Of a stretch of DNA of 64,000 nt, positions 1 to 64,000 are shown one piece after another (the stretch's first letter is position 1; the number at the start of each line of letters is the position of its first letter). The translations under genes were made by a program, and so were the position numbers. The notes beneath the pieces were generated by a model. The model saw only the letters and a program-made list of their open reading frames with translations, was not told where the DNA came from and searched no databases. This stretch comes from Brucella haematophila (GTDB taxonomy: Bacteria; Pseudomonadota; Alphaproteobacteria; Rhizobiales; Rhizobiaceae), in NCBI RefSeq assembly GCF_005938105.1, contig NZ_VCPE01000004.1, forward strand, positions 310,001 through 374,000. The letters run 5' to 3'.

Positions 1-509
1 TGGAACGGATGACCGCTGGCTATATCGCGGTCTTTCAAGGCACACCGCTTCTGATGCAGCTCTTTGTGGTCTATTACGGCCTTGCGCTCATCGGCCTGAA
101 ACTCGATGCATGGCTTGCCGTTGCGATTGGCCTGACGCTGCATGCCAGCGCCTATCTGGGTGAAATCTGGCGCGGCTCCATTGAAGCGGTTCCCAGAGGC
201 CAGACGGAGGCCGCGAAAGCGCTCAGCCTTCGTTATTTCTGGCGTATGAAGGACGTGATCCTGCCACAGGCGATCCGCATTTCGCTGCCTGCCACCATCG
301 GCTTTCTGGTGCAGCTGATCAAGGGAACCTCGCTTGCCTCCATCGTCGGCTTTACCGAACTGACACGGGCTGGAAACATTATCTCGAACCAGATTTTCGA
401 ACCGCTCACCGTCTTCGGCATTGTTGGCGCGCTCTATTTCCTGATGTGCTGCCCGCTGACGATCTTCGGCGCGCATCTTGAACGCAAGTTTGCCGCATCA
501 AGCCGTTGA
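1..509 (+). CDS. polar amino acid ABC transporter permease, 3' part
   Basis: C-terminal part of an inner-membrane permease of the His/Glu/Gln/Arg ABC transporter family. The reading frame is open to the left edge, so the gene starts outside the window; the first ATG at 9 is internal. It shows the family block [15 protein letters not shown] near its beginning and the EAA loop (EAAKAL followed by [11 protein letters not shown]), the site that docks on the ATPase, then a last hydrophobic helix. Its stop (507-509) lies just before the ATPase gene, so the two are cotranscribed. Substrate cannot be told from this piece. Confidence 0.9.
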
Positions 510-535
510 GCCTGACCTATGCCCGGAGTGACCCG

Positions 536-1300
536 ATGATCCACCAGCCCTCTGCCGAGACTTCCGATGCAATGATCCGCTTGCAGAATGTCGAAAAATG
601 GTACGGCAATTTTCAAGCCCTGCACGATGTCAATCTGGCGGTGCGCAAGGGAGAAAAGATCGTTCTTTGCGGACCGTCCGGCAGCGGAAAATCCACGCTC
701 ATTCGCTGCATCAATCATCTGGAAACCTACCAGAAGGGCGAAATCCACGTCGGCGGCATTCTGCTCGGCCATGCGGGCAAAACCATTGATGCTGTGCGCC
801 GCGAGGTGGGCATGGTGTTCCAGCAGTTCAATCTCTTCCCGCATCTCACCGTGCTGCAAAACTGCATGCTCGCGCCGATGCGCTCGCTGGGGGCCAGCAA
901 GGCAGACGCGGAAAAGAGCGCCAAAGCGCTTTTGAACCGCGTGAAAATTCTCGAGCAGGCCGACAAATTTCCGTCGCAGCTTTCCGGCGGTCAGCAGCAG
1001 CGCGTCGCCATCGCCCGCGCGCTGTGCATGAAGCCGAAGGTCATGCTCTTCGACGAACCAACCTCCGCCCTTGATCCCGAAATGGTCAAGGAGGTACTCG
1101 ACACCATGGTCAGCCTTGCGGATGAAGGCATGACGATGATCTGCGTTACCCATGAAATGGGCTTTGCACGACAGGTGGCCGACCGCGTGATCTTCATGGC
1201 CGAGGGCGCGATTATCGAACAGGCTTCTCCGGACGAATTCTTCGCCGATCCGAAACAGGAACGCACGCGTAAATTTCTGGGCGAGTTATTGCATCACTAG
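536..1300 (+). CDS. polar amino acid ABC transporter ATP-binding protein
   Basis: Cytoplasmic ATPase (254 aa) that powers the permease encoded just upstream. Walker [10 protein letters not shown] is at about residues 46-54, the signature LSGGQQQR and Walker [14 protein letters not shown] follow in the GlnQ/HisP manner, and the switch histidine is in VTHEMGFA. I chose ATG 536 because a GGAG sits 7 bases before it; the frame also offers a TTG at 506 overlapping the permease stop and an ATG at 572. Ends 5 bases before the convergent pcaQ. Amino acid specificity is not readable. Confidence 0.92.
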
Positions 1301-1305
1301 TAGTA

Positions 1306-2262
1306 TTAAAGCGACGTTGTGCCTGCGCCGGTACTGGATACGGAGCGGGGCAGCGAAGCGCCGGAAACGTCGCGCAATATCTGGATGAGCATTTGCAGTG
1401 CCCCGGAGCTGACCGTGTCTGTCCGCATTGTCAGGCCCACCGGGCCGACAGTTTCGCTGGTATCGATGGGCAACATGACCAGTTTGCCTTCCGCTACATC
1501 GCGCGCGACAACTCCTTCGGAGATGATCCAGATCGCATCGCTGTCACGAACAAAAGCGCGCCCGAAAGCATCCGAAACGGTTTCCACCTGAATGGGCAGC
1601 GCGCCGATGCCATTGGCGATCAGCAGTCGTTCCACAAACGGGCGAATAATCGAATTCTGCGTCGGCATCAGCACCGGATAATCCGCCAGATGATCGAAGA
1701 CTGGTCGCCCGTCAGTCAGCGGATGCCCTGCCCGAACCAGAAACCGCACCTGCTCGGAATAAAGGTGCTCGAAGGAAAAGCCGGTCATCTTTTCCGGCGC
1801 GGCCAGACGCCCGACAACCAGATCAAGATCGCCAACGCGCAATTGCTCCAGCAAAACCGCATTCTCGCCCGTGACGATCTTCACACGACTGCCCGCCTTT
1901 TCCGCCAGAAACAGGCTCATGGCTTTCGGCATGATGCGTGTGGAAACGGTCGGCAGAGCGCCGATACGGATCGGCGGGCCGGAACCGTCCAGCTCATGCG
2001 AGACGGAGTCGAGCCCCTGCCGCAAGGCCGTCAGCGCCGTGCCCGCATGGCGCAGAAACACCTCGCCGAAGCGTGTCAGGCGAATACCGCGGCCGTCACG
2101 CTCCAGAACCGGAACACCCAGCACATCCTCCAGTTCCCGGATTGTCTTGGTGACAGCGGGCTGGCTGATGTTCAAAATCTCAGACGCCTTGACCACACTC
2201 TTCTGCCGCGCCACTTCAACGAAGGTGTGCAGATGGCGAAACTTGATCCTGTTCCCGATCAC
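1306..2262 (-). CDS. pcaQ: LysR-type activator of the pca operon (PcaQ)
   Basis: Transcription regulator of 318 aa. An N-terminal winged helix-turn-helix (about 6-65, with the helix SEILNISQPAVTKTIRELED) is followed by a periplasmic-binding-protein-like effector domain. It is divergent from pcaDCHGB with about 95 bases between, the arrangement known for PcaQ in rhizobia and Agrobacterium, where PcaQ activates the operon in response to beta-carboxy-cis,cis-muconate. The assignment to PcaQ rests on sequence character plus this context. A dyad at 2271-2286 next to its start is the likely binding site. Confidence 0.93.
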   Translation of the reverse strand: MIGNRIKFRHLHTFVEVARQKSVVKASEILNISQPAVTKTIRELEDVLGVPVLERDGRGIRLTRFGEVFLRHAGTALTALRQGLDSVSHELDGSGPPIRIGALPTVSTRIMPKAMSLFLAEKAGSRVKIVTGENAVLLEQLRVGDLDLVVGRLAAPEKMTGFSFEHLYSEQVRFLVRAGHPLTDGRPVFDHLADYPVLMPTQNSIIRPFVERLLIANGIGALPIQVETVSDAFGRAFVRDSDAIWIISEGVVARDVAEGKLVMLPIDTSETVGPVGLTMRTDTVSSGALQMLIQILRDVSGASLPRSVSSTGAGTTSL

Positions 2263-2270
2263 GTAATTAT

Positions 2271-2286
2271 ATAACCTATAAGTTAT
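2271..2286. promoter_or_regulatory. putative PcaQ-binding site
   Basis: ATAACC-TATA-AGTTAT, an inverted repeat ATAAC/GTTAT, in the pcaQ-pcaD intergenic space immediately upstream of pcaQ. It resembles the ATAACC-N4-GGTTA type motif reported for PcaQ in Sinorhizobium. Function is inferred from position and resemblance. Confidence 0.6.
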
Positions 2287-2358
2287 GATTCAGACTGATA
2301 ATATCATTTTACTTAACCAATTGGAAAGCGCAACAGTGCTGATCAAGAGGAGAAAGCC

Positions 2359-3156
2359 GTGCAATTCGCCAACGTAAATGACGTCGTGCTTCACTATGAT
2401 TTGCAGTGGAGCGGAGATGAGAAGCCTGTTCTGGTTTTCATCAATTCGCTGGGAACCGACATGCGCATCTGGGATGATGTTCGGGCAAAGCTCGGCAACG
2501 ATATCCCGACGCTGGTTTATGACAAGCGCGGACACGGCCTTTCCGATATCGGCAACACCCCCTACTCCATCGCGCTTCTGGCGCAGGACCTGATCGCGCT
2601 TCTCGAAAAGCTGTCGATCCGCCGCGTGGTGTTGTGCGGCCTCTCGGTCGGCGGTCTGATTGCGCAGGGTGTTTATGCCGCTCGCCCCGATCTCGTCGCA
2701 GGCATGATCCTGTCCAACACCGCACACAAGATTGGCACTGCGGACATGTGGAACGCCCGCATCGACGCTATTTTGCAGAACGGTCTGGCCAGCATTCTGG
2801 ATGGCACCATGCCGCGCTGGTTCACCGATGATTTCCGCAAGCCCGACAATGATGCCTTCCGCGCCTATTGCAACATGTTCGTGCGCCAGCCGCTCGATGG
2901 CTATGCGGCCACCTGCGCAGCCCTGCGCGATGCCGATTTCACGGAAGCGGCGAAGGCGATTTCCGTGCCGGTGCTTTGTGTCGTCGGCGATCGGGATGGC
3001 GCAACGCCGCCTGCGCTCGTCAAGGAACTGGCAAGCTTCGTGCCCGGCGCGACTTTCGCTGAAATCGCGCATAGCGGCCACATACCCTGCGTGGAACAAC
3101 CGGACGCCTATGTCTCGCTGTTGCGCGATTTTCTTTCAACCCGACTTTCAAATTAA
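2359..3156 (+). CDS. pcaD: 3-oxoadipate enol-lactonase
   Basis: Hydrolyses 3-oxoadipate enol-lactone to 3-oxoadipate in the protocatechuate branch of the beta-ketoadipate pathway. The 265-aa alpha/beta hydrolase has the nucleophile elbow CGLSVGG (Ser96), an acidic residue in VVGDRDG (about 211-213) and the catalytic His241 in AHSGH. It starts with GTG at 2359, preceded by AGGAG. First gene of pcaDCHGB; pcaC follows after about 20 bases. Confidence 0.95.
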   Translation: MQFANVNDVVLHYDLQWSGDEKPVLVFINSLGTDMRIWDDVRAKLGNDIPTLVYDKRGHGLSDIGNTPYSIALLAQDLIALLEKLSIRRVVLCGLSVGGLIAQGVYAARPDLVAGMILSNTAHKIGTADMWNARIDAILQNGLASILDGTMPRWFTDDFRKPDNDAFRAYCNMFVRQPLDGYAATCAALRDADFTEAAKAISVPVLCVVGDRDGATPPALVKELASFVPGATFAEIAHSGHIPCVEQPDAYVSLLRDFLSTRLSN

Positions 3157-3175
3157 GCTTCCAGGGAGAATTACC

Positions 3176-3583
3176 ATGGGTGACACTGCCGAGCGCTCCG
3201 AGCGTTACAAGCTTGGAATGAGCGTCCGTCGCTCGGTTCTTGGCGATGCGCATGTGGACCGGGCATCGAATAGCGCCACGGGTCTTGATGCGCCGTTCCA
3301 GGAGCTTATTACCGAAACGGCATGGGGAACGGTCTGGTCACGTCCGCAATGGACCAAGCGCGAGCGTTCCATGGTAACGATTGCGCTTCTGGCCGCACTT
3401 GGCCAGGACGATGAAGTTGCAATGCATATCCGCGCCACGAAGAATACCGGCGCGACCAAGGAAGACATCTGCGAAGCTCTGCTGCATGTTGCGATTTATG
3501 CGGGTGTGCCCGCATCGAACCACGCGTTCAAGATCGCCAAACAGACCTACGCACAGATGGAAGCGGAGGAAGCCGAGAAATGA
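3176..3583 (+). CDS. pcaC: 4-carboxymuconolactone decarboxylase
   Basis: Converts gamma-carboxymuconolactone to 3-oxoadipate enol-lactone. The 135-aa protein begins [19 protein letters not shown], typical of PcaC, and is a single CMD all-helical domain with the motif [19 protein letters not shown] 3176 follows GGGAG. The frame is open far upstream, but that part only overlaps pcaD. The stop overlaps the pcaH start (ATGA), indicating translational coupling. Confidence 0.95.
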
Positions 3584-4320
3584 AAAACACACCGCCGGAA
3601 ACGAGCCCCTTTTTCGCTCGCGATCTGACCATGCATCCACCGGCCTATACGCCGTGGTACAAGACATCCGTTCTGCGTTCGCCCACCCGCGCACTGCTGT
3701 CGCTGGAAGGCACCAAGAGCGAGGTTACCGGCCCGGTTTTCGGGCACGGCATGTTGAACGAACTCGATAACGACCTGATCCGCAATTATGCGCGCCCCGG
3801 CGAAATGCCGGTCGGCCCGCGCATTCTGGTGCATGGTCGCGTGCTGGATGAAAGCAATCGCCCGGTGCCGGGTGCGCTGCTCGAATTCTGGCAGGCCAAT
3901 GCCGGCGGTCGCTACCGCCACAAGAAAGAAACCTATCTCGCCGCCATCGATCCGAATTTCGGCGGCGTTGGCCGTACCATCACCGATGAGAACGGCTATT
4001 ACTGGTTCAAGACGATCCAGCCGGGCGCTTATCCGTGGCCGAACGGTGTCAATGACTGGCGCCCGGCCCATATCCACTTCTCGATCTTCGGACATGGTTT
4101 CGCGCAACGTCTGATCACCCAGATGTATTTCGAAGGCGATCCGCTGATCTGGCGCTGCCCGATCGTGAAGACGGTCCCTGACAGAAGCGCGGTCGAACGC
4201 CTCATCGCGCCGCTCGACATGAATGCGACCCTGCCGATGGATATGCTGGCCTACAAATTTGACATTGTGTTGCGCGGACGCCGCTCGACCTTCTTTGAAA
4301 ACCGTCCGGAGGGCAACTGA
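3580..4320 (+). CDS. pcaH: protocatechuate 3,4-dioxygenase beta subunit
   Basis: Iron-bearing subunit of the ring-cleaving dioxygenase that opens protocatechuate to 3-carboxy-cis,cis-muconate. In 246 aa it carries the intradiol dioxygenase fold; the expected non-haem Fe(III) ligands are visible as Tyr112, Tyr151 and the pair His164/His166 in RPAHIHFS. The start overlaps the pcaC stop, and pcaG begins 1 base after the stop, fitting a stoichiometric alpha-beta complex. Confidence 0.96.
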
Positions 4321-4321
4321 T

Positions 4322-4939
4322 ATGGTACAGCCACTGGGTTATCTCAAGGAAAGCGCATCGCAGACTGCGGGCCCTTACGTTCATATCGGATTGACGCCGA
4401 ATTTCGTCGGCATCAATGGCGTCTTCGCGGAAGATCTCGGCTCAACCCCGCTGACCAACGACAAGACGCTGGGCGAGCGCGTGACCATCAAGGGTCGCGT
4501 TCTTGACGGCATGGGCGCACCGCTGCGCGATGCGCTGGTGGAAATCTGGCAGGCCGACGCCACCGGGCTTTATAACAGCCCTTCGGAAACCGGCGGCAAG
4601 GCCGATCCCAATTTCCGTGGATGGGGCCGCTGCCCAAGCCATATGGAAACCGGCGAATTCACTTTCGAGACGATCAAACCCGGCCGTGTTCCTTTCCGGG
4701 ACGGACGCCTGATGGCGCCGCATATCACGTTCTGGATCGTCGCGCGCGGCATCAATCTCGGCTTGCAGACGCGCATGTATTTCTCCGATGAAGCTGACGC
4801 CAATGCAGAAGATCCGGTGCTGGCGCGCATTGAGCATCGCGCACGTGTGCAGACCTTGATCGGCCAGCGCGAAGGTGACATCTATACTTTCGACATCCAC
4901 TTGCAGGGCGAAAAAGAAACAGTCTTTTTCGATATTTGA
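4322..4939 (+). CDS. pcaG: protocatechuate 3,4-dioxygenase alpha subunit
   Basis: Non-iron partner of PcaH, 205 aa. It shares the intradiol dioxygenase fold but has APHITFWI where PcaH has PAHIHFS, so the second histidine ligand is missing, as expected for an alpha subunit. ATG 4322 lies one base after the pcaH stop; a longer open frame from 4223 overlaps pcaH and is not used. pcaB follows after 3 bases. Confidence 0.95.
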   Translation: MVQPLGYLKESASQTAGPYVHIGLTPNFVGINGVFAEDLGSTPLTNDKTLGERVTIKGRVLDGMGAPLRDALVEIWQADATGLYNSPSETGGKADPNFRGWGRCPSHMETGEFTFETIKPGRVPFRDGRLMAPHITFWIVARGINLGLQTRMYFSDEADANAEDPVLARIEHRARVQTLIGQREGDIYTFDIHLQGEKETVFFDI

Positions 4940-4942
4940 CGC

Positions 4943-5992
4943 ATGAGCATTTCGGTATTCGAGCATCCATTTCTGGCGAGACTTTTTGGCGATGACGAAG
5001 AGATTTTAAGTCTCTTCACCGCGGCTGCGGATATTGCCGGAATGATCCGCTTCGAAGTGGTATTGTCGGATGCCCAGGCTTCACTGGGGATTATCCCCAA
5101 TGAAGCCGCCGATGCGATCAGGCTTGCAGCCGAAACTTTTGAACCGGACCTGTCCGTTCTTGAAATTGGGACCGCACGGGATGGCGTCATCATCCCGGCA
5201 CTCGTCAAGGAACTGCGTCAGGCGACCGGCCCGGAATTCGCGGCCCAACTGCATTTTGGCGCAACCAGCCAGGATGTTATCGATACAAGCCTGATGCTGC
5301 GGCTGCGTGAGGCAAACGCCATTGTACGCGGTCGGCTGCAACATCTGTCCGACCGCTTCAAATGGCTTGATGCGACCTTCGGCAAAAATGGCCTGACGGC
5401 CTATACCCGGATGCAGGCCGCCATACCCGTCACGGTTTCCGACCGCATCACGAGCTGGCAGACACCACTCGCCGATTATGACCGGAAGCTTGCCGCGCTC
5501 GTCTTCCCGCTGCAATTCGGCGGAGCTGCCGGAACGCTGGAAAAATTTGGCGATAAAGGCCCTGCGCTGCGCGCCCTTCTGGCGCAAAAACTTGGCCTGC
5601 ATGATCGCCCGCAATGGCAAAGCCAACGCGCATTCATTGCCGAGTTTGGCAGTCTTCTTTCACTGATCACCGGCACGCTTGGCAAATTCGGACAGGACAT
5701 CGCACTGATGGCCGAGCTTGGCGCAGAGCTTTCCCTGTCGGGCGGCGGCGGCTCATCCGCCATGCCGCATAAACAAAACCCGGTGGGCGCTGAAGTGCTG
5801 GTCAGCCTTGCCCGTTTCAATGCGGTTCAGATCTCAGGCCTGCATCAGTCGATGGTGCATGAGCAGGAACGTTCGGGCGCGGCTTGGATGCTGGAATGGA
5901 TGATCCTGCCGCAGATCGTGACCGCCACCGGCAGCGCGCTTAATCTGGCCTCGGCACTCGTGGACAAGATCGTGCGCATCGGCACCGAGTAA
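4943..5992 (+). CDS. pcaB: 3-carboxy-cis,cis-muconate cycloisomerase
   Basis: Second step after ring cleavage: lactonises 3-carboxy-cis,cis-muconate to gamma-carboxymuconolactone. Member of the fumarase/aspartase superfamily, 349 aa, with the signature loop SGGGGSSAMPHKQNP at about 266-280 and the HFGATSQD block at 104-111. It is shorter than the roughly 450-aa PcaB of pseudomonads, lacking their C-terminal extension, as usual in rhizobia. Last gene of the operon; the pathway's final CoA-transferase and thiolase genes are not in the window. Confidence 0.93.
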   Translation: MSISVFEHPFLARLFGDDEEILSLFTAAADIAGMIRFEVVLSDAQASLGIIPNEAADAIRLAAETFEPDLSVLEIGTARDGVIIPALVKELRQATGPEFAAQLHFGATSQDVIDTSLMLRLREANAIVRGRLQHLSDRFKWLDATFGKNGLTAYTRMQAAIPVTVSDRITSWQTPLADYDRKLAALVFPLQFGGAAGTLEKFGDKGPALRALLAQKLGLHDRPQWQSQRAFIAEFGSLLSLITGTLGKFGQDIALMAELGAELSLSGGGGSSAMPHKQNPVGAEVLVSLARFNAVQISGLHQSMVHEQERSGAAWMLEWMILPQIVTATGSALNLASALVDKIVRIGTE

Positions 5993-6095
5993 ACGCCCCT
6001 TCTTCGCATCAAAATTCGACCCTATCCTCGCCTGAATACGGAACCATTTGTGTTTTCAGGCGTTTAGATGCGTTGTTCCATACGGAGGGTTGCAC

Positions 6096-6620
6096 ATGAA
6101 CATATTGAAAAAGGCATGCGCGGGGACCTTGGCGCTGGTCTTTGGTATTACATCTATCGTTCCGAGCATGGCTGCGCCGATGAACCTTGAGCGCCCTGCT
6201 CTCAACCAGAACGTCGAACAGGTTCGCGATGATCGCCGTCCGCCGCGGGGTCATGCCCAGCGTCACAAACGTCCGCCGAGCAATGCCCACAGGCCGGGTC
6301 GCCCGCATCACGCCAACAGGCCGGGCCGTCCGCCACACAGCAGCCATCGGCCTTCGAACCGTCCCGGCTACTGGCACGGTCATCATGGCTCGCGCTATTA
6401 TCGCAACGGTTATCGCCGCCACAGCGACGGCTGGTGGTATCCGCTGGCAGCCTTCACGGCAGGTGCGATTGTTGGCGGCGCGCTCAACCAGCCGCGTGTT
6501 GTGCACACCAACAGCCATGTGCAGTGGTGCCAGAACCGTTATCGCACCTATCGCGTTTCGGATAACACCTTCCAGCCGAATAGCGGCCCACGCAGACAAT
6601 GCGTTTCGCCCTATCGGTAA
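6096..6620 (+). CDS. BA14K family protein
   Basis: Secreted or surface protein of 174 aa. A signal peptide (about 1-26, ending SMAA) is followed by a His/Arg/Pro-rich stretch, a short hydrophobic segment [18 protein letters not shown], and a C-terminal BA14K domain ([13 protein letters not shown]...CVSPYR) with its two conserved cysteines. The family was named after the 14-kDa immunoreactive Brucella abortus protein with lectin-like activity. ATG 6096 has GGAGG upstream. Monocistronic, with a terminator at 6640. Confidence 0.88.
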
Positions 6621-6639
6621 AGCACCATCAATCGACAGA

Positions 6640-6665
6640 AAGCGCCCTGCGGGGCGCTTTTTTAT
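6640..6665 (+). terminator. rho-independent terminator
   Basis: Stem AAAGCGCCC/GGGGCGCTTT with loop TGC followed by a T run, 20 bases after the BA14K gene. Confidence 0.9.
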
Positions 6666-6987
6666 TGCCTGTCGATATGCTGAAGGCGTTGTGGCAACAG
6701 TGATCGCAAAGCAACCTGCCCGCACATCTTTCTTCTGGACGCTTTGTTCAAACAGGAATAAGCAATCTCGACGTCCGTCATGCCAACAATTAAGAATTTC
6801 TACAATTCGATTATTTTGCGACATGACAGGCGGTTTTGGAACATGCGTCGCAGAAAAAATATGCTGAATTCGCTCTGCAACGCCGGTTCATCTTTCGCAT
6901 GTCGGACCTCATCCCGTGCCCGCAGCATTGAACATGCAGGCGGTATCAGGCGTTCGACGCAAGACCGAGTTTGACCCCGAGTTTGAC
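6666..6987. other. intergenic, no feature recognised
   Basis: About 320 bases between the BA14K terminator and the DMT transporter. No convincing ORF, repeat or RNA was seen. The transporter frame runs upstream to a GTG at 6916 but that extension lacks membrane-protein character. Confidence 0.5.
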
Positions 6988-7914
6988 ATGTCGCAGACGA
7001 CCGCCCCAGAGAGCCCCGCAACGAGCCCAACCCCTTCCAACGCCCAGTCCTTTGGTCAGCGCTGGGCCATGCCAATTCTGGTGGCCGGTGGCTTTGCCAT
7101 TGCCAGCTCGCCGATTTTTGTGCGCCTTTCGGAAGTTGGGCCGCTTGCCACTGGCTTCTGGCGCGTAGCGCTGGCCGTCATCCCGCTCATGCTGATGAGC
7201 GGACGTGAGCGCAGCGACATCAAGGACAATGCGCGCCTCACCCTCACGGACTGTCTGCTGCTTGCCGTGCCTGGCCTGTTCATCGCTGCCGATCTCGGCG
7301 CGTGGCATTTGTCGCTGCATTACACATCGGTCGCCAATGCGACGCTTCTCGCCAATATGGCCCCGATCTTCGTAACGCTTGCGGCATGGCTGCTCTATAA
7401 GGCACATGTCAGCCAGTCGTTCATCATCGGGCTGGTCGTCGCTGTTCTCGGCGTTGTGGTGCTGAAAGGCGGCCCCGGCGAACTCCTGCATTCGCAATCG
7501 TCCGGCGATGCGCTCGCGCTGCTCGCGGCTGTCTTCTATGCCGGGTACATTCTGTCGGTCGGTCGCCTGCGCAACCGGTTCTCGACCATGCGCATCATGC
7601 TCTGGAGCAGCGCCATTGCAGCAATCGTATCGCTGCCGGTCGCCTATTTTGCGGAAGGGCAGATCATGCCCACCACGCTCTATGGCTGGCTTGTGCTGGC
7701 GGGCCTTGCATGGCTCACCCATGCCGCCGGACAAAGCATGATCGCCTATGCGCTGGCGTTTCTGCCTGCGTCCTTCTCGTCGCTCACCTTGCTGCTTCAG
7801 CCTGTTGTGGCGGCATTCCTCGCCTGGACTATTCTGTCCGAGCCGCTCGGCATGATGCAGGGGCTTGGCGGCGCGATTGTCATTGCCGGTATTCTCATCG
7901 CCCGCAGGGGATAA
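6988..7914 (+). CDS. EamA/DMT family transporter
   Basis: Inner-membrane drug/metabolite exporter of 308 aa with about ten transmembrane segments in two EamA repeats; SSPIFVRLSEVGPLATGFWR after helix 1 is characteristic. ATG 6988 is chosen because it leaves a normal-length protein with a short polar N-terminus; upstream ATG 6934 and GTG 6916 are in frame but no start has a strong ribosome site. Substrate unknown. Followed at once by a bidirectional terminator. Confidence 0.85.
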   Translation: MSQTTAPESPATSPTPSNAQSFGQRWAMPILVAGGFAIASSPIFVRLSEVGPLATGFWRVALAVIPLMLMSGRERSDIKDNARLTLTDCLLLAVPGLFIAADLGAWHLSLHYTSVANATLLANMAPIFVTLAAWLLYKAHVSQSFIIGLVVAVLGVVVLKGGPGELLHSQSSGDALALLAAVFYAGYILSVGRLRNRFSTMRIMLWSSAIAAIVSLPVAYFAEGQIMPTTLYGWLVLAGLAWLTHAAGQSMIAYALAFLPASFSSLTLLLQPVVAAFLAWTILSEPLGMMQGLGGAIVIAGILIARRG

Positions 7915-7942
7915 AAAAAGCCCCGCATGAGCGGGGCTTTTC
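7914..7942. terminator. bidirectional terminator
   Basis: AAAAAAAGCCCCGC-ATGA-GCGGGGCTTTT: GC stem with A run on one side and T run on the other, between the convergent DMT gene and the betaine-binding protein gene. Confidence 0.9.
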
Positions 7943-7959
7943 CATATCTAGACTACCAA

Positions 7960-8826
7960 TTATTCGGCAAGCCATTCCTTGATGCGGTCCGGATGGTCGG
8001 CGATATATTTATCGACGGCCTTCTCGTAAGACGTCTGCTGTGCGTCGAACATTGCCGATTCAAGTTCGTTGATCGGAATGTCGATCTTGGTCAGCAGCCC
8101 CGCGACCTTCGGGTTTTCTTCCTTGAAGCCCTTGCGGACGATCGCGTCCACATGCTCTGCACCGCCCAGCGCGCCTTCAGGGTCGGCGATATAGCGCAGC
8201 TTGTACTTGCCGAACATCCAGTGCGGGCTCCACGAGGTGGCTACGAACCAGCCGTCCGAACGGGTTGCGCGGTCAACCGTCGTCAACATGGCCGCTTCAC
8301 TCGAAATGTTGAGCTTGTAATCAAGCCCATATTTCTTGATCGCTTCCTGCGACAGACGTGTCAGACCGGCACCCGGATCAATGCCCTGAATTTCGCCCTT
8401 CAGCTTTTCCTTCACTTCGGGCTTTTTCAGATCGGCAATAGAGCTGATCTCGCTTTCCGGGATATAATCCGGAACGATCCAGCCAAGCTTTGCGCCTTCA
8501 TAGAGCGGTCCGAGATTTTCGACCTTGCCCTCGATGCGCTTGTAATAATCGGCGTGGGTTTCCGGCAACCAGGCCATCAGCATGGCGTCGATATCGCCAC
8601 GGCTCACGCCCTGATAAAGCGGTGCAACATCGGTCTGCACCAGCTCGACCTTCTGGCCAAGATTGTCTTCGATCAGCTTCTTGGTCAGCTTGGTGACGAA
8701 CTCGGCATCGGACCACGGGGCCCAGCCGATCTTTACCGTCTTACCGTCCTGCGCAAAGGCCGCGCCCATTGTCATGGTACCCGCCACCACTGCAGCCAGA
8801 CCGAAACCTGCAAGTTTCTTCAACAT
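7960..8826 (-). CDS. proX: glycine betaine/choline ABC transporter substrate-binding protein
   Basis: Periplasmic binding protein of 288 aa, OpuAC-like family. A signal peptide of about 25 residues ends GAAFAQ; aromatic residues that build quaternary-amine binding boxes are seen in IGWAPWSD, MAWLPETHADYY and ATSWSPHWM. ATG 8826 has AAGGAG upstream; the frame is open far upstream but only overlaps the permease gene. Last gene of a proV-proW-proX type operon. Choline, betaine or proline betaine are all possible ligands. Confidence 0.88.
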   Translation of the reverse strand: MLKKLAGFGLAAVVAGTMTMGAAFAQDGKTVKIGWAPWSDAEFVTKLTKKLIEDNLGQKVELVQTDVAPLYQGVSRGDIDAMLMAWLPETHADYYKRIEGKVENLGPLYEGAKLGWIVPDYIPESEISSIADLKKPEVKEKLKGEIQGIDPGAGLTRLSQEAIKKYGLDYKLNISSEAAMLTTVDRATRSDGWFVATSWSPHWMFGKYKLRYIADPEGALGGAEHVDAIVRKGFKEENPKVAGLLTKIDIPINELESAMFDAQQTSYEKAVDKYIADHPDRIKEWLAE

Positions 8827-8876
8827 GCCTACTCCTTTTCGATTGGATTCAGTTCCCGTTATTATTTCTGGTTGTC

Positions 8877-9785
8877 TCATGCTTCCTGCTTGCGAAAGGA
8901 TGAGGCAGACTGTGTGTCTGCCGCCTTTCTCATTGATGCCAGCCGCTTGAAGAAGCCGGTGCCATTTCCCTTGCCGAAGCTCTGGGTGATGCGGTCGAGA
9001 ATGACCGCCAGAATGACCACGGCCAGACCGCCTTCGAAGCCAAGGCCCACATTGAGGCGCTGGATACCGGTCAGGACCGTATTGCCAAGACCGCCTGCGC
9101 CGATCATCGACGCGATGACCACCATCGACAGGGACAGCATGATTGTCTGATTCACGCCGGCCATGATCGACGGCATGGCGTTCGGCAGTTGCACCTTGAA
9201 CAGGAGCTGTCGCGACGTGCAGCCGAAGGCCAGACCCGCTTCGACGAATTCCGCGTGGACCTGACGAATGCCGAGATTGGTCAGGCGCACCACTGGCGGC
9301 ATGGCAAAGATCACCGTTGCAATCGTGCCGGGCACGGCGCCAAGACCGAAGAACATCGCCGCCGGAATAAGATAGACGAAGGCTGGCATTGTCTGCATCA
9401 GGTCGAGCACCGGGCGCACGATCGACGCCACCATGTCGCTGCGCGCCATGGCGATACCCAGCGGGATGCCGATCACCATCGCAATAACGGTCGATGCCAG
9501 CACCAGCGACAGGCTTTCCATTGTGCCGCTCCACAATTCCATGTGGATGATGAGCGCCAAAGCGAGAATGGTGAAAATCGCGAACTTCCAGCCGACGCGC
9601 CACAGCGCGAGCAAGGTGAGGATAGCCACACCGGCGACAGGTGGAATAGCGATGAGAGCGTTTTGAATACCATCGGTCACGAAACCGATGGCCGCTGCGA
9701 TTATGTCGAGTGCAGGCGTGAAATGGTCGAGAATATAATTGACCACCACATCAGCCGCACCACCAACACTGAAATTCAAATCCAT
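8877..9785 (-). CDS. proW: glycine betaine/choline ABC transporter permease
   Basis: Inner-membrane channel subunit of 302 aa. It has an N-terminal tail, several hydrophobic helices and the EAA-type loop EAGLAFGCTSRQLLFKVQLPNA; the block MQTMPAFVYLIPAAMFFGLG is typical of ProW/OpuAB. Middle gene of the operon, with 50 bases to the binding-protein gene and about 120 bases, holding a palindrome, from the ATPase gene. Confidence 0.9.
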   Translation of the reverse strand: MDLNFSVGGAADVVVNYILDHFTPALDIIAAAIGFVTDGIQNALIAIPPVAGVAILTLLALWRVGWKFAIFTILALALIIHMELWSGTMESLSLVLASTVIAMVIGIPLGIAMARSDMVASIVRPVLDLMQTMPAFVYLIPAAMFFGLGAVPGTIATVIFAMPPVVRLTNLGIRQVHAEFVEAGLAFGCTSRQLLFKVQLPNAMPSIMAGVNQTIMLSLSMVVIASMIGAGGLGNTVLTGIQRLNVGLGFEGGLAVVILAVILDRITQSFGKGNGTGFFKRLASMRKAADTQSASSFRKQEA

Positions 9786-9825
9786 GTTTTACCGTCCATT
9801 TCCGTATTTCTGGACTGGGTGAGAA

Positions 9826-9866
9826 GCATTTCCAGCAAAAGCGCGAACCGGTCTGGCTGGAAATGC
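9826..9866. repeat. intercistronic palindrome (family A remnant)
   Basis: GCATTTCCAGC and its exact complement GCTGGAAATGC are separated by about 19 bases, between the ATPase and permease genes of the betaine operon. GCATTTCCAGCAAAA is also the left end of the longer repeats at 27661, 45095 and 49119 (reverse), so this is probably a deleted copy. As a stem-loop it could change mRNA stability or expression balance within the operon. Confidence 0.75.
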
Positions 9867-9904
9867 GTCACACAAAGCGTGCGAGAGACGATTGGGGCGG
9901 GCAA

Positions 9905-11089
9905 TCAGCCCGCACGACCCAAAGTTTCTAGCAATGCTGACTTGCTGATCGCGCCAACATAGCGGTTCTGCCGGTCGGTGACGGGCATCGGCCAAGGGCT
10001 GGCTGCAACCTGCGTCAGCAAACCGGACAACGGTGCTTCCGCCTCGATGGCGGCCACATCGTCAAGCCGCGTTCCGGCTTCGGCGACAGCGCCTTTGGCG
10101 AGCGCATCCCGGCTGACAAGGCCACGATAGGTGCGGTCGGCATCGACCAGCACGCCAAACACCTTGCCGCTGGCATCAAAACGCTCCAGCGCAGTTGCAA
10201 GCTGGTCGGGTTCGAACACGATCAGCTCATCCTCGCGGGCAACATCAGCGGCCCTGAAGACACGCGACACATCCACATTGCGGAAGAAGGAGCGGACATA
10301 ATCGTTGGCAGGCTCCGAGACGATCTCGTTCGGCGTGCCAACCTGCACGACCTTGCCGTGCTGCATGATGCAGATACGGTCGCCAATGCGCATCGCTTCA
10401 TCAAGGTCATGGCTGACGAAGATGATGGTGCGGCTGTGCTGGGCCTGAAGGCGCTTCAACTCGTCCTGCATTTCCGTGCGGATCAGCGGATCGAGCGCGG
10501 AAAACGCTTCATCCATCAGCAGGATGGTCGGCTCGCTGGCCAGAGCCCGCGCCAGACCGACGCGCTGCTTCATACCGCCGGAAAGCTGGTCCGGCATGCT
10601 GTTGGCATAAGGTTCAAGACCAACGGCTGCGAGCGCGCTCAGCGCCTTTGCGTGACGCTCGGCTTCACCCATTCCGGCCACTTCAAGGCCGAAGGCGGCG
10701 TTGTTCAGCACCGAACGATTGGGCAACAGTGCGAATGACTGGAAAACCATGCTCATGTCGCGGCGGCGAAGATCGATCAGTTCGCGCTTCGTCATTTTGA
10801 CGATATCGCGGCCTTCCACTTCGATGGAACCGGCGGTCGGTTCAATGAGACGATTGAGCAGGCGCAGGAGGGTCGACTTGCCCGAACCGGACAGACCCAT
10901 GATGACGAATACTTCGCCTTCATAAATATCGAAACTAGCATCATCGACACCGATGGTGGCCCCGAGATCGCTGTAAATCTGCGCTTTTGACTTACCCGCG
11001 CGCAACGCTTCCATTGCACGCTCCGGGTCGTCGCCGAAGACTTTAAACACGCCATTCAAGCTTATCTTTGTCTTAGCCGGCGACTTCAT
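9905..11089 (-). CDS. proV: glycine betaine/choline ABC transporter ATP-binding protein
   Basis: ATPase of 394 aa. The N-terminal extension with FGDDPERAMEAL before Walker A (GLSGSGKST) is specific for ProV/OpuAA transporters; signature LSGGMKQR and Walker B ILLMDEAFSALDP follow, and the last 120 or so residues are a tandem CBS pair that in relatives senses ionic strength. I chose ATG 11089, with AGGAT upstream; an in-frame ATG at 11119 adds ten residues but lacks a good ribosome site. First gene of the operon. Confidence 0.9.
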   Translation of the reverse strand: MKSPAKTKISLNGVFKVFGDDPERAMEALRAGKSKAQIYSDLGATIGVDDASFDIYEGEVFVIMGLSGSGKSTLLRLLNRLIEPTAGSIEVEGRDIVKMTKRELIDLRRRDMSMVFQSFALLPNRSVLNNAAFGLEVAGMGEAERHAKALSALAAVGLEPYANSMPDQLSGGMKQRVGLARALASEPTILLMDEAFSALDPLIRTEMQDELKRLQAQHSRTIIFVSHDLDEAMRIGDRICIMQHGKVVQVGTPNEIVSEPANDYVRSFFRNVDVSRVFRAADVAREDELIVFEPDQLATALERFDASGKVFGVLVDADRTYRGLVSRDALAKGAVAEAGTRLDDVAAIEAEAPLSGLLTQVAASPWPMPVTDRQNRYVGAISKSALLETLGRAG

Positions 11090-11628
11090 ACTTTCATCCT
11101 TGTATAAAATACCATGCATTAAGTTTAACCCCGCTGTGCTGGCGGACTTAATCTCCTTTTCAAGATTGATAAAACTTCATTCCAGCGCAAATTGCGCACA
11201 CACGATCTGCGTTCCGCGAACGAAACGCATGGAATGATTAGCGAAAGATTGCATGATTCTATATAGGTCATTTCCCGACATGTCCACCCACAGCCGTGAA
11301 TTCATCCAAGCGCACCCATCCCCTTTAGTGATTTTTTGAAAGGTTGCGCGACGAAATATGCAGGCTGGCCGGGGCATTTTTTAAGTAGGTCGAAGTCGGC
11401 CAGCTTGAGGACAATAGTAGTCCTCCGCCACTCAATTGCACGAACGGCGTGCGACAAATATGCCATCAGCTGCGACATCAGCCCTATGACTATAGATTGA
11501 AGACGAAATAGCTATAATTTGAGAAAAACAGTATGATTATACTATGGATCGACATGTATTCGTCTATACATGAAAATAGGCGCAAACCGGCCTCATTTGC
11601 GCCCAAAAACACCTGAATCCGCTATTTT
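11090..11628. other. AT-richer intergenic region, nothing recognised
   Basis: About 540 bases upstream of the betaine transporter operon. It should hold that operon's promoter, but no motif was clear enough to name. A 66-codon frame at 11177-11377 on the minus strand shows no protein-like pattern. Confidence 0.5.
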
Positions 11629-12102
11629 TTAGCGATATCTCATATAACCGACGAAGCCCGTAATTTTCCAGCGTGCGCCATCGCGACGGCAGAAATAAAG
11701 CGTCTGCCAGTTGAGGCGATCCACCGAGCCATCTTTTTTTGCGATGGTGCCGTAAAATTTTTTCCGCGCAACTGCGACATCGCCCGTAATGTCGATGACG
11801 CTGAGATCGGTTGCGCGGAAAATGCCCTCTGAAAGAGATTCGGCAAATTCCGTCGCAGCACTCTCCGCCGCCTGCCGCAGCCACTCGTCGCGATAGGCCG
11901 CCAATGTCGGAAATCCGGCATCCCATTTATCGGGATCGGCTTCATGATGCGCATGAATGCCAAGAAAGCGCATTTCGTCGAAATCATCGGCCACCAATGC
12001 CCAGTCCTGATTGACGAAAGCCTCGATATCACGCCGCACCAGCATGTCCCAGATCTGTGCGCGATCCTGATCACCATCGAACGGATTGATCGTTCCCATC
12101 AT
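11629..12102 (-). CDS. NTF2-like / SnoaL-type protein
   Basis: Cytoplasmic protein of 157 aa, probably with the cone-shaped NTF2-like fold: helices around RRDIEAFVNQDW, then strands ending in DGARWKITGFVGYMRY, with RWKI typical of the last strands. No catalytic residues are evident. Three ATGs lie at 12108, 12102 and 12099; AAGGGG is best spaced (7 bases) from 12102. It stands alone between the RpiR remnant and an empty region. Function unknown. Confidence 0.7.
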   Translation of the reverse strand: MMGTINPFDGDQDRAQIWDMLVRRDIEAFVNQDWALVADDFDEMRFLGIHAHHEADPDKWDAGFPTLAAYRDEWLRQAAESAATEFAESLSEGIFRATDLSVIDITGDVAVARKKFYGTIAKKDGSVDRLNWQTLYFCRRDGARWKITGFVGYMRYR

Positions 12103-12194
12103 CTTCATCCCCTTGCTTGTCGCGGCTCTCTATGCCTCGACTATTTGCATTACAATGATCTCAGTCGCCCAGCGATAGACGCGGATCGTCAATT

Positions 12195-12449
12195 TTAAGC
12201 GTATTCAGGCTGTGTTTGATCCGGCGCAGGTTCGGCCGTCGCTGTGGCGATCATGTCGAGAATGGCAAGCAGCGCAAAGCACGAGGACGTCGGCTTGTAA
12301 ATATTCCCGTCCTCATCAGCCTGAAACGGAATGATCCTGTCCGCCGCCCGCGCAAGATCGGAATCAGCGGGCGTAATAGCAATCGTCACGGCCCCATATT
12401 GCTTCGCCACCAGCACCGCCTCCACCACGGAGCGCGCAAAGCCCGAAAC
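12195..12449 (-). pseudogene. C-terminal remnant of an RpiR/MurR-type SIS-domain regulator
   Basis: The minus frame reads PFFVSGFARSVVEAVLVAKQ then a C-terminal half of a SIS sugar-phosphate-binding domain (ITPADSDLARAADRIIPFQ, then FALLAILDMIATA). It has no helix-turn-helix and no proper start; its 5' end runs into the terminator of the dehydrogenase gene at 12451. The first possible start is GTG 12428. Most likely a decayed regulator of the adjoining sugar-acid cluster. A short functional protein is possible but less likely. Confidence 0.65.
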
Positions 12450-12450
12450 G

Positions 12451-12480
12451 AAAAAGGGGAGCCAAACCGGCTCCCCTTTT
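12451..12480 (-). terminator. rho-independent terminator of the dehydrogenase operon
   Basis: AAAAAGGGGAGCC and GGCTCCCCTTTTT form a 13-bp stem with a 4-base loop, 18 bases after the stop of the zinc dehydrogenase. Symmetric in A/T runs, so it could act both ways. Confidence 0.9.
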
Positions 12481-12497
12481 CTCGATAACGCGGCTTA

Positions 12498-13514
12498 TTA
12501 AGCCCGCTCGATCACGATTTTCAGCACATTGCGGTCGCCGTCCCAATAGGGCAGCGCCTGTTCGGCTTCGTCGAACGGAAACACTTTTGAAATAAGCTTG
12601 TCGGCATCTGCGCCCAGCTTTTCCAGATGTGCGACAACCGCCTCGAAATCGGTCAGCGTCGCATTGCGCGACCCCATAATGTCCAGTTCCTTCAGATTGA
12701 AGAACTGGGTCTGGTAAGTCACTGGCGCTTTCGAATAGCCGACATAGACCACCCGTCCCGCAAAGCAGGCAAGGTCGACCGCCTGCGTGAAGGTGATTGG
12801 CAAGCCAACCGCTTCGAAAGCGACATCCACGCCGTCGTCTCCGGTCAGTTCCATGACCTTTTGCACGACATCTTCGCCGCTCTCCAGAACATGGGTTGCG
12901 CCGAATTGCAGCGCCAGCTCGCGCTTTTCCGCGCTCGGATCAATGGCGATAACCTTGGCGCCACGCGCCACCGCGCCGATCAGCACACCCATGCCGATCA
13001 TGCCGCAGCCGAGCACAGCCACCGTATCGCCTGCCTCAACGCGACCGCGCGCCACGGCATGGAAGCCAACCGACAAAGGCTCGACCAGCGCCAGATGGCG
13101 TGGCTCCAGCGTATCGTTCAGGATCAGCTTTTCGGCAGGCAGAACAATCTGGTCGGCGAGGCCGCCGTTCTGCTGCACACCGAGCGTTTTGTTATAGCGA
13201 CAGGCATTGAGCCGCCCCTTGCGGCAGGACGAGCACTCGCCGCAATTGGTATAGGGCAGCACGATGACCCGCTTGCCCGCAGCATAAGCCGCATCGACGC
13301 CCGCACCGGCCTCGATGATTTCGCCTCCGATTTCATGCCCCGGAATACGCGGCAGTTGCACCAGCGGATTGAGACCCTTGAAGGTGTTCAGATCGCTGCC
13401 GCACAGGCCGACATGACGCACATTGATGCGCACATGACCGGGCAGCAGCGGCGCTTCATCGATCTCGGCGAAGCGGGTTACATTTTCGCTCTCGATACGC
13501 AGAGCTTTGACCAT
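12498..13514 (-). CDS. zinc-dependent alcohol dehydrogenase, likely L-galactonate/aldonate 5-dehydrogenase
   Basis: Medium-chain NAD(P)-dependent dehydrogenase, 338 aa. Catalytic zinc ligands are Cys38 and His60-Glu61, structural zinc ligands Cys91, 94, 97 and 105; the Rossmann motif is GCGMIGMG near 169-176. ATG 13514 has AGGAA upstream. It lies 37 bases after uxaA in the same operon. With UxaA and a UxaB-like reductase beside it, oxidation of L-galactonate (or L-gulonate) to a keto-uronate is the attractive role, but galactitol- or sorbitol-type substrates cannot be excluded. Confidence 0.8.
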   Translation of the reverse strand: MVKALRIESENVTRFAEIDEAPLLPGHVRINVRHVGLCGSDLNTFKGLNPLVQLPRIPGHEIGGEIIEAGAGVDAAYAAGKRVIVLPYTNCGECSSCRKGRLNACRYNKTLGVQQNGGLADQIVLPAEKLILNDTLEPRHLALVEPLSVGFHAVARGRVEAGDTVAVLGCGMIGMGVLIGAVARGAKVIAIDPSAEKRELALQFGATHVLESGEDVVQKVMELTGDDGVDVAFEAVGLPITFTQAVDLACFAGRVVYVGYSKAPVTYQTQFFNLKELDIMGSRNATLTDFEAVVAHLEKLGADADKLISKVFPFDEAEQALPYWDGDRNVLKIVIERA

Positions 13515-13551
13515 CGGATATTCCTGTCGATTACATATTGAAAGATGCGGA

Positions 13552-15096
13552 TCAGGTAACGGCGCCAACCTGCCATGGCACAAATTCGTTGTCGCCATAG
13601 TCGTAGATTTCACTCAGCGTCTTTTCGCCAGAGGCGGCTGCAATGATATATTCGAAGATGCGCGTGCCAGACTCTTCAATGGTTTCCGCGCCGGTGACGA
13701 TGCCGCCGCAATTGATATCCATGTCTTCCTTCATGTGCTCGTACATTTCGGAATTCGTGGCGATCTTGATGCAAGGCGAAGGCTTGAAGCCGGAAACCGA
13801 ACCACGGCCCGTCGTGAAGCAGATGACATTGCAGCCGCCAGCCACCTGACCGGTCACGGCCACAGGATCATAGCCTGGCGTATCCATGAAGACGAAGCCC
13901 GGCTCGGTGACCGTTTCGGCGAATTCATAGACGGCCTTGAGCGGCATGGAGCCACCCTTGGCAACGGCACCGAGCGACTTTTCAAGAATGGTGGTCAGGC
14001 CGCCAAGCTTGTTGCCATGCGATGGATTGTTGTTGAGTTCATCGCCGTTGCGCGCGGTATAATCGCGCCACCAGTCAATGCGCTGCAACAGCTTTTCCGC
14101 CACCGCAGGCGTCACAGCACGGCGCGTCAGAAGATGTTCCGCGCCATAGATTTCCGGCGTTTCTGCAAGAACAGTCGTGCCGCCATTGCGCACAATAAGG
14201 TCTGACGCATAGCCCAGCGCCGGATTGGCCGATATGCCGGAATAGCCGTCCGAGCCGCCGCATTCCAGCGCAACTTTCAGCTTCGACAGCGGCTGCCTGG
14301 TGCGCACCGCAGAATTGACCAGCGGCAGCATTTCCTTGATCTCGGAAATCGCATGATCGATGGTCTTGCGCGTGCCGCCGTGCTGCTGGATCGTCATGGT
14401 GCGCAGACGCGTGCCTTCTTCCATGCGGTAATGTTCGAGGATCGGCGCGATTTGGTTGGTTTCGCAACCAAGGCCGATCAGCAGGATGCCGCCAAAATTC
14501 GGGTGCTTGGCATAGCCCTGAATGGTGCGGATCAACAGGCGATAGCCTTCCGACTTGGTGTTGATCGCGCAGCCGCTGCCATGCGTCAGCGCGACGACGC
14601 CATCGACATTGTCGAAACCGTCAAGTCCGCCCATGCGGTTGAAATAGTCGGCGATATAGCGCGACACGGTGGCCGAGCAGTTCACCGACGAGATGACGCC
14701 GATATAATTGCGCGTGCCAACACCGCCCGGGCCGCGATCATAGCCCATGAAATGGCGGCGTTCGGCTTCCGGCAGCATGCCGCGTTCTTCGATATCAATG
14801 GAGAACTGGTGCTCATGTTCGGAAGGCAGCATGGCGAGGTTTTGCAGATGCACATGCTCGCCAGCTTCAATGTCCTTGGTGGCGACACCGATGACCTGTC
14901 CGTATTTCAGAACTTCCTTGCCTTCGGGAATGGCGCGAATGGCAACCTTGTGGCCACGACCGATCAGCTCGCGGGCATTGATGCCTTCCAGTCCGATGGG
15001 GTCGCCAGCGCGAACGGAAATGCGCGCAACCGCGACGTCGTCCGATGGATGCAGCAGGATGACCGGCGTTGCAGCCGGGGAAACGGAAATATTCAT
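13552..15096 (-). CDS. uxaA: altronate dehydratase (UxaA family)
   Basis: Dehydrates D-altronate to 2-keto-3-deoxygluconate. The 514-aa protein is a full-length fusion: an N-terminal SAF domain (about 10-100) and the large UxaA/GarD catalytic region, with conserved blocks YDRGPGGVGTRNYIG, LTHGSGCAINT, GLGCETNQI and ECGGSDGYSGISANPA. Iron-binding cysteines and histidines typical of the family are present. Galactarate dehydratase (GarD) belongs to the same family, so altronate is the best but not the only guess. Cotranscribed with the upstream GntR gene and downstream dehydrogenase. Confidence 0.88.
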   Translation of the reverse strand: MNISVSPAATPVILLHPSDDVAVARISVRAGDPIGLEGINARELIGRGHKVAIRAIPEGKEVLKYGQVIGVATKDIEAGEHVHLQNLAMLPSEHEHQFSIDIEERGMLPEAERRHFMGYDRGPGGVGTRNYIGVISSVNCSATVSRYIADYFNRMGGLDGFDNVDGVVALTHGSGCAINTKSEGYRLLIRTIQGYAKHPNFGGILLIGLGCETNQIAPILEHYRMEEGTRLRTMTIQQHGGTRKTIDHAISEIKEMLPLVNSAVRTRQPLSKLKVALECGGSDGYSGISANPALGYASDLIVRNGGTTVLAETPEIYGAEHLLTRRAVTPAVAEKLLQRIDWWRDYTARNGDELNNNPSHGNKLGGLTTILEKSLGAVAKGGSMPLKAVYEFAETVTEPGFVFMDTPGYDPVAVTGQVAGGCNVICFTTGRGSVSGFKPSPCIKIATNSEMYEHMKEDMDINCGGIVTGAETIEESGTRIFEYIIAAASGEKTLSEIYDYGDNEFVPWQVGAVT

Positions 15097-15117
15097 GTGT
15101 CTGACCTCACTCCCAAT

Positions 15118-15843
15118 TCATGTCGCCGCGAATGACCTGTCACGCGGCTCGTTATCCATCCAACGCTGTTTGGATTGCTCCAGATGCGTTCGCATGGCTG
15201 CCTGCGCCTGAAGCGGATCCCTCGCCTCCAGCGCCGCATAGATGATTTCGTGCTCTGCCAAAGCCAGAACCCACGTATCGTTATTCTCAAACCGCGTCCT
15301 GATCTGCGACGTCAGCGGGCTGTGCCGCTCGTCGAAGAGGTCGCGGATGATCCGCACCACCACCGAATTGCCCGCCTGTTCGGCCAGCAACAGGTGAAAC
15401 TGCCGGTCAAGCTCCATCGCCCGGCGGTCGACATGCACATTGGCCCGCATCTCGTCGAGCGTTGCGCGCAATGCGGCAAGCGGCTCCGGCGTCATGCGCG
15501 CACAGGCCATCACCACCACGCTGCCTTCAATCAGCTCACGCGCCTGCATGATTTCCAGCGGGCTTTCGCCGATGGATACACCTTGCGTAATGACACGCTT
15601 TTCCGGATCGGCATTGACATAGATGCCAGAACCCATGCGGATTTCGACATTGCCGGCAATCTCGAGAGCAATGAGCGCCTCACGCAGCGACGGGCGCGAC
15701 ACGCCCAGTTGCTGGGCAAGCTCGCGCTCAGCCGGAAGCCTGCTTCCCGCCGGAAACTGCCCGGCCTGAATCAGATTTCTGACCCGGTCGGCAATCTGCT
15801 GGTAAAGCCTGCGAGGTTCTGCTGTGGCCGCAAAGTCGCTCAT
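15118..15843 (-). CDS. GntR family regulator, FadR/UxuR type
   Basis: Transcription factor of 241 aa with an N-terminal winged helix (about 12-72: LPAERELAQQLGVSRPSLREAL) and a C-terminal all-helical FCD domain that binds sugar acids through a metal. ATG 15843 is best spaced from GGGAG; ATG 15846 is adjacent, and the frame is open further up without a start signal. It leads the uxaA operon and is divergent from the UxaB-like gene. Two dyads of UxuR/ExuR type in the intergenic region suggest that it represses both directions until a hexuronate or aldonate is present. Confidence 0.88.
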   Translation of the reverse strand: MSDFAATAEPRRLYQQIADRVRNLIQAGQFPAGSRLPAERELAQQLGVSRPSLREALIALEIAGNVEIRMGSGIYVNADPEKRVITQGVSIGESPLEIMQARELIEGSVVVMACARMTPEPLAALRATLDEMRANVHVDRRAMELDRQFHLLLAEQAGNSVVVRIIRDLFDERHSPLTSQIRTRFENNDTWVLALAEHEIIYAALEARDPLQAQAAMRTHLEQSKQRWMDNEPRDRSFAAT

Positions 15844-15853
15844 CATTACTCCC

Positions 15854-15872
15854 AAATTGGCCTTACCATAAT
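15854..15872. promoter_or_regulatory. candidate GntR operator (weak copy)
   Basis: ATTGG-CCTTA-CCATAAT shortly upstream of the GntR start, an imperfect version of the dyad at 15974. It resembles the ATTGGT-ATACCAAT operators of UxuR/ExuR. Confidence 0.5.
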
Positions 15873-15973
15873 TCCAGCCAACGGGAAGCGCAATATGCCT
15901 GAATCGGTGCGAAAATGCGGCAAATCGCGCAGCGCTCCAGAAAAATTCAACCCTATTTTTGCGGTCAGAACCT

Positions 15974-15988
15974 ATTGGCTTGACCAAT
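15974..15988. promoter_or_regulatory. candidate GntR/UxuR-type operator
   Basis: ATTGG-CTTGA-CCAAT, a perfect 5-bp inverted repeat inside a wider match to the UxuR/ExuR operator consensus, 48 bases before the UxaB-like gene and 130 bases from the GntR gene. Position suits control of both divergent units. Confidence 0.7.
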
Positions 15989-16035
15989 TTAACGCAGATC
16001 GCGTAGCACTACGGTTACAAATTCGGGAGCATGCC

Positions 16036-17157
16036 ATGCAAAACAAGCCAGCGATTCTTCAATTCGGTACCAGCCGTTTTCTGCTCGCCCATGCCGATTT
16101 CTTCGTCGCTGAAGCACTGGCGACAGGCGATGCAATCGGCACGATTGCCGTGGTGCAGACAACGTCGAATCCGCAGAGCGCGCAACGCATTGCCGCGCTG
16201 AATGAAGGCAAGACCTATCCCGTCGTGATCCGCGGTCTGGTCGATGGCAAGCCGTCGGAAACGGAGCACAACGCCAAGGGCGTGACCGCCGCCTATTCCG
16301 CCCATACCGACTGGGCCGAGATTCTCGATCTCGGCGCGACTGTCCAGGTGATCCTCTCGAACACCGGCGACAAGGGCTATGAACTGGATGCGAGTGACGA
16401 CTCTTCACTGCTCGCCAATCCGCAGACCCTGCCGAAGAGCTTTCCCGCCAAGCTGCTCGTGCTTCTGCGCCATCGCTGGCAGAACAACCCGGATGTGCCG
16501 CTTTCGATTTTCCCGTGCGAGCTGATTTCCCGCAACGGCGACAAACTGCGCGCCATCCTGATCGGGCTGGCGCAGGAATGGAAGTTGCCGAGCGGCTTTG
16601 TCGAGTGGCTGGAAACGCGCTGCATCTTTGCCAATAGTCTGGTGGACCGCATCGTCTCCGAAGCGATTGAGCCGGTCGGCGCTATCGCTGAACCCTATGC
16701 GATCTGGGCTATCGAACAGGCGCAAGGCCTGACACTGCCATGCCGCCACAAGGATATTGTCGTCACCGACGATCTGGCGCGCTATGAGCGGCTGAAACTT
16801 TATCTGCTCAATCTCGGCCATAGCTTCATTGCCGAACGGTGGGTGAAGGGCAATCGCCCCAAAGACGAAATCGTGCTGGAAGCTATGCAGGATGAAACCA
16901 TCCGCAGCGAGCTGGAAGCCCTGTGGCGCGAGGAAGTGCTGCCGGTATTTGCAGCCGATGGGCTTGGCGACGAGGCGGAAGCCTATGTGGTTTCCGTTCG
17001 CGAGCGTTTTCTCAACCCGTTCCTGAAGCACCGCATTGCCGACATTGCTTCCAATCACGAAGAAAAGAAGCAGCGCCGCTTTGCTCCGATCATTGCCCGC
17101 GCGGAAGAACTGGGGCTTGGACTGGAACAGCGCCGCTTAAAAGCCGCTCTTAGCTAA
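16036..17157 (+). CDS. mannitol dehydrogenase-family reductase, likely tagaturonate reductase (UxaB-like)
   Basis: NAD-dependent reductase of the polyol dehydrogenase superfamily, 373 aa. The N-terminal Rossmann part begins LQFGTSRFLLAHADFF, the family dinucleotide fingerprint; FPCELISRNGDKLR contains the conserved catalytic-domain approach. ATG 16036 follows GGGAG. E. coli UxaB is about 480 aa, so this is a compact variant. With UxaA next door the expected reaction is D-tagaturonate to D-altronate; fructuronate reductase is the alternative. Its TAA stop is also the first triplet of the repeat at 17155. Confidence 0.82.
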   Translation: MQNKPAILQFGTSRFLLAHADFFVAEALATGDAIGTIAVVQTTSNPQSAQRIAALNEGKTYPVVIRGLVDGKPSETEHNAKGVTAAYSAHTDWAEILDLGATVQVILSNTGDKGYELDASDDSSLLANPQTLPKSFPAKLLVLLRHRWQNNPDVPLSIFPCELISRNGDKLRAILIGLAQEWKLPSGFVEWLETRCIFANSLVDRIVSEAIEPVGAIAEPYAIWAIEQAQGLTLPCRHKDIVVTDDLARYERLKLYLLNLGHSFIAERWVKGNRPKDEIVLEAMQDETIRSELEALWREEVLPVFAADGLGDEAEAYVVSVRERFLNPFLKHRIADIASNHEEKKQRRFAPIIARAEELGLGLEQRRLKAALS

Positions 17158-17270
17158 TACTACAGGTGCAAATTCGTCAGGCTGCGGCGAAACGAGTGAT
17201 TTTTGAGCACCGGAGCGTAGGAAATTGCTCGTTGCAGACCGGCATCACGAAGAATGCAACTGTAGTGCTA
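17155..17270. repeat. palindromic element, family D (copy 1)
   Basis: About 116 bases between two convergent genes. Terminal inverted repeats are TAATACTACAGGTGCA at the left and TGCAACTGTAGTGCTA at the right. The left TAA is the stop of the UxaB-like gene and the right end, read on the minus strand, is the TAG stop of btuD. A longer copy in reverse orientation lies at 57811-57959. It encodes nothing, so it behaves like a MITE or rhizobial intergenic element and may serve as a two-way terminator. Confidence 0.9.
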
Positions 17271-18083
17271 AGCTGTACGCAGCTGCAGCACCGGCGCTTC
17301 ATGCACATGCCCCGGTGTGCAATAGCGGATATGACAACCGCTGGCACCCATATGCTCGACCTCCACATCGACGCCAAACACGGAGCGGATACGCTCTGCG
17401 GTTAACACCTCTCGCGGTGCGCCGAGCGCCACAAGCCGTCCCTTGTCCATCACCGCAATGCGGTCGCAGAACATGGCTGCATGATTGAGATCGTGCAGCG
17501 CTGCAACCACGGTCAGCCCGCTGGTCTGGCTCTGCCGGCGGACGAGATCGAGAAGCCCGATCTGATGACCGATGTCGAGGTGATTGGTCGGCTCGTCCAG
17601 CAGCAAGATGCGCGGCTGCTGCGCCAGAGCGCGGGCAATATGCAGGCGCTGGCGTTCTCCGCCCGACAGCGTATGCCAGTTGCGTTTGGCCAGATGCGTC
17701 ATATCCACATGCGCCAGCGCATGATCGACGATGGCGTCATCTTCGGCAGACCACGGCGACAGAGCGCCGAGATAAGGTGTGCGCCCAAGCTCCACCGCCT
17801 GCCGTGCCGTGATGCGCTCGGTCGTTTCCGCCTGCTGTTCGACCAGCGCCAACAAACGCGCAATCTCGCGGCGGTTGAAGCGTTCAATCGGCGCTTCGCC
17901 GAGTTGCACCGCACCGCTGCGCGGACGCTTAAGACCTGAAAGCAGCGACAGAAGTGTCGTCTTGCCGGAGCCGTTCGGCCCGATAATGCCGAGAAACTCG
18001 CCTTCAATCACCTCAAGCGAGACGCCGCTCAGGATTTCCGCGCCGCCCGCCATCCAGGAAACATTGTGCGCCGTCAGCATCAT
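17268..18083 (-). CDS. btuD: cobalamin-type (FecCD family) ABC transporter ATP-binding protein
   Basis: ATPase of 271 aa for the permease upstream. Walker A GPNGSGKTT is at 35-43; signature LSGGERQRLHIARAL and Walker B ILLLDEPTNHLD are typical of siderophore/haem/B12 importers. The start overlaps the permease stop by 4 bases. Vitamin B12 (or another corrinoid) is inferred as cargo from the cobalamin riboswitch leading the operon. The TAG stop belongs to the family D repeat. Confidence 0.85.
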   Translation of the reverse strand: MMLTAHNVSWMAGGAEILSGVSLEVIEGEFLGIIGPNGSGKTTLLSLLSGLKRPRSGAVQLGEAPIERFNRREIARLLALVEQQAETTERITARQAVELGRTPYLGALSPWSAEDDAIVDHALAHVDMTHLAKRNWHTLSGGERQRLHIARALAQQPRILLLDEPTNHLDIGHQIGLLDLVRRQSQTSGLTVVAALHDLNHAAMFCDRIAVMDKGRLVALGAPREVLTAERIRSVFGVDVEVEHMGASGCHIRYCTPGHVHEAPVLQLRTA

Positions 18084-19123
18084 GCGCGCGTCCTCCTTTG
18101 TCCGAGCAGCAGCGCAAAGGCCGGAGCGCCGACCAGCGCCGTCACAACCCCGATGGGCAGCACCTGTCCCGGCACGATAATGCGCGACACGATATCGGCC
18201 GCGATCATGAAGATTGCGCCGATCAGCGCACTGACCGGCAATAATGTGCCATGCCGCACGCCGACAATCATTCGCGCCGCATGGGGAATGACAAGACCGA
18301 TAAAGCCGATGGACCCGACGATGGAAACCATCACCGCCGTCATCATGGCGCTGGCGCCAATCAGCACCGCATAGACGCGACGCACCGGAATGCCGAGCGA
18401 AGCAGCGGATTCTGCGCCAAAGGTGAAAGCATCAAGCGCGCGGGCGTGCCAGAGGCAGATGATGAGGCCGATCAGGCAGGCAGGCAGCGCCAGCGTCACA
18501 TCGGGCCAGCGCACGCCGGAGAGATTGCCGAGAAGCCAGAACATGATGCCCCGCGCCTGTTCGGCATTGGCGGCCTTTGTCACGATGAACGAGGTCAGCG
18601 CGTTGAAAAGCTGCGAACCGGCTATACCGGCCAGAATGATGGCGCTGTTGCCGCGCCCGGCTTTCAGCGCCAGCAGTGAAACCAGAACGAATGCAAGTAT
18701 CGCCCCGATGAATGCGCCAAGCGAAAGCGTGAGAACGCCAGCGCCAATGCCAAGAATGGCAACGCTGACGGCCCCGGTCGAAGCCCCGGCGGAGATGCCC
18801 AGAATATACGGATCGGCAAGCGAATTGCGCAGCAGCGATTGCAGCACAACGCCGGAAAGCGCCAGCGCGGCGCCGCAGCATGCCGCGACAACGGCACGGC
18901 TGAGACGATAGCTCCACACGATCCCCTCATCGATGGGATCGAGCACATAGCCTGCATGCCACAGCCGGTTGGCGACGGTCTTCGCCACCACATCCAGCGG
19001 TATGGCGGTTTCACCAATCGCCGCGCCAAGCCACAAGGCGGCAAGCAGCAGAATGAGCGCCAGAACTCCGGCGCTCACCTTGTTGCTGAAAGGAAGCCTT
19101 CCTATGGCCACCAAAGCTGTCAT
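18080..19123 (-). CDS. btuC: cobalamin-type ABC transporter permease (FecCD family)
   Basis: Inner-membrane subunit of 347 aa with about ten transmembrane helices. Family marks are LSGVVLQSLLRNSLADPYILGISAGAS and GSIGFIGLVIPHAARMIVG near the ends. It overlaps both neighbours by 4 bases (ATGA type), so btuF-btuC-btuD are translationally coupled. Sequence alone would also allow haem or siderophore; the riboswitch argues for corrinoid. Confidence 0.87.
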   Translation of the reverse strand: MTALVAIGRLPFSNKVSAGVLALILLLAALWLGAAIGETAIPLDVVAKTVANRLWHAGYVLDPIDEGIVWSYRLSRAVVAACCGAALALSGVVLQSLLRNSLADPYILGISAGASTGAVSVAILGIGAGVLTLSLGAFIGAILAFVLVSLLALKAGRGNSAIILAGIAGSQLFNALTSFIVTKAANAEQARGIMFWLLGNLSGVRWPDVTLALPACLIGLIICLWHARALDAFTFGAESAASLGIPVRRVYAVLIGASAMMTAVMVSIVGSIGFIGLVIPHAARMIVGVRHGTLLPVSALIGAIFMIAADIVSRIIVPGQVLPIGVVTALVGAPAFALLLGQRRTRA

Positions 19124-20148
19124 TTGTTGAGGTCCGAAGCAGCGATTGCCGCTGCCAGCGTTTCAATGCCTTCAATCACCCGCAGCGATGTGCTCATCGA
19201 CTGCGCATCCATGTCGAAGACATGGCCGCCCTTGACGGCTGGCATCAGGCTCGTCACCGGATCGCTTTCGAGGAATTTGTGCTTCACGGCAATATCGTCC
19301 GCCGGATAACGGCGACGGTCCAGCTTGGCGGCCACGATCATCGACGGGCTGGACTTGGCAATCGTCTCCCAGCCGACAGTCGGCCATTCTTCTTCGCTGT
19401 CGACCACATTCTTGATGCCAAGCGCTGACAGAATATAGGCCGGAGCGCCAAACTTACCGGCGATATAGGGATCGGCGTCGATCTGCGTGCTGGAGAACCA
19501 GACCACAGCGGAGAGCTTGCCGCCGCTGGCGCCAATCTTGCTGCGTGCCGCTTCTTCGCGTCCCTTCAGCTCGGCAATCAGCTTTTCACCACGATCCTGC
19601 ACGTTGAAGATCGCGGCCAGCTCGCCGATTTCCTGATAGACGATATCCATCGTGAAGGCTGCCGTGCGCACGCCATCGCCACCGCCGGAATTATCCTTGC
19701 CGACGCAATCCGAAGGCGACGTATAGGCGGGTATGCCCAGTTCCTCGAACTGTTCCGGCTTGGCGACGATGCCGTTCGGTCCGACATGCCACTGGAAATC
19801 TGCTGTCACGATATCGGGCTTCTGCGCCAGAACGCTTTCGAAGCTCGGATCATTATCGGCCAGCCGCTTGACCTTGGCGTTGACCTCTTCAAAGCCCTTG
19901 AGCACCGGGCCAAACCACACTGCCGTGCCGACGACCTTGTCGCCGAGACCGAGGCTGTACAGAATTTCCGTGCTGCTTTGGCCGACCGCCACCGCGCGCG
20001 TCGGGGCCTGTTTGAATGTGACGTCTCGTCCGCAGTTCTTCAGCGTCAGCGGATATTGCGTTTCCGCAGCCTGGAGCGCTGGCACGCCCGCGAACAATGA
20101 AAGAGCGCATAGAGCTGCGCGAAACGACGTCTTGCCGTGGAATGTCAT
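19120..20148 (-). CDS. btuF: cobalamin-type ABC transporter substrate-binding protein
   Basis: Periplasmic binding protein of 342 aa, class III (long connecting helix). Signal peptide about 1-28 ending ALQAAE. The N-lobe shows the CGRDVTFKQAPTRAVAV entry and AVGQSSTEILYSLGLGDKVVG, the C-lobe VVDSEEEWPTVGWETI. ATG 20148 is preceded by GGGGA; an in-frame ATG at 20181 is less likely. The 5' leader of about 200 bases plus a 220-base riboswitch controls the operon. Confidence 0.85.
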   Translation of the reverse strand: MTFHGKTSFRAALCALSLFAGVPALQAAETQYPLTLKNCGRDVTFKQAPTRAVAVGQSSTEILYSLGLGDKVVGTAVWFGPVLKGFEEVNAKVKRLADNDPSFESVLAQKPDIVTADFQWHVGPNGIVAKPEQFEELGIPAYTSPSDCVGKDNSGGGDGVRTAAFTMDIVYQEIGELAAIFNVQDRGEKLIAELKGREEAARSKIGASGGKLSAVVWFSSTQIDADPYIAGKFGAPAYILSALGIKNVVDSEEEWPTVGWETIAKSSPSMIVAAKLDRRRYPADDIAVKHKFLESDPVTSLMPAVKGGHVFDMDAQSMSTSLRVIEGIETLAAAIAASDLNK

Positions 20149-20344
20149 GAGAATCCCCGAAATGATGAAAGATGTAGCCACGTCAGCAAGCGACGGCGAT
20201 AAGGCACCGTGAGCAAACGGAGATATCCGGGGATATGAATGACGGTGTAAAAAAGCGCTTTGCAGCGCGATGTGCTGTCATAACCTGCTCCTGCTCCGGG
20301 CATCCCCGCCCGTGACAATGGATGATGGTGGGCTCAAGGCCCGT

Positions 20345-20565
20345 TGACGGCAGGTCTCCTGGCTTGCGGATGGTCGCTTCCATCTGCCTTCCCGTGTCTT
20401 TCAGCTTTCGCCGATCAAACACAGTGGCATGACGCCTGTCAGCGTCACGAGGATGGACAGCAATCCGCTTACAGTTGCGGGGGCAGCCACGGTCTCGGTC
20501 CCTTTTCGGGTCGTCCTCACCGTGTTCCCTATTAATCCCCTTCACTCTCGGTCGGGGAACCGTCG
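20345..20565 (-). promoter_or_regulatory. cobalamin (B12) riboswitch
   Basis: On the minus strand the classical elements follow in order: an entry stem with GGTTCCCC, TTAATAGGGAACACGGTG, the core GGCTGCCCCCGCAACTGTAA, GCCACTG, GGGAAGGC and the closing AGCCAGGAGACCTGCC (the B12 box). It lies about 200 bases upstream of btuF with nothing between, so the transport operon should be turned off when adenosylcobalamin is abundant. How the switch acts (terminator or ribosome-site masking) is not clear from the leader. Confidence 0.96.
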
Positions 20566-20757
20566 TAATACTATTACGTTCCTATTCTCAAACGGTCAAG
20601 TGTTTCCATCCTGATCGAACAGGTTTGGCACACATAAAGCCATGGTTAACAAAGCGTTAATATCACATTGATTTTATTTAATGTTTCAAAATGCTGCCAT
20701 TCATCTTCCGTTCACTCGTCTCCCAATAGTGTCCAACCCACAGCAAAGGAGAACATG

Positions 20758-21108
20758 ATGTTCAAAAAAGTCATTCTTGCAGCCGTAGCCCTTTCCTTCA
20801 TCGGCGCACCGCTGGCAGCACAGGCGCAGGATTATCAGCGCAAGCCAGGTCCGCATCGCATGGAGCAGAAGCCGCGCCCGTCCTATGGCAAGGAATTTGG
20901 CCGCAATGATCGTCGTGATCATGGCCGTCAGAATTGGTCCAAGGGCCAGCGTTACAATGACTGGCGCCGCCAGCCGGAAGTTCGCGATTACAATCGCTAT
21001 GGCCTCCGCCGTCCGGGTCCGGGCCAGCGTTGGGTGAAGGTCGACAACCAGTTCCTGCTGGTCACCACCGCAACCGGTATCATTGCGGGCATTCTCGCTG
21101 GCCGTTAA
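20758..21108 (+). CDS. RcnB family periplasmic protein
   Basis: Secreted protein of 116 aa. Signal peptide about 1-22 ending AAQAQ; the mature part is basic, with many Arg/Gln/Tyr, and ends in the RcnB-type segment GQRWVKVDNQFLLVTTATGIIAGIL. Escherichia RcnB is a periplasmic nickel/cobalt homeostasis factor, but most alphaproteobacterial members are untested. Two ATGs at 20755 and 20758; AGGAG is better spaced for 20758. Monocistronic with a strong terminator. Confidence 0.82.
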   Translation: MFKKVILAAVALSFIGAPLAAQAQDYQRKPGPHRMEQKPRPSYGKEFGRNDRRDHGRQNWSKGQRYNDWRRQPEVRDYNRYGLRRPGPGQRWVKVDNQFLLVTTATGIIAGILAGR

Positions 21109-21142
21109 GCGCCATAAAGCCTGAAGCTATCGCCATTATGCA

Positions 21143-21180
21143 AAACATCGGCCAGAGCCCGGCTCTGGCCGATGTTTTTT
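21143..21180 (+). terminator. rho-independent terminator
   Basis: AACATCGGCCAGAGCC and GGCTCTGGCCGATGTT form a long perfect stem followed by T6, 35 bases after the RcnB-like gene. Confidence 0.95.
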
Positions 21181-21243
21181 GATCTTAGGAAAGTTTAACC
21201 AAAACCGGGTCATCGGACGCACGCAGCGGATGCGTAAAACAGC

Positions 21244-21411
21244 CTACCGATTACGAGCTTTCATCAATATCCAGACAAGAACAACCATCCCGACAAGCCC
21301 AATGACGAGGCCGACGAGCCCGCCATAAACAGCATCCGTGCTGCCACCGATCAGCGCACCAATGCCAGCCCCTAAAATCAGCAGGATGAGCGGCGGCAAG
21401 CATCCAATCAT
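21244..21411 (-). CDS. small glycine-rich membrane protein
   Basis: A 55-aa protein that is nearly all membrane: two hydrophobic helices around LILLILGAGIGALIGG and LVGLVIGLVGMVVLVW with glycine-zipper spacing, and a short basic tail KARNR. ATG 21411 has AAGGA 7 bases upstream; the frame is open further to a TTG at 21498 but that extension lacks a ribosome site. No family recognised. Lies between the RcnB terminator and tRNA-His. Confidence 0.6.
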   Translation of the reverse strand: MIGCLPPLILLILGAGIGALIGGSTDAVYGGLVGLVIGLVGMVVLVWILMKARNR

Positions 21412-21544
21412 TGCAACGTCCTTGCAAACAACCTTCAAAGCCGCATATCTAGCCAAATTTGCCGCAAGCGACAACGGCTTCACGGCGAGATTGTCCAATC
21501 CGGCAGTAAACTCAACGTGTTAGTGAAATGGCCTGGGAGAGAAA

Positions 21545-21621
21545 TGGTACGGTCGGTTGGAGTTGAACCAACGACCTCAGGAGCCACAATCCTGCGCTCT
21601 AACCAACTGAGCTACGACCGC
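21545..21621 (-). tRNA. tRNA-His (GTG)
   Basis: Cloverleaf on the minus strand: acceptor GCGGTCG/CGACCGT, D arm GCTC-AGTTGGTTA-GAGC, anticodon stem CAGGA/TCCTG with loop TTGTGGC (anticodon GTG), T arm GTTGG-TTCAACT-CCAAC, and encoded CCA. Position -1 is C, pair 1-72 is G-U and the discriminator is A, not the G-1/C73 of most bacteria. This fits the alphaproteobacterial tRNA-His that lacks G-1 and is read by a matching divergent HisRS. Confidence 0.97.
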
Positions 21622-21970
21622 GTACCTTTGCCGGTGTTAGCGCCTCAGCGCCGCCGACAGGGGGTCACATACGGAGAATCGATCCATATTGCAAGCGATT
21701 ATAGCGCTCTTTTTTGAGAAATTCCCAATTGTCGGATTCAATGTCGAATTCCACCCATATTCTACAGAGACTGGTAACCATTGCAGGTGGCTGGCTGTGA
21801 ACAACCGAAATATCGGGCACAACCTGTAAAATTGCCATTCCGGCATTAACTAATGAAACAGAAAGTCGGGCTCATACCGTATGGAAATATGGACCCGCGG
21901 CCTCAGTGAGCTTATTAACAGGCGGTTAATGGCTACGACGGGGCGGTCGAAAGAACAGATAAGGACCGGT
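21622..21970. other. intergenic between tRNA-His and pdhS
   Basis: About 350 bases holding presumably the tRNA promoter (minus strand) and the pdhS promoter (plus strand). The pdhS frame is open from ATG 21881. No other motif recognised. Confidence 0.5.
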
Positions 21971-24900
21971 ATGTCTGGATCATACCCATTCATCGATATT
22001 GCCGCGCTGGACGCTATCCGCGAAGGCTTTGCCAAAGGCGATGCGCAGATCGTGCTGACACGCGATCTGTCGGCTGTGCTTTGGGTGAACGGCGCCGGAG
22101 CCAGACTGTTCGGCTTCGACCGTATCGAGGATATGATCGGCAGTGCAATCGATCTGCCTGTCGCCGCGCGCCGTCAAATCGCAGCCGCCAGCGATGACAA
22201 CAGTGCAGAACCCCGCGCAGTGTCCGTGCGCCTTGGCGGCGGCCTGCGTTCGGAACTGACGCGCCTTTGGATTTCCCACATTGTTCTGCCCGATGGCGTG
22301 CCCGGTCTTGCGATCACCACCAGCGGCGCATCGAGCAACGCCGAAGATATCATCGCGGGTCTCAGCGATGACGACACGCATGTCGCGTTGATCGATGCCG
22401 ACTGCAAGGTCATAGCGGCAAGCAAGCGTTTCGCCGCGCTCGATATTTCTGCTGCAACGCTTGAAGATCTGGTTGTCGAAGCCGCTGATACGCCTGACCG
22501 TATCGTCAAGCGCCGCATCCGTGCAGGCCGCCAGTCTGTTCCGGGCGCCATTGCCCGGCTGATTGATGCACCCGCGCTGCATCTTCTGTGCATCGTCGCC
22601 GAAGCCCCGGCGCAGGTCGCAACAGAGGCACCATCGGTTCAGGCGCACGAGCAAAACACTGTCCAGCCGCCAGAAGGCGCGGAAGAAATTCTTGAAGAAA
22701 TGCTCCCTGAACAGGCACCGACCGTTCAGGACGAGCCAGTTGCTGCGCCAGTGGCTGAAACCGTCAGCGAGCCCGCAACGGAAACGCAAAAGCCGCAAGG
22801 CTTCCAGTTCGACCGCGATGCGCCGCCTGCCCGGTTCATCTGGAAGACCAGCGCCGACGGAGTGTTCAGCGAGATTTCGCCGGAGTTCGGCATTACCGTT
22901 GGCCCTAATTCGGCTGATGTAACGGGACGCCGTTTCAGCGATGTCGCCAATGTGTTCGGCTTCGATCACGATGGCAGCATTGCATCGCTGCTCAGCAAGC
23001 GCGACACATGGTCGGGCAAGCGCCTGATGTGGCCGGTCGAAGGCACCAATCTGCGCGTGCCGGTGGAACTGGCCGCTCTGCCGGTTTATTCCCGCGATCG
23101 CGCGTTCATCGGCTTCCGCGGCTTTGGTCTGGTGCGCCCTGACGAAGCAGTGGAAGATCCTGAAGAAATCGGCCTCGCTCTGGCGGGCGGCATTCCGCAA
23201 AAGCGCAAGCCGGAAGCTCACGAAGCAGTCCACAGCGATGTTTCTGACGACGATGTGCTGGCGCTGACCGAAGAGATCGCCAATGACGACCATCCCGGCG
23301 ATACGCTGCCGAAGCCGCCACTCAACATCGCGCCCACAGCCGGACGTCGCGATTCAGACAAGGTGATCAACCTTCTGAATGCGGCTGCGCAAGAAAAGGT
23401 CGCATCCGATCAGGCGAAGCTCCTGAAAGTCAGAGAGCGCGAACAGCGTCCGGAAGGCGGGCTGACCAAGACCGAGCGCAATGCGTTCCGCGAAATTGCC
23501 GACCGTCTGCGCAAGCAGGGTCTTTCCAGCTCGCAGGCTGAGACGGCTTCCAACGTTCCGGCGGACACGCCTGTCATTACGCCGGAAGAAGTCACCGCAG
23601 AAGCAGCCCCGATAGCGCCGGTTATCGAACCTGCTGCTCCGATTGCGGAAATTCCCGTTGAGCAGTCCACGGTTTCGCACCGCGAAGAGCGGCAGGTCGA
23701 AAGCCTTGCCGAAGACACCACTCATGAACCGGCTGCTATCGACGAGACGGCGCTGCTGGCCAATCTGCCAGTTCCGGTGATCATCCATTCCGGCGACGAA
23801 GTGCATTATGTTAATCAGGCGCTGCTCGACCTCACCGGCTATGATGCGATTGAAGACATTCGCCATGCGGGCGGCGTTGAAGCGCTGTTCAACAGCGAAA
23901 GCGATGACAATGCGCCGCGTCAGGGCATGGTGTTGCGCCACGCCGATGGCAGCGAACAGCCGGTCGACGCGCATCTGAATGCAATTGCATGGCAAGGCGG
24001 TCGCGCCTTGTTGCTGAGCCTCATGCCCGTTGCCGAAGCCCCGGTTGCAGCTGCACCTGTTCAAACAGCCGTGCCGCAATCGGTCGCGGATGACGAGGAA
24101 AAGCAGGCGCTGGAAGCCCATGTGGATGAGCTGAAAACCATCCTCGACACGGCCACCGATGGTGTCGTGCTGATCGACCCGGAAGGGCGCATCCGCTCGA
24201 TGAACCATTCTGCATCCGCTCTCTTCGGCTATGACCGTGACGAGACGGAAGGCAAGTTCTTCTCCATGCTGTTCGCCATCGAAAGCCAGCGTGCGGCAAT
24301 GGATTATCTGAGCGGACTGTCCGGCAATGGCGTGCTGAGCGTGCTCAATGATGGACGCGAGGTGATCGGTCGTGAAGCCAAGGGCGGCTTCATCCCGCTC
24401 TTCATGACCATCGGCAAGCTGCCGCAGAAGCGTGGTTTCTGCGCCGTGCTGCGCGACATCACGCAGTGGAAGCGCACGGAAGAAGAACTGACCAATGCGC
24501 GCAAGGAGGCCGAACGCGCCTCCAACCAGAAAACCGATTTTCTGGCGCGCATCAGCCATGAAATCCGCACGCCGCTGAATGCCATTATCGGCTTTTCCGA
24601 ACTGATGGCCGACGAGAAATTCGGCCCAATCGGCAATGATCGCTATCGCGATTATCTGCGGGATATCAACCGCTCCGGCAATCATGTGCTGGCGCTCGTC
24701 AACGACCTGCTGGATATTTCCAAGATCGAAGCTGGCGCGCTGGAAATGCAGTTTGAAGCGGTGTCGCTGAATGACGCAATTGCCGAGGCCATTGCACTGA
24801 TGCAGCCGCAGGCAAATCGCGAGCGCATCATCATCCGCTCCAGCTTCCAGTCCAATCTACCGGACATCGTCGCGGATGCGCGTTCGATCAAGCAGGTGGC

Positions 24901-25252
24901 GCTCAACCTTCTGTCCAATGCCGTGCGGTTTACCGCGCCCGGCGGTCAGGTCATCGTCTCGACCAGCTATGAGATGAATGGCGACGTGGCGATGCGGGTG
25001 CGCGATACGGGCATCGGCATGACCAAGTCGGAAGTCGAGCAGGCGCTAAAACCGTTCCGTCAGGTCAATGCCTCGCAGCGCCGCTCGAGTGAACAGGCTC
25101 GCGACTGGCGCAATGAAGGCACCGGCCTCGGATTGCCGCTCACCAAGGCAATGGTCGAAGCCAACCGCGCCCAGTTCGCAATCGACTCGACGCCCGGTCG
25201 CGGTACTGTTGTGGAAATTCTTTTCCCGCCGACACGAGTTCTGGCTGACTGA
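21971..25252 (+). CDS. pdhS: PAS-domain sensor histidine kinase, PdhS type (PleC/DivJ family)
   Basis: Cell-cycle histidine kinase of 1093 aa. No transmembrane helix is visible, so it is cytosolic, as known for Brucella PdhS, an essential old-pole kinase that interacts with DivK. Long N-terminal part with Pro/Glu/Ala-rich linkers, PAS-like domains at about 595-700 and 715-830, then the dimerisation H-box (HEIRTPLNAIIGFSE, phospho-acceptor His about 863), N-box NLLSNAVRF, G1 DTGIGM (about 1014) and G2 GTGLGLPL (about 1050). ATG 21971 has AAGGA 5 bases before; upstream ATG 21881 would add 30 residues. The PdhS name rests on the large soluble N-terminus; other PleC/DivJ-like kinases are the alternative. 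Confidence 0.82.
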   Translation: MSGSYPFIDIAALDAIREGFAKGDAQIVLTRDLSAVLWVNGAGARLFGFDRIEDMIGSAIDLPVAARRQIAAASDDNSAEPRAVSVRLGGGLRSELTRLWISHIVLPDGVPGLAITTSGASSNAEDIIAGLSDDDTHVALIDADCKVIAASKRFAALDISAATLEDLVVEAADTPDRIVKRRIRAGRQSVPGAIARLIDAPALHLLCIVAEAPAQVATEAPSVQAHEQNTVQPPEGAEEILEEMLPEQAPTVQDEPVAAPVAETVSEPATETQKPQGFQFDRDAPPARFIWKTSADGVFSEISPEFGITVGPNSADVTGRRFSDVANVFGFDHDGSIASLLSKRDTWSGKRLMWPVEGTNLRVPVELAALPVYSRDRAFIGFRGFGLVRPDEAVEDPEEIGLALAGGIPQKRKPEAHEAVHSDVSDDDVLALTEEIANDDHPGDTLPKPPLNIAPTAGRRDSDKVINLLNAAAQEKVASDQAKLLKVREREQRPEGGLTKTERNAFREIADRLRKQGLSSSQAETASNVPADTPVITPEEVTAEAAPIAPVIEPAAPIAEIPVEQSTVSHREERQVESLAEDTTHEPAAIDETALLANLPVPVIIHSGDEVHYVNQALLDLTGYDAIEDIRHAGGVEALFNSESDDNAPRQGMVLRHADGSEQPVDAHLNAIAWQGGRALLLSLMPVAEAPVAAAPVQTAVPQSVADDEEKQALEAHVDELKTILDTATDGVVLIDPEGRIRSMNHSASALFGYDRDETEGKFFSMLFAIESQRAAMDYLSGLSGNGVLSVLNDGREVIGREAKGGFIPLFMTIGKLPQKRGFCAVLRDITQWKRTEEELTNARKEAERASNQKTDFLARISHEIRTPLNAIIGFSELMADEKFGPIGNDRYRDYLRDINRSGNHVLALVNDLLDISKIEAGALEMQFEAVSLNDAIAEAIALMQPQANRERIIIRSSFQSNLPDIVADARSIKQVALNLLSNAVRFTAPGGQVIVSTSYEMNGDVAMRVRDTGIGMTKSEVEQALKPFRQVNASQRRSSEQARDWRNEGTGLGLPLTKAMVEANRAQFAIDSTPGRGTVVEILFPPTRVLAD

Positions 25253-25670
25253 TCAGCTCCATCCTGATTTCCAAAAAAAAGCGCCGGGCAAAGCCGGCGC
25301 TACGAGAATCTCAGAGACAAAGACACAAAAGCAACTTGCAAGAGGATGCCGGAAACGGCGGCTCGATCATCACCCGTTGTGTTAACGCTTTCTCGCATAA
25401 TGCCAGTTAATGCGACCTTAATTTCATCGTTCAGAATTTACACATTCGTAGCGACTGTAAAATCAGGGTTAAATTTCAGACAGTAATTGATTAACCATAG
25501 AGCGTTGCCAGCAAATTTGTGACACGGTTTTGCGTCAGGAACTGCGCGAAAACAATTTGAGCGATTCCCTTCAAGGCAGAACCGTTCTAAACCGAATCTG
25601 CGAAGGCGGCTTTGCTTTGTGGCGCTGCTCGTTTAAACGAGAATAAAAGGGATTAGGGATCGGATGGTTG
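25253..25670. other. intergenic region with an orphan minus-strand terminator
   Basis: About 420 bases between pdhS and the AsmA gene. It holds the terminator at 25273-25301, which faces the wrong way for pdhS, and otherwise AT-rich sequence with no ORF. See the finding on a possible small RNA. Confidence 0.6.
25273..25301 (-). terminator. rho-independent terminator without a known upstream gene
   Basis: Read on the minus strand: GCGCCGG-CTTTGC-CCGGCGC followed by T8. All genes for 2.5 kb to the right are on the plus strand, so the RNA it ends is unannotated. On the plus strand the A run precedes the stem, so it is a poor terminator for pdhS. Confidence 0.85.
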
Positions 25671-27641
25671 ATGCGCTGGCCTAAGTTCGCACGCCTTGTC
25701 ATCGCGCTCGTCATTCTTTGCGCCGCGGCTGCAGCGACTTTGCTGGCCGTGGTGCCTTTCATCGTCTCGACCGATGCGATCCGCGTGCGTGTGGCGCAGG
25801 AAATCAGCGCCTGGACCGGCTATAGCGTCGAACTGCGCGAAGCCCCTCGCCTGAAAGTCTTCCCCGTGCTGCGCGCCTCGCTGAACGGCGTCACCTTGAG
25901 CAAGATGACTGAACAGGGTCAGAAGCCCTTCATGAGTGCCGCCCGTATTGATGTTGAACTGTCGCCGCTTGATGCGATCATGGGGCATATTTCCTTCTCG
26001 GAAACGCAGATCGTGCGCCCGCATGTCAATCTCGACGGGCCGGTTTCCAATTTCCCTGCGCTGCTCGACGCCATTGCCAATTCCAACGGCCGTCTCGGCA
26101 CCGCAATTCGTGCGCAGCGCGCCTTGCAGCAACGCGGCACAAACAACAACACGCAGGCAGCCGAACAGGCATCGCAGCCTTTCGGGCGTGTGGTGGTGCG
26201 CGATGGAACGGTATCTTTTCCGCGTCCTGAACATGGCGGCGGGAACGGCGGCACCCCTGCCAAGGATGAACAGCTGACCAATGTGAACATGACGCTGGAA
26301 TGGCCCCAGACGTCGAGCGCGGCGACGCTGCGCGGCAGCGGCAAGTGGCGCAATGAAGCCTCGCAGTTCAGCATCACGGCGGCACAGGCCCTGCCGCTTC
26401 TGGCAGGCGGCACCTCGGATGTGACGGCAAGCTTTACCGCCAATCCACTGAGCGTGAATTTTCAGGGCAAGGCCAATATTTCGGAAGACCGGTTCTTTGA
26501 AGGCGATCTGAGCGCGAAGACGCCGTCCTTGAGCGGTGCAGTGCGCTGGCTGAGCCTGCCGCCCATCGCGGGCAGTTCGCAGGTCGGCGCGTTCTCGCTC
26601 GATTCCACCATCACCGCCACGCCGAAGCGCTGGAAATTTGCCGATGTCGAGATGAACGCTGGCGACAGCCCTGCCAAGGGCGTGATTGAAATCGGCCTTG
26701 AACAGGAACAACCCGCCGTGACCGGCACGCTTGCCTTCGACAAGCTGGACCTTCGCAGCCTGTTCGCAGCTTTTGTGCCCCTGCCGGATACAACCGCACG
26801 CGCGCCGAATGATCGCGGCAATACGGACGCCATCGACACGAGCTTCTTCGACCGCTCGGAGTTCGATCTCCGCCTTTCCGCCCAGAACGCTACGGCAGGC
26901 CCCGTCACGCTGACGGGCGTTGCAGCCGCGATCCAGATCCGCGGCGGTCGCGCGATTTTCGATATTGGCGACGCCAAGGGGTTCAACGGCACCTTGCAGG
27001 CCAATGTACAGATCGTCCGCGATCTCAAGAGCGCCACGGGTGAGCTGCGTTTCAACGCGAGCGATATCGAGAGCACGCAGTTCCTGACGGCGCTTGGTTT
27101 CGACAAGCCGTTTATCAGCGGCAAGGGCAATGTCTCGTTGTTCATGAAAGGCCCGGTCAATCGCTGGTCCGGCCTGCTTTCAAGCGCACAGGGCAACGTG
27201 TCGGTGCAATTGAACAACGGCCAGATGCAAGGCTTTGCCGTTCAGGATTTTCTGGCCAAGGCGCAGAGCGAGCGCTTCTTCGCGCTGGAGCGCAAAGACA
27301 ATGTTGCGCTGGCTTTCAACCGGCTCGACCTCAAGGCCAATCTTTCCGAAGGCGTGGCATCGCTGGAAAGCGCACGCCTCGACACTTCGGACGGAACGCT
27401 CAATCTTGCTGGCATCGTGCCTTTCGTGGATCGCAGTCTTGCGCTGAGCGGCGAGGTCATCTTCCCCAACAGCCAGACTGGAACGCCAGAGCCGCAGCAG
27501 CCACAGGCCGGAGCGGAAGGCCAGCCAGCACCAGCGCCCACAGAGAATGCGACGCCTGCCAAACCGTCATTGCATTTCTTTGTCGGCGGCTCGTGGGATC
27601 GGCCATTCATCTCGCCATCGACAACCGGATTGGGGCAGTAA
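25671..27641 (+). CDS. AsmA family protein
   Basis: Envelope protein of 656 aa with one N-terminal transmembrane helix (about 5-28) and a long periplasmic part of AsmA type, a repeating beta-groove fold linked to phospholipid transport and outer-membrane homeostasis. Visible marks: VPFIVSTDAIRVRVAQEISAWTG at the start and the C-terminal AsmA block with DFLAKAQSERFFALERKDNVAL and TSDGTLNLAGIVPFVDRSL. A Pro/Gln-rich stretch lies near 605-630. ATG 25671 is used; TTG 25668 is adjacent. Monocistronic. Confidence 0.85.
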   Translation: MRWPKFARLVIALVILCAAAAATLLAVVPFIVSTDAIRVRVAQEISAWTGYSVELREAPRLKVFPVLRASLNGVTLSKMTEQGQKPFMSAARIDVELSPLDAIMGHISFSETQIVRPHVNLDGPVSNFPALLDAIANSNGRLGTAIRAQRALQQRGTNNNTQAAEQASQPFGRVVVRDGTVSFPRPEHGGGNGGTPAKDEQLTNVNMTLEWPQTSSAATLRGSGKWRNEASQFSITAAQALPLLAGGTSDVTASFTANPLSVNFQGKANISEDRFFEGDLSAKTPSLSGAVRWLSLPPIAGSSQVGAFSLDSTITATPKRWKFADVEMNAGDSPAKGVIEIGLEQEQPAVTGTLAFDKLDLRSLFAAFVPLPDTTARAPNDRGNTDAIDTSFFDRSEFDLRLSAQNATAGPVTLTGVAAAIQIRGGRAIFDIGDAKGFNGTLQANVQIVRDLKSATGELRFNASDIESTQFLTALGFDKPFISGKGNVSLFMKGPVNRWSGLLSSAQGNVSVQLNNGQMQGFAVQDFLAKAQSERFFALERKDNVALAFNRLDLKANLSEGVASLESARLDTSDGTLNLAGIVPFVDRSLALSGEVIFPNSQTGTPEPQQPQAGAEGQPAPAPTENATPAKPSLHFFVGGSWDRPFISPSTTGLGQ

Positions 27642-27660
27642 AGCCCCCAATCAAAGCCAA

Positions 27661-27806
27661 GCATTTCCAGCAAAAGTGCGAAGCGTCTACGCAGGGAAAT
27701 CAGTCCACTGGACTGATTTCTGATCCTGCTTCGATGCGTCGGATAATGCGTCAAAACAAATAGATAGAGCGGTTCCAAGATTCCGTTTTGACCGGAACCG
27801 CTCTAA
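27661..27806. repeat. palindromic repeat, family A (full copy 1)
   Basis: About 146 bases with sub-palindromes: GCATTTCCAGCAAAAGTGCG at the left, GAAATCAGTCCACTGGACTGATTTC (ATCAGTCCA/TGGACTGAT dyad) in the middle, and GAGCGGTTCC...GGAACCGCTC at the right. The right end, on the minus strand TTAGAGCGG, contains the TAG stop of potI. A full reverse-orientation copy is at 48975-49119 and a shorter one at 45095-45185. Confidence 0.92.
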
Positions 27807-28624
27807 CCCATGCGGAATGCTGCCTGCTCATCGCGGCGACGCTGCACTTCACGGCGCTTGTTGACGATGGATGCGATGATAACGCCTGTGGTCACCAGCG
27901 CGATCAGAATGGTACAGACCGCGTTGATTTCCGGCGTGACGCCAAGGCGCACCTGGCTGTAGATTTTCATCGGCAGCGTTGTGGCGCCCGGCCCGGAGGT
28001 GAAGCTCGCGATCACCAGATCGTCGAGCGACAGGGTGAAGGCCAGCATCCAGCCGGAAACCACGGCAGGCAAAATCACCGGCAATGTGATCTTCATGAAG
28101 GTGGTGACCGGCGGCGCGCCGAGATCCATCGCCGCTTCCTCCAGCGAGCGGTCGAAACTCACCAGACGCGACTGCACCACGACCGCCACGAAACACATTG
28201 CAAATGTGATATGCGCCAGCGTGACCGTCCAGAAACCACGGTCGAAATTCATCGCCACGAAAAGCAGCAGAAGCGACAGGCCGGTGATGACATCCGGCAT
28301 GACCAGCGGCGCATAGACCATGCCCGAAAACAGGATGCGCCCGCGAAAGCGGGTATAGCGCGTCAGAGCCAGCGCCGCGAGCGTACCAAGAACGGTTGCA
28401 ATGGTGGCCGACAGGAAGGCGACGCGGATCGTCACCCATGCCGCATCCATCAGCGCCTGATTGCGGAACAGCTCAACGTACCATTTGGTCGAAAACCCCG
28501 CCCAGACCGTCACCAGCCGGGATTCATTGAACGAATAGATGACCAGCAGCACGATGGGCAGATAGAGGAAGGCGAAGCCGACAACCACCGATGCGATATT
28601 GAAACGGGACCAGTTGTTGTTCAT
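27803..28624 (-). CDS. potI: putrescine ABC transporter permease PotI
   Basis: Inner-membrane permease of 273 aa, second channel subunit of the PotFGHI importer. Six helices; the opening FLYLPIVLLVIYSFNESR and the EAA loop EEAAMDLGAPPVTTFMKITLPVI are typical of PotC/PotI. Starts 3 bases after the potH stop. The TAG stop is contributed by the end of the family A repeat. Confidence 0.92.
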   Translation of the reverse strand: MNNNWSRFNIASVVVGFAFLYLPIVLLVIYSFNESRLVTVWAGFSTKWYVELFRNQALMDAAWVTIRVAFLSATIATVLGTLAALALTRYTRFRGRILFSGMVYAPLVMPDVITGLSLLLLFVAMNFDRGFWTVTLAHITFAMCFVAVVVQSRLVSFDRSLEEAAMDLGAPPVTTFMKITLPVILPAVVSGWMLAFTLSLDDLVIASFTSGPGATTLPMKIYSQVRLGVTPEINAVCTILIALVTTGVIIASIVNKRREVQRRRDEQAAFRMG

Positions 28625-28627
28625 CGC

Positions 28628-29539
28628 TTATTTCCCCTTTTCCTGCGCGCGCGCCTGCACCTGCTGGAAGATCACAATCGGCACGATCAGCAGGATCAGC
28701 AACACCACCGCAACAGCGGACGATACCGGCCAGTCGCGGTTGGAGAAGAACTCGCTCCAGATCGTCTTGCCGATCATCAATGTCTGCGATCCGCCGAGAA
28801 GATCGGGGATCACGAATTCACCGACAGCAGGGATGAAGACCAGGAAGCAGCCTGCCAGCACACCGGCGAGCGACAGCGGAAACGTGATTTTCCAGAATGC
28901 GGCAAACGGCGTGCAGCCCAGATCCTGTGCCGCTTCGATCAGCGAATAGTCCATCTTTTCAAGCGACGAATAGATCGGCAGCACCATGAAAGGCAGATAG
29001 GAATAGACGATACCGATGAAGACCGCCGTATCGGTGTTCAGAATATTGAGCGGCGTATCAATGACATTGAGCCACATCAGAAACTGGTTCAGCAGCCCTT
29101 CCGGCTTCAGAATACCGATCCACGCATAGACGCGGATCAGGAACGAGGTCCAGAACGGCAGGATCACCAGCATCAGCAGCGTCGGGCGGATTGTCGTCGG
29201 CGCGCGCGCAATGCCATAAGCCATCGGATAGGCCACCAGCAGCGTCAGGACGGTCGAAATGGCTGCGATGCGGACGCTCGACAGATAGGCCTTGTAATAA
29301 AGCGGATCATCCAGCAGCCAGAGATAATTGGCGAACGACAGCTGCTTGATCTTCTCCCAATTGGACGCGAAGCCCTGGGCCAGATCGAATGTCGGCATAT
29401 AGGCCGGGATCGCCATCGCGACTTCCGACAGGGAAATCTTGAAGACGATGAAGAACGGGACGAGGAAAAATACCAGCAGCCAGAAATAGGGTATCGCAAT
29501 GACGAGGCGGCTGGCGATGGAAGCAATCAGCTTCTGCAT
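28628..29539 (-). CDS. potH: putrescine ABC transporter permease PotH
   Basis: Permease of 303 aa, first channel subunit. It begins MQKLIASIASRLVIAIPYFWL, then six helices and the EAA loop EAAQDLGCTPFAAFWKITFPLS. ATG 29539 lies 10 bases after the potG stop, with AGGA upstream; the open frame up to 29608 only overlaps potG. Confidence 0.92.
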   Translation of the reverse strand: MQKLIASIASRLVIAIPYFWLLVFFLVPFFIVFKISLSEVAMAIPAYMPTFDLAQGFASNWEKIKQLSFANYLWLLDDPLYYKAYLSSVRIAAISTVLTLLVAYPMAYGIARAPTTIRPTLLMLVILPFWTSFLIRVYAWIGILKPEGLLNQFLMWLNVIDTPLNILNTDTAVFIGIVYSYLPFMVLPIYSSLEKMDYSLIEAAQDLGCTPFAAFWKITFPLSLAGVLAGCFLVFIPAVGEFVIPDLLGGSQTLMIGKTIWSEFFSNRDWPVSSAVAVVLLILLIVPIVIFQQVQARAQEKGK

Positions 29540-29549
29540 GGGGCAATCC

Positions 29550-30695
29550 TCACGCTGTGAGCACCAGACCGGCGTCGGTATCGAAGGAAACCCAGACGCG
29601 CTCGTCATAGGTCAGCGGATTTTCGGTCTTGCGCACCGCGTTGAGGCTGGCAGCCTTGATGGTACGGCCATTGTCGAGGCGCACGTGGAAAACCGTCATA
29701 TCGCCGAAATAGGCGATATCCCACAACTCGCCTTCCACCGCGTTGACTGAAGCTTCTTCCGGCTTGGTGCGCGAAATGCGGGTCTTTTCCGGCCGCACCG
29801 CATACCAGACCTTCTGGCCGGGATTGAGCTGTTCACGCGTTTCGGTCTGGATATGGAAGCCGAATTTTTCGGTGGCGATTTCCGCCTCGCCGTTAGCGGA
29901 CTTCACCACTTCGCCTTCGATAATATTCACATTGCCGATGAAGTCGGCCACGAATTTGGAGCGCGGCGCTTCATAGACTTCCGCCGGCGTCGCCACCTGC
30001 TTGATGCGGCCCTTGTCCATGACCGCAATACGGTCTGACATGGTCATGGCTTCTTCCTGATCGTGGGTCACGACCATGAAGGTCATGCCGAGCTTGACCT
30101 GCAAATCCATCAGTTCGAACTGGGTTTCTTCGCGCAGCTTCTTGTCGAGCGCGCCAAGTGGTTCGTCCAGCAGCAGCACTTTGGGGCGCTTGGCGACGGA
30201 GCGGGCAAGCGCCACGCGCTGACGCTGGCCGCCAGACAACTGATGCGGCTTGCGCTTGCCATATTGCTCCAGCTTCACGAGCTTGAGCATTTCCGCAACG
30301 CGCGCATCGATTTCCGATTTCGCCATACCGTCCTGCTTGAGGCCGAAGGCGATATTGCTCTCAACCGTCATATGCGGAAACAGCGCATAGGACTGGAACA
30401 TCATATTGACCGGGCGCTTATAGGGCGGAATGCCGCGCATATCCTGACCGTCCAGCGTGATACGGCCCGATGTCGGCTCCTCGAAGCCTGCCAACATGCG
30501 CATCAGCGTGGTCTTGCCACAGCCGGAGGCGCCGAGCAGAGCAAAGAACTCGCGGTTGAAAACATTCAGCGACAGATCATCGACAGCAGTGAAATCGCCG
30601 AAGATTTTCGTCACATTCTCGAAAGAAATGTAGGGCTTGGCCGCCGCGTCATTCCAAGGCGCAAATTTGCGGCGAAAGCTGCCAAAAGATTCCAT
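29550..30695 (-). CDS. potG: putrescine ABC transporter ATP-binding protein PotG
   Basis: ATPase of 381 aa. Walker A GASGCGKTT at 55-63, Q-loop in MMFQSYALFPHMTV, signature LSGGQRQRVALARS, Walker B VLLLDEPLGALD, and a C-terminal TOBE/OB domain (about 250-380) that regulates polyamine porters. Second gene of potFGHI, with about 165 bases to potF. Confidence 0.93.
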   Translation of the reverse strand: MESFGSFRRKFAPWNDAAAKPYISFENVTKIFGDFTAVDDLSLNVFNREFFALLGASGCGKTTLMRMLAGFEEPTSGRITLDGQDMRGIPPYKRPVNMMFQSYALFPHMTVESNIAFGLKQDGMAKSEIDARVAEMLKLVKLEQYGKRKPHQLSGGQRQRVALARSVAKRPKVLLLDEPLGALDKKLREETQFELMDLQVKLGMTFMVVTHDQEEAMTMSDRIAVMDKGRIKQVATPAEVYEAPRSKFVADFIGNVNIIEGEVVKSANGEAEIATEKFGFHIQTETREQLNPGQKVWYAVRPEKTRISRTKPEEASVNAVEGELWDIAYFGDMTVFHVRLDNGRTIKAASLNAVRKTENPLTYDERVWVSFDTDAGLVLTA

Positions 30696-30860
30696 ACCGT
30701 TCCCCTATCCGATCTACCCGGAACCAAAAGTTCGTCTCAAAACGAGACTGCTTTCGATGATTATGCAGCATTTACAAGACGTAGAGCGGCCCTCTGTCCA
30801 ACAGTGAGCCGCTCTTCACAATGTCATATGCGGGTCAAACCCCGGCATAGCGTTCGATTA

Positions 30861-31964
30861 TTACTGGCCTGTGACGATCTTGGTCCAGGCACGGGTCACC
30901 ACGCGCTGGGTCTTGGTGTCGTAAGGCGTCGGCACGAACAGCTTCTTCATAACGTCTGCGGTCGGGTAGATCGCCGGATCATTAAGGATGTCCTTGTTGA
31001 TGAATTCCTGCGAAGCCTTGTTGCCATTGGCATAGAACACATAGTCCGAAGCCTTGGCTGCCACTTCCGGACGCATGATATAATTCATGAATTCCAGTGC
31101 TTCCGGCACATGCTTGGCATCAGCCGGGATTGCCATCTGGTCGAACCACATCAAAGCGCCTTCCTTCGGGATCGAATAGCCGATCTCGACGCCCTGATTG
31201 GCCTTTTCGGCGCGATCACGTGCCTGGAAAATGTCACCCGAATAGCCGATGGCCATGCAGATATCGCCATTGGCGAGTGCATTGATATATTCCGACGAGT
31301 GGAACTTGCGAATATTCGGGCGGATCTTGAGATAGAGATCCTGCGCCTTCTGCAAGTCGTCCGGCGACGGAGAATTTGGATCAAGGCCGAGATAGTTCAA
31401 AGCCGGACGCAGCATTTCGCTGGCAGAATCCAGAAGATAGATGCCGCAATCCTTCAGCTTTGCCGACTTTTCCGGGTCGAACAGCACGTCCCACGAATCG
31501 ATGGTGTCGGTGCCGAGCGCTTCCTTGATCTTGGCCTTGTTGTAGCCAATGCCCGTCGTACCCCACATATAATTGACCGAGTATTCGTTGACCGGATCGT
31601 AGGTTGCGGCGCGGCTCGAAATCTCGTCCCACATATTCTTGAGGTTCGGCAGCTTGTCCTTGTCGAGCTTCAGGAACACGCCAGCGGGAATCTGGCGGCC
31701 GAGAAATTCGCCCGACGGAACAACGAGATCGTAGCCGCTGCCACCGGCCAGAAGCTTGGTTTCGAGGATTTCGTTGGAATCATAGACGTCATAGACGACC
31801 TTGATGCCGGTTTCCTTGGTGAAATCCTTCAGGATGGAGTCGTCGATATAATCCGACCAGTTGTAGATATTGACCACCCGCTCCTGTGCGCTGGCGGAGA
31901 ATGTGGCGGCGGCAACAACGCTCGTCACGACGGTGGTGGCCAGAAGGAAGGATTTGATCCCCAT
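30861..31964 (-). CDS. potF: putrescine-binding periplasmic protein PotF
   Basis: Solute receptor of 367 aa. Signal peptide about 1-26 (ends FSASAQE), mature protein starting RVVNIYNWSDYIDDS, the hallmark of PotD/PotF. SGYDLVVPSGEFLGRQ and AIGYSGDIFQARDRA are further family blocks with acidic/aromatic ligand residues. ATG 31964 has GGAG at ideal distance; ATG 31976 adds four residues. First gene of the operon. Putrescine rather than spermidine is inferred from the F-G-H-I order and gene sizes. Confidence 0.93.
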   Translation of the reverse strand: MGIKSFLLATTVVTSVVAAATFSASAQERVVNIYNWSDYIDDSILKDFTKETGIKVVYDVYDSNEILETKLLAGGSGYDLVVPSGEFLGRQIPAGVFLKLDKDKLPNLKNMWDEISSRAATYDPVNEYSVNYMWGTTGIGYNKAKIKEALGTDTIDSWDVLFDPEKSAKLKDCGIYLLDSASEMLRPALNYLGLDPNSPSPDDLQKAQDLYLKIRPNIRKFHSSEYINALANGDICMAIGYSGDIFQARDRAEKANQGVEIGYSIPKEGALMWFDQMAIPADAKHVPEALEFMNYIMRPEVAAKASDYVFYANGNKASQEFINKDILNDPAIYPTADVMKKLFVPTPYDTKTQRVVTRAWTKIVTGQ

Positions 31965-32312
31965 TATTTGCTCCATTCTACACGCTCATTTCCGGTGCAG
32001 GTACAGGTTGGATATACTATTCCTTGATTGCACTTTTTTAGATTGCACCGGTTTCGTCAACCGCCTGCGTCGATCACGAACATAAAAAATTGCAACCTGA
32101 GCGCCGCTGGAGGGGCGATGAGATTTCGGCTGTGTTGAGCCGAAAATGGTGGGGTTTGAGAACCGGAGCGGAATGTACTTCAAGCAAAGTCCCGAAAAGT
32201 TGCAGACTTTTCGGATAAGACTTGCGTAAAAGGAGCATACGTGAGCACCGGAAGCGAAAAACCACGCCATTTGCAGGCCATCACAACCGAAATATCGCGC
32301 CCCCTCGCGCCA
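31965..32312. other. intergenic upstream of potF with decayed repeats
   Basis: About 350 bases. 32143-32176 (GAGAACCGGAGCGGAATGTAC) resembles the core of the family D repeat, and 32186-32213 (CCGAAAAGTTGCAGACTTTTCGG) is an inverted repeat like the family C hairpin at 41904. These look like old copies of intergenic elements. The potF promoter should also be here. Confidence 0.6.
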
Positions 32313-33725
32313 CTATTGGAAATCGAAGGCAGAAAGCCCCGCCACCATCTCGTCCAGTCCCAACGGGCGGGTCAAAGGCGGTTCGGCGCGGGTGACGCAG
32401 CCTTGCCGTTCGCACAGACGACAAGCCGGGCCAATCTCTGTATTGCCTGCCTTTGCGATGGCAGCGCCGTAAACGGTCTCTTCCCCCGCCTCCAGCGCGC
32501 AGCCAAGCAGGATAGCAGTGCGGCGCGGGCGCTCGTTGAATGCGCCTTGCGGCCCTTCCAAAGTGCGCGCGACGGTCAGAAATGCGGTGCCGTCCGGCAG
32601 TTCCGTTGGTTCGACCAGCACCTGGCCTGCCTGCGCGAAAGCCGCATAGACCGGCAGCTTCGGGCACTGCCCGCCAAACCGTGTCGGAAAGCCCTCGGCA
32701 CCTGCGACGCGCAACCGGTTACCGGCATGGTCGATTTCCATCACAAAGAACGGCAGAGCACTCGCCCCCTGCCGCTGCAAGGTGGTGAGACGGCTCGCCG
32801 CCTGCTGGAACGAGACCCCGAACCGCGAGCGCAGCGCATCGACATCATAGCGCATCCGCACCGCGGCATCACGAAACTGGCGATAGGGCATCATCAACGC
32901 CTGCGCGGCATAGCGCGCCAGCTCGAACCGGGCGATACGCTTTGCTTCACCGGACGATAGTTTCAGCCCTTCCGTCTCCGCGCCGATCACCACCTGCATG
33001 CGGATGAGCGCCGCTTCCATGGCGATCTCCTGCAACTGATCAAAGGGCGATAGACGTTCCGAAATGAACAGGCGCTGCGAATGGCGATCATAGCGCCTGC
33101 GCCAGTTGGGCATGGTCGCGACCGGCAATGTGCGCACCGTGATACCATGCTCGCGCCGCAGCCATTCCTTCAAGGCTGCCGACAGATCGCCATCCGGTTT
33201 CAACAGCGCGAAAAAGCTCTCTGCTTCTTCTTCGATACGCGGATAGTGATTGGGACGTCGCGCCATCACATCGCGCACTTCATCCAGCGGCAGCCGTGTG
33301 GCGGAAAGCTGCGCCGCACTTCCCTCATGCGACAGCAATTGCGACAGATCAGACAGGCGCTGCTGCTGCTCGCGATAGGCCCGGTAGAGCTTCATGATTC
33401 CGACGGCGGCGTTGGGGGCCGCCTCGCCGATTTCGACCAGTTCCTGATCGCCCGGCAACTCGCCGGTCAAAAGCGGATCGGAAAACACTTCCTTCAATCC
33501 GGTGATCGTCGCGCCACTTTCGGCCTGCAAACTATCGAGGTCGAGCTTGTAAACACTGGCGAGCCGCAACAACAACTGCACCGTCAAGGGCCGCTGGTTG
33601 CGCTCAATCAGATTGAGATAGGACGGCGAAATGCCAAGCGCCTCGGCCATGGCCGTCTGCGTCAGGGACCGCTCGTTGCGAATGCGCCTGATGCGCGGCC
33701 CGGCAAAAATCTTGCGTTCGCTCAA
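32313..33725 (-). CDS. XRE-family regulator with ImmA/IrrE and DUF2083 domains (RamB/ScfR-like)
   Basis: Transcription regulator of 470 aa. Helix-turn-helix at about 10-65 (LTQTAMAEALGISPSYLNLIERNQRPL), a middle ImmA/IrrE-like region, and a C-terminal DUF2083 domain with its cysteine cluster (CPKLP, CALEAG, CRLCERQGC). Relatives such as RamB control glyoxylate-cycle and short-chain acyl-CoA genes. I chose TTG 33725 because GGGAGGA stands 6 bases before it; ATG 33767 has no such site. It is divergent from aceA, a likely target. Confidence 0.85.
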   Translation of the reverse strand: MSERKIFAGPRIRRIRNERSLTQTAMAEALGISPSYLNLIERNQRPLTVQLLLRLASVYKLDLDSLQAESGATITGLKEVFSDPLLTGELPGDQELVEIGEAAPNAAVGIMKLYRAYREQQQRLSDLSQLLSHEGSAAQLSATRLPLDEVRDVMARRPNHYPRIEEEAESFFALLKPDGDLSAALKEWLRREHGITVRTLPVATMPNWRRRYDRHSQRLFISERLSPFDQLQEIAMEAALIRMQVVIGAETEGLKLSSGEAKRIARFELARYAAQALMMPYRQFRDAAVRMRYDVDALRSRFGVSFQQAASRLTTLQRQGASALPFFVMEIDHAGNRLRVAGAEGFPTRFGGQCPKLPVYAAFAQAGQVLVEPTELPDGTAFLTVARTLEGPQGAFNERPRRTAILLGCALEAGEETVYGAAIAKAGNTEIGPACRLCERQGCVTRAEPPLTRPLGLDEMVAGLSAFDFQ

Positions 33726-33780
33726 CTCTGTCCTCCCAAACCCGCAATGGTGATTTTTACAATTCATGACAAAATAGCTG

Positions 33781-33795
33781 CAAAGTCAGACTTTG
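33781..33795. promoter_or_regulatory. candidate operator between the XRE regulator and aceA
   Basis: CAAAGTC-A-GACTTTG, a perfect 7-bp inverted repeat, 55 bases upstream of the regulator start. The half-site ACTTTG is close to the ACTTTGCAAA motif known for RamB. Nearby TTTACAAATTTAC may be a second site. Confidence 0.6.
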
Positions 33796-33974
33796 ACAAT
33801 CTTTACAAATTTACAGAGTGCCTTCGTCAAATATCCGACAGCTTAACTTCAATTCTCTGGCGCTTTTGGCGCTTTTTCTAGCCACCCATCCAATGCGAAT
33901 GTAAATTCAGTCACAGAAAGAGCAGCGACTAACCGCTCTTCGTGAACCAGTGATAAGTGTGAGGAGACACCGAA

Positions 33975-35264
<1,290 letters not shown>

Positions 35265-35295
35265 CAGTCAGTAATCAAACAGGAGGAACAGTTCC

Positions 35296-35532
35296 ATGAA
35301 TTCGCCAGCACGCGTCAAGGAAAGAGCAGAAGAACAATCGTCGAGCATGTCCACGGATCAGCAGACCGTTATCCGTATGCTCGCCAACGATCTGCATCGC
35401 CTCAACTACACCGTCATGAAGGCGGTCGAGGCAGGCGTTTCGGTGGAACTGGTCCGCTCCGCCCGGCATCATGGTGGCGACGGCAACTGGGGTGATCTTC
35501 TGATCCCAGTCATCGTCACCCACGACAAATGA
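35296..35532 (+). CDS. small conserved-type protein downstream of aceA
   Basis: Cytoplasmic 78-aa protein of unknown function, with AGGAGGA before its ATG. The N-terminal two thirds (MSTDQQTVIRMLANDLHRLN, then VEAGVSVELVRSARHH) look helical. The last 19 residues, GGDGNWGDLLIPVIVTHDK, are encoded by the first copy of a palindromic module that recurs twice downstream, each time with a related reading (GDGNWGDLLIPVIVTHDK-stop, then GGDGRKPIPVIVFKSH-stop). I do not recognise the family. Confidence 0.75.
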   Translation: MNSPARVKERAEEQSSSMSTDQQTVIRMLANDLHRLNYTVMKAVEAGVSVELVRSARHHGGDGNWGDLLIPVIVTHDK

Positions 35533-35753
35533 TCACGACCCTGACAATTGCCGTCGCCACCATGTTCATTCATTTTGTGTGCCTTCGGCAACACGGGAAT
35601 GGCGACGGCAACTGGGGCGATCTTCTGATCCCGGTTATCGTCACCCACGACAAATGATGACGATCCTGACTATCGCCGTCGCCACCATGCTTTTTGATCT
35701 TGCCGGTGGCGACGGCAGAAAGCCTATCCCGGTCATTGTTTTCAAAAGCCACT
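35470..35753. repeat. three degenerate tandem palindromic modules
   Basis: Units begin at about 35476, 35601 and 35708 (GGCGACGGCA...), spaced 125 and 107 bases. In unit 1 CATGGTGGCGACGGCAA (35470-35486) has its exact complement at 35548-35564, enclosing the last codons and stop of the small gene. Unit 2 is nearly identical through the stop codon but its arms have drifted; unit 3 keeps only GGTGGCGACGGC and an in-frame IPVIV-stop. Confidence 0.9.
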
Positions 35754-35794
35754 GACCGGCCAGACCACCAATGCCTTTCTCACCTTCACTCCGT

Positions 35795-35827
35795 CCCCGG
35801 CTGCCCCTCCAGCCGGGGATTTTTTTA
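35795..35827 (+). terminator. rho-independent terminator
   Basis: CCCCGGCTG-CCCCT-CCAGCCGGGG followed by a T7 run; ends the aceA transcript after the tandem modules. Confidence 0.95.
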
Positions 35828-35981
35828 TCAGTTCGACGCACTGCGTGCCGGTTTCATAAATTTCTGTATTTTGCAAAAATTTCATAATTGTGAGTATAAA
35901 TTTAATTCAACATTGGATATCGAAGTATATATTAATCCATGTTTTTAATAAAAATGTAAAACGTTTGAAACGGAGAAGACA

Positions 35982-36164
35982 ATGAGGAACTATTTGCTCT
36001 TTCTGTATATTATATCAAGCGCAATAATTATTTCCGCAAATCATTCAATGGCTCAGGAAACTTCTACAACGGTGTATAAAGACCAAGCGACACGCGGCCT
36101 CGTCGACGACATCGAGTGCTTTTATAAGAAGGGATTCTTCGACCCCGAGTGCTGGAAATCATAA
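35982..36164 (+). CDS. small secreted two-cysteine peptide 1
   Basis: A 60-aa predicted secreted protein. Hydrophobic signal peptide with cleavage expected after NHSMA-Q; mature part about 36 residues, ending DIECFYKKGFFDPECWKS with two cysteines ten residues apart that could form a C-terminal disulfide loop. CGGAGAAG precedes the ATG and a terminator follows at 36180. In AT-rich DNA unlike the flanks. No family recognised; shares its plan with the peptides at 36247, 36781 and (loosely) 52964. Confidence 0.72.
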   Translation: MRNYLLFLYIISSAIIISANHSMAQETSTTVYKDQATRGLVDDIECFYKKGFFDPECWKS

Positions 36165-36179
36165 CCATCGACTACCGGA

Positions 36180-36203
36180 AAAGCCCCTTAGATGGGGTTT
36201 TTC
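36180..36203 (+). terminator. rho-independent terminator
   Basis: AAGCCCC-TTAGAT-GGGGTTTTT just after peptide gene 1. Confidence 0.8.
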
Positions 36204-36246
36204 TGTTTCATCGGCGTAGAGACCTTCTAAACACAAGGATAGTCAC

Positions 36247-36438
36247 ATGAATTTCCTCCTCATATTTATCGCTACAGTGCTTATCCCTCTGATATTCGGC
36301 TCAGAATATTCTGTTGTTCAAAACGCCAATGCAGGCGCTCTCAGAGATCAACGAATATCAGCCTCAGACACTATCGATTTGAAACTTCCAATCTGCGTCA
36401 TTGATCGGGAACTATGCGCTCCACGCATTTTGCCGTGA
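36247..36438 (+). CDS. small secreted two-cysteine peptide 2
   Basis: A 63-aa protein with an N-terminal hydrophobic segment (FLLIFIATVLIPLIFG) and probable cleavage near NANAGA. The mature tail ends LPICVIDRELCAPRILP with two cysteines six residues apart. CAAGGA lies 8 bases before the ATG. AT-rich. Function unknown; the C-terminal cysteine pair recalls peptide 1. Confidence 0.6.
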   Translation: MNFLLIFIATVLIPLIFGSEYSVVQNANAGALRDQRISASDTIDLKLPICVIDRELCAPRILP

Positions 36439-36780
36439 TGATGAAGCAAGACAGAACCAAATCAGTCACTCGCCCTCCCGCCATGTGCAAGCCTCCGACT
36501 GCGGGCGGCGCTTGTATTTCCCACGACAACCCTCCCGCAGATGTTCTTCACTGGATTCACTGCTTGTGCTGTACGACGCTGAAATCCGCGCCCAGCCGGC
36601 TTCTGATTGCCAGCATATTCTTCTGGAAAGACACACCAATTTTAATAGATTCTCATGAATGTAAAATATCTTACAAAAAAATAATTCGATATTGGGCTAT
36701 ATAGATCGAATATTATCGTGCTTATCTGTAAATGCATCGATGCATATTTACTTTTAAAATTAATATTAGGATTTATATTA
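36439..36780. other. gap between peptide genes 2 and 3
   Basis: About 340 bases. The first 200 are of ordinary GC content and hold a 96-codon plus-strand frame (36414-36704) with several cysteines but no ribosome site or family; the rest is strongly AT-rich and probably carries the promoter of peptide gene 3. Confidence 0.4.
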
Positions 36781-36953
36781 TGAAGAAGTATTTAGTATAT
36801 ACCACTCTTGCACTTGCTACCATGGCTGCTTCTGCTGGTCAGTCTTATGCAAATCCCATTCACGATGTTCAAAGCCAGCTATCTGCGAACGGCCCGGACA
36901 ATAGCTTTATTTGCATCGTAACGCCTTTCGGCAAGTGGTGTCCATTTAAGTAA
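36781..36953 (+). CDS. small secreted two-cysteine peptide 3
   Basis: A 57-codon frame: signal peptide MKKYLVYTTLALATMAASAG...SYA with cleavage before NPIH, then a mature part of about 31 residues that ends SFICIVTPFGKWCPFK, two cysteines eight apart. AGGA is 8 bases before the ATG. Too short for many gene finders. Same design as peptides 1 and 2: short export signal, short polar stretch, cysteine loop close to the C-terminus. Confidence 0.7.
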
Positions 36954-36966
36954 GAACCCAATGATG

Positions 36967-36992
36967 GAAGCTTGGGCATCAGCCCAAGCTTC
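36967..36992. terminator. hairpin between peptide 3 and bestrophin genes
   Basis: GAAGCTTGGGC-ATCA-GCCCAAGCTTC, an 11-bp perfect stem without a long T run, between convergent genes. It may work as a shared terminator or RNA end protector. Confidence 0.65.
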
Positions 36993-37916
36993 TCACATCA
37001 GCAGATAATCGACAGGCTGCGGGAGGTCCGGCAAATTGGCCTCCCCCAGGGCTTCCCGCAGGTTGATTTCGATCGTATCGGCAATTGCCTCTATCGGCAG
37101 ATCGTTTGGCAGAACACCGAAAGGCTCTTCCAGTTCATCGCCCAGCGCATCAAGGCCGAAGAATGTATAGGCCACCAGCGTCGTCGCAAAAGGCGTGCCC
37201 CAGCCCAGCATGTCGGCAAAGCCGAACGGGATGAAGAAACAGAACAGATATGCCGTTCGGTGCAAAAGCAGCGTATAGCCGAAGGGCACAGGGGTGAACC
37301 GCAACCGCTCGCACGCCGCCTGTATCTCTGCCAGCGCGCTGACGGAGTTGTCGAGCGTCTGGAAATCAATCGGCTGGATATCGCCTTTCGCCCGCAGATC
37401 GGCCAGCACGCCGCCAAGCTTGCGCAGGATGAAATCGGGTCCGTTGCGGCTTGCGGCCATGGCGGCATGTTCATCCGCCGACAGCCATTTATCCCGCTTT
37501 ACGGCGCTATTGCCCGGACGAAGATGGACAACCATCGCCTGAGAAAAACCTATGCCATAATGCAGCAACCGGGCGCGCGCGCCTTCTGCGCCGGGCACCA
37601 CATCCAGAAACATCGTCTGACGCGCGAGATTGCGTGTCGTATAGACCAGCTTGCCCCAGATTTTGCGCGCTTCCCACCAGCGGTCGTAGCAGGCATTGTT
37701 GCGAAAACCGAGAAAGATCGACAGCGCAATGCCCAGCAAGGCGAAGGGTGTACCATTGTTGAATGCGGGCACCCAACCCGGAAAGACATGATGCCCGGCG
37801 ACCACAAGCATCGACAGCAAAAACACTGCGCATATCTGCGGCAGTATGCGCAGCACAATGGAGCCTTTGACGATGAAGAAGAGCTGCCACAAGGGCGGGC
37901 GCGGGCGAACAATCAT
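36993..37916 (-). CDS. bestrophin family membrane protein
   Basis: Probable anion channel of 307 aa, bestrophin/UPF0187 family. Marks are the N-terminal FLGFRNNACYDRWWEARKIWG and LVYTTRNLARQ blocks and the late FGFADMLGWGTPFATTLVAYTFFGLDALGDELEEPFG segment, which carries the acidic cluster near the pore. About four transmembrane helices. Stands alone. Bacterial members conduct ions in vitro; the native role here is unknown. Confidence 0.88.
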   Translation of the reverse strand: MIVRPRPPLWQLFFIVKGSIVLRILPQICAVFLLSMLVVAGHHVFPGWVPAFNNGTPFALLGIALSIFLGFRNNACYDRWWEARKIWGKLVYTTRNLARQTMFLDVVPGAEGARARLLHYGIGFSQAMVVHLRPGNSAVKRDKWLSADEHAAMAASRNGPDFILRKLGGVLADLRAKGDIQPIDFQTLDNSVSALAEIQAACERLRFTPVPFGYTLLLHRTAYLFCFFIPFGFADMLGWGTPFATTLVAYTFFGLDALGDELEEPFGVLPNDLPIEAIADTIEINLREALGEANLPDLPQPVDYLLM

Positions 37917-38098
37917 AGTATTTCAGTCCAGAAGCAAAGCGAGCCGCAAATAAAGCGGGAATAAACAGCCTATACACCCTTCTGCCAGCCAATAGCGAGC
38001 AGGAAGACCATCACGATCCTGTATTTTCTGCCCGTAGAATGCTGCACTGATCCCGATCATCTTGTGTATTCAACACAACCATGATCACGCAGGATAAA

Positions 38099-38518
38099 AT
38101 GTCGGTTCAGTCTTTCATTGATAGTATCGCTTCGCAGACCGGCATCGACTCTGCGGTCGCCGAACGCGTTGCAGGGATCATGTTTTCCGTCGTTCAACAC
38201 GAAAGACCGGATCTGGCGACACGCCTTTTCGACAAAATTCCAGGCGCGGAAGAACTGGCCAACGCCAATGACGTCATGGCCAAAAATGCGGAAGGCGGCT
38301 TGTTCAGCTGGATCGCCAATGCTGCCGGCAATCTAGCGGGTGAAAGAATCGGCGCCTTGCTGAAAGGCCTCGCCGCACTGAAGGCGAGCGGCCTGACAAT
38401 GGAACAGATCAAGCAGGTCGGCTTGCAGGCGCTCAGTCACCTTCGTGAACTGGACACCCTGCTCGCAGATGAGCTTAAGGCGCATTTTCGCAGTTTGAAG
38501 GCACGGTTCGGCCTTTGA
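38099..38518 (+). CDS. hypothetical helical protein
   Basis: A 139-aa protein, predicted mostly helical, with a middle Gly/Ala-rich stretch (GGLFSWIANAAGNLAGERIGALLKGLAAL). It has the flavour of DUF2780/DUF2267-type small proteins (SFIDSIASQTGIDSAVAERVAGIMFSVV) but I do not assign it. ATG 38099 has AGGA upstream; ATG 38081 is in frame and adds six residues. Between bestrophin and the puuA-like gene. Confidence 0.65.
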   Translation: MSVQSFIDSIASQTGIDSAVAERVAGIMFSVVQHERPDLATRLFDKIPGAEELANANDVMAKNAEGGLFSWIANAAGNLAGERIGALLKGLAALKASGLTMEQIKQVGLQALSHLRELDTLLADELKAHFRSLKARFGL

Positions 38519-38642
38519 AAGCAGCACTACACCGCCCAAACTGCGACAGTTTTTGGGCTCCCAAAAAAGCCTGCTGGCCCCATTTGTCAACCACAGCCGA
38601 CGCAGCTATCATGCACATATCGAAATCATTTTCTGGTGATGG

Positions 38643-40073
38643 ATGTCTGCTGATACGACGGAAAAGAAGGTTACGCGTGCGCCGCGTCGCCGTACGCCTG
38701 CCTATGTCAAATCCCTGCGTGGGGTGAAGAACTGGAAGCAGGCAACCGAATGGCTAGCCTGGCGGGATATCGAAGACATCGAATGCATCACCCCCGATCA
38801 AGCGGGGGTTGCGCGCGGCAAAATGATGCCGTCCAAAAAATTCACGTCCAACACATCGCTGGCACTGCCATCCGCTGTCTTCATGACGACGATTTCCGGC
38901 GACTATCCGGAAGACGGCTACGGCTTCCATTATCCGGAAGACGATGGCGATCTGAGACTTTTGCCCGACCTTTCCACTCTGTCGGCTGTTCCTTGGGAAA
39001 GCGACCCGACGGCGCAGGTGATCTGCGATCTGGTCTATCAGGACGGACGCGCTGTTGAATTCACGCCGCGCAATGTGCTGCGCAATGTCGTTGCTGCTTA
39101 CAACAAGCGTGGCCTGAAGCCGGTCGTAGCGCCGGAAATCGAATTCTATCTGGTGCGCAAGAACCCCGACCCGGATTATCCGCTGACCCCGCCGGTTGGC
39201 CGTTCGGGCCGCGCCATCGGCGGCGGACAGGGCTATTCGATTGCGGGCGTCAACGAGTTCGATGAACTCATCGATGACATCTACCATTTCTCCGAAGGTC
39301 AGGGTCTGGAGATCGACACGCTGATCCACGAAGAAGGCGCCGGTCAGCTGGAAATCAACCTGCGCCATGGCGATCCTGTCGAATTGGCCGATCAGGTTTT
39401 CCTGTTCAAGCGCACGATCCGCGAGGCGGCGCTCAAACATGACATGTATGCCACCTTCATGGCCAAGCCCATTCAGGGCCAGCCGGGTTCGGCGATGCAT
39501 ATCCACCAGTCGATCATCGACAAGAAGACGGGCCGCAACATTTTCACCAATGAGGATGGCAGCGAGAGCGAGGCCTTCCGCCACTTCATCGGCGGCATGC
39601 AGCGCCATGTGCCGAATGCTCTGGTAATGTTTGCGCCCTATGTGAATTCCTATCGTCGCCTGACGCCGGATGCCTCCGCGCCCGTCAACGTCAAATGGGG
39701 CTACGACAACCGCACCACCGCCTTCCGCGTGCCACGCTCCGACCCCAATGCGCGCCGCGTGGAAAACCGCATCCCCTCCTCCGACGCCAATCCCTATCTG
39801 GCGCTGGCGGCTTCGCTTGCCTGCGGTCTGATCGGCCTCGTCAACAAGATTGACGCGGAACAGCCCGCCACCACCAGCGTCAACACCAAGGAAGTCGAAC
39901 TGCCGCGCGGCCTGATCGATGCCGTGGAATTGTTCGAAAGGGACGACGAACTGCGCAACCTGATCGGCAGTTCCTTCGTCACGACCTATGCCGCCATCAA
40001 GCGCGCCGAGTTCGAAACCTTCATGGAAGTCATCAGCCCGTGGGAACGCGAGTTCCTGTTGCTCAATGTGTAG
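38643..40073 (+). CDS. puuA: glutamine synthetase family protein, gamma-glutamylputrescine synthetase-like
   Basis: ATP-dependent ligase of 476 aa. Glutamine synthetase catalytic blocks are present: PEIEFYLV, EEGAGQLEINL, GSAMHIHQS and the RVENRIPSSDANPY glutamate-binding region. Clearly not housekeeping GlnA: it has a basic N-terminal extension and lacks the adenylylation loop context. Association with a FAD oxidase of PuuB type 470 bases downstream and the pot operon nearby makes gamma-glutamylation of putrescine likely; other amines are possible. The operon is interrupted by the S23-like gene. Confidence 0.82.
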   Translation: MSADTTEKKVTRAPRRRTPAYVKSLRGVKNWKQATEWLAWRDIEDIECITPDQAGVARGKMMPSKKFTSNTSLALPSAVFMTTISGDYPEDGYGFHYPEDDGDLRLLPDLSTLSAVPWESDPTAQVICDLVYQDGRAVEFTPRNVLRNVVAAYNKRGLKPVVAPEIEFYLVRKNPDPDYPLTPPVGRSGRAIGGGQGYSIAGVNEFDELIDDIYHFSEGQGLEIDTLIHEEGAGQLEINLRHGDPVELADQVFLFKRTIREAALKHDMYATFMAKPIQGQPGSAMHIHQSIIDKKTGRNIFTNEDGSESEAFRHFIGGMQRHVPNALVMFAPYVNSYRRLTPDASAPVNVKWGYDNRTTAFRVPRSDPNARRVENRIPSSDANPYLALAASLACGLIGLVNKIDAEQPATTSVNTKEVELPRGLIDAVELFERDDELRNLIGSSFVTTYAAIKRAEFETFMEVISPWEREFLLLNV

Positions 40074-40112
40074 GTTAGGGGAGTAGGGCAGTAGGGGAGT
40101 AGGAAATATGCG
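40074..40112. repeat. left GGGAGTA repeat flank of the S23-like gene
   Basis: Directly after the puuA stop: GGGGAGTA-GGGCAGTA-GGGGAGTA-GG, an 8-base unit repeated three times, then AAATATG. Its complement recurs at 40487-40521 on the other side of the S23-like gene. Confidence 0.9.
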
Positions 40113-40123
40113 GGGGCATATAT

Positions 40124-40486
40124 ATGACAATCAATTCGTATCGCGATATTCTTGCATGGCAGCAAGCAATGGAGCTGGTAACGGCAGTCTATAAATCTAC
40201 GGAGATATGGCCGAAAGAAGAGATCTATGGACTGACAAGTCAGGTGCGTCGCGCTGCAGTATCAGTTCCGGCGAATATAGCGGAAGGTTACGGGCGGGAT
40301 ACACGTGGCGCCTATCAGCAGTTTTTGCGTATCGCGCAAGGTTCGTTGAAAGAAGTGGAAACCCACATACTGATTGCTGAAAGATTGGGCTTTATCAAAC
40401 AGGATACTATCGACCCGATAATGGCGAAGAGTGAGAGTGTCGGAAAACTGCTTAGACTTCTCATTCGCAAGCTATCGGACGGCTAA
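40124..40486 (+). CDS. four-helix bundle protein, S23/IVP family
   Basis: A 120-aa protein of the 23S rRNA intervening-sequence (S23/IVP) family, four antiparallel helices that assemble to a pentamer and probably bind nucleic acid. Family signatures: LAWQQAMELVTAVYK, LTSQVRRAAVSVPANIAEGYGR and LRIAQGSLKEVETHI. In many genomes such genes sit inside rRNA or as solitary insertions; related Avd proteins serve retroelements. Here it lies between puuA- and puuB-like genes, both flanks carrying inverted GGGAGTA-type repeats, so it looks like an inserted unit. The stop TAA abuts the right repeat. Confidence 0.93.
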   Translation: MTINSYRDILAWQQAMELVTAVYKSTEIWPKEEIYGLTSQVRRAAVSVPANIAEGYGRDTRGAYQQFLRIAQGSLKEVETHILIAERLGFIKQDTIDPIMAKSESVGKLLRLLIRKLSDG

Positions 40487-40521
40487 CATACTCCCCTACT
40501 CCCTTATTCCCTTACTCCCTT
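40487..40521. repeat. right TACTCCC repeat flank of the S23-like gene
   Basis: CATACTCCCC-TACTCCCT-TATTCCCT-TACTCCCT: four units of 8 bases, inverted relative to the left flank. They begin at the base after the S23 stop codon. Confidence 0.9.
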
Positions 40522-40540
40522 AAAGCACGCGGAATCGCCG

Positions 40541-41827
40541 ATGCCCTACCAGTCCCCAATCTCCCCCGGCCTTTCATGGTACGAAGCGAGTGTGCCGGAG
40601 CGGCCTGAATATCCAGAGCTTGACGGTTCGCGGCAGGCCGATGTCGTCATCATCGGCGGCGGCTATACGGGACTATCCGCAGCCTACCATCTGGCGAAAC
40701 AGGGCGCGGATGTGGTTCTGATCGAGGCCGAGCGCTTCGGCGACGGCGCATCGGGGCGCAATGGCGGCCAGTTCGGCACCGGCCAGCGCACATGGGCGGA
40801 AGACCTCGAAGCCGAATATGGCTATGAGCGCGCCAAGGCCCTGTTCGACGTTGCTGAAGAGGCGAAAGCCTATCTGCTGGCCTTCGCGAGCGAGCACCAG
40901 ATCGACATGGACTATGTGCCCGGGCAAATCTCCGTCGTGCACAAGCCGCGCTATCTCAAGCAATATGAGCGCCACGCGGAGCTGATGCAGAGCCGCTTCA
41001 ACTATCCGCATTTGCGTTTTATCGGGCGCGATGAAACGGCGGCCTTGCTGGGGTCCAGCCGCTATCATGGCGGCGTCTACGATGCCGGAACCGGCCACAT
41101 ACACCCGCTGAAGCTGCTCATCGGCACCGCCAAGGCGGCAAAAGCGGCGGGCGCGAAGCTCTATGAGAATACCAAGGCAACCGGGATCAACACGGCCAGC
41201 GGGCGCGTGGAAGTCGCGACGACACGCGGCACGATTGTCGCGAAAAACGCCTTCATCGCCGTCAATGCCTATGGTGGCACGCTGGAGCCGATCAGCGCAT
41301 CGCATGTCATGCCGATCCGCTCTTTTATCGGCGCGACGGTGCCGCTTGGCGATGACAGCCCGGTCATACCGGGTGGCGAGTCGATCGACGATTCCCGCTT
41401 TGTGGTCCGCTATTTCCGCCGCTCAAAAGATGGACGGCTGTTGTTTGGCGGTCGCGAAGCCTATACGGCAGATAATCCGCGTGAGATCAGCACGCATATC
41501 CGTCGCCAGATCGCGGAAATCTATCCCGCGCTTGGCAATGTCGAGATTACCCATGCCTGGGGCGGTTCGGTCGGCATAACCATGCCGCGCCAGCCTTTTG
41601 TCCGTGAAGTGATGCCGGGCGTCATTTCGGCAGGCGGTTTTTCCGGCCATGGCGTGATGCTGGCGAATTTCATGGGTAAGCTTTATGCGGACAGCATTTC
41701 CGGCAAGCGCGAGAAGCTCAAACTGTTTGAAGAACTGCGCATTCCATCTTTCCCCGGCGGGCGTACATTCCGCGCGCCGCTCCTCTTCCTCGCGCTGTCA
41801 TGGTACGCGCTGATGGATCGCGTATAG
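40541..41827 (+). CDS. puuB: FAD-dependent oxidoreductase, gamma-glutamylputrescine oxidase-like
   Basis: DAO-family flavoenzyme of 428 aa. The N-terminal FAD-binding dinucleotide motif VVIIGGGYTGLSAAYHLA is at about 30-47, the motif FGDGASGRNGGQFGTGQ follows, and the C-terminal FAD-contact AGGFSGHGVMLANFMGK closes the fold. PuuB oxidises gamma-glutamylputrescine to the aldehyde; this role is inferred from similarity and the neighbouring synthetase. The start has only a weak GGA upstream, and the S23 insertion may have displaced the original leader. Confidence 0.85.
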   Translation: MPYQSPISPGLSWYEASVPERPEYPELDGSRQADVVIIGGGYTGLSAAYHLAKQGADVVLIEAERFGDGASGRNGGQFGTGQRTWAEDLEAEYGYERAKALFDVAEEAKAYLLAFASEHQIDMDYVPGQISVVHKPRYLKQYERHAELMQSRFNYPHLRFIGRDETAALLGSSRYHGGVYDAGTGHIHPLKLLIGTAKAAKAAGAKLYENTKATGINTASGRVEVATTRGTIVAKNAFIAVNAYGGTLEPISASHVMPIRSFIGATVPLGDDSPVIPGGESIDDSRFVVRYFRRSKDGRLLFGGREAYTADNPREISTHIRRQIAEIYPALGNVEITHAWGGSVGITMPRQPFVREVMPGVISAGGFSGHGVMLANFMGKLYADSISGKREKLKLFEELRIPSFPGGRTFRAPLLFLALSWYALMDRV

Positions 41828-41892
41828 ATGGAGGCGAGGCGCCAATAGGCGCCTCGCCTTTCTTCGACCTGCATTCTTGCAGGCCGCTCCCC

Positions 41893-41955
41893 TAAGAGCA
41901 CATCCCGAAAAGTGTAAAACGGTTTTCGGGAAAGATGTGCGTTAAAGCGCTCTAA
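41893..41955. repeat. palindromic repeat, family C
   Basis: About 63 bases: TAAGAGCACATC, an inner hairpin CCCGAAAA...TTTTCGGG, GATGTGC, and TTAAAGCGCTCTAA. The outer parts GCACATC/GATGTGC also pair. The right end read on the minus strand, TTAGAGCGC, contains the TAG stop of the Hint-domain gene and shares TTAGAGCG with family A. Confidence 0.9.
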
Positions 41956-42773
41956 GCCGCGCGCTCCCCGGCCCTCAAAGCCAGACGCTGATAGGTTTCT
42001 TCCACCACATCACGCATCGGCAACATGCCGCTGAGACACAACAATGCGCGCATATGTTCGCGTCCGCCCTCATAGCCCATGATCGGCGCGAAGGGCTGCA
42101 TCACGATGTTTGGCTCGTCTGCGTAGAGCTGCTGATACTCGGCAAAATTCATGAAGCTCTTATAGCTGTCGCCACGCAGCAGATAGGTTTCAACCGCAGC
42201 CCCTTCGGCGAATATCGCTTCATGGCTGTCGAGCATAACATTGTAGTAATCGATGGATTGATCCATCGCCACGCGGTTAATGGAACGTCCGTTGACGAGA
42301 TCCTTGGCGCGGATCAAAACGCCGTCGATGAAAAGCGCATGATTGGGCGAAAGATAAAGATCGCGACGCGGTGTCATGCGATCCAGCGCGTGGCTGGCGA
42401 TGCGGATCGGCATCACGTCTTCGCCCCATTCTGCGCCGCCCTTTCTGTAGCGTTGCCAGCCGACCCATTTGACCGGCACGACCTTGCAATCAGCGGTCAC
42501 GACAAGGTCGCCAACGGCGAGGTTTTCCACGGCAACCGGTCCGCTCATGGTTTCAACCAGCGTCCCTTTCAGCAGGCAGTTGGTGCCGCCGCCATCACCG
42601 CCACTGCCTCCATCCTCCCACCATTTGGCCCCCAAGGCACGGGCTGGCGTCGTGAGAGATGACGCCAGAGCGCCAATCGCGGCCGCCCTTGCGGCGGCAG
42701 CTCCCGCCACGCCCAAAAAATGGCGTCGCGCTCGGTTGCGTGGTGAATGCCTGTTTTGTTGTTCTGTCGACAT
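41952..42773 (-). CDS. Tat-exported Hint-domain protein
   Basis: A 273-aa protein with a twin-arginine signal (ARRHFLGVAG, Arg16-Arg17) followed by an Ala-rich region, a Gly-rich linker (54-64), and a Hint (Hedgehog/intein) domain from Cys66: CLLKGTLVET, VENLAVGDLVVTADC, LYLSPNHALFIDG with His145, then VETYL. The C-terminal His-Asn of true inteins is not seen, so peptide-bond cleavage at Cys66 or a non-splicing role is more likely than splicing. Bacterial Hint_2 proteins of this type occur in exported contexts; function unknown. ATG 42773 codes MSTEQQNRHS. Stop supplied by the family C repeat. Confidence 0.82.
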   Translation of the reverse strand: MSTEQQNRHSPRNRARRHFLGVAGAAAARAAAIGALASSLTTPARALGAKWWEDGGSGGDGGGTNCLLKGTLVETMSGPVAVENLAVGDLVVTADCKVVPVKWVGWQRYRKGGAEWGEDVMPIRIASHALDRMTPRRDLYLSPNHALFIDGVLIRAKDLVNGRSINRVAMDQSIDYYNVMLDSHEAIFAEGAAVETYLLRGDSYKSFMNFAEYQQLYADEPNIVMQPFAPIMGYEGGREHMRALLCLSGMLPMRDVVEETYQRLALRAGERAA

Positions 42774-43169
42774 AAATCCCTCCGCTCCATCTGTCTGTTA
42801 CGACGCATCGCCCGCATGCAGCGCCGCGCGCTTTTGCCGGAAATACGGTTGGACATCGGCCTGAAAACCAGTGTGGAGTTTTGCAAAGCACGATGCACAG
42901 ATTGAAAACCCGAAACGACGCTTGCCATTGCGTGGAAATTCGTCGTTTCGATCGCTTTGCCCCAAGACTACGGTTCTGATCTTAGCTGATCATTCTCCGC
43001 TGAATATTCCGGCAAAACGGACGAAATCCTCGGTAAACAGGCGTAGAGCCTACCTCCAAAGGGGAAGATTTTCGGCGTTTTCTCGTGTGCCACAAAGCTT
43101 CGCGAACTGATCGAGATTAAGCGCCGCCGCTTGCCGCCTGCGATTCTGCCGCTTGTCGCGATGCTAAAA
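42774..43169. other. intergenic, no gene recognised
   Basis: About 400 bases between the divergent Hint gene and dmeF. Short frames (for example 42871-43110) show no protein character. The promoter of the Hint gene should be here. Confidence 0.5.
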
Positions 43170-43190
43170 ATAGTATACCCCCCTATTTTA
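43170..43190. promoter_or_regulatory. candidate DmeR (RcnR/CsoR-type) operator at dmeF
   Basis: ATAGTATA-CCCCCC-TATTTTAT, a C6 tract with AT-rich flanks giving a partial dyad, ending about 16 bases before dmeF and overlapping its likely promoter. RcnR/DmeR-type repressors bind such G/C-tract operators. Confidence 0.7.
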
Positions 43191-43205
43191 TTAGGAGGCG
43201 GCAAC

Positions 43206-44195
43206 ATGAGCACGCATCATCCGCACGGCGATCATTTTCATTCACATGAGCACCCTCACCCTCATTCGCACGGGCGCCAGCTTGAAGCGCGGCACGAGCA
43301 TGTGTTTCTGGGTGATAACCACCAGCGCAACGAGCGGCGCACGTGGATCGTGATCGCCATTACCGCCACGATGATGGTGATCGAGATTGTTGCGGGAAAC
43401 CTTTACGGATCCATGGCGCTGGTTGCCGATGGCTGGCACATGTCCACCCATGCGGCGGCGATGCTCATTGCAGCGCTGGCCTATCTCTATGCCCGCAAGC
43501 ATGCCAACAATCCACGTTTCACCTTCGGCACCGGCAAGCTCGGCGATCTGGCAGGCTTTGCCAGCGCCATCGTTCTGGCCCTGATCGCACTGCTCATCGG
43601 CTGGGAGAGCTTCCAACGCTTCAGTGCTCCGGTGAGCATCGATTTCCATGAAGCCATTCTGGTCGCCTGCGTCGGTCTCGCGGTCAATCTCGTCTGCGCA
43701 TGGTTGCTGAAGGACGATCACGCGCATCACCACCACGGACATGAACACGCGCATGACCATGAAAAGGGTCACGACCAGAACCTGCGCGCCGCTTATGTCC
43801 ACGTGCTGGCCGACGCGCTGACCTCGGTACTGGCAATTGCCGCACTTCTTCTCGGCAGCCTTTACGGCTGGCTATGGCTCGACCCGGCCATGGGCATTGT
43901 CGGCGCATTGGTGATTGCGCGCTGGTCCTGGGGCCTCGTTCGCGATGCGGGCGCGACGCTTCTCGATTATATTCCAGAAGGCGAGGATCTGCCCGAAGAG
44001 ATCAGTGAAATCATTGCGAAGGAAGGCGGCGAGATTGCCGACCTGCATGTCTGGCAGCTTGGGCCGGGACATCACGGCGCCATCGTTTCGATTGTTACGG
44101 CAAGCCCGAAGGCGCCGTCCTATTACCGCAAGAAGCTTGCAGCGATCCACGATTTGTCGCATGTGACGGTGGAGGTGGAAGCCCGCCCCGCCTGA
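43206..44195 (+). CDS. dmeF: cation diffusion facilitator, Co/Ni exporter DmeF
   Basis: Inner-membrane metal-proton antiporter of 329 aa with six helices. His-rich N-terminus (HHPHGDHFHSHEHPHPHSHG), the CDF motif MALVADGWHMSTHAAAM with site-A residues HxxxD-like, and a His-rich loop between helices IV and V (DDHAHHHHGHEHAHDH). A cytosolic C-terminal domain follows. ATG 43206 has AGGAGG upstream; the frame is open from 43131 without need. Partner of dmeR downstream; cobalt and nickel export is known for rhizobial DmeRF. Confidence 0.92.
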   Translation: MSTHHPHGDHFHSHEHPHPHSHGRQLEARHEHVFLGDNHQRNERRTWIVIAITATMMVIEIVAGNLYGSMALVADGWHMSTHAAAMLIAALAYLYARKHANNPRFTFGTGKLGDLAGFASAIVLALIALLIGWESFQRFSAPVSIDFHEAILVACVGLAVNLVCAWLLKDDHAHHHHGHEHAHDHEKGHDQNLRAAYVHVLADALTSVLAIAALLLGSLYGWLWLDPAMGIVGALVIARWSWGLVRDAGATLLDYIPEGEDLPEEISEIIAKEGGEIADLHVWQLGPGHHGAIVSIVTASPKAPSYYRKKLAAIHDLSHVTVEVEARPA

Positions 44196-44219
44196 CCGAT
44201 CGACCATGCAGGAGCAGCC

Positions 44220-44495
44220 ATGACCCATACCATTCGCGAGAAGCAGAAGCTTATCAACCGCGTGCGCCGCATTCGCGGGCAGCTTGAGGGTGTGGAGCGG
44301 ATGCTTGAAGAGGAAAAGGGCTGTTCCGAAGTCATGCAGGTGATTGCTGGCGTGCGCGGCGCGGTGAACGGGCTGATGGCAGAGGTGATCGAGGATCACA
44401 TCCTGATGCATGTCGCCGATGGCGACCTGCCGCAGAAGGATCGCGACGAAGGCGCTGGCGAGCTTGTGGATGTGGTTCGCGCCTATCTGAAGTGA
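44220..44495 (+). CDS. dmeR: RcnR/CsoR-family metal-responsive repressor DmeR
   Basis: All-helical repressor of 91 aa. The metal ligand fingerprint of nickel/cobalt RcnR proteins is present at the same numbers: His3, Cys35, His60 and His64. Sequence MTHTIREKQKLINRVRRIRG fits the family start. Formaldehyde sensors (FrmR) lack His64, so metal sensing is favoured. It follows dmeF by 24 bases, so the operon is probably autorepressed through the operator at 43170. Confidence 0.92.
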   Translation: MTHTIREKQKLINRVRRIRGQLEGVERMLEEEKGCSEVMQVIAGVRGAVNGLMAEVIEDHILMHVADGDLPQKDRDEGAGELVDVVRAYLK

Positions 44496-44502
44496 GTTAG
44501 GC

Positions 44503-44961
44503 CTAAAGCGGCATTGCCGAGGTCTGCTTGACGGTCTGGCTGGGCACATCCGTCTTGAGGTTCTGCACACCCTTGATGCGGCTTAGATATTCCGACTGAA
44601 ACCGCCGATATTCCTCAATATCTGCCGCGACCACACGGATCATCGCGTCGTAATCGCCCAGCATGAAATAGCATTCGAGCACCTGCGGCAGCTTCAAGAT
44701 CTCGCGCGCAAATTCCTGAAGTGTCTCCTCGTCCTGCCTGTCCAGCCTGATGCGGGTGAAGAACGTCAGCCCCTTGCCGATCTTGGCCGGGTTGAGCACC
44801 GCGACATAGCGGTCGATCACGCCCGCCTCTTCCAGAAGCTTCACCCGCCTGAGACAGGGCGACGGCGACAGACCGACCTCGCGCGCCAGATCATTGTTGG
44901 CGATGCGCCCGTCGCGTTGCAGCACGCGCAGAATCCGCTTGTCGATCTCGTCCAGTTTCAT
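44503..44961 (-). CDS. Lrp/AsnC family regulator
   Basis: Transcription factor of 152 aa: helix-turn-helix at about 18-60 (ANNDLAREVGLSPSPCLRRV) and a C-terminal RAM/AsnC ligand domain (VLECYFMLGDYDAMIRVVA). Divergent from azlCD, so control of branched-chain amino acid export, as Lrp-type AzlB does in Bacillus, is likely. A dyad at 44992 near its start is a candidate site. Confidence 0.88.
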   Translation of the reverse strand: MKLDEIDKRILRVLQRDGRIANNDLAREVGLSPSPCLRRVKLLEEAGVIDRYVAVLNPAKIGKGLTFFTRIRLDRQDEETLQEFAREILKLPQVLECYFMLGDYDAMIRVVAADIEEYRRFQSEYLSRIKGVQNLKTDVPSQTVKQTSAMPL

Positions 44962-44991
44962 TGGCCACCAATTCCATTTATGCCCATATTA

Positions 44992-45008
44992 TTGGCATTA
45001 ACTGCCAA
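44992..45008. promoter_or_regulatory. candidate Lrp-family operator
   Basis: TTGGCA-TTAAC-TGCCAA, perfect 6-bp inverted repeat with AT-rich centre, 30 bases upstream of the Lrp-type gene and 223 bases from azlC. Confidence 0.55.
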
Positions 45009-45094
45009 ATAGTGCTGCAATTGACCAATCTTTGCAACCCGATTGCTCAAGACATTGGCTATATTGCCGTTCGCTCTCAGGCAAAGATGCTCAA

Positions 45095-45185
45095 GCATTT
45101 CCAGCAAAAATGCGAAGCGGTTTTGCGTTGGATAATGCGTGAAAAAATGGACAGAGCGGTTTCGTAAAAACGGGAACCGCTCTGG
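45095..45185. repeat. palindromic repeat, family A (short copy)
   Basis: GCATTTCCAGCAAAAATGCG...GGATAATGCGTG...GAGCGGTTTC...GGAACCGCTC. Compared with 27661-27806 it lacks the middle segment with the CAGTCCACTGGACTG dyad. Placed between the Lrp gene and azlC, upstream of both. Confidence 0.88.
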
Positions 45186-45230
45186 AGTAACAGACAAGGG
45201 GCAGCCGCGAGGCCCGCCAACGGGAATTTT

Positions 45231-45971
45231 ATGGATATTTCGCAGGCTTATGTGCCTCAACAAAGCAAATCCGGGCGCCGATCTGAATTCTGGCGGGGTG
45301 CCGCCGCCGGACTGCCGGTTTTGCTTGGCATTATTCCCTATGCTCTGGTTCTGGGCGCGCAGGCCGCACAGAAGGGTCTCAGCGTCGTTGAAGTACCCTT
45401 GATGACCGGCCTGAATTTCGCGGGCGGCTCGGAATTTGCAGCCATCCAGCTCTGGACCTCGCCGCCGCACGTCCTGCTCATTGCCGCGATCACACTTCTG
45501 GTCAACAGCCGCCATCTTTTGATGGGTGCTGCCCTTGCGCCCTTCATCCGCCATCTGCCGAAGCGCAAGGCTTTCGCCAGCCTGTTTCTGATGTGCGATG
45601 AAAGCTGGGCGCTTGGCCTTGCCGATGCGAAGCGCCGTCAGGCAAAGGGCGTCAATCCGGCGCTGAGCCTCAAATTCTATGCAGGCGTCGCCATCCCGTT
45701 CTACATCGCGTGGGTGGTGTTCACGACGCTCGGCGCGGCCTTCGGCCCGATGATGGGCGATTTGCGCCCCTATGGTTTCGACATGGCGTTTCCGGCAGTG
45801 TTTCTGGTGCTGCTGGCGGGCATGTGGAAGGGTTTTGCCGCAGCGCGTCCGTGGCTGGTCAGCCTTGTCGTCGCCGCTATCACCTATCTCACCATTCCCG
45901 GCGCATGGTATGTCGCCGCCGGCGCATTGTCCGGCCTCGTAGCCGCCTATCTTCTGGCAGGTGAAGAATGA
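45231..45971 (+). CDS. azlC: AzlC-type branched-chain amino acid exporter, large subunit
   Basis: Inner-membrane protein of 246 aa with about six helices and the AzlC block GAAAGLPVLLGIIPYALVLGAQA plus FAGGSEFAAIQLW and NSRHLLMGAALAP. Works with the small AzlD subunit, whose gene overlaps by 4 bases. In relatives it exports branched-chain amino acids or analogues. Confidence 0.92.
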   Translation: MDISQAYVPQQSKSGRRSEFWRGAAAGLPVLLGIIPYALVLGAQAAQKGLSVVEVPLMTGLNFAGGSEFAAIQLWTSPPHVLLIAAITLLVNSRHLLMGAALAPFIRHLPKRKAFASLFLMCDESWALGLADAKRRQAKGVNPALSLKFYAGVAIPFYIAWVVFTTLGAAFGPMMGDLRPYGFDMAFPAVFLVLLAGMWKGFAAARPWLVSLVVAAITYLTIPGAWYVAAGALSGLVAAYLLAGEE

Positions 45972-46267
45972 TCGACCCATTAGCCGTTCTCACCATCGTT
46001 TTGATGGCCAGCGTCACCTATCTCACCCGCATCGGCGGCTATGTGCTGCTGCGCAATCGCACGCTCAGCAAACGCGCCACCGCCGTGATGGAAGCCGCGC
46101 CCGGCTGTGTGCTGATATCGGTCATCGCGCCGGATTTTGTCTCCGACAAACCCGCTGATCTTCTGGCGCTGGCGATCACCATTCTTGCCGCCACGCGCTT
46201 TTCCATGCTGCCGACCGTGATAATCGGCATCAGCGCTGCCGGTCTTTGCCGCTACCTGATCGGGTAG
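45968..46267 (+). CDS. azlD: AzlD-type exporter, small subunit
   Basis: Small membrane protein of 99 aa with three to four helices; VTYLTRIGGYVLL and APGCVLISVIAP are typical of AzlD. Starts inside the azlC stop (ATGA overlap), so translation is coupled. Confidence 0.92.
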   Translation: MIDPLAVLTIVLMASVTYLTRIGGYVLLRNRTLSKRATAVMEAAPGCVLISVIAPDFVSDKPADLLALAITILAATRFSMLPTVIIGISAAGLCRYLIG

Positions 46268-46279
46268 CGACAACGCAAC

Positions 46280-47143
46280 TCAGTGCAGGTGCTGCAACTT
46301 GTCGGGATTGCGGACGACATAGATCGCCGCAATCTTTCCATCTTCGATATCGAGCGCCGTGGTCTGGATCTGACCATCCGATTCAAGCGAGATAAAGCCC
46401 GGCAGACCATTGATGAAGGTGGTGCGCAAGAGCTTGGAACCATTGGCTCTGAAATAGCCGGCAAGCTTCTCGTGAATTTCCATGACATCGGTAAAGCCGA
46501 AAATCGGCTTCGGGAAAGCCGGACGTTTTCCGCCGCCATCCGCATGCATGTGCACATCGGCGGCCAGCATAGTGCCAAGCGCGTTCATATCGCCGCTGCG
46601 TGAAGCCGTGAAGAAAGCCTGCGCCAGTTCAAGACCACGCTGCTTGTCGACCTGAAAACGCGGGCGTTCTTCGCGCACATGTTTGCGTGCACGGGCCGCG
46701 AGCTGTCGGCAGGCCGCTGCATCGCGCTGGATTGTTTTCGAGATTTCATCGAAGTCGAGGCCGAAGACATCGTGCAACAGGAAAGCCGCCCGCTCCAACG
46801 GTGAAAGCCGCTCCAATGCCAGCATCAGCGGCAAGGTAACATCGTCGTCTTCCTCTTCCTCCTCGATCACCGGGTCTGGAATCCACGGGCCGAGATAGGT
46901 TTCGCGCTGCCGCTGGCCGGATTTAAGCCGGTCGAGACAAAGCCGCGTGACCGTGCGCCGCAGAAAGGCTTCCGGTTCGCGCACCTCGCTGCGGTCGGCG
47001 TTCATCCAGCGGATGAACGCCTCCTGCACCATATCTTCCGCATCGGCCACCGAGCCGAGCATGCGATAGGCGACGCGGATCAGTTTCGGACGCAGCGGAT
47101 CGAAAATCTCCGCCGCGTCGTCATGAGCCTGCTCGCCCACCAT
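46280..47143 (-). CDS. ECF41 group sigma factor with C-terminal SnoaL-like domain
   Basis: Extracytoplasmic-function sigma factor of 287 aa. Sigma-2 (about 15-80: VAYRMLGSVADAEDMVQEAF) and sigma-4 (about 125-175) are followed by a fused NTF2/SnoaL-like domain with the ECF41 marks DGGGK and NPDKL; the linker has YLGPWIPDP. In ECF41 proteins the C-terminal domain replaces a separate anti-sigma factor. Its start overlaps the stop of the carboxymuconolactone-decarboxylase-like gene, the classical ECF41 partner. Confidence 0.95.
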   Translation of the reverse strand: MVGEQAHDDAAEIFDPLRPKLIRVAYRMLGSVADAEDMVQEAFIRWMNADRSEVREPEAFLRRTVTRLCLDRLKSGQRQRETYLGPWIPDPVIEEEEEDDDVTLPLMLALERLSPLERAAFLLHDVFGLDFDEISKTIQRDAAACRQLAARARKHVREERPRFQVDKQRGLELAQAFFTASRSGDMNALGTMLAADVHMHADGGGKRPAFPKPIFGFTDVMEIHEKLAGYFRANGSKLLRTTFINGLPGFISLESDGQIQTTALDIEDGKIAAIYVVRNPDKLQHLH

Positions 47144-47628
47144 CAGGCGACCGCCTCGGCGGCGGGCTTCTGGGCGGTGGCTTTTGCAGCCGCCGGATCG
47201 AACCAGAGACCAAAGCCAACGGCCATACGGTTCCAGCCATTGATAATGTTGATCATCAGCGTGAGATTCACCTGTTCCCCCTCCGTAAACTGCGCCTGCA
47301 AGGCCTTGCGCGCCTCGGCAAGATCATGGCCCTGCGAGAGGCGTGTCAGCGCCTCCACCCAGCCAAGCGCAGCGCGCTCGCGTTCAGAATAGCATGGCGC
47401 TTCCTGCCAGGCCGAGAGCAAATAAATCCGCTGTTCGGTTTCCCCCAGCGAACGGGCCTCAATCGTATGCATGTTGATGCAGTTTGCGCAGGCATTGATC
47501 TGCGACGAGCGGATTTTGACCAGTTCGATCAGGCTTCCTTCCAGACTGGAAGCGACGGCCTGCGAGGTGTTCATCCAGGACTTCATCAGGGCAGGAGCAA
47601 CATTGAATGGGTTCAGCGTAGCAGTCAT
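47143..47628 (-). CDS. carboxymuconolactone decarboxylase/AhpD-family protein
   Basis: A 161-aa AhpD-like protein with the redox motif CANCINMH (Cys47, Cys50, His54), so probably a peroxidase- or disulfide-type enzyme rather than a true decarboxylase. ATG 47628 has AAGGAA upstream; the frame is open to 47826 but that part covers the promoter. Immediately upstream of the ECF41 sigma gene and preceded by a perfect ECF41-type promoter, so it is the likely main target of that sigma factor. Confidence 0.92.
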   Translation of the reverse strand: MTATLNPFNVAPALMKSWMNTSQAVASSLEGSLIELVKIRSSQINACANCINMHTIEARSLGETEQRIYLLSAWQEAPCYSERERAALGWVEALTRLSQGHDLAEARKALQAQFTEGEQVNLTLMINIINGWNRMAVGFGLWFDPAAAKATAQKPAAEAVA

Positions 47629-47671
47629 GGTCTCGTTCCTTTCGGGTTTAATTTGGTGGTTCGAAAGACAT

Positions 47672-47698
47672 GACGAGCGAGCAACGCTGAATGTGACA
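47672..47698 (-). promoter_or_regulatory. ECF41-type promoter
   Basis: On the minus strand TGTCACA, then 16 bases, then CGTC: an exact match to the ECF41 consensus (TGTCACA at -35, CGTC at -10). It lies about 45 bases upstream of the CMD-like gene that precedes the sigma gene, so the sigma factor should activate its own operon. Confidence 0.88.
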
Positions 47699-47728
47699 TG
47701 CGGGCAAAAAAATCTTTGCCGATGGCTG

Positions 47729-48613
47729 TTATTTTCCAAGCTCTCCCATGATCCATGCCCGAAAAGCCCGGATTTTCGGCACATTACGTCGGGATTCCGG
47801 ATGGACCAGCCAATAGGAGCGGCCATCGTCGCAGAGGAGATCGAAGGGCTGGATCAGCAGGCCCGCAGCAACTTCAGCCGTGTGAAAGGCAGGTGTGAGG
47901 ATGCCCATGCCAAGGCCTGCCGTGGCTGCACGCCCTTCCAGATGCTGCGCACCCAGCCGGTTCTGCGTGTTGCCGCGCAGTTGCGGATCGGGAACGCCAG
48001 CGGCTTCAAACCACAGCCGCCACCACGGATCGCTCGCATCGATGGCTGGCAGGCGCAGCAGGTCGGCGGGCTCGCGCACCCCGCCAATGCTCGCTGCAAG
48101 TTTCGGGCTCAGCATGGGCGTGAATTGCGCCTTGATCAGCTCATGACTGACCAGTCCCGGCCAGTTGCCAGTGCCGGTGCGAATGGCCAGATCGACCTCG
48201 CTTTGGGTGAAATCGATCAGCCGGTCATTGGTATCGAGCCGCACCGCCAGAAGCGGGTGCTCCATCTGGAAAGAGCCAAGGCGCTGAACCAGCCAGTTGG
48301 CTGCGAAAGTGGCGACCGAGCTGATTGTGAGAACACCTTCCGCATCCTCCCGCAAGGTGGCGAAAGCCGTGCGCATCGTTTCAAAAGCTTCGGTGATGGA
48401 CGGCGCCAGTTGTTCGCCAAGCTCGGTCAGCTTCACTTGTCGCGGCATGCGCAGAAACAGGGGCGCTCCAACCCGCTCCTCCAGCATCTTGATCTGATAG
48501 CTGACGGCGGCCTGCGTCATGCCAAGCTCTTCGGCGGCCTTGGTAAAACTCGCATGGCGGGATGCGGATTCAAACACGCGAATGGCGGATAAAGGGGGAA
48601 GCGATGACACCAT
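47729..48613 (-). CDS. LysR family regulator, GcvA-like
   Basis: Regulator of 294 aa. The winged helix begins LPPLSAIRVFESASRHASFTKAAEELGMTQAAVSYQIKMLE, the GcvA/AmpR-type form, followed by an effector-binding domain. Faces away from the small DUF1127 gene across a gap of about 130 bases and is next to the ECF41 unit. Target unknown. Confidence 0.9.
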   Translation of the reverse strand: MVSSLPPLSAIRVFESASRHASFTKAAEELGMTQAAVSYQIKMLEERVGAPLFLRMPRQVKLTELGEQLAPSITEAFETMRTAFATLREDAEGVLTISSVATFAANWLVQRLGSFQMEHPLLAVRLDTNDRLIDFTQSEVDLAIRTGTGNWPGLVSHELIKAQFTPMLSPKLAASIGGVREPADLLRLPAIDASDPWWRLWFEAAGVPDPQLRGNTQNRLGAQHLEGRAATAGLGMGILTPAFHTAEVAAGLLIQPFDLLCDDGRSYWLVHPESRRNVPKIRAFRAWIMGELGK

Positions 48614-48740
48614 GATACATAAGTTCTCCTTATGTATGATAATCGACGTTCAATTGGAAAACAACAGCTTTTCCGGCCATATCTATAGGCAGAATTTAAC
48701 TGAGCTGTCTCCCACCGCTCACAAAAGCAAAGCCGGAACC

Positions 48741-48977
48741 ATGCAAAACATCGAGATAAATGCACCAGCCCTTGCAGGGGTCTGCACTGCGTCTGGCCCT
48801 TCCGATAAAGCCGCCACTGGCTGGTATCGCCTGTTCATGCGCCTGTTTCAGCGCAAACCAGCGCCCTATGTCGTCAGCGAACACTCGCCCGATTATCTGC
48901 TGCGCGACCTTGGCCTCATGGAAGGGCGCACGTCCCGTCTCCCGCGCGGCGGACACAGGCTGCCTGACTGGCGCTAG
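48741..48977 (+). CDS. DUF1127-like small protein
   Basis: A 78-aa protein whose second half reads YRLFMRLFQRK...HSPDYLLRDLGLMEG, close to the DUF1127 pattern (LSDxxLxDIGL) found in many small alphaproteobacterial proteins, some of which act in phosphate and carbon metabolism or RNA turnover. ATG 48741 is chosen; the frame is open upstream against the LysR gene. Its TAG stop is the first triplet of a family A repeat. Confidence 0.75.
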   Translation: MQNIEINAPALAGVCTASGPSDKAATGWYRLFMRLFQRKPAPYVVSEHSPDYLLRDLGLMEGRTSRLPRGGHRLPDWR

Positions 48978-49119
48978 AGCGGTTCCGGTTAAAACGGAAT
49001 CGTGGAACCGCTCTATCCATTTGTTTTTACGCATTGTCCTACGTATCGAAGCGGGATCAGAAATCAGTCCAGTGGACTGATTTCCCCGCGTAGACGCTTC
49101 GCACTTTTGCTGGAAATGC
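48975..49119. repeat. palindromic repeat, family A (full copy 2)
   Basis: Reverse-orientation copy of 27661-27806, about 145 bases, including GAGCGGTTCC...GGAACCGCTC, the CAGTCCAGTGGACTG dyad and TGCTGGAAATGC at the end. It begins TAGAGCGGTTCC, and this TAG is the stop of the DUF1127-like gene. Confidence 0.93.
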
Positions 49120-49125
49120 TTTAGT

Positions 49126-49791
49126 TCACGCGCTGATAACCGCAAAGCCGCGGGCCTTCAGGCCGCGACGGTCTTCATGCAAACTGTTGACGAGACGGTC
49201 GCGGCTGCCGCCCAGATGGGCGCTCAACAGCCTTGCCGCCTCGTCCGCATCGCCATTGCGAACCGCATCAAGGATCGCGTGATGTTCGCGCCAGGCCCGG
49301 GCAAGTGCTGCTTCATCGCGCACTTCCAGCCAGCGCGCCCGCGACAGGCGCTGCATTGCATCGCGCACGCCTCGGCCTAGAAACTCATTACCTGATAGGC
49401 GCGCCAGTTCGATATGAAAATCCATGCCGGCCCGATGCCATTCCTCCCGCGAGGTATCGGCATCGCAACTGTCCAGCATGGCGCCAATCGGCTCGACGCC
49501 GCTGCGATCATCAAGCGTCGCAGTCAGCCGGATCGCCGCCACTTCCAGCGCCTCGCGATAGACGCCGATTTGTTCAATTTCGTTGAGATTGATCGGCGAA
49601 ACGGTCCAGCCGCGCCCTTCACGACAAACAAGCCCTTCCGCTTCCAGCCGTAACAGCGCTGCGCGGATCGGCGTGCGGGAAGCGGCGAACTGCGCCTCTA
49701 CCCAACGCTCCGTCAGGCGCTCGCCCGGCCCAAGTTCAAGCCCCAGGATCATGTCGCGAAGCTGCTCTTCCACTTGCCTCATCTGTGACAT
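49126..49791 (-). CDS. GntR family regulator (FadR subfamily)
   Basis: Regulator of 221 aa: N-terminal winged helix (about 5-70, ERWVEAQFAASRTPIRAALLRLEAEGLV) and a helical FCD domain. Divergent from an MFS transporter gene with about 175 bases between, in which a 32-bp palindrome marks its likely operator. It probably represses the transporter until an organic-acid-like ligand appears. Confidence 0.9.
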   Translation of the reverse strand: MSQMRQVEEQLRDMILGLELGPGERLTERWVEAQFAASRTPIRAALLRLEAEGLVCREGRGWTVSPINLNEIEQIGVYREALEVAAIRLTATLDDRSGVEPIGAMLDSCDADTSREEWHRAGMDFHIELARLSGNEFLGRGVRDAMQRLSRARWLEVRDEAALARAWREHHAILDAVRNGDADEAARLLSAHLGGSRDRLVNSLHEDRRGLKARGFAVISA

Positions 49792-49874
49792 TGCCGACCG
49801 GTCTCCTTATTCACCACGCCGTGAATGCCTTCTCTTGACGGGAGTTGACAAGGCGAAGCAACAGGCGCATGCAT

Positions 49875-49906
49875 GTATTCCGTTTTGGTATCCCAAAATG
49901 GAATAC
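49875..49906. promoter_or_regulatory. 32-bp palindromic operator between GntR and MFS genes
   Basis: Outer arms GTATTCC/GGAATAC and inner arms TTTTGG/CCAAAA around TATC. The inner part TTGGTATCCCAA is close to the TTGGTATACCAA-type sites of FadR-subfamily GntR proteins. About 85 bases from the GntR start and 60 bases from the MFS start. Confidence 0.8.
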
Positions 49907-49966
49907 AAGACAATCCCAATCCCGCATCGTCCATTCACACATCAAGATGCAATCGCAGGACATGAC

Positions 49967-51250
49967 ATGAGTACGACCCAAGCTGCCGCCAGGGACGCCG
50001 TCGCTTTAGACGGCTCCGCTGGCCCTATGGCTGGCCCGAAACAGGCTGAGGAAAACCACGAGCGCTACTGGAAACAAAACCTGCTCATTTGCCTCCTCGG
50101 TTCGTTCACCACACTGATCGCCATGTCGCTCCTGCTGCCTTTCCTGCCGCTTTATGTGGAACAGCTTGGCGTGTCCGATCATGCGGCCATCGTGCAGTGG
50201 TCCGGCATCGCCTATGGCGCCACCTTTCTCGCAGCCGCCTTCGTCGCGCCGCTCTGGGGCAAGCTTGGCGACCGCTATGGCCGCAAGTTGATGCTGATCC
50301 GCGCCAGTCTCGGCATGGCCATCGCCATGTCGCTGATCGGCATGGTAACGAGCGTCTGGCAGCTGGTCGCACTGCGCCTGTTCGTCGGCATTGCGGGCGG
50401 CTACTCCTCCGGCTCAATGATCCTCGTCGCGACACAGACCCCGAAAGACAAGACCGGCTGGGCGCTGGGCGCGCTTTCGGCGGGCATCATGGCGGGCAAT
50501 CTGGCCGGGCCGCTGCTCGGCGGCGCATTGCCGCCGTTGATCGGCATTCGCGCCACTTTCTGGCTGGCGGGTGGCGTGATTTTCCTGACCTTCCTCGCCA
50601 CGACCTTCCTGATCCGCGAAGAGCGCAAGCCGCCGAAGCCGACCAAGGAGCAGAAGGCGGAATCCATCTGGGCGGCCATCCCCGACAGAAAGCCGGTTCT
50701 GGCCATGCTGGTGACGGGCATGCTGCTGCTGTTCGCCAATATGTCGATCGAGCCGATCATCACGGTCTATGTCATGCAGCTGATGGACGACCAGACCAAG
50801 GTCACGCTGATTTCCGGCGTTGTGATGGCTGCGGCTGCACTGGGCAGCATCCTGTCCTCGTCGCGCCTCGGACGGCTGGCCGACCGCGTCGGGCACAGAT
50901 ATGTCATCATCGGTGCGCTGGCGGTTTCCGCGCTGCTGCTGATCCCGCAGGCTTTCGTCACGCAAGCCTGGCAACTGATCGGCCTGCGCTTCCTGATGGG
51001 GCTGGCGCTGGGCGGCCTCCTGCCCTGCATCACCAGCGTCATCCGGCACAATGTGCCTGACCGTGTGGCAGGTGGCATCCTCGGCTATTCGGTCTCGGCG
51101 CAATATGTCGGACAGGTCGCAGGCCCGGTGGCAGGCGGCTTTGTCGGCGGCCATTTCGGCATGCGCGCCGTGTTTCTCGGCACCTGCCTGATGATGGCAT
51201 TCGGTGCGCTTTATAACTGGATAGTGCTGCGCCGCGCTTCACAGAACTGA
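49967..51250 (+). CDS. major facilitator superfamily transporter
   Basis: Inner-membrane transporter of 427 aa with 12 predicted helices and MFS motif A, GKLGDRYGRKLM, after helix 2; the MdtG/TetA-like DHA1 group is suggested by the second half (LGRLADRVGHRYVIIGAL). ATG 49967 has AGGA upstream; the open frame from 49583 crosses the operator and is not used. Substrate unknown; paired with a GntR regulator. Confidence 0.9.
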   Translation: MSTTQAAARDAVALDGSAGPMAGPKQAEENHERYWKQNLLICLLGSFTTLIAMSLLLPFLPLYVEQLGVSDHAAIVQWSGIAYGATFLAAAFVAPLWGKLGDRYGRKLMLIRASLGMAIAMSLIGMVTSVWQLVALRLFVGIAGGYSSGSMILVATQTPKDKTGWALGALSAGIMAGNLAGPLLGGALPPLIGIRATFWLAGGVIFLTFLATTFLIREERKPPKPTKEQKAESIWAAIPDRKPVLAMLVTGMLLLFANMSIEPIITVYVMQLMDDQTKVTLISGVVMAAAALGSILSSSRLGRLADRVGHRYVIIGALAVSALLLIPQAFVTQAWQLIGLRFLMGLALGGLLPCITSVIRHNVPDRVAGGILGYSVSAQYVGQVAGPVAGGFVGGHFGMRAVFLGTCLMMAFGALYNWIVLRRASQN

Positions 51251-51308
51251 CGTAACCAAGGGATACTGGCTGTCACTCTATCACCTCCATGATTCTCTGA
51301 GACATTGA

Positions 51309-51959
51309 ATGACAGACCATATCTTCGCGCCCTTCGAAGCGCTTGCCGCCGAGCTTCTGCCACATGCATTGGAACATGGTGAGGACGGATCGCACGATCT
51401 GTCCCACCTTGCCCGCGTCTGGAAAAATGCCTCGGCCATTCAGAGCGCGGAAGGCGGCGACGCCGAAATTCTCTGCGCGGCGGCAATTTTGCATGATTGC
51501 GTGAGTGTGGAGAAAAATTCACCCGACCGGCACAAGGCCTCGCGCCTTGCTGCCGACAAGGCTTCCGCACTGCTGCGCGGCCTCGGCTGGGACGAAGAGC
51601 GCATTGCCCGCGTCGCCCATGCGGTTGAAGCGCACAGTTTTTCCGCCAATATCGAGCCCGTGACCATCGAGGCGCAGACCTTGCAGGATGCCGACAGGCT
51701 CGATGCAATTGGCGTGATCGGCGCAGCACGTTGCTTCTATATAGCAGGTCGCATGGGAAGCGCCCTTTATGACTGGCGCGACCCACGCGCTGAAGATCGT
51801 GCGCTTGACGATAAAACCTATGCGCTCGACCACTTCCGCACCAAGCTGTTCAAGCTTGCTTCCGGGTTCAGAACGGAAACCGGAAGGCGCATGGCCGCCG
51901 AACGCCACAAGCGGCTGGAAGCCATTTATGATGACTTCCTCGCCGAAGCAGGCACCTAA
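51309..51959 (+). CDS. HD-domain phosphohydrolase
   Basis: Metal-dependent hydrolase of 216 aa, YedJ/PF01966 type. Metal ligands visible: His29 in SHDLSHLARVW, His62-Asp63 in AAILHDCVSVE, and Asp in QDADRLDAIG. Such proteins cleave nucleotides or other phosphate esters; substrate is not predictable. Converges on the SDR gene with a 4-base overlap. Confidence 0.85.
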   Translation: MTDHIFAPFEALAAELLPHALEHGEDGSHDLSHLARVWKNASAIQSAEGGDAEILCAAAILHDCVSVEKNSPDRHKASRLAADKASALLRGLGWDEERIARVAHAVEAHSFSANIEPVTIEAQTLQDADRLDAIGVIGAARCFYIAGRMGSALYDWRDPRAEDRALDDKTYALDHFRTKLFKLASGFRTETGRRMAAERHKRLEAIYDDFLAEAGT

Positions 51960-52705
51960 ATAGAGTAGCCGCCGTCAACGCTGAGCGCCGTCCCCGTCAC
52001 CATCGAGGCGGCGTCGGATGCGAGCCAAAGGGCGGCTTCGGCCACATCTTCCGGCGTCGAAAACCGATCAAGCGGGATGGTTGCTTTCAGAGCTTCGCGC
52101 GCTTCCGGCGTATCGTCTTCCAGAAACAGCTTCAGCGCTTCGCTGTCGCTTTCCGCCGGGCAGATGCAATTGACGCGAATGTTCTTTTCGGCCAGCTCCA
52201 GCGCCATCGCCTTGGTCGCGCTGATAATCCAGCCCTTGGATGCGCTATACCAGACCAGCCCCTTGCGCGGACGCAGCGCGGTGGCCGAAGCGGTGTTGAT
52301 GATGACGCCGCCGCCCTGATGCTCCATGATCGGCACGACGATCTGCGTCGAATAATAGAGCGCCTTCATATTGACCGCATTGATGAGGTCGAAATTGTGC
52401 TCGTCCACCTCGGTCAGCGGCATGTTGCGATGGGTGAAACCGGCATTGTTGACCATGATATCGATGCGCCCGAAAGCCTCGAAGGCTGCACGCGCCACGC
52501 GCTCGACATCATCCTTGCGCGACACATCCGCCTGAACCGACAGCGCATTCTTGCCGAGATGCGCCAGTTCGTCTTCCACGCGCTTCACATTGACGTCAGC
52601 CAGCACGACTTTCGCGCCTTCGGCTGCAAATCGGTGCGCCATGCCTGAACCGAAACCCGATCCGGCACCGGTGATGATTGCGACCTTATCCTGCAGCCTC
52701 TTCAT
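51956..52705 (-). CDS. SDR family NAD(P)-dependent oxidoreductase
   Basis: Classical short-chain dehydrogenase of 249 aa: cofactor motif TGAGSGFGSGMA (about 12-23), NNAG, and the catalytic Ser with YSASK (Tyr-x3-Lys), C-terminal SVDGGYSI. The Asp in VLADVN after strand 2 suggests NAD(H). ATG 52705 has AAGGAG upstream. Substrate unknown. Confidence 0.9.
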   Translation of the reverse strand: MKRLQDKVAIITGAGSGFGSGMAHRFAAEGAKVVLADVNVKRVEDELAHLGKNALSVQADVSRKDDVERVARAAFEAFGRIDIMVNNAGFTHRNMPLTEVDEHNFDLINAVNMKALYYSTQIVVPIMEHQGGGVIINTASATALRPRKGLVWYSASKGWIISATKAMALELAEKNIRVNCICPAESDSEALKLFLEDDTPEAREALKATIPLDRFSTPEDVAEAALWLASDAASMVTGTALSVDGGYSI

Positions 52706-52963
52706 GTCATTCTCCTTTGACAAAGTCGTTTCAGACTTTGTGTGCAAATCACTTGAAACACGATTGTTATTGAAATCCATGCCCGGACCAAGGGAGAATG
52801 TCTACAGCATCGCCACAGCTCGAAGCGGTTTCAAATTGAAATCAGCAGTGCGTAAACATAAATTTAAAATTCCATTTAGCAATAAATAGTTATGGAAATT
52901 TTGCGGTACCGAAATATTGACTTTAATATACTGTTATATTTCCAATCATAAAGGATAAATATT

Positions 52964-53188
52964 ATGAAGTATGTTTTATTATTTTCTATACCAATTCTAG
53001 CGACACCTGCCTTCGCTCGCGGAGGGCCAATTCATATAATATGCCCCCAGCGTCCATATCAGGCCGTTTATGTATGTGCCGACATAGCGAAAGCAGCCTG
53101 CGCCGCAAAGAAGACAGAAGCCGAAAAGAAGCAATGCATAACAGACACGTATGTTCAATGCCGAGGCGACTGCGAATATCGTCAATAA
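52964..53188 (+). CDS. small secreted cysteine-rich protein
   Basis: A 74-aa protein with a clear signal peptide (about 1-18, ending PAFA) and a mature part of 56 residues with six cysteines (IICPQ, VCADIAKAAC, KQCITD, VQCRGDCEYR), suggesting three disulfides in the periplasm or outside. AAGGA precedes the ATG and a terminator follows at 53228. Surrounding DNA is AT-rich. No family recognised; comparable in style with the peptides at 36 kb. Confidence 0.78.
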   Translation: MKYVLLFSIPILATPAFARGGPIHIICPQRPYQAVYVCADIAKAACAAKKTEAEKKQCITDTYVQCRGDCEYRQ

Positions 53189-53227
53189 CTGTTTTCTATC
53201 GAATAACTTTGAATATATTTGTAAATA

Positions 53228-53260
53228 TACGAAGCCGATATTAATTTCGGCTTCGTATTT
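53228..53260 (+). terminator. rho-independent terminator
   Basis: TACGAAGCCGA-TATTAATT-TCGGCTTCGTA followed by TTTG, 40 bases after the Cys-rich peptide gene. Confidence 0.88.
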
Positions 53261-53760
53261 GACATAAAATTTTCTGAACATTCACTAGGCTGGGCGGTAT
53301 TTAACAAGAAAAGCATTCGGACAGTCTTAATTCGACTTTTTCGCGTATTACTGTCTTTGAAGAAGGCCCATGTTTGCTGGAATTTTGCCCCAGCATCAAA
53401 ACAGATACCCGCGATGTATTCCTTCAGCACCCATCACATTATTGAGATCGCCTCCAATCGTGATTTATCAATATCGGGCAACACAGCCATTGAATTTAAA
53501 TCGATTAAATTATAAACAGGGTCCGCGCATATGGCACCCTTGTCATAGTAAGCTGTGATCGTTTGGTGGATCCAAGGCTTCCGTCATCTGAATGAACTTC
53601 GCGTTCAATGACACAAAGCCTGGAAACCCGACGAGAGTTTATTAAGTCTCTGGTGTCCTTTCGCTTCTGGAATTCGTCACGTAGGCTGCTTCCCAAGCCA
53701 TATGAATTTCAGAATCGAAGCATCAGACTGATTTGCGCGAACGAAAGAAGAGAGCGACAG
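53261..53760. other. intergenic upstream of zwf
   Basis: About 500 AT-rich bases with the promoter region of zwf-pgl-edd presumably near the right end. No operator or RNA was recognised. The zwf frame is open from 53608 but this part has no protein character. Confidence 0.5.
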
Positions 53761-55236
53761 ATGACCAGCCAGACTATTCCGGTAGAGCCTTTCGACTGCA
53801 TCGTTTTTGGCGGCTCGGGCGACCTAGCCGAACGCAAACTGATCCCGGCATTGTATCAGCGGCAGCGTGCAGGCCAGCTCTCCGACCCGACGCGGATTAT
53901 CGGCGCGTCACGCAGCGCCATGACCGATGACGAGTATCGCAAGTTTGCGCGCGATGCCATTCATGAGCACGTCAAGCCTGCCGAAGTCGACGAAAAGCAG
54001 GTCGAAGAATTTCTGAAGCGTGTCAGCTATGTTGCGGTCGACGCCAAGTCCGAAGAGGGCTGGGATGCGCTCAAGACGCTGATTGGCAAGAAGCCGGAAA
54101 AGATTCGTGCCTTTTACCTTGCAGTCAGCCCGACCCTGTTCGGCGACATTGCCACGCGCCTCAAGAGCCATGGCCTCATCACCCGCGACACCCGCATCAT
54201 CGTTGAAAAGCCAATTGGCCGCGATCTGGATTCGGCAATGGCGCTCAACGACACGCTGGGCAGCGTGTTCCGCGAAGACCAGATTTTCCGTATCGACCAC
54301 TATCTGGGCAAGGAAACAGTGCAGAACCTGATGGCGCTGCGCTTTGCCAATGCGCTTTATGAGCCGCTTTGGAACTCCGCCCATATCGACCATGTCCAGA
54401 TCACGGTTGCCGAAGCTGTCGGCCTTGAAGGTCGCGCCGGTTATTACAACACGGCAGGCGCACTGCGTGACATGGTGCAGAACCATATTCTCCAGCTGCT
54501 CTGCCTTGTGGCCATGGAACCGCCATCGTCGATTGAAGCGGATGCCGTGCATGACGAAAAGGTCAAGGTGCTGCGCTCGCTGAAGCCCATCACCAATGCC
54601 AATGTCGAGGATGTGACGGTTCGCGGCCAGTATCGCGCGGGCGCATCTGCCGGTGGTCCGGTTCGCGGTTATCTCGAAGACCTCGAAAGCGACACCAGCA
54701 ACACGGAAACCTTCGTGGCGCTGAAAGCCGAAATCGCCAACTGGCGCTGGGCAGGCGTGCCGTTCTACCTGCGCACAGGCAAGCGTCTGGCGACCCGCGT
54801 TTCGGAAATCGTCGTGACCTTCAAGCCGATCCCGCATTCGATCTTCGGTGAAAGTGCTGGCAAGGTCATCGCCAACCAGCTCGTCATCCGACTGCAGCCC
54901 GATGAGGGCGTCAAGCAGTGGCTGATGATCAAGGATCCGGGCCCGGGCGGCATGCGCCTGCGTCATGTTCCGCTCGACATGAGCTTTGCCGAATCCTTCA
55001 GCGAACGCAATCCGGATGCCTATGAGCGGCTGATCATGGACGTTGTTCGCGGCAATCAGACCCTGTTCATGCGTCGCGACGAAGTCGAGGCCGCATGGCG
55101 CTGGGTCGATCCGATCCTCCAGGGATGGGAGTTGAACAGTCAGCCGGTCCAGGGTTACACCGCAGGGACGTGGGGGCCATCGTCGTCCATCGCATTGATT
55201 GAACGCGACGGTCGCACTTGGCACGAAACGTTGTAA
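53761..55236 (+). CDS. zwf: glucose-6-phosphate 1-dehydrogenase
   Basis: Oxidises glucose-6-phosphate to 6-phosphogluconolactone, the entry to the Entner-Doudoroff and pentose phosphate routes. 491 aa, normal length. NADP-binding start IVFGGSGDLAERKLIPALY, active-site signature RIDHYLGKE (about 177-185), EKPIGRDL and the C-terminal DVVRGNQTLFMRRDEVEAAW. First gene of zwf-pgl-edd. Confidence 0.97.
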   Translation: MTSQTIPVEPFDCIVFGGSGDLAERKLIPALYQRQRAGQLSDPTRIIGASRSAMTDDEYRKFARDAIHEHVKPAEVDEKQVEEFLKRVSYVAVDAKSEEGWDALKTLIGKKPEKIRAFYLAVSPTLFGDIATRLKSHGLITRDTRIIVEKPIGRDLDSAMALNDTLGSVFREDQIFRIDHYLGKETVQNLMALRFANALYEPLWNSAHIDHVQITVAEAVGLEGRAGYYNTAGALRDMVQNHILQLLCLVAMEPPSSIEADAVHDEKVKVLRSLKPITNANVEDVTVRGQYRAGASAGGPVRGYLEDLESDTSNTETFVALKAEIANWRWAGVPFYLRTGKRLATRVSEIVVTFKPIPHSIFGESAGKVIANQLVIRLQPDEGVKQWLMIKDPGPGGMRLRHVPLDMSFAESFSERNPDAYERLIMDVVRGNQTLFMRRDEVEAAWRWVDPILQGWELNSQPVQGYTAGTWGPSSSIALIERDGRTWHETL

Positions 55237-55255
55237 GGACCCTGAAAGGAACGGC

Positions 55256-55954
55256 ATGAACATCGAACGTCACGACTTCACCAGCGGAACGGAACTGGCG
55301 CAATCGCTTTCTGAGGCGATTGCAATCAAGCTGGCAGCCGCAATCGCTGAGCGGGGACAGGCCACACTGGCCGTCTCCGGCGGCACCACGCCGCTGAAAC
55401 TGTTCGAGGTGCTGTCGCGCAAGATGATCGACTGGAACCTCGTCACGATTACCCTCGTTGACGAGCGTTTCGTGGCAACAGACAGCGATCGTTCCAACGA
55501 AAAGCTGGTACGGGACCATCTTTTGCGCGATCATGCAGGCGTGGCCCGTTTCATCGGCCTCTATAATCCGGCGGCGACGGCTGAAACGGCGGCGCTTGCT
55601 GCCGCCAGCCGCATCGACGCATTGCGCCGTCCTTTCGACGTGGTGGTGCTTGGCATGGGTAATGACGGTCATACCGCATCATTCTTCCCGAATGCCGACC
55701 GGCTCGATCAGGCGATCGATCCGGCAACGCGGGCGCTTGTCCTGCCGATCCATGCCGAAGGTGCGGGCGAAAAGCGCCTGACGCTGACTTTGCCGCTCAT
55801 CGCCGAGGCCGACATGCTCGTGCTTCACATCGAAGGCGCGGCCAAGCAGGCGACGCTAGAAAAGGCGCTGTCCGGCGACGACGAACTTGAAATGCCGGTA
55901 CGGGCCGTCTTCCACCATGCCCGCACCCCCATCCAGCTTTACTGGACCAGTTAA
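55256..55954 (+). CDS. pgl: 6-phosphogluconolactonase
   Basis: Hydrolyses 6-phosphogluconolactone to 6-phosphogluconate. 232 aa, DevB-type NagB-like fold with [22 protein letters not shown] and [16 protein letters not shown] 55256 has AAGGA upstream and lies 19 bases after zwf. Confidence 0.96.
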
Positions 55955-55989
55955 ATTCCATTCAGGCCAGATTGGCACAGGTGATACCC

Positions 55990-57813
55990 ATGCCCATGCA
56001 GTCCGCTCACAAACGCATTCAGGAAATCACCGAGCGCATCCGTGAACGCTCCAAACCAACCCGCGAGGCCTATATTGGCCGCGTGCGCGAGGCAGCGTTG
56101 AAAAAGCCGAACCGCACGGTTCTGGCCTGCGCCAATCTCGCCCATGGTTTTGCGGCCTGCGGGCCGCATGACAAAGCGGCGCTGACTGGCGACGAAGTGC
56201 TGAATCTGGGCATCATCACCGCTTATAACGACATGCTCTCGGCGCATCAGCCGTTCGAGACTTTTCCGCAGCTCATTAAACAGGCTGCCCGCGATGCGGG
56301 CGGCGTTGCGCAGGTGGCAGGCGGCGTACCGGCGATGTGCGATGGCGTCACTCAGGGTTTCGCCGGGATGGAACTGTCGCTGTTCTCGCGTGAAGTCATT
56401 GCCATGGCCGCTGCTGTCGGCCTGTCGCATGACATGTTCGATGCCGCGGTTTATCTCGGCGTCTGCGACAAGATCGTGCCGGGCCTGATCATCGGCGCAC
56501 TGACCTTCGGTCATCTACCTGCGATCTTCGTGCCTGCGGGTCCGATGACCAGCGGCTTGCCGAATGACGAGAAGGCAAAGACCCGCCAGCTTTATGCGGA
56601 AGGCAAGGTCGGGCGCGAGGAACTGCTGATCTCGGAATCCAAGTCCTATCACGGTCCCGGCACCTGCACGTTCTACGGCACCGCCAATTCCAACCAGATG
56701 CTGATGGAAATCATGGGCCTGCATTTGCCGGGCGCATCCTTCATCAATCCGGGCACGCCGCTGCGCGATGCGCTGACGCGCGAAGCCGCCAAGCGCGCGC
56801 TGGCGATCACGGCCTGCGGTAATGAATATACGCCTGTCGGCGAAATGCTGGACGAACGTTCTTTCGTCAACGGCATCATCGGCCTCAATGCCACTGGTGG
56901 TTCGACGAACCATACGATCCATCTGATCGCCATGGCTGCGGCGGCTGGCATCAAGCTGACCTGGCACGATATTTCCGAGATTTCGGACGTGGTGCCGCTG
57001 CTGGCCCGCGTCTATCCGAACGGTCTTGCCGATGTGAACCATTTCCACGCTGCTGGCGGCATGGGCTTCCTCATCCGCGAGCTTCTCGACGGCGGCATTC
57101 TTCATGAAGATGTGCGCACCGTCTGGGGCGAAGGACTGCGCCCTTACGCCATCGAGCCAAAGCTTGGCGCTGACGGCACCGTCATACGCGAGCCGGTTCC
57201 CGAAAAGAGCGGCGACGACAAGGTGCTGGCGAAAATTCATTCGCCATTCCAGCCGAGCGGCGGCCTCAAGGTGCTGACCGGCAATATTGGCAATGCGATC
57301 ATCAAGGTTTCCGCCGTGAAGCCGGAGCGTCAGGTGATTGAAGCGCCTGCAAAGGTGTTCAACGATCAGGCCGAATTGCAGGCTGCCTTCAAGGCAGGCG
57401 ACCTGACCGGCGATTTCGTTGCGGTGGTTCGCTATCAGGGCCCGAAAGCCAATGGCATGCCGGAACTGCACAAGCTGATGACCGTTCTCGGCATCCTGCA
57501 GGATCGCGGTCAGCGCGTGGCCCTCGTCACCGATGGTCGTTTGTCCGGCGCTTCGGGCAAGGTTCCTTCCGCAATCCATGTCACGCCGGAAGCACTCGAT
57601 GGCGGCGCCATCGGAAAAATCCGCAATGGCGATGTTATCCGCCTGGATGCCGTCAATGGTACGCTGGAAGTTTTGATCAATCACGCGACACTCGACGCCC
57701 GACTTCAAGAGCGTCCCGATCTTTCCGCCAACGAACATGGCATGGGTCGCGAATTGTTCCGCGCCTTCCGGCAGATTGCCGGGCGGGCGGATGAGGGCGC
57801 TTCGGTCTTCTAG
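55990..57813 (+). CDS. edd: phosphogluconate dehydratase
   Basis: Entner-Doudoroff key enzyme, 6-phosphogluconate to 2-keto-3-deoxy-6-phosphogluconate. 607 aa, IlvD/Edd family with iron-sulfur cysteines in [13 protein letters not shown] and TACGNEY contexts, and [19 protein letters not shown] 55990 has AGGTGA upstream; TTG 55972 and ATG 55996 are alternatives. The aldolase gene eda is not nearby. The TAG stop is the first triplet of the family D repeat. Confidence 0.96.
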
Positions 57814-57959
57814 CACTACAGTTGCATTCTTCGCCATGCCGGGCTGCAACGCGCAATTTCCTGCGCGCCGGTGCTCACGTACCCAAAAGTACGCTCCGCT
57901 CCGGTGCTCGAAAATCACTCGTTTCGCCACGGCCTGACGAATTTGCAACTGTAGTGCTA
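57811..57959. repeat. palindromic element, family D (copy 2)
   Basis: About 149 bases with terminal inverted repeats TAGCACTACAGTTGCA / TGCAACTGTAGTGCTA (16 of 16 matching as complements except central drift). Same as 17155-17270 in reverse, plus about 30 extra bases holding an inner dyad GTACCCAAAAGTAC. The left TAG is the stop codon of edd. Confidence 0.93.
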
Positions 57960-57971
57960 AGAGGCGACGCC

Positions 57972-58010
57972 AACAAAATAAGGCAAAGCGGGTTTTGCAC
58001 CGCTTTGCCT
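57972..58010 (-). terminator. terminator downstream of folD
   Basis: AGGCAAAGCGG-GTTTTGCA-CCGCTTTGCCT, an 11-bp perfect stem; on the minus strand it is followed by TTATTTTG. A second small hairpin, GAGGCG...CGCCTC at 58036-58054, lies nearer the folD stop. Confidence 0.75.
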
Positions 58011-58063
58011 CTCAAATCGCACCAAATGGCGTAAAGAGGCGCGAAAAACGCCTCTCAATTGTG

Positions 58064-58963
58064 TCAGAAAACGGGCTTTTTTACGCCCGCACTGCGGCAA
58101 GCCGCCGTCAGCGTATTTGCCATCAGCATGGCGATGGTCATCGGGCCCACGCCGCCCGGAACCGGCGTGATTGCGCCCGCAACCTTCTCCGCATCCGCAA
58201 AATCGACATCGCCGACGAGGCGGGTTTTACCCTCGCCCTTTTCCGGTGCCGGAATGCGGTTGATGCCGACATCGATAACCGTCGCGCCGGGCTTGACCCA
58301 ATCGCCCTTGACCATCTGCGGACGGCCAACTGCTGCGACCAGAATATCCGCCGTGCGTGCAATCGCCGGCAGGTCCTTGGTGCGGCTATGGGCAACCGTG
58401 ACCGTTGCATTGGCCGCGAGCAGCAGATTGAACATCGGCTTGCCGACAATGTTGGAACGCCCGATCACCACGGCATTGAGACCGGAAAGATCGCGGCCAT
58501 GAACACGCTCGATCATGATCATCGCACCGGCTGGCGTGCAGGGCACGAAGGCCGTATCGACCTCGCCAGTGCCCAGCTTGCCGACATTGATGAAGTGGAA
58601 GCCGTCCACGTCCTTGTCCGGTGAAATCGTCTGAATGACGCGGCCTGAATCGATATGCTTCGGCAGCGGCAGCTGCACCAGAATGCCGTGAATGGCCGGA
58701 TCGTTGTTGAGGCTCTCGATCAGGTCGAGAAGCTCCTGCTCCGAAGCCGTGTCCGGCAGATCATGCTGAACGGAATGGAAGCCGCATTCCTTGGCCTTGC
58801 GGCCTTTGGAGGCGACATAGACCTGGCTCGCCGGGTCTTCACCCACGATCACCACGGCAATACCGGGAACGACGCCGGTCGCTGCAACGAGCTTTTCGGT
58901 TTCGGTCTTCACCGTGGAAACCACATCCTCGGCGAGCTTCTTGCCATCGATCAACTGGGCCAT
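58064..58963 (-). CDS. folD: methylenetetrahydrofolate dehydrogenase/cyclohydrolase
   Basis: Bifunctional enzyme interconverting methylene-, methenyl- and 10-formyl-tetrahydrofolate. 299 aa; catalytic YVASK (Tyr49-x3-Lys53), [20 protein letters not shown] and [12 protein letters not shown] are all present. ATG 58963 codes [13 protein letters not shown]; the open frame up to 59059 is not needed. Monocistronic. Confidence 0.97.
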
Positions 58964-59145
58964 AGCGAGCGCTTCTTTCTGTTCGAAATATTGGCTTTGC
59001 GAGATAAACGGGCTGCAATGTCTGGGAGATACATCACATCCGTCGGGCATACATGCCAATAAGCGTCATGGCGCGCGATGACAATTGGCGAAAGCGCGAC
59101 AAAGTGAAAATCGGGACAGGATTTTCAGAAGTTTCAGGAATGATG

Positions 59146-60927
59146 TCAGAACCGCGTGCCACGGTTCGCGCGTACATCGTCGATGGTGCGCTGCAACTCG
59201 TCCGCTTCTCCGACCGTATCAGCCCGATTGTTCTCGACTTCCCAGCGCGCGTTCGCTTCGCGAATGACGGCGGCAAGCCGCGTTTCGCCATAGGTTTCGA
59301 GCACATCTTCGGCTTCTGGTTCGTCCGGCGCCTGCCCTTCTCTCGACGGTTCCACCCTGCTTCCAAACAGGCACGAGAACAGACCGAGCCAGAGTCCGCC
59401 GAGCAATCCGGCCAGAAGTGAATTCTGCAACGACAGACCGTGCTGACTGGATGACAAATTCGCCGGTGCGACGAGGCGCACCGTGGCTCCCGTCGCCGAC
59501 AAGGTGCTCATATCACCTTGCGCCGCACGCATTTGCGCATCTTCATAAAGCGCCTGCCGTGCCGCCAGATCGCGCTCCATCGCCTGAAGGCGATTGCGGT
59601 CTTCATCCGTCGCGGGCGCTGCATTCAGCCCCCTCATTGCAGAAGCCGCCTTCTGTTCGTTTTCGACAGCTTTTCGCAGATCGGCCTGAATCAGACTACG
59701 CTGATTGGCGATTTCCGTATCGATTTCAGCAGCAAGGGTTTTGGCCGCATCGCTTTGACCGGCCGCGCGATATTGATCGACGAGCGTACCCAGCACACCT
59801 GACCGCATGTCTTCCGGCAAACCATCCTGTAACAGGCTTTCCGCCGTCATATTGCTCAAGCGACCAGCCTCGGCACCGATCCGCGCCGTTTCTGCCTTGG
59901 CGTCGGCAAATGCACTCTCAAGCGCCGCACGATCACCGTCGCCGAAATTCCGGCTGGCGCGGAATGCTTCAACCGCCGCCTTGGCGGAAGCTGCATCCGC
60001 TTCCAGCGCCTGCAAACGTTCAGGCAAACCAACATCCGGCCCGCCCGTGCTTCCTGTCAGCTGATCGCGGAAAGCCTGCGCAACGGCATTAGCAACAGCC
60101 GTTGCCGTTTGCTGTGTTGCGGCCTTGGCTTCAACCGTGACGATGCCGCTATCGAGCGCCTGCGAAAATTCCAGATGCGGGCGAAGCAATGCCGCGCCCG
60201 TTTGCCCGGAAGGCGTCGCGGGGGCAGCCTCGCCTTCCGCTGTGGTGAAACGATCAAGCGCGTGGCGTAGCTGGTCAAGAAGTGGTGGAGGCCCGAAATC
60301 CTCCGGCGACTGGATACGCGCCAGCTGGGCAGCGCGATTCAGCACCGCCTCGGATGCTATCTCGCTGCGACGTTCGGAAGGAAACACCTGCAAGGATGTA
60401 GACACGCTATAATGCTGCGGATTAAGGGCCGCATAGCCAAGTCCCAGCAACCCGCCCAATAGGGTGAAGCCCAGAATGCGGCCCCAACGCAGACGCCAGC
60501 GCCCGCGAGGCTTGGCAGGCTGCGCCATAGCGGCTGGAGCAACAACAGCAGACACCGCGTGTTCCGTTTCGGCCTGCCTTTGCACGTCCGGCGCAGGCAC
60601 TGCCGTTTGCGGTGCTGTTTCCGGCTCAAGCCGGGACTGCAATTCGGCGCGTATGGCGCTCATGCGCTGGCGCATATCGGCAGCAGGATCGTGAGCCATC
60701 GAAGGTGCAGCCGGTTCGCCGTCCAGCATTTCCTGCTTGCGGCGTAGAAGCTCATCGCGACGCCTGCGATGCTCACGCTCGGCCAGCAATTCTTCGGCAA
60801 GCTCGGCGGTGGTCCTGGTCGGGCTGACATCGGGCGCGACACCCTGAGACCGGGCCAGAAACTCGGGAGCATAAGCTAATAAGGGGCGCACAACAGCAGT
60901 TTGTCCCTTGTTGTTTTGCTCAACCAT
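59146..60927 (-). CDS. GumC/Wzz-like chain-length determinant family protein
   Basis: Membrane protein of 593 aa. A long basic, Pro/Ala-rich cytosolic N-terminus (1-145), a transmembrane helix at about 149-168, a periplasmic coiled-coil-rich region (170-510), a second helix at about 515-535 and a cytosolic tail: the topology of Wzz/GumC-type polysaccharide co-polymerases. The block NPQHYSVSTSLQVFPSERR after helix 1 fits. No tyrosine kinase part and no polysaccharide genes are adjacent. The extended N-terminus is unusual for the family. Confidence 0.75.
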   Translation of the reverse strand: MVEQNNKGQTAVVRPLLAYAPEFLARSQGVAPDVSPTRTTAELAEELLAEREHRRRRDELLRRKQEMLDGEPAAPSMAHDPAADMRQRMSAIRAELQSRLEPETAPQTAVPAPDVQRQAETEHAVSAVVAPAAMAQPAKPRGRWRLRWGRILGFTLLGGLLGLGYAALNPQHYSVSTSLQVFPSERRSEIASEAVLNRAAQLARIQSPEDFGPPPLLDQLRHALDRFTTAEGEAAPATPSGQTGAALLRPHLEFSQALDSGIVTVEAKAATQQTATAVANAVAQAFRDQLTGSTGGPDVGLPERLQALEADAASAKAAVEAFRASRNFGDGDRAALESAFADAKAETARIGAEAGRLSNMTAESLLQDGLPEDMRSGVLGTLVDQYRAAGQSDAAKTLAAEIDTEIANQRSLIQADLRKAVENEQKAASAMRGLNAAPATDEDRNRLQAMERDLAARQALYEDAQMRAAQGDMSTLSATGATVRLVAPANLSSSQHGLSLQNSLLAGLLGGLWLGLFSCLFGSRVEPSREGQAPDEPEAEDVLETYGETRLAAVIREANARWEVENNRADTVGEADELQRTIDDVRANRGTRF

Positions 60928-61104
60928 CGCTTTTTCCCGATGCCTATCCAAGCCCATCTACCGGTCCGAATGCCCGGACCATCCGCCCATGATCATGCCA
61001 TAGCACAGACCACGAGAATTATGGCATCCACCATGGCAAACAAACCGTTAAAATTGTAATTTTCCATAGTGATTCATACCGATGCGCGACTGGAGGAAGC
61101 CAAG

Positions 61105-61710
61105 ATGCCAACCAAAATGGAACATCCGGTCGATATGGGACGCCTCGAAGGCATTATTCAGTTCATTCAGGCAGCAGAACGCCTGAAAAGCACATTGCGT
61201 TCCGGCCATACCGCCGAAGGCCGTCCGGAAAGTACCGCCGAACACAGCTGGCGGCTGTGTCTTCTGGTTACATTATTCGACAAGGAGCTTGGCGATTGCG
61301 ACCGCCTGCGTCTTCTCAAAATGTGCCTTGTGCATGATTTGGGCGAGGCGATTTCCGGCGATGTCCCGGCCATTCACCAAAGCGCCGACGATGGCCGCGC
61401 CGAGCGTGAAAAGGCCGATCTCATAAAACTATGCGCGCCGCTTCCCGACGATCTGCGTGCGGAAATTCTTGACCTGTGGGCCGATTATAATCGCGGCACC
61501 TCCCCCGAAGCGATCTTCGCCAAGGGTTTCGACAAGATCGAAACCATGCTCCAGCATAATATCGGGCTAAACCCGCCCGATTTCGATTATGCATTCAATC
61601 TCGGCTATGGCCTCAAGCAGACCGAGCGCCACCCGCTATTGCGCCAGTTTCGCACCCTTGTGGATGCGCAAACAGCGCGCAATGCCGACCGCCAGAAGCG
61701 ATCAGTTTAG
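61105..61710 (+). CDS. HD-domain 5'-deoxynucleotidase-like hydrolase
   Basis: Hydrolase of 201 aa related to YfbR/HDDC2 5'-deoxynucleotidases. Metal ligands: His47 in ESTAEHSWRL, His78-Asp79 in CLVHDLGEAISGD, and Asp in the later helix KGFDKIETMLQH. ATG 61105 has GGAGGA 7 bases upstream; GTG 61069 would add 12 residues. Convergent with the next gene, overlapping by 9 bases. Confidence 0.88.
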   Translation: MPTKMEHPVDMGRLEGIIQFIQAAERLKSTLRSGHTAEGRPESTAEHSWRLCLLVTLFDKELGDCDRLRLLKMCLVHDLGEAISGDVPAIHQSADDGRAEREKADLIKLCAPLPDDLRAEILDLWADYNRGTSPEAIFAKGFDKIETMLQHNIGLNPPDFDYAFNLGYGLKQTERHPLLRQFRTLVDAQTARNADRQKRSV

Positions 61711-62304
61711 CGTCGCGAAGTGTCGCAGCGTGAAGACAATCTGGTAGAGCAAGGCGAGTGTAGCAAAGACCGCATGATAACGCCGGTTGTCCCAGAACAT
61801 GGCGATGACGCTGAACACGATGAAACAGACCGTCTGGATCGGATATTCGATGCCATAGAGATGATAATGATCGACGCCTTTCAACAAGGTGTCGAGGACG
61901 TCCACGACATGGATCAGCGCCAGAATACCGAAGAACCACTTGCGCCGTGACAGGAAATAATCACGATAGCCGGTATATTCCTCCATGCTGTCGGGAAAGA
62001 GCAGCGTGCATTGCAGGAAATAAAGCCCGGCATAGAAAATAACGAAAAGATATTTTTCGAATGTCCATTGAGGAATAATTCTGAGGCCAAACTCGAACCA
62101 CCAGAAATGCACCACCGACAGCAGCACGAAGGCCACCCAGGCCATATGCACCGGATAGATTCTCTGCTTGCCGGGATGCTGGATGAAACGCGCAACGCCG
62201 GTGAGAAGGCGCGAAACGCACAAGCCCAGAATCATGCCAATGATGATGCGGACGTGGCCGAATGCTTCTGCTGGCGGAATACCAGTAGTCAAAGACGGAT
62301 CCAT
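61702..62304 (-). CDS. hypothetical multi-pass membrane protein
   Basis: A 200-aa inner-membrane protein with about six hydrophobic segments (GMILGLCVSRLLTGVA, MAWVAFVLLSVVHFWWFEFG, FVIFYAGLYFLQCTLLF and three more). No family is recognised with confidence. Its 3' end overlaps the HD gene by 9 bases. Confidence 0.7.
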   Translation of the reverse strand: MDPSLTTGIPPAEAFGHVRIIIGMILGLCVSRLLTGVARFIQHPGKQRIYPVHMAWVAFVLLSVVHFWWFEFGLRIIPQWTFEKYLFVIFYAGLYFLQCTLLFPDSMEEYTGYRDYFLSRRKWFFGILALIHVVDVLDTLLKGVDHYHLYGIEYPIQTVCFIVFSVIAMFWDNRRYHAVFATLALLYQIVFTLRHFATLN

Positions 62305-62569
62305 TGGCCCCTCATTCCAACCGCGCGGATAAACTTAAAAATCCGCAATTTCCATGCAATTTCCTCAAGACATACTGAGCGATATTTTATGAGGCTTCAA
62401 TAATTCACGGGCAAGAAAGCTATAGTTTCCGCAGTTTTATGTTTTGTCTGCTCGTATCGATCAAATATGGCACAGCCGCCTTGCGGATCGCGAAGGCAGA
62501 GGTTTATACCGTCTGCAAACAACCCGGGCGCTCCGGCGCCGAAACATTCAGACAGGCGGAACAATCACT

Positions 62570-63385
62570 ATGCAGGATACGGTCATTCTCGTCGGTTGCG
62601 GCAATATGGGCTTCGCCATGCTCAAAGGCTGGCTCGACAACGGCATTTTGAAAGCTGGCGACGTTCATGTCGTCGAGCCGACGGATGCGCTGCGCGAGCG
62701 CGCTGCGGGCGCTGGCGTTCATGCCTATTCCAGCGCGGAAGCGCTGCCTGCCGACCTCAAGCCGCGCATGATACTGGTTGCCGTCAAGCCGCAGGTCATG
62801 AACGCTGTTCTGCCTGCCTATAAGCGCTTTGCGCCTGCCGCCACCTTTGTCAGTGTTGCAGCCGGCATCCCGGTTGCGCTGTTCGAGACGCATCTGGGCC
62901 ACGATGCAGCCATCCTCCGCTGCATGCCCAATACGCCTGCCGCCATTGGCAAGGGCATGATGGTGACCTTCAAGAACGCCAATGTGACCGCCGATAATGA
63001 AGCTTTCGTCGCACGCCTGCTCGCCACTTCGGGCAAAGTTACAAGCGTCGATGACGAAGCGCTGATGGATGCCGTCACGGCGGTTTCGGGCTCCGGCCCG
63101 GCCTATGTGTTCCACTTCATCGAAGCACTGACCGATGCTGGCGTCACCGCTGGTCTGCCCCGTGAAACGGCAGGGCTTCTCGCCATGCAGACCGTGATGG
63201 GTGCGGGCGCGCTTGCCGATGCCAGCACCGACACGCCGTCGAAACTGCGCGAGCAGGTGACGAGCCCGAACGGCACCACGGCTGCTGCGCTGGAAGTGCT
63301 GATGGGCGGCGACCGCCTCAAGACGCTTGTTGCCGAGGCCGTTGAAGCAGCGCGCAAGCGTTCCGAGGAACTCGGCAAGGCCTAA
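62570..63385 (+). CDS. proC: pyrroline-5-carboxylate reductase
   Basis: Last step of proline synthesis, NAD(P)H-dependent. 271 aa with the Rossmann start VILVGCGNMGFAMLKGWL, VAVKPQ, and the signature AVSGSGPAYVFHFIEAL and GLPRETAGLLAMQTVMGA. ATG 62570 is the family start; the frame is open upstream to 62444. Overlaps the convergent ABC gene by 4 bases. Confidence 0.95.
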   Translation: MQDTVILVGCGNMGFAMLKGWLDNGILKAGDVHVVEPTDALRERAAGAGVHAYSSAEALPADLKPRMILVAVKPQVMNAVLPAYKRFAPAATFVSVAAGIPVALFETHLGHDAAILRCMPNTPAAIGKGMMVTFKNANVTADNEAFVARLLATSGKVTSVDDEALMDAVTAVSGSGPAYVFHFIEALTDAGVTAGLPRETAGLLAMQTVMGAGALADASTDTPSKLREQVTSPNGTTAAALEVLMGGDRLKTLVAEAVEAARKRSEELGKA

Positions 63386-64000
63386 TTAGCAAGTCTCGGC
63401 ACCGCTTCGATCAGCGCTCTGGTAACGGGCGCTTGCGGTGTCAGGATCAGCTCCTGCGTCGGGCGGTTTTCAACAACCCGCCCGCGTTCCATCACCGCAA
63501 TGCGATCCGCCATAAGTGCTGCAACCGCAAGATCATGGGTGATGAAGAGATAGGCCGTCTGTTCGGCCCTTTGTATCTCCCGCAACAGATCGAGAATTGC
63601 GCCGCGCACCGTCACATCGAGCGCCGAAACTGCTTCATCCAGCACAATCAGTGAAGGGGATGTCGCAAGCGCGCGGGCAATTGCCACGCGCTGTCGCTGG
63701 CCGCCGGAAATTTCGTGCACCCCACGCCGCGCAAGCGCCGGATCAAGCCCGACCTTTTCCAGCAGATCTGCGATATCGCGTTTGATGCCGTGAATGCGCA
63801 GCGGTTCATGCAGAAGATCGCTGACACTGGTGCGGGGATTGAAAGCGGATAGCGGGTCCTGAAACACCATCTGCATGCGCGCACGGCGCCTGCGCAGTAC
63901 AGCACCTTGCAATGCCAGCCAATCCTCGCCTTCGAAACGGATCGCCCCGCTTTCCAGCGGGTGCAGGCGCAGCAAAGCACGCGCAAGCGTGGACTTGCCG
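63382..64000 (-). CDS. peptide/nickel-type ABC transporter ATP-binding protein, 3' part
   Basis: C-terminal part of a DppF/OppF-type ATPase; the gene begins beyond the right edge. At the edge the frame reads GKSTLARALLRLHPLESG, the end of Walker A; then the Q-loop MVFQDPLSAFNPRTSV, signature [16 protein letters not shown], Walker B LIVLDEAVSALDV and the His switch ITHDLAVA. The complete gene probably encodes a longer, possibly double-domain importer ATPase (the YejF style is common in this group). Confidence 0.9.
   Translation of the reverse strand, partial: GKSTLARALLRLHPLESGAIRFEGEDWLALQGAVLRRRRARMQMVFQDPLSAFNPRTSVSDLLHEPLRIHGIKRDIADLLEKVGLDPALARRGVHEISGGQRQRVAIARALATSPSLIVLDEAVSALDVTVRGAILDLLREIQRAEQTAYLFITHDLAVAALMADRIAVMERGRVVENRPTQELILTPQAPVTRALIEAVPRLAN

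What the first reader, a model, noticed from the sequence alone, without database searches (positions are those of the whole stretch)
40074..40521. S23/IVP four-helix gene bracketed by inverted GGGAGTA repeats inside a polyamine operon
The repeat runs start directly after the puuA stop and directly after the S23 stop, in opposite orientation (three and four 8-base units). The unit separates puuA- and puuB-like genes that are expected to be adjacent. S23 proteins were first known from intervening sequences in 23S rRNA, where the insert also forms a stem from complementary ends. This looks like the same kind of RNA-stem insert in an mRNA, that is a possible IVS-type mobile element outside rRNA.
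Basis: partly seen in the sequence, partly recalled or inferred. Interest (0 to 1): 0.8.

Follow-up and report, generated by a model that had tools for sequence, protein, structure and literature searches.

The report
Gene riding in a repeat hairpin
A small bacterial gene of unknown role sits inside a giant predicted hairpin whose two arms are runs of a 7-8 letter repeat; the same design recurs in many bacterial phyla and inside ribosomal RNA, and in the bacterial family studied the genomes that carry the gene usually hold many small gene-less copies of the hairpin, so gene and hairpins look like two halves of an unrecognised family of mobile elements.

Summary
In detail: a PF05635 (S23/IVP) gene lies between puuA- and puuB-like genes, bracketed by inverted arrays of an 8-nt unit predicted to form a 28-bp stem. 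It is not local. Of 287 full-length S23 genes sampled from many phyla, 197 have matched inverted arrays, against 2 of 1082 control positions; period 7 in 134, 8 in 56. S23 inside a 23S rRNA gene has them too. Units differ between elements but agree within one; the 5' arm is G-rich on the gene's strand in 189 of 197. S23 copies 86-94% identical occur in unrelated flanks. The same arrays occur as S23-less hairpins abutting gene 3' ends (one 67-nt loop at six sites of one genome). They track S23: at least 20 array matches in 48 of 93 S23+ and 9 of 204 S23- genomes of the family; S23+ mean higher in 26 of 29 mixed genera. The S23 model resembles Avd, accessory protein of diversity-generating retroelements. 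Best reading: S23 is the gene-bearing helper of a family of array-armed hairpins, as RAYT is to REPINs; rRNA IVSs are one branch. That S23 causes the spread is inferred, not shown; a test for RNA-level pairing (G-U excess) was negative overall.

The parts
40076..40103 (+). 5' arm: 3.5 copies of an 8-nt unit (TAGGGGAG), G-rich strand reading into the S23 gene
40124..40486 (+). S23 / 23S_rRNA_IVP four-helix-bundle gene, 120 aa; dN/dS about 0.07 in the genus
40489..40522 (+). 3' arm: 4.2 copies of the inverted unit (TACTCCCT), C-rich on the + strand
40074..40523 (.). whole element: predicted hairpin with the S23 ORF in the loop, 28-bp array stem
38643..40073 (+). host gene upstream, glutamine-synthetase family (PuuA-like)
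40541..41827 (+). host gene downstream, FAD-dependent oxidoreductase (PuuB-like)

Best explanation
The insert is the gene-bearing member of a widespread family of hairpin elements whose arms are inverted tandem arrays of a 7- or 8-nt unit. SHOWN: the arms match each other within an element while units differ between elements; the G-rich strand reads into the gene; array-bearing S23 genes lie mostly in sense between co-directional genes, abutting the upstream gene's end; closely similar copies sit in unrelated flanks; S23-less hairpins of the same build are dispersed, and one is multicopy; in this bacterial family their abundance and period track S23. INFERRED: S23, an Avd-like four-helix protein, acts in trans on the array hairpins and promotes their spread or upkeep, as RAYTs are thought to do for REPINs. 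Likely route, least certain: the transcript folds, RNase III cuts the array stem as in rRNA IVSs, S23 binds the freed or nascent hairpin, and a DNA copy made in trans (reverse transcriptase or template switching) enters at another gene 3' end. Arrays that hold stop codons in several frames would make insertion there harmless.
Against: Correlation is not cause, and the counts ignore kinship except in the within-genus comparison. The patterns were drawn from S23 arms of this family, and the S23 element's own arms add to the counts. 15 S23- genomes have >=10 matches and 7 S23+ have none; G028 of the genus has 97 matches and no S23. On the tree S23 lineages are mostly site-faithful (11 changes among 7 named sites). 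G-U 222 vs A-C 191 (p 0.14): no general sign of RNA-level pairing, and one group goes the other way, 9 vs 25. 90 of 287 S23 genes lack arms by the threshold. Tracking was tested in one bacterial family only. No reverse transcriptase link was tested.
Confidence: 0.62

Rival explanations
1. Array hairpins are functional 3'-end structures (terminator-like or mRNA-stabilising), and S23 is the protein that binds or processes them; S23 sits in one such hairpin for self-control. Movement is incidental.
For: S23-less hairpins abut gene ends: of 39 read, 17 convergent, 16 tandem, 0 divergent, 6 uncallable; distance to the adjacent stop median -3 nt over 50 stops. One convergent-gene site carries array hairpins with differing units in many genomes, and some S23- genomes have a plain hairpin there. 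S23 has dN/dS 0.07 and an Avd-like fold.
Against: One loop at six unrelated sites of one genome and S23 copies in unrelated flanks show movement; loop and 3' arm at one site differ between close relatives.
Confidence: 0.22
2. The arrays spread by replication slippage and template switching alone; S23 is a passenger ORF that survives in the loop of a hairpin.
For: Tandem units of variable number, loop and arm exchange at one site; inverted copying of a gene end in L473, L474, L476. The authors of the Coxiella IVS study hold that the IVS RNA matters more than S23p there (PMC4990558 passages).
Against: S23 is under strong purifying selection in the genus, and array abundance tracks S23 within 26 of 29 genera.
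Confidence: 0.1
3. An ordinary operon gene with simple-sequence repeats by chance or as a local regulatory stem.
For: Same site in 13 of 13 S23+ genomes of the genus; coding-style conservation; S23 lineages mostly keep their site.
Against: Matched arms at 197/287 S23 genes versus 2/1082 controls; empty sites in 17 of 30 junctions read; array-bearing S23 at 56 neighbour pairs.
Confidence: 0.03

Closest known systems
23S rRNA intervening sequences (IVS) with an S23/IVP ORF
   Same: Same protein family; ORF in the loop of a long terminal-repeat stem. Coxiella's IVS has a 28-bp stem and tandem heptamers just before the S23 ORF (PMC4990558 passages). L317/L318 here are IVSs with period-7 arms.
   Different: The window element is in an mRNA operon gap; nearly all members found here are outside rRNA; such arrays also exist as S23-less hairpins.
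REPIN / RAYT
   Same: Short non-autonomous hairpins dispersed outside genes, plus a single-copy helper gene with the same repeats beside it (PMC3116915 passages).
   Different: The helper is an Avd-like four-helix protein, not a tyrosine transposase; arms are tandem 7-8-nt arrays; the gene lies inside the hairpin.
Heptamer arrays of Xanthomonas and Nostoc (GGGAATC, GGGGA(C/T)T)
   Same: Intergenic 7-nt arrays; 70 and 75 pairs in convergent orientation in two Xanthomonas genomes; nearer the next 5' ORF than the next downstream one (PMC4692102 passages). X. campestris, one of the two, carries an S23 protein, XCC0516 (2gsc).
   Different: That paper's main text has no hit for S23 or four helix; whether those arrays flank XCC0516 was not tested here.
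Avd of diversity-generating retroelements
   Different: About 10% identity; not reached by sequence profile; no search for a partner reverse transcriptase or template/variable repeat was made.
TAACTGA direct repeats of Beggiatoaceae
   Same: 7-nt intergenic arrays in several phyla (PMC4679880 passages).
   Different: 169 direct sets and one indirect repeat in the genome described; no S23 hit in the main text.

Membership tests
PF05635 / TIGR02436 (S23, IVP) | profile score over curated cut-off | tested here: met
   125 vs 33.8 bits; 121.7 vs 24 bits
PF05635 / TIGR02436 (S23, IVP) | four-helix bundle like 2gsc and 2rld | tested here: met
rRNA intervening sequence (IVS) | located inside a 16S/23S rRNA gene | tested here: not met
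   between two protein genes; no Rfam match at gathering score in L001, the window's S23 locus
rRNA intervening sequence (IVS) | long terminal inverted-repeat stem around the ORF | tested here: met
   (predicted)
rRNA intervening sequence (IVS) | excised by RNase III without ligation | not testable with these tools
   needs RNA data
REPIN/RAYT | helper is a REP-associated tyrosine transposase | tested here: not met
   S23 matches only PF05635 in Pfam at E 0.001
REPIN/RAYT | dispersed non-autonomous hairpins with the helper's flanking repeats | tested here: met
   period agrees in 42, disagrees in 2; at unit level agreement is mixed, e.g. G093 differs
DGR accessory protein Avd | fold | tested here: met
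DGR accessory protein Avd | partner reverse transcriptase and template/variable repeat | not tested
   the two neighbours are metabolic genes; no genome-wide search was made
Classical transposon | target-site duplication | tested here: inconclusive
   none seen at puuA-puuB; one site only, and arrays blur the ends

The most novel reading that the evidence does not exclude
Bacteria carry an unrecognised, near phylum-wide class of mobile hairpins with arms of tandem 7-8-nt units, driven not by a transposase but by the Avd-like S23 protein through an RNA or single-stranded intermediate aimed at gene 3' ends. rRNA IVSs, the Xanthomonas/Nostoc heptamer arrays and possibly the cyanobacterial short tandem repeats (recalled) are branches of it, and S23, an orphan family named after the rRNA IVSs, is its mobility factor.
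Probability: 0.35. Interest if true: 0.95.

Novelty: new variant of a known kind. Interest (0 to 1): 0.86.

Why it matters
PF05635 proteins have no known function, and heptamer arrays, rRNA IVSs and DGR accessory proteins have been studied apart. The link found here makes the function of S23 directly testable: does it bind, move or maintain array hairpins? If it does, a retroelement-type four-helix helper, not a transposase, drives a widespread class of small bacterial repeats, with gene 3' ends as landing sites.

Tried and rejected
Longest-ORF gene calls put genus loci in the wrong orientation because of shadow ORFs; replaced by amino-acid-composition calls, which leave 66 of 287 uncalled. 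G-U versus A-C test for RNA-level pairing: negative overall. A profile search of PDB sequences lists 2gsc and 2rld but no Avd chain among 13 rows; the fold comparison does list Avd. Looking for a Xanthomonas genome to see whether GGGAATC arrays flank XCC0516: the best of 56 matches in a 350-genome sample was 57% identical, so no such genome was recognised. Searches that found no paper linking S23 with such arrays in general: (listings; open-licence PMC only). Seven papers were opened, passages only; the nearest is the heptamer note in PMC4990558. The cyanobacterial short tandem repeats (STRR) are recalled, not read.

Rows dropped: 33 of 320 S23 ORFs before the count of 287 (short, cut, identical or lacking a flank); 2 of 167 early loci in which my S23 profile found nothing, L062 and L063; 37 of 197 array-bearing elements without callable neighbours; 19 of 154 similar pairs whose flanks were too short to judge; 47 of 78 S23 pairs too diverged for dN/dS; 3 of 30 loci without scorable flanks. 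Genus-wide sites were read in 30 of 35 genomes, and L470 did not align at the site.

Full report
OBSERVATION. The window holds an S23/IVP gene at 40124-40486 between a PuuA-like and a PuuB-like gene. Inverted arrays of an 8-nt unit flank it at 40076-40103 and 40489-40522. The five pattern matches of the window all lie here, against 0.06 expected. The transcript is predicted to close the ORF in a stem of 28 array base pairs, z -4.98.

THE SAME SITE IN RELATIVES. PF05635 is in 13 of 35 genomes of the genus and 93 of 297 sampled from the family; the search's 14 control genomes have none. Of 30 puuA-puuB junctions read (of 35), 13 are filled and 17 empty with 10-22 nt between the genes. Gene trees of puuA and puuB need 4 and 5 changes of S23 presence; one empty genome (L300) is the supported sister of a filled one (L293). 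In the clade of ten that holds them, the first 60 nt of puuB are 97% alike among S23+ alleles, where farther windows average 86-91%, and 81-84% alike between S23+ and empty alleles; over all 13 S23+ alleles only the first 30 nt stand out (94%, then 81%). The last 30 nt of puuA are 98% alike among the three empty alleles of the clade but 80% among S23+ ones, in part because L295 is shifted by a base. The junction therefore seems to travel with the insert, by recombination or co-conversion. The S23 ORF is coding: dN/dS median 0.07 over the 31 of 78 pairs (13 genes) that could be computed.

HOW GENERAL. Among 287 full-length distinct genes with both flanks, 197 have upstream and downstream flanks that match as inverted repeats with score >=14; control positions in the same loci give 2 of 1082 and swapped partners 48 of 857. 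By sample: genus 13/13, family 81/95, order 13/20, phylum 20/44, mixed phyla 45/83, viral contigs 21/28, plasmids 4/4. The best period is 7 in 134, 8 in 56 and another in 7, while shuffled arms spread over 4-12. A later gammaproteobacterial sample gives 19 of 27 scorable loci; two of its 30 loci come from genomes seen before (G610, G645), and neither is among the 19. Record titles of the mixed scan with clear arms include Bacteroidota, Planctomycetales, Desulfobulbaceae, Clostridia and a Staskawiczbacteria (Patescibacteria) genome, and a Nostoc plasmid has them. In 189 of 197 the sense 5' arm has more G than C, in 4 fewer, in 4 as many. In 96 of 171 arms of 21 nt or more the G-rich strand has stop codons in all three frames, against 8% of shuffles; on the C-rich strand 6 of 171.

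RIBOSOMAL COPIES. L317 and L318, two loci of one genome with identical flanks, have S23 inside a 23S rRNA gene, on its strand, with period-7 inverted arms (Rfam run on L317, full-length match). Published work on the Coxiella IVS reports a 28-bp terminal stem, tandem heptamers before the S23 ORF that vary in number between strains, and RNase III cleavage within the stem (PMC4990558, passages). IVSs and operon S23 genes thus share one architecture.

SITES AND ORIENTATION. Of 221 loci with callable neighbours, 193 have S23 in sense between two co-directional genes, 14 antisense, 10 convergent, 4 divergent; 66 of 287 were not callable; array-bearing ones alone: 140, 10, 8, 2 and 37. In the 140, the upstream gene ends a median of 2 nt before the outer edge of the arm, within 20 nt in 128. 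Neighbour pairs: 86 over the 221, 56 over the 160 with arrays. Recurrent ones, named by me from their sequences: nuoC-nuoD 54, puuA-puuB 32, an ATP-grasp/alpha-E pair 23, sdhA-sdhB 8, gmd-fcl 6, cysD-cysN 4 (only the window's genes were checked by profile). On a tree of 221 S23 proteins the seven named sites change 11 times: residence is long, moves are rare.

ARMS AND GENE BELONG TOGETHER. Within one site lineage, own arms match better than arms swapped between genomes: medians 19.5 vs 8 (nuoC-nuoD), 23 vs 17 (puuA-puuB), 23 vs 8 (ATP-grasp site). For pairs at different sites, arm similarity >=0.6 rises from 0.1% of 2813 pairs below 40% S23 identity to 57% of 49 pairs at 70% or more.

MOVEMENT. 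Of 154 S23 pairs at least 75% identical in DNA, 120 have a related flank, 15 have unrelated flanks on both sides and 19 could not be judged. Ten of the 15 pairs are among five copies, three of one metagenome-assembled genome and two of other genomes, 86-94% identical.

S23-LESS HAIRPINS. The window's genome has 139 array pattern matches, its S23 arms included. In 39 hairpins read from several genomes the arrays come as convergent pairs with short loops, median 47 nt. One 67-nt loop stands at six sites of G003 with unrelated 500-nt flanks and 4-12 units per arm; five copies are 97-98.5% alike and the sixth (L402) is identical to L400. Four such hairpins fold with z -4.3 to -7.5. Of the 39, 17 lie between convergent genes, 16 between tandem ones, none between divergent ones, and 6 were not callable; arrays abut the adjacent stop, median -3 nt over 50 stops (an ORF may stop within the array). 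At one convergent-gene site read in 30 of 35 genus genomes (L470 did not align) the hairpin is present with different units and loops, degenerate, plain or absent; close relatives share the 5' arm but differ in loop and 3' arm.

S23 TRACKS THE ARRAYS. In the genus, 13 S23+ genomes have 72-139 matches and 22 S23- genomes 0-97, of which 21 have at most 21. In 297 family genomes, >=10 matches occur in 63 of 93 S23+ and 15 of 204 S23-, >=20 in 48 of 93 and 9 of 204; medians 21 and 0; 7 S23+ genomes have none. Among 29 genera with both states the S23+ mean is higher in 26, lower in 2, tied in 1. Where the S23 arms of a genome have one period only, genome-wide arrays agree in 42 (34 period 7, 8 period 8), disagree in 2, are mixed in 9 and too few in 6. 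Limits: the totals ignore kinship; patterns came from arms of this family, so arrays of other units in S23- genomes go uncounted; S23 arms themselves count, in the period comparison too; overlapping matches of one array count separately. At unit level agreement is mixed: the first-listed arrays of G093 are mostly another 7-mer than its S23 arm.

MECHANISM. Best supported: S23 acts in trans on array hairpins and drives or maintains them. Shown are unit, movement and correlation; inferred are binding, causation and the intermediate. An RNA intermediate is suggested by sense orientation in transcripts, by the rRNA copies and by Avd kinship. It is not supported by base-pair evidence: G-U 222, A-C 191 overall, 35 vs 7 in the genus, 82 vs 58 in the family, but 9 vs 25 in the phylum sample.

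NOVELTY. Pieces are known (IVS with S23 and, in Coxiella, heptamers; Xanthomonas/Nostoc heptamers; REPIN-RAYT logic; Avd fold). I found no paper that joins them (open-licence library only). I rate it a new variant of a known kind, helper plus dispersed hairpins, with a helper of an unrelated family.

Noticed in passing
L214, L233, L235, L256, L280: These S23 copies carry extra homology beyond the arrays: about 125 nt upstream and a closing hairpin downstream, after which the flanks diverge.
   Followed up: partly
Viral-contig loci L168-L202: Of 16 callable S23 genes on viral contigs 11 lie antisense to both neighbours; elsewhere sense prevails. Some of these contigs are close relatives of each other.
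   Followed up: no
L473, L474, L476 (site of L397): S23- genomes have a plain hairpin whose left arm looks like an inverted copy of the neighbouring gene's 3' end.
   Followed up: no
L295, puuA end: The last codons of the puuA-like gene are shifted by one base beside the insert.
   Followed up: no
G028 (same genus): 97 array matches but no PF05635 hit; a lost S23 or an assembly gap would explain it.
   Followed up: no
L284 (Nostoc edaphicum plasmid): S23 with period-7 arms lies antisense between the two ribonucleotide reductase genes.
   Followed up: no
window 41952-42773 (-): ORF that looks by eye like a Hint-type domain protein with a twin-arginine-like start; not searched.
   Followed up: no
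recurrent S23 sites: S23 often separates genes for subunits of one complex (nuoC/nuoD, sdhA/sdhB, cysD/cysN; names by eye).
   Followed up: no
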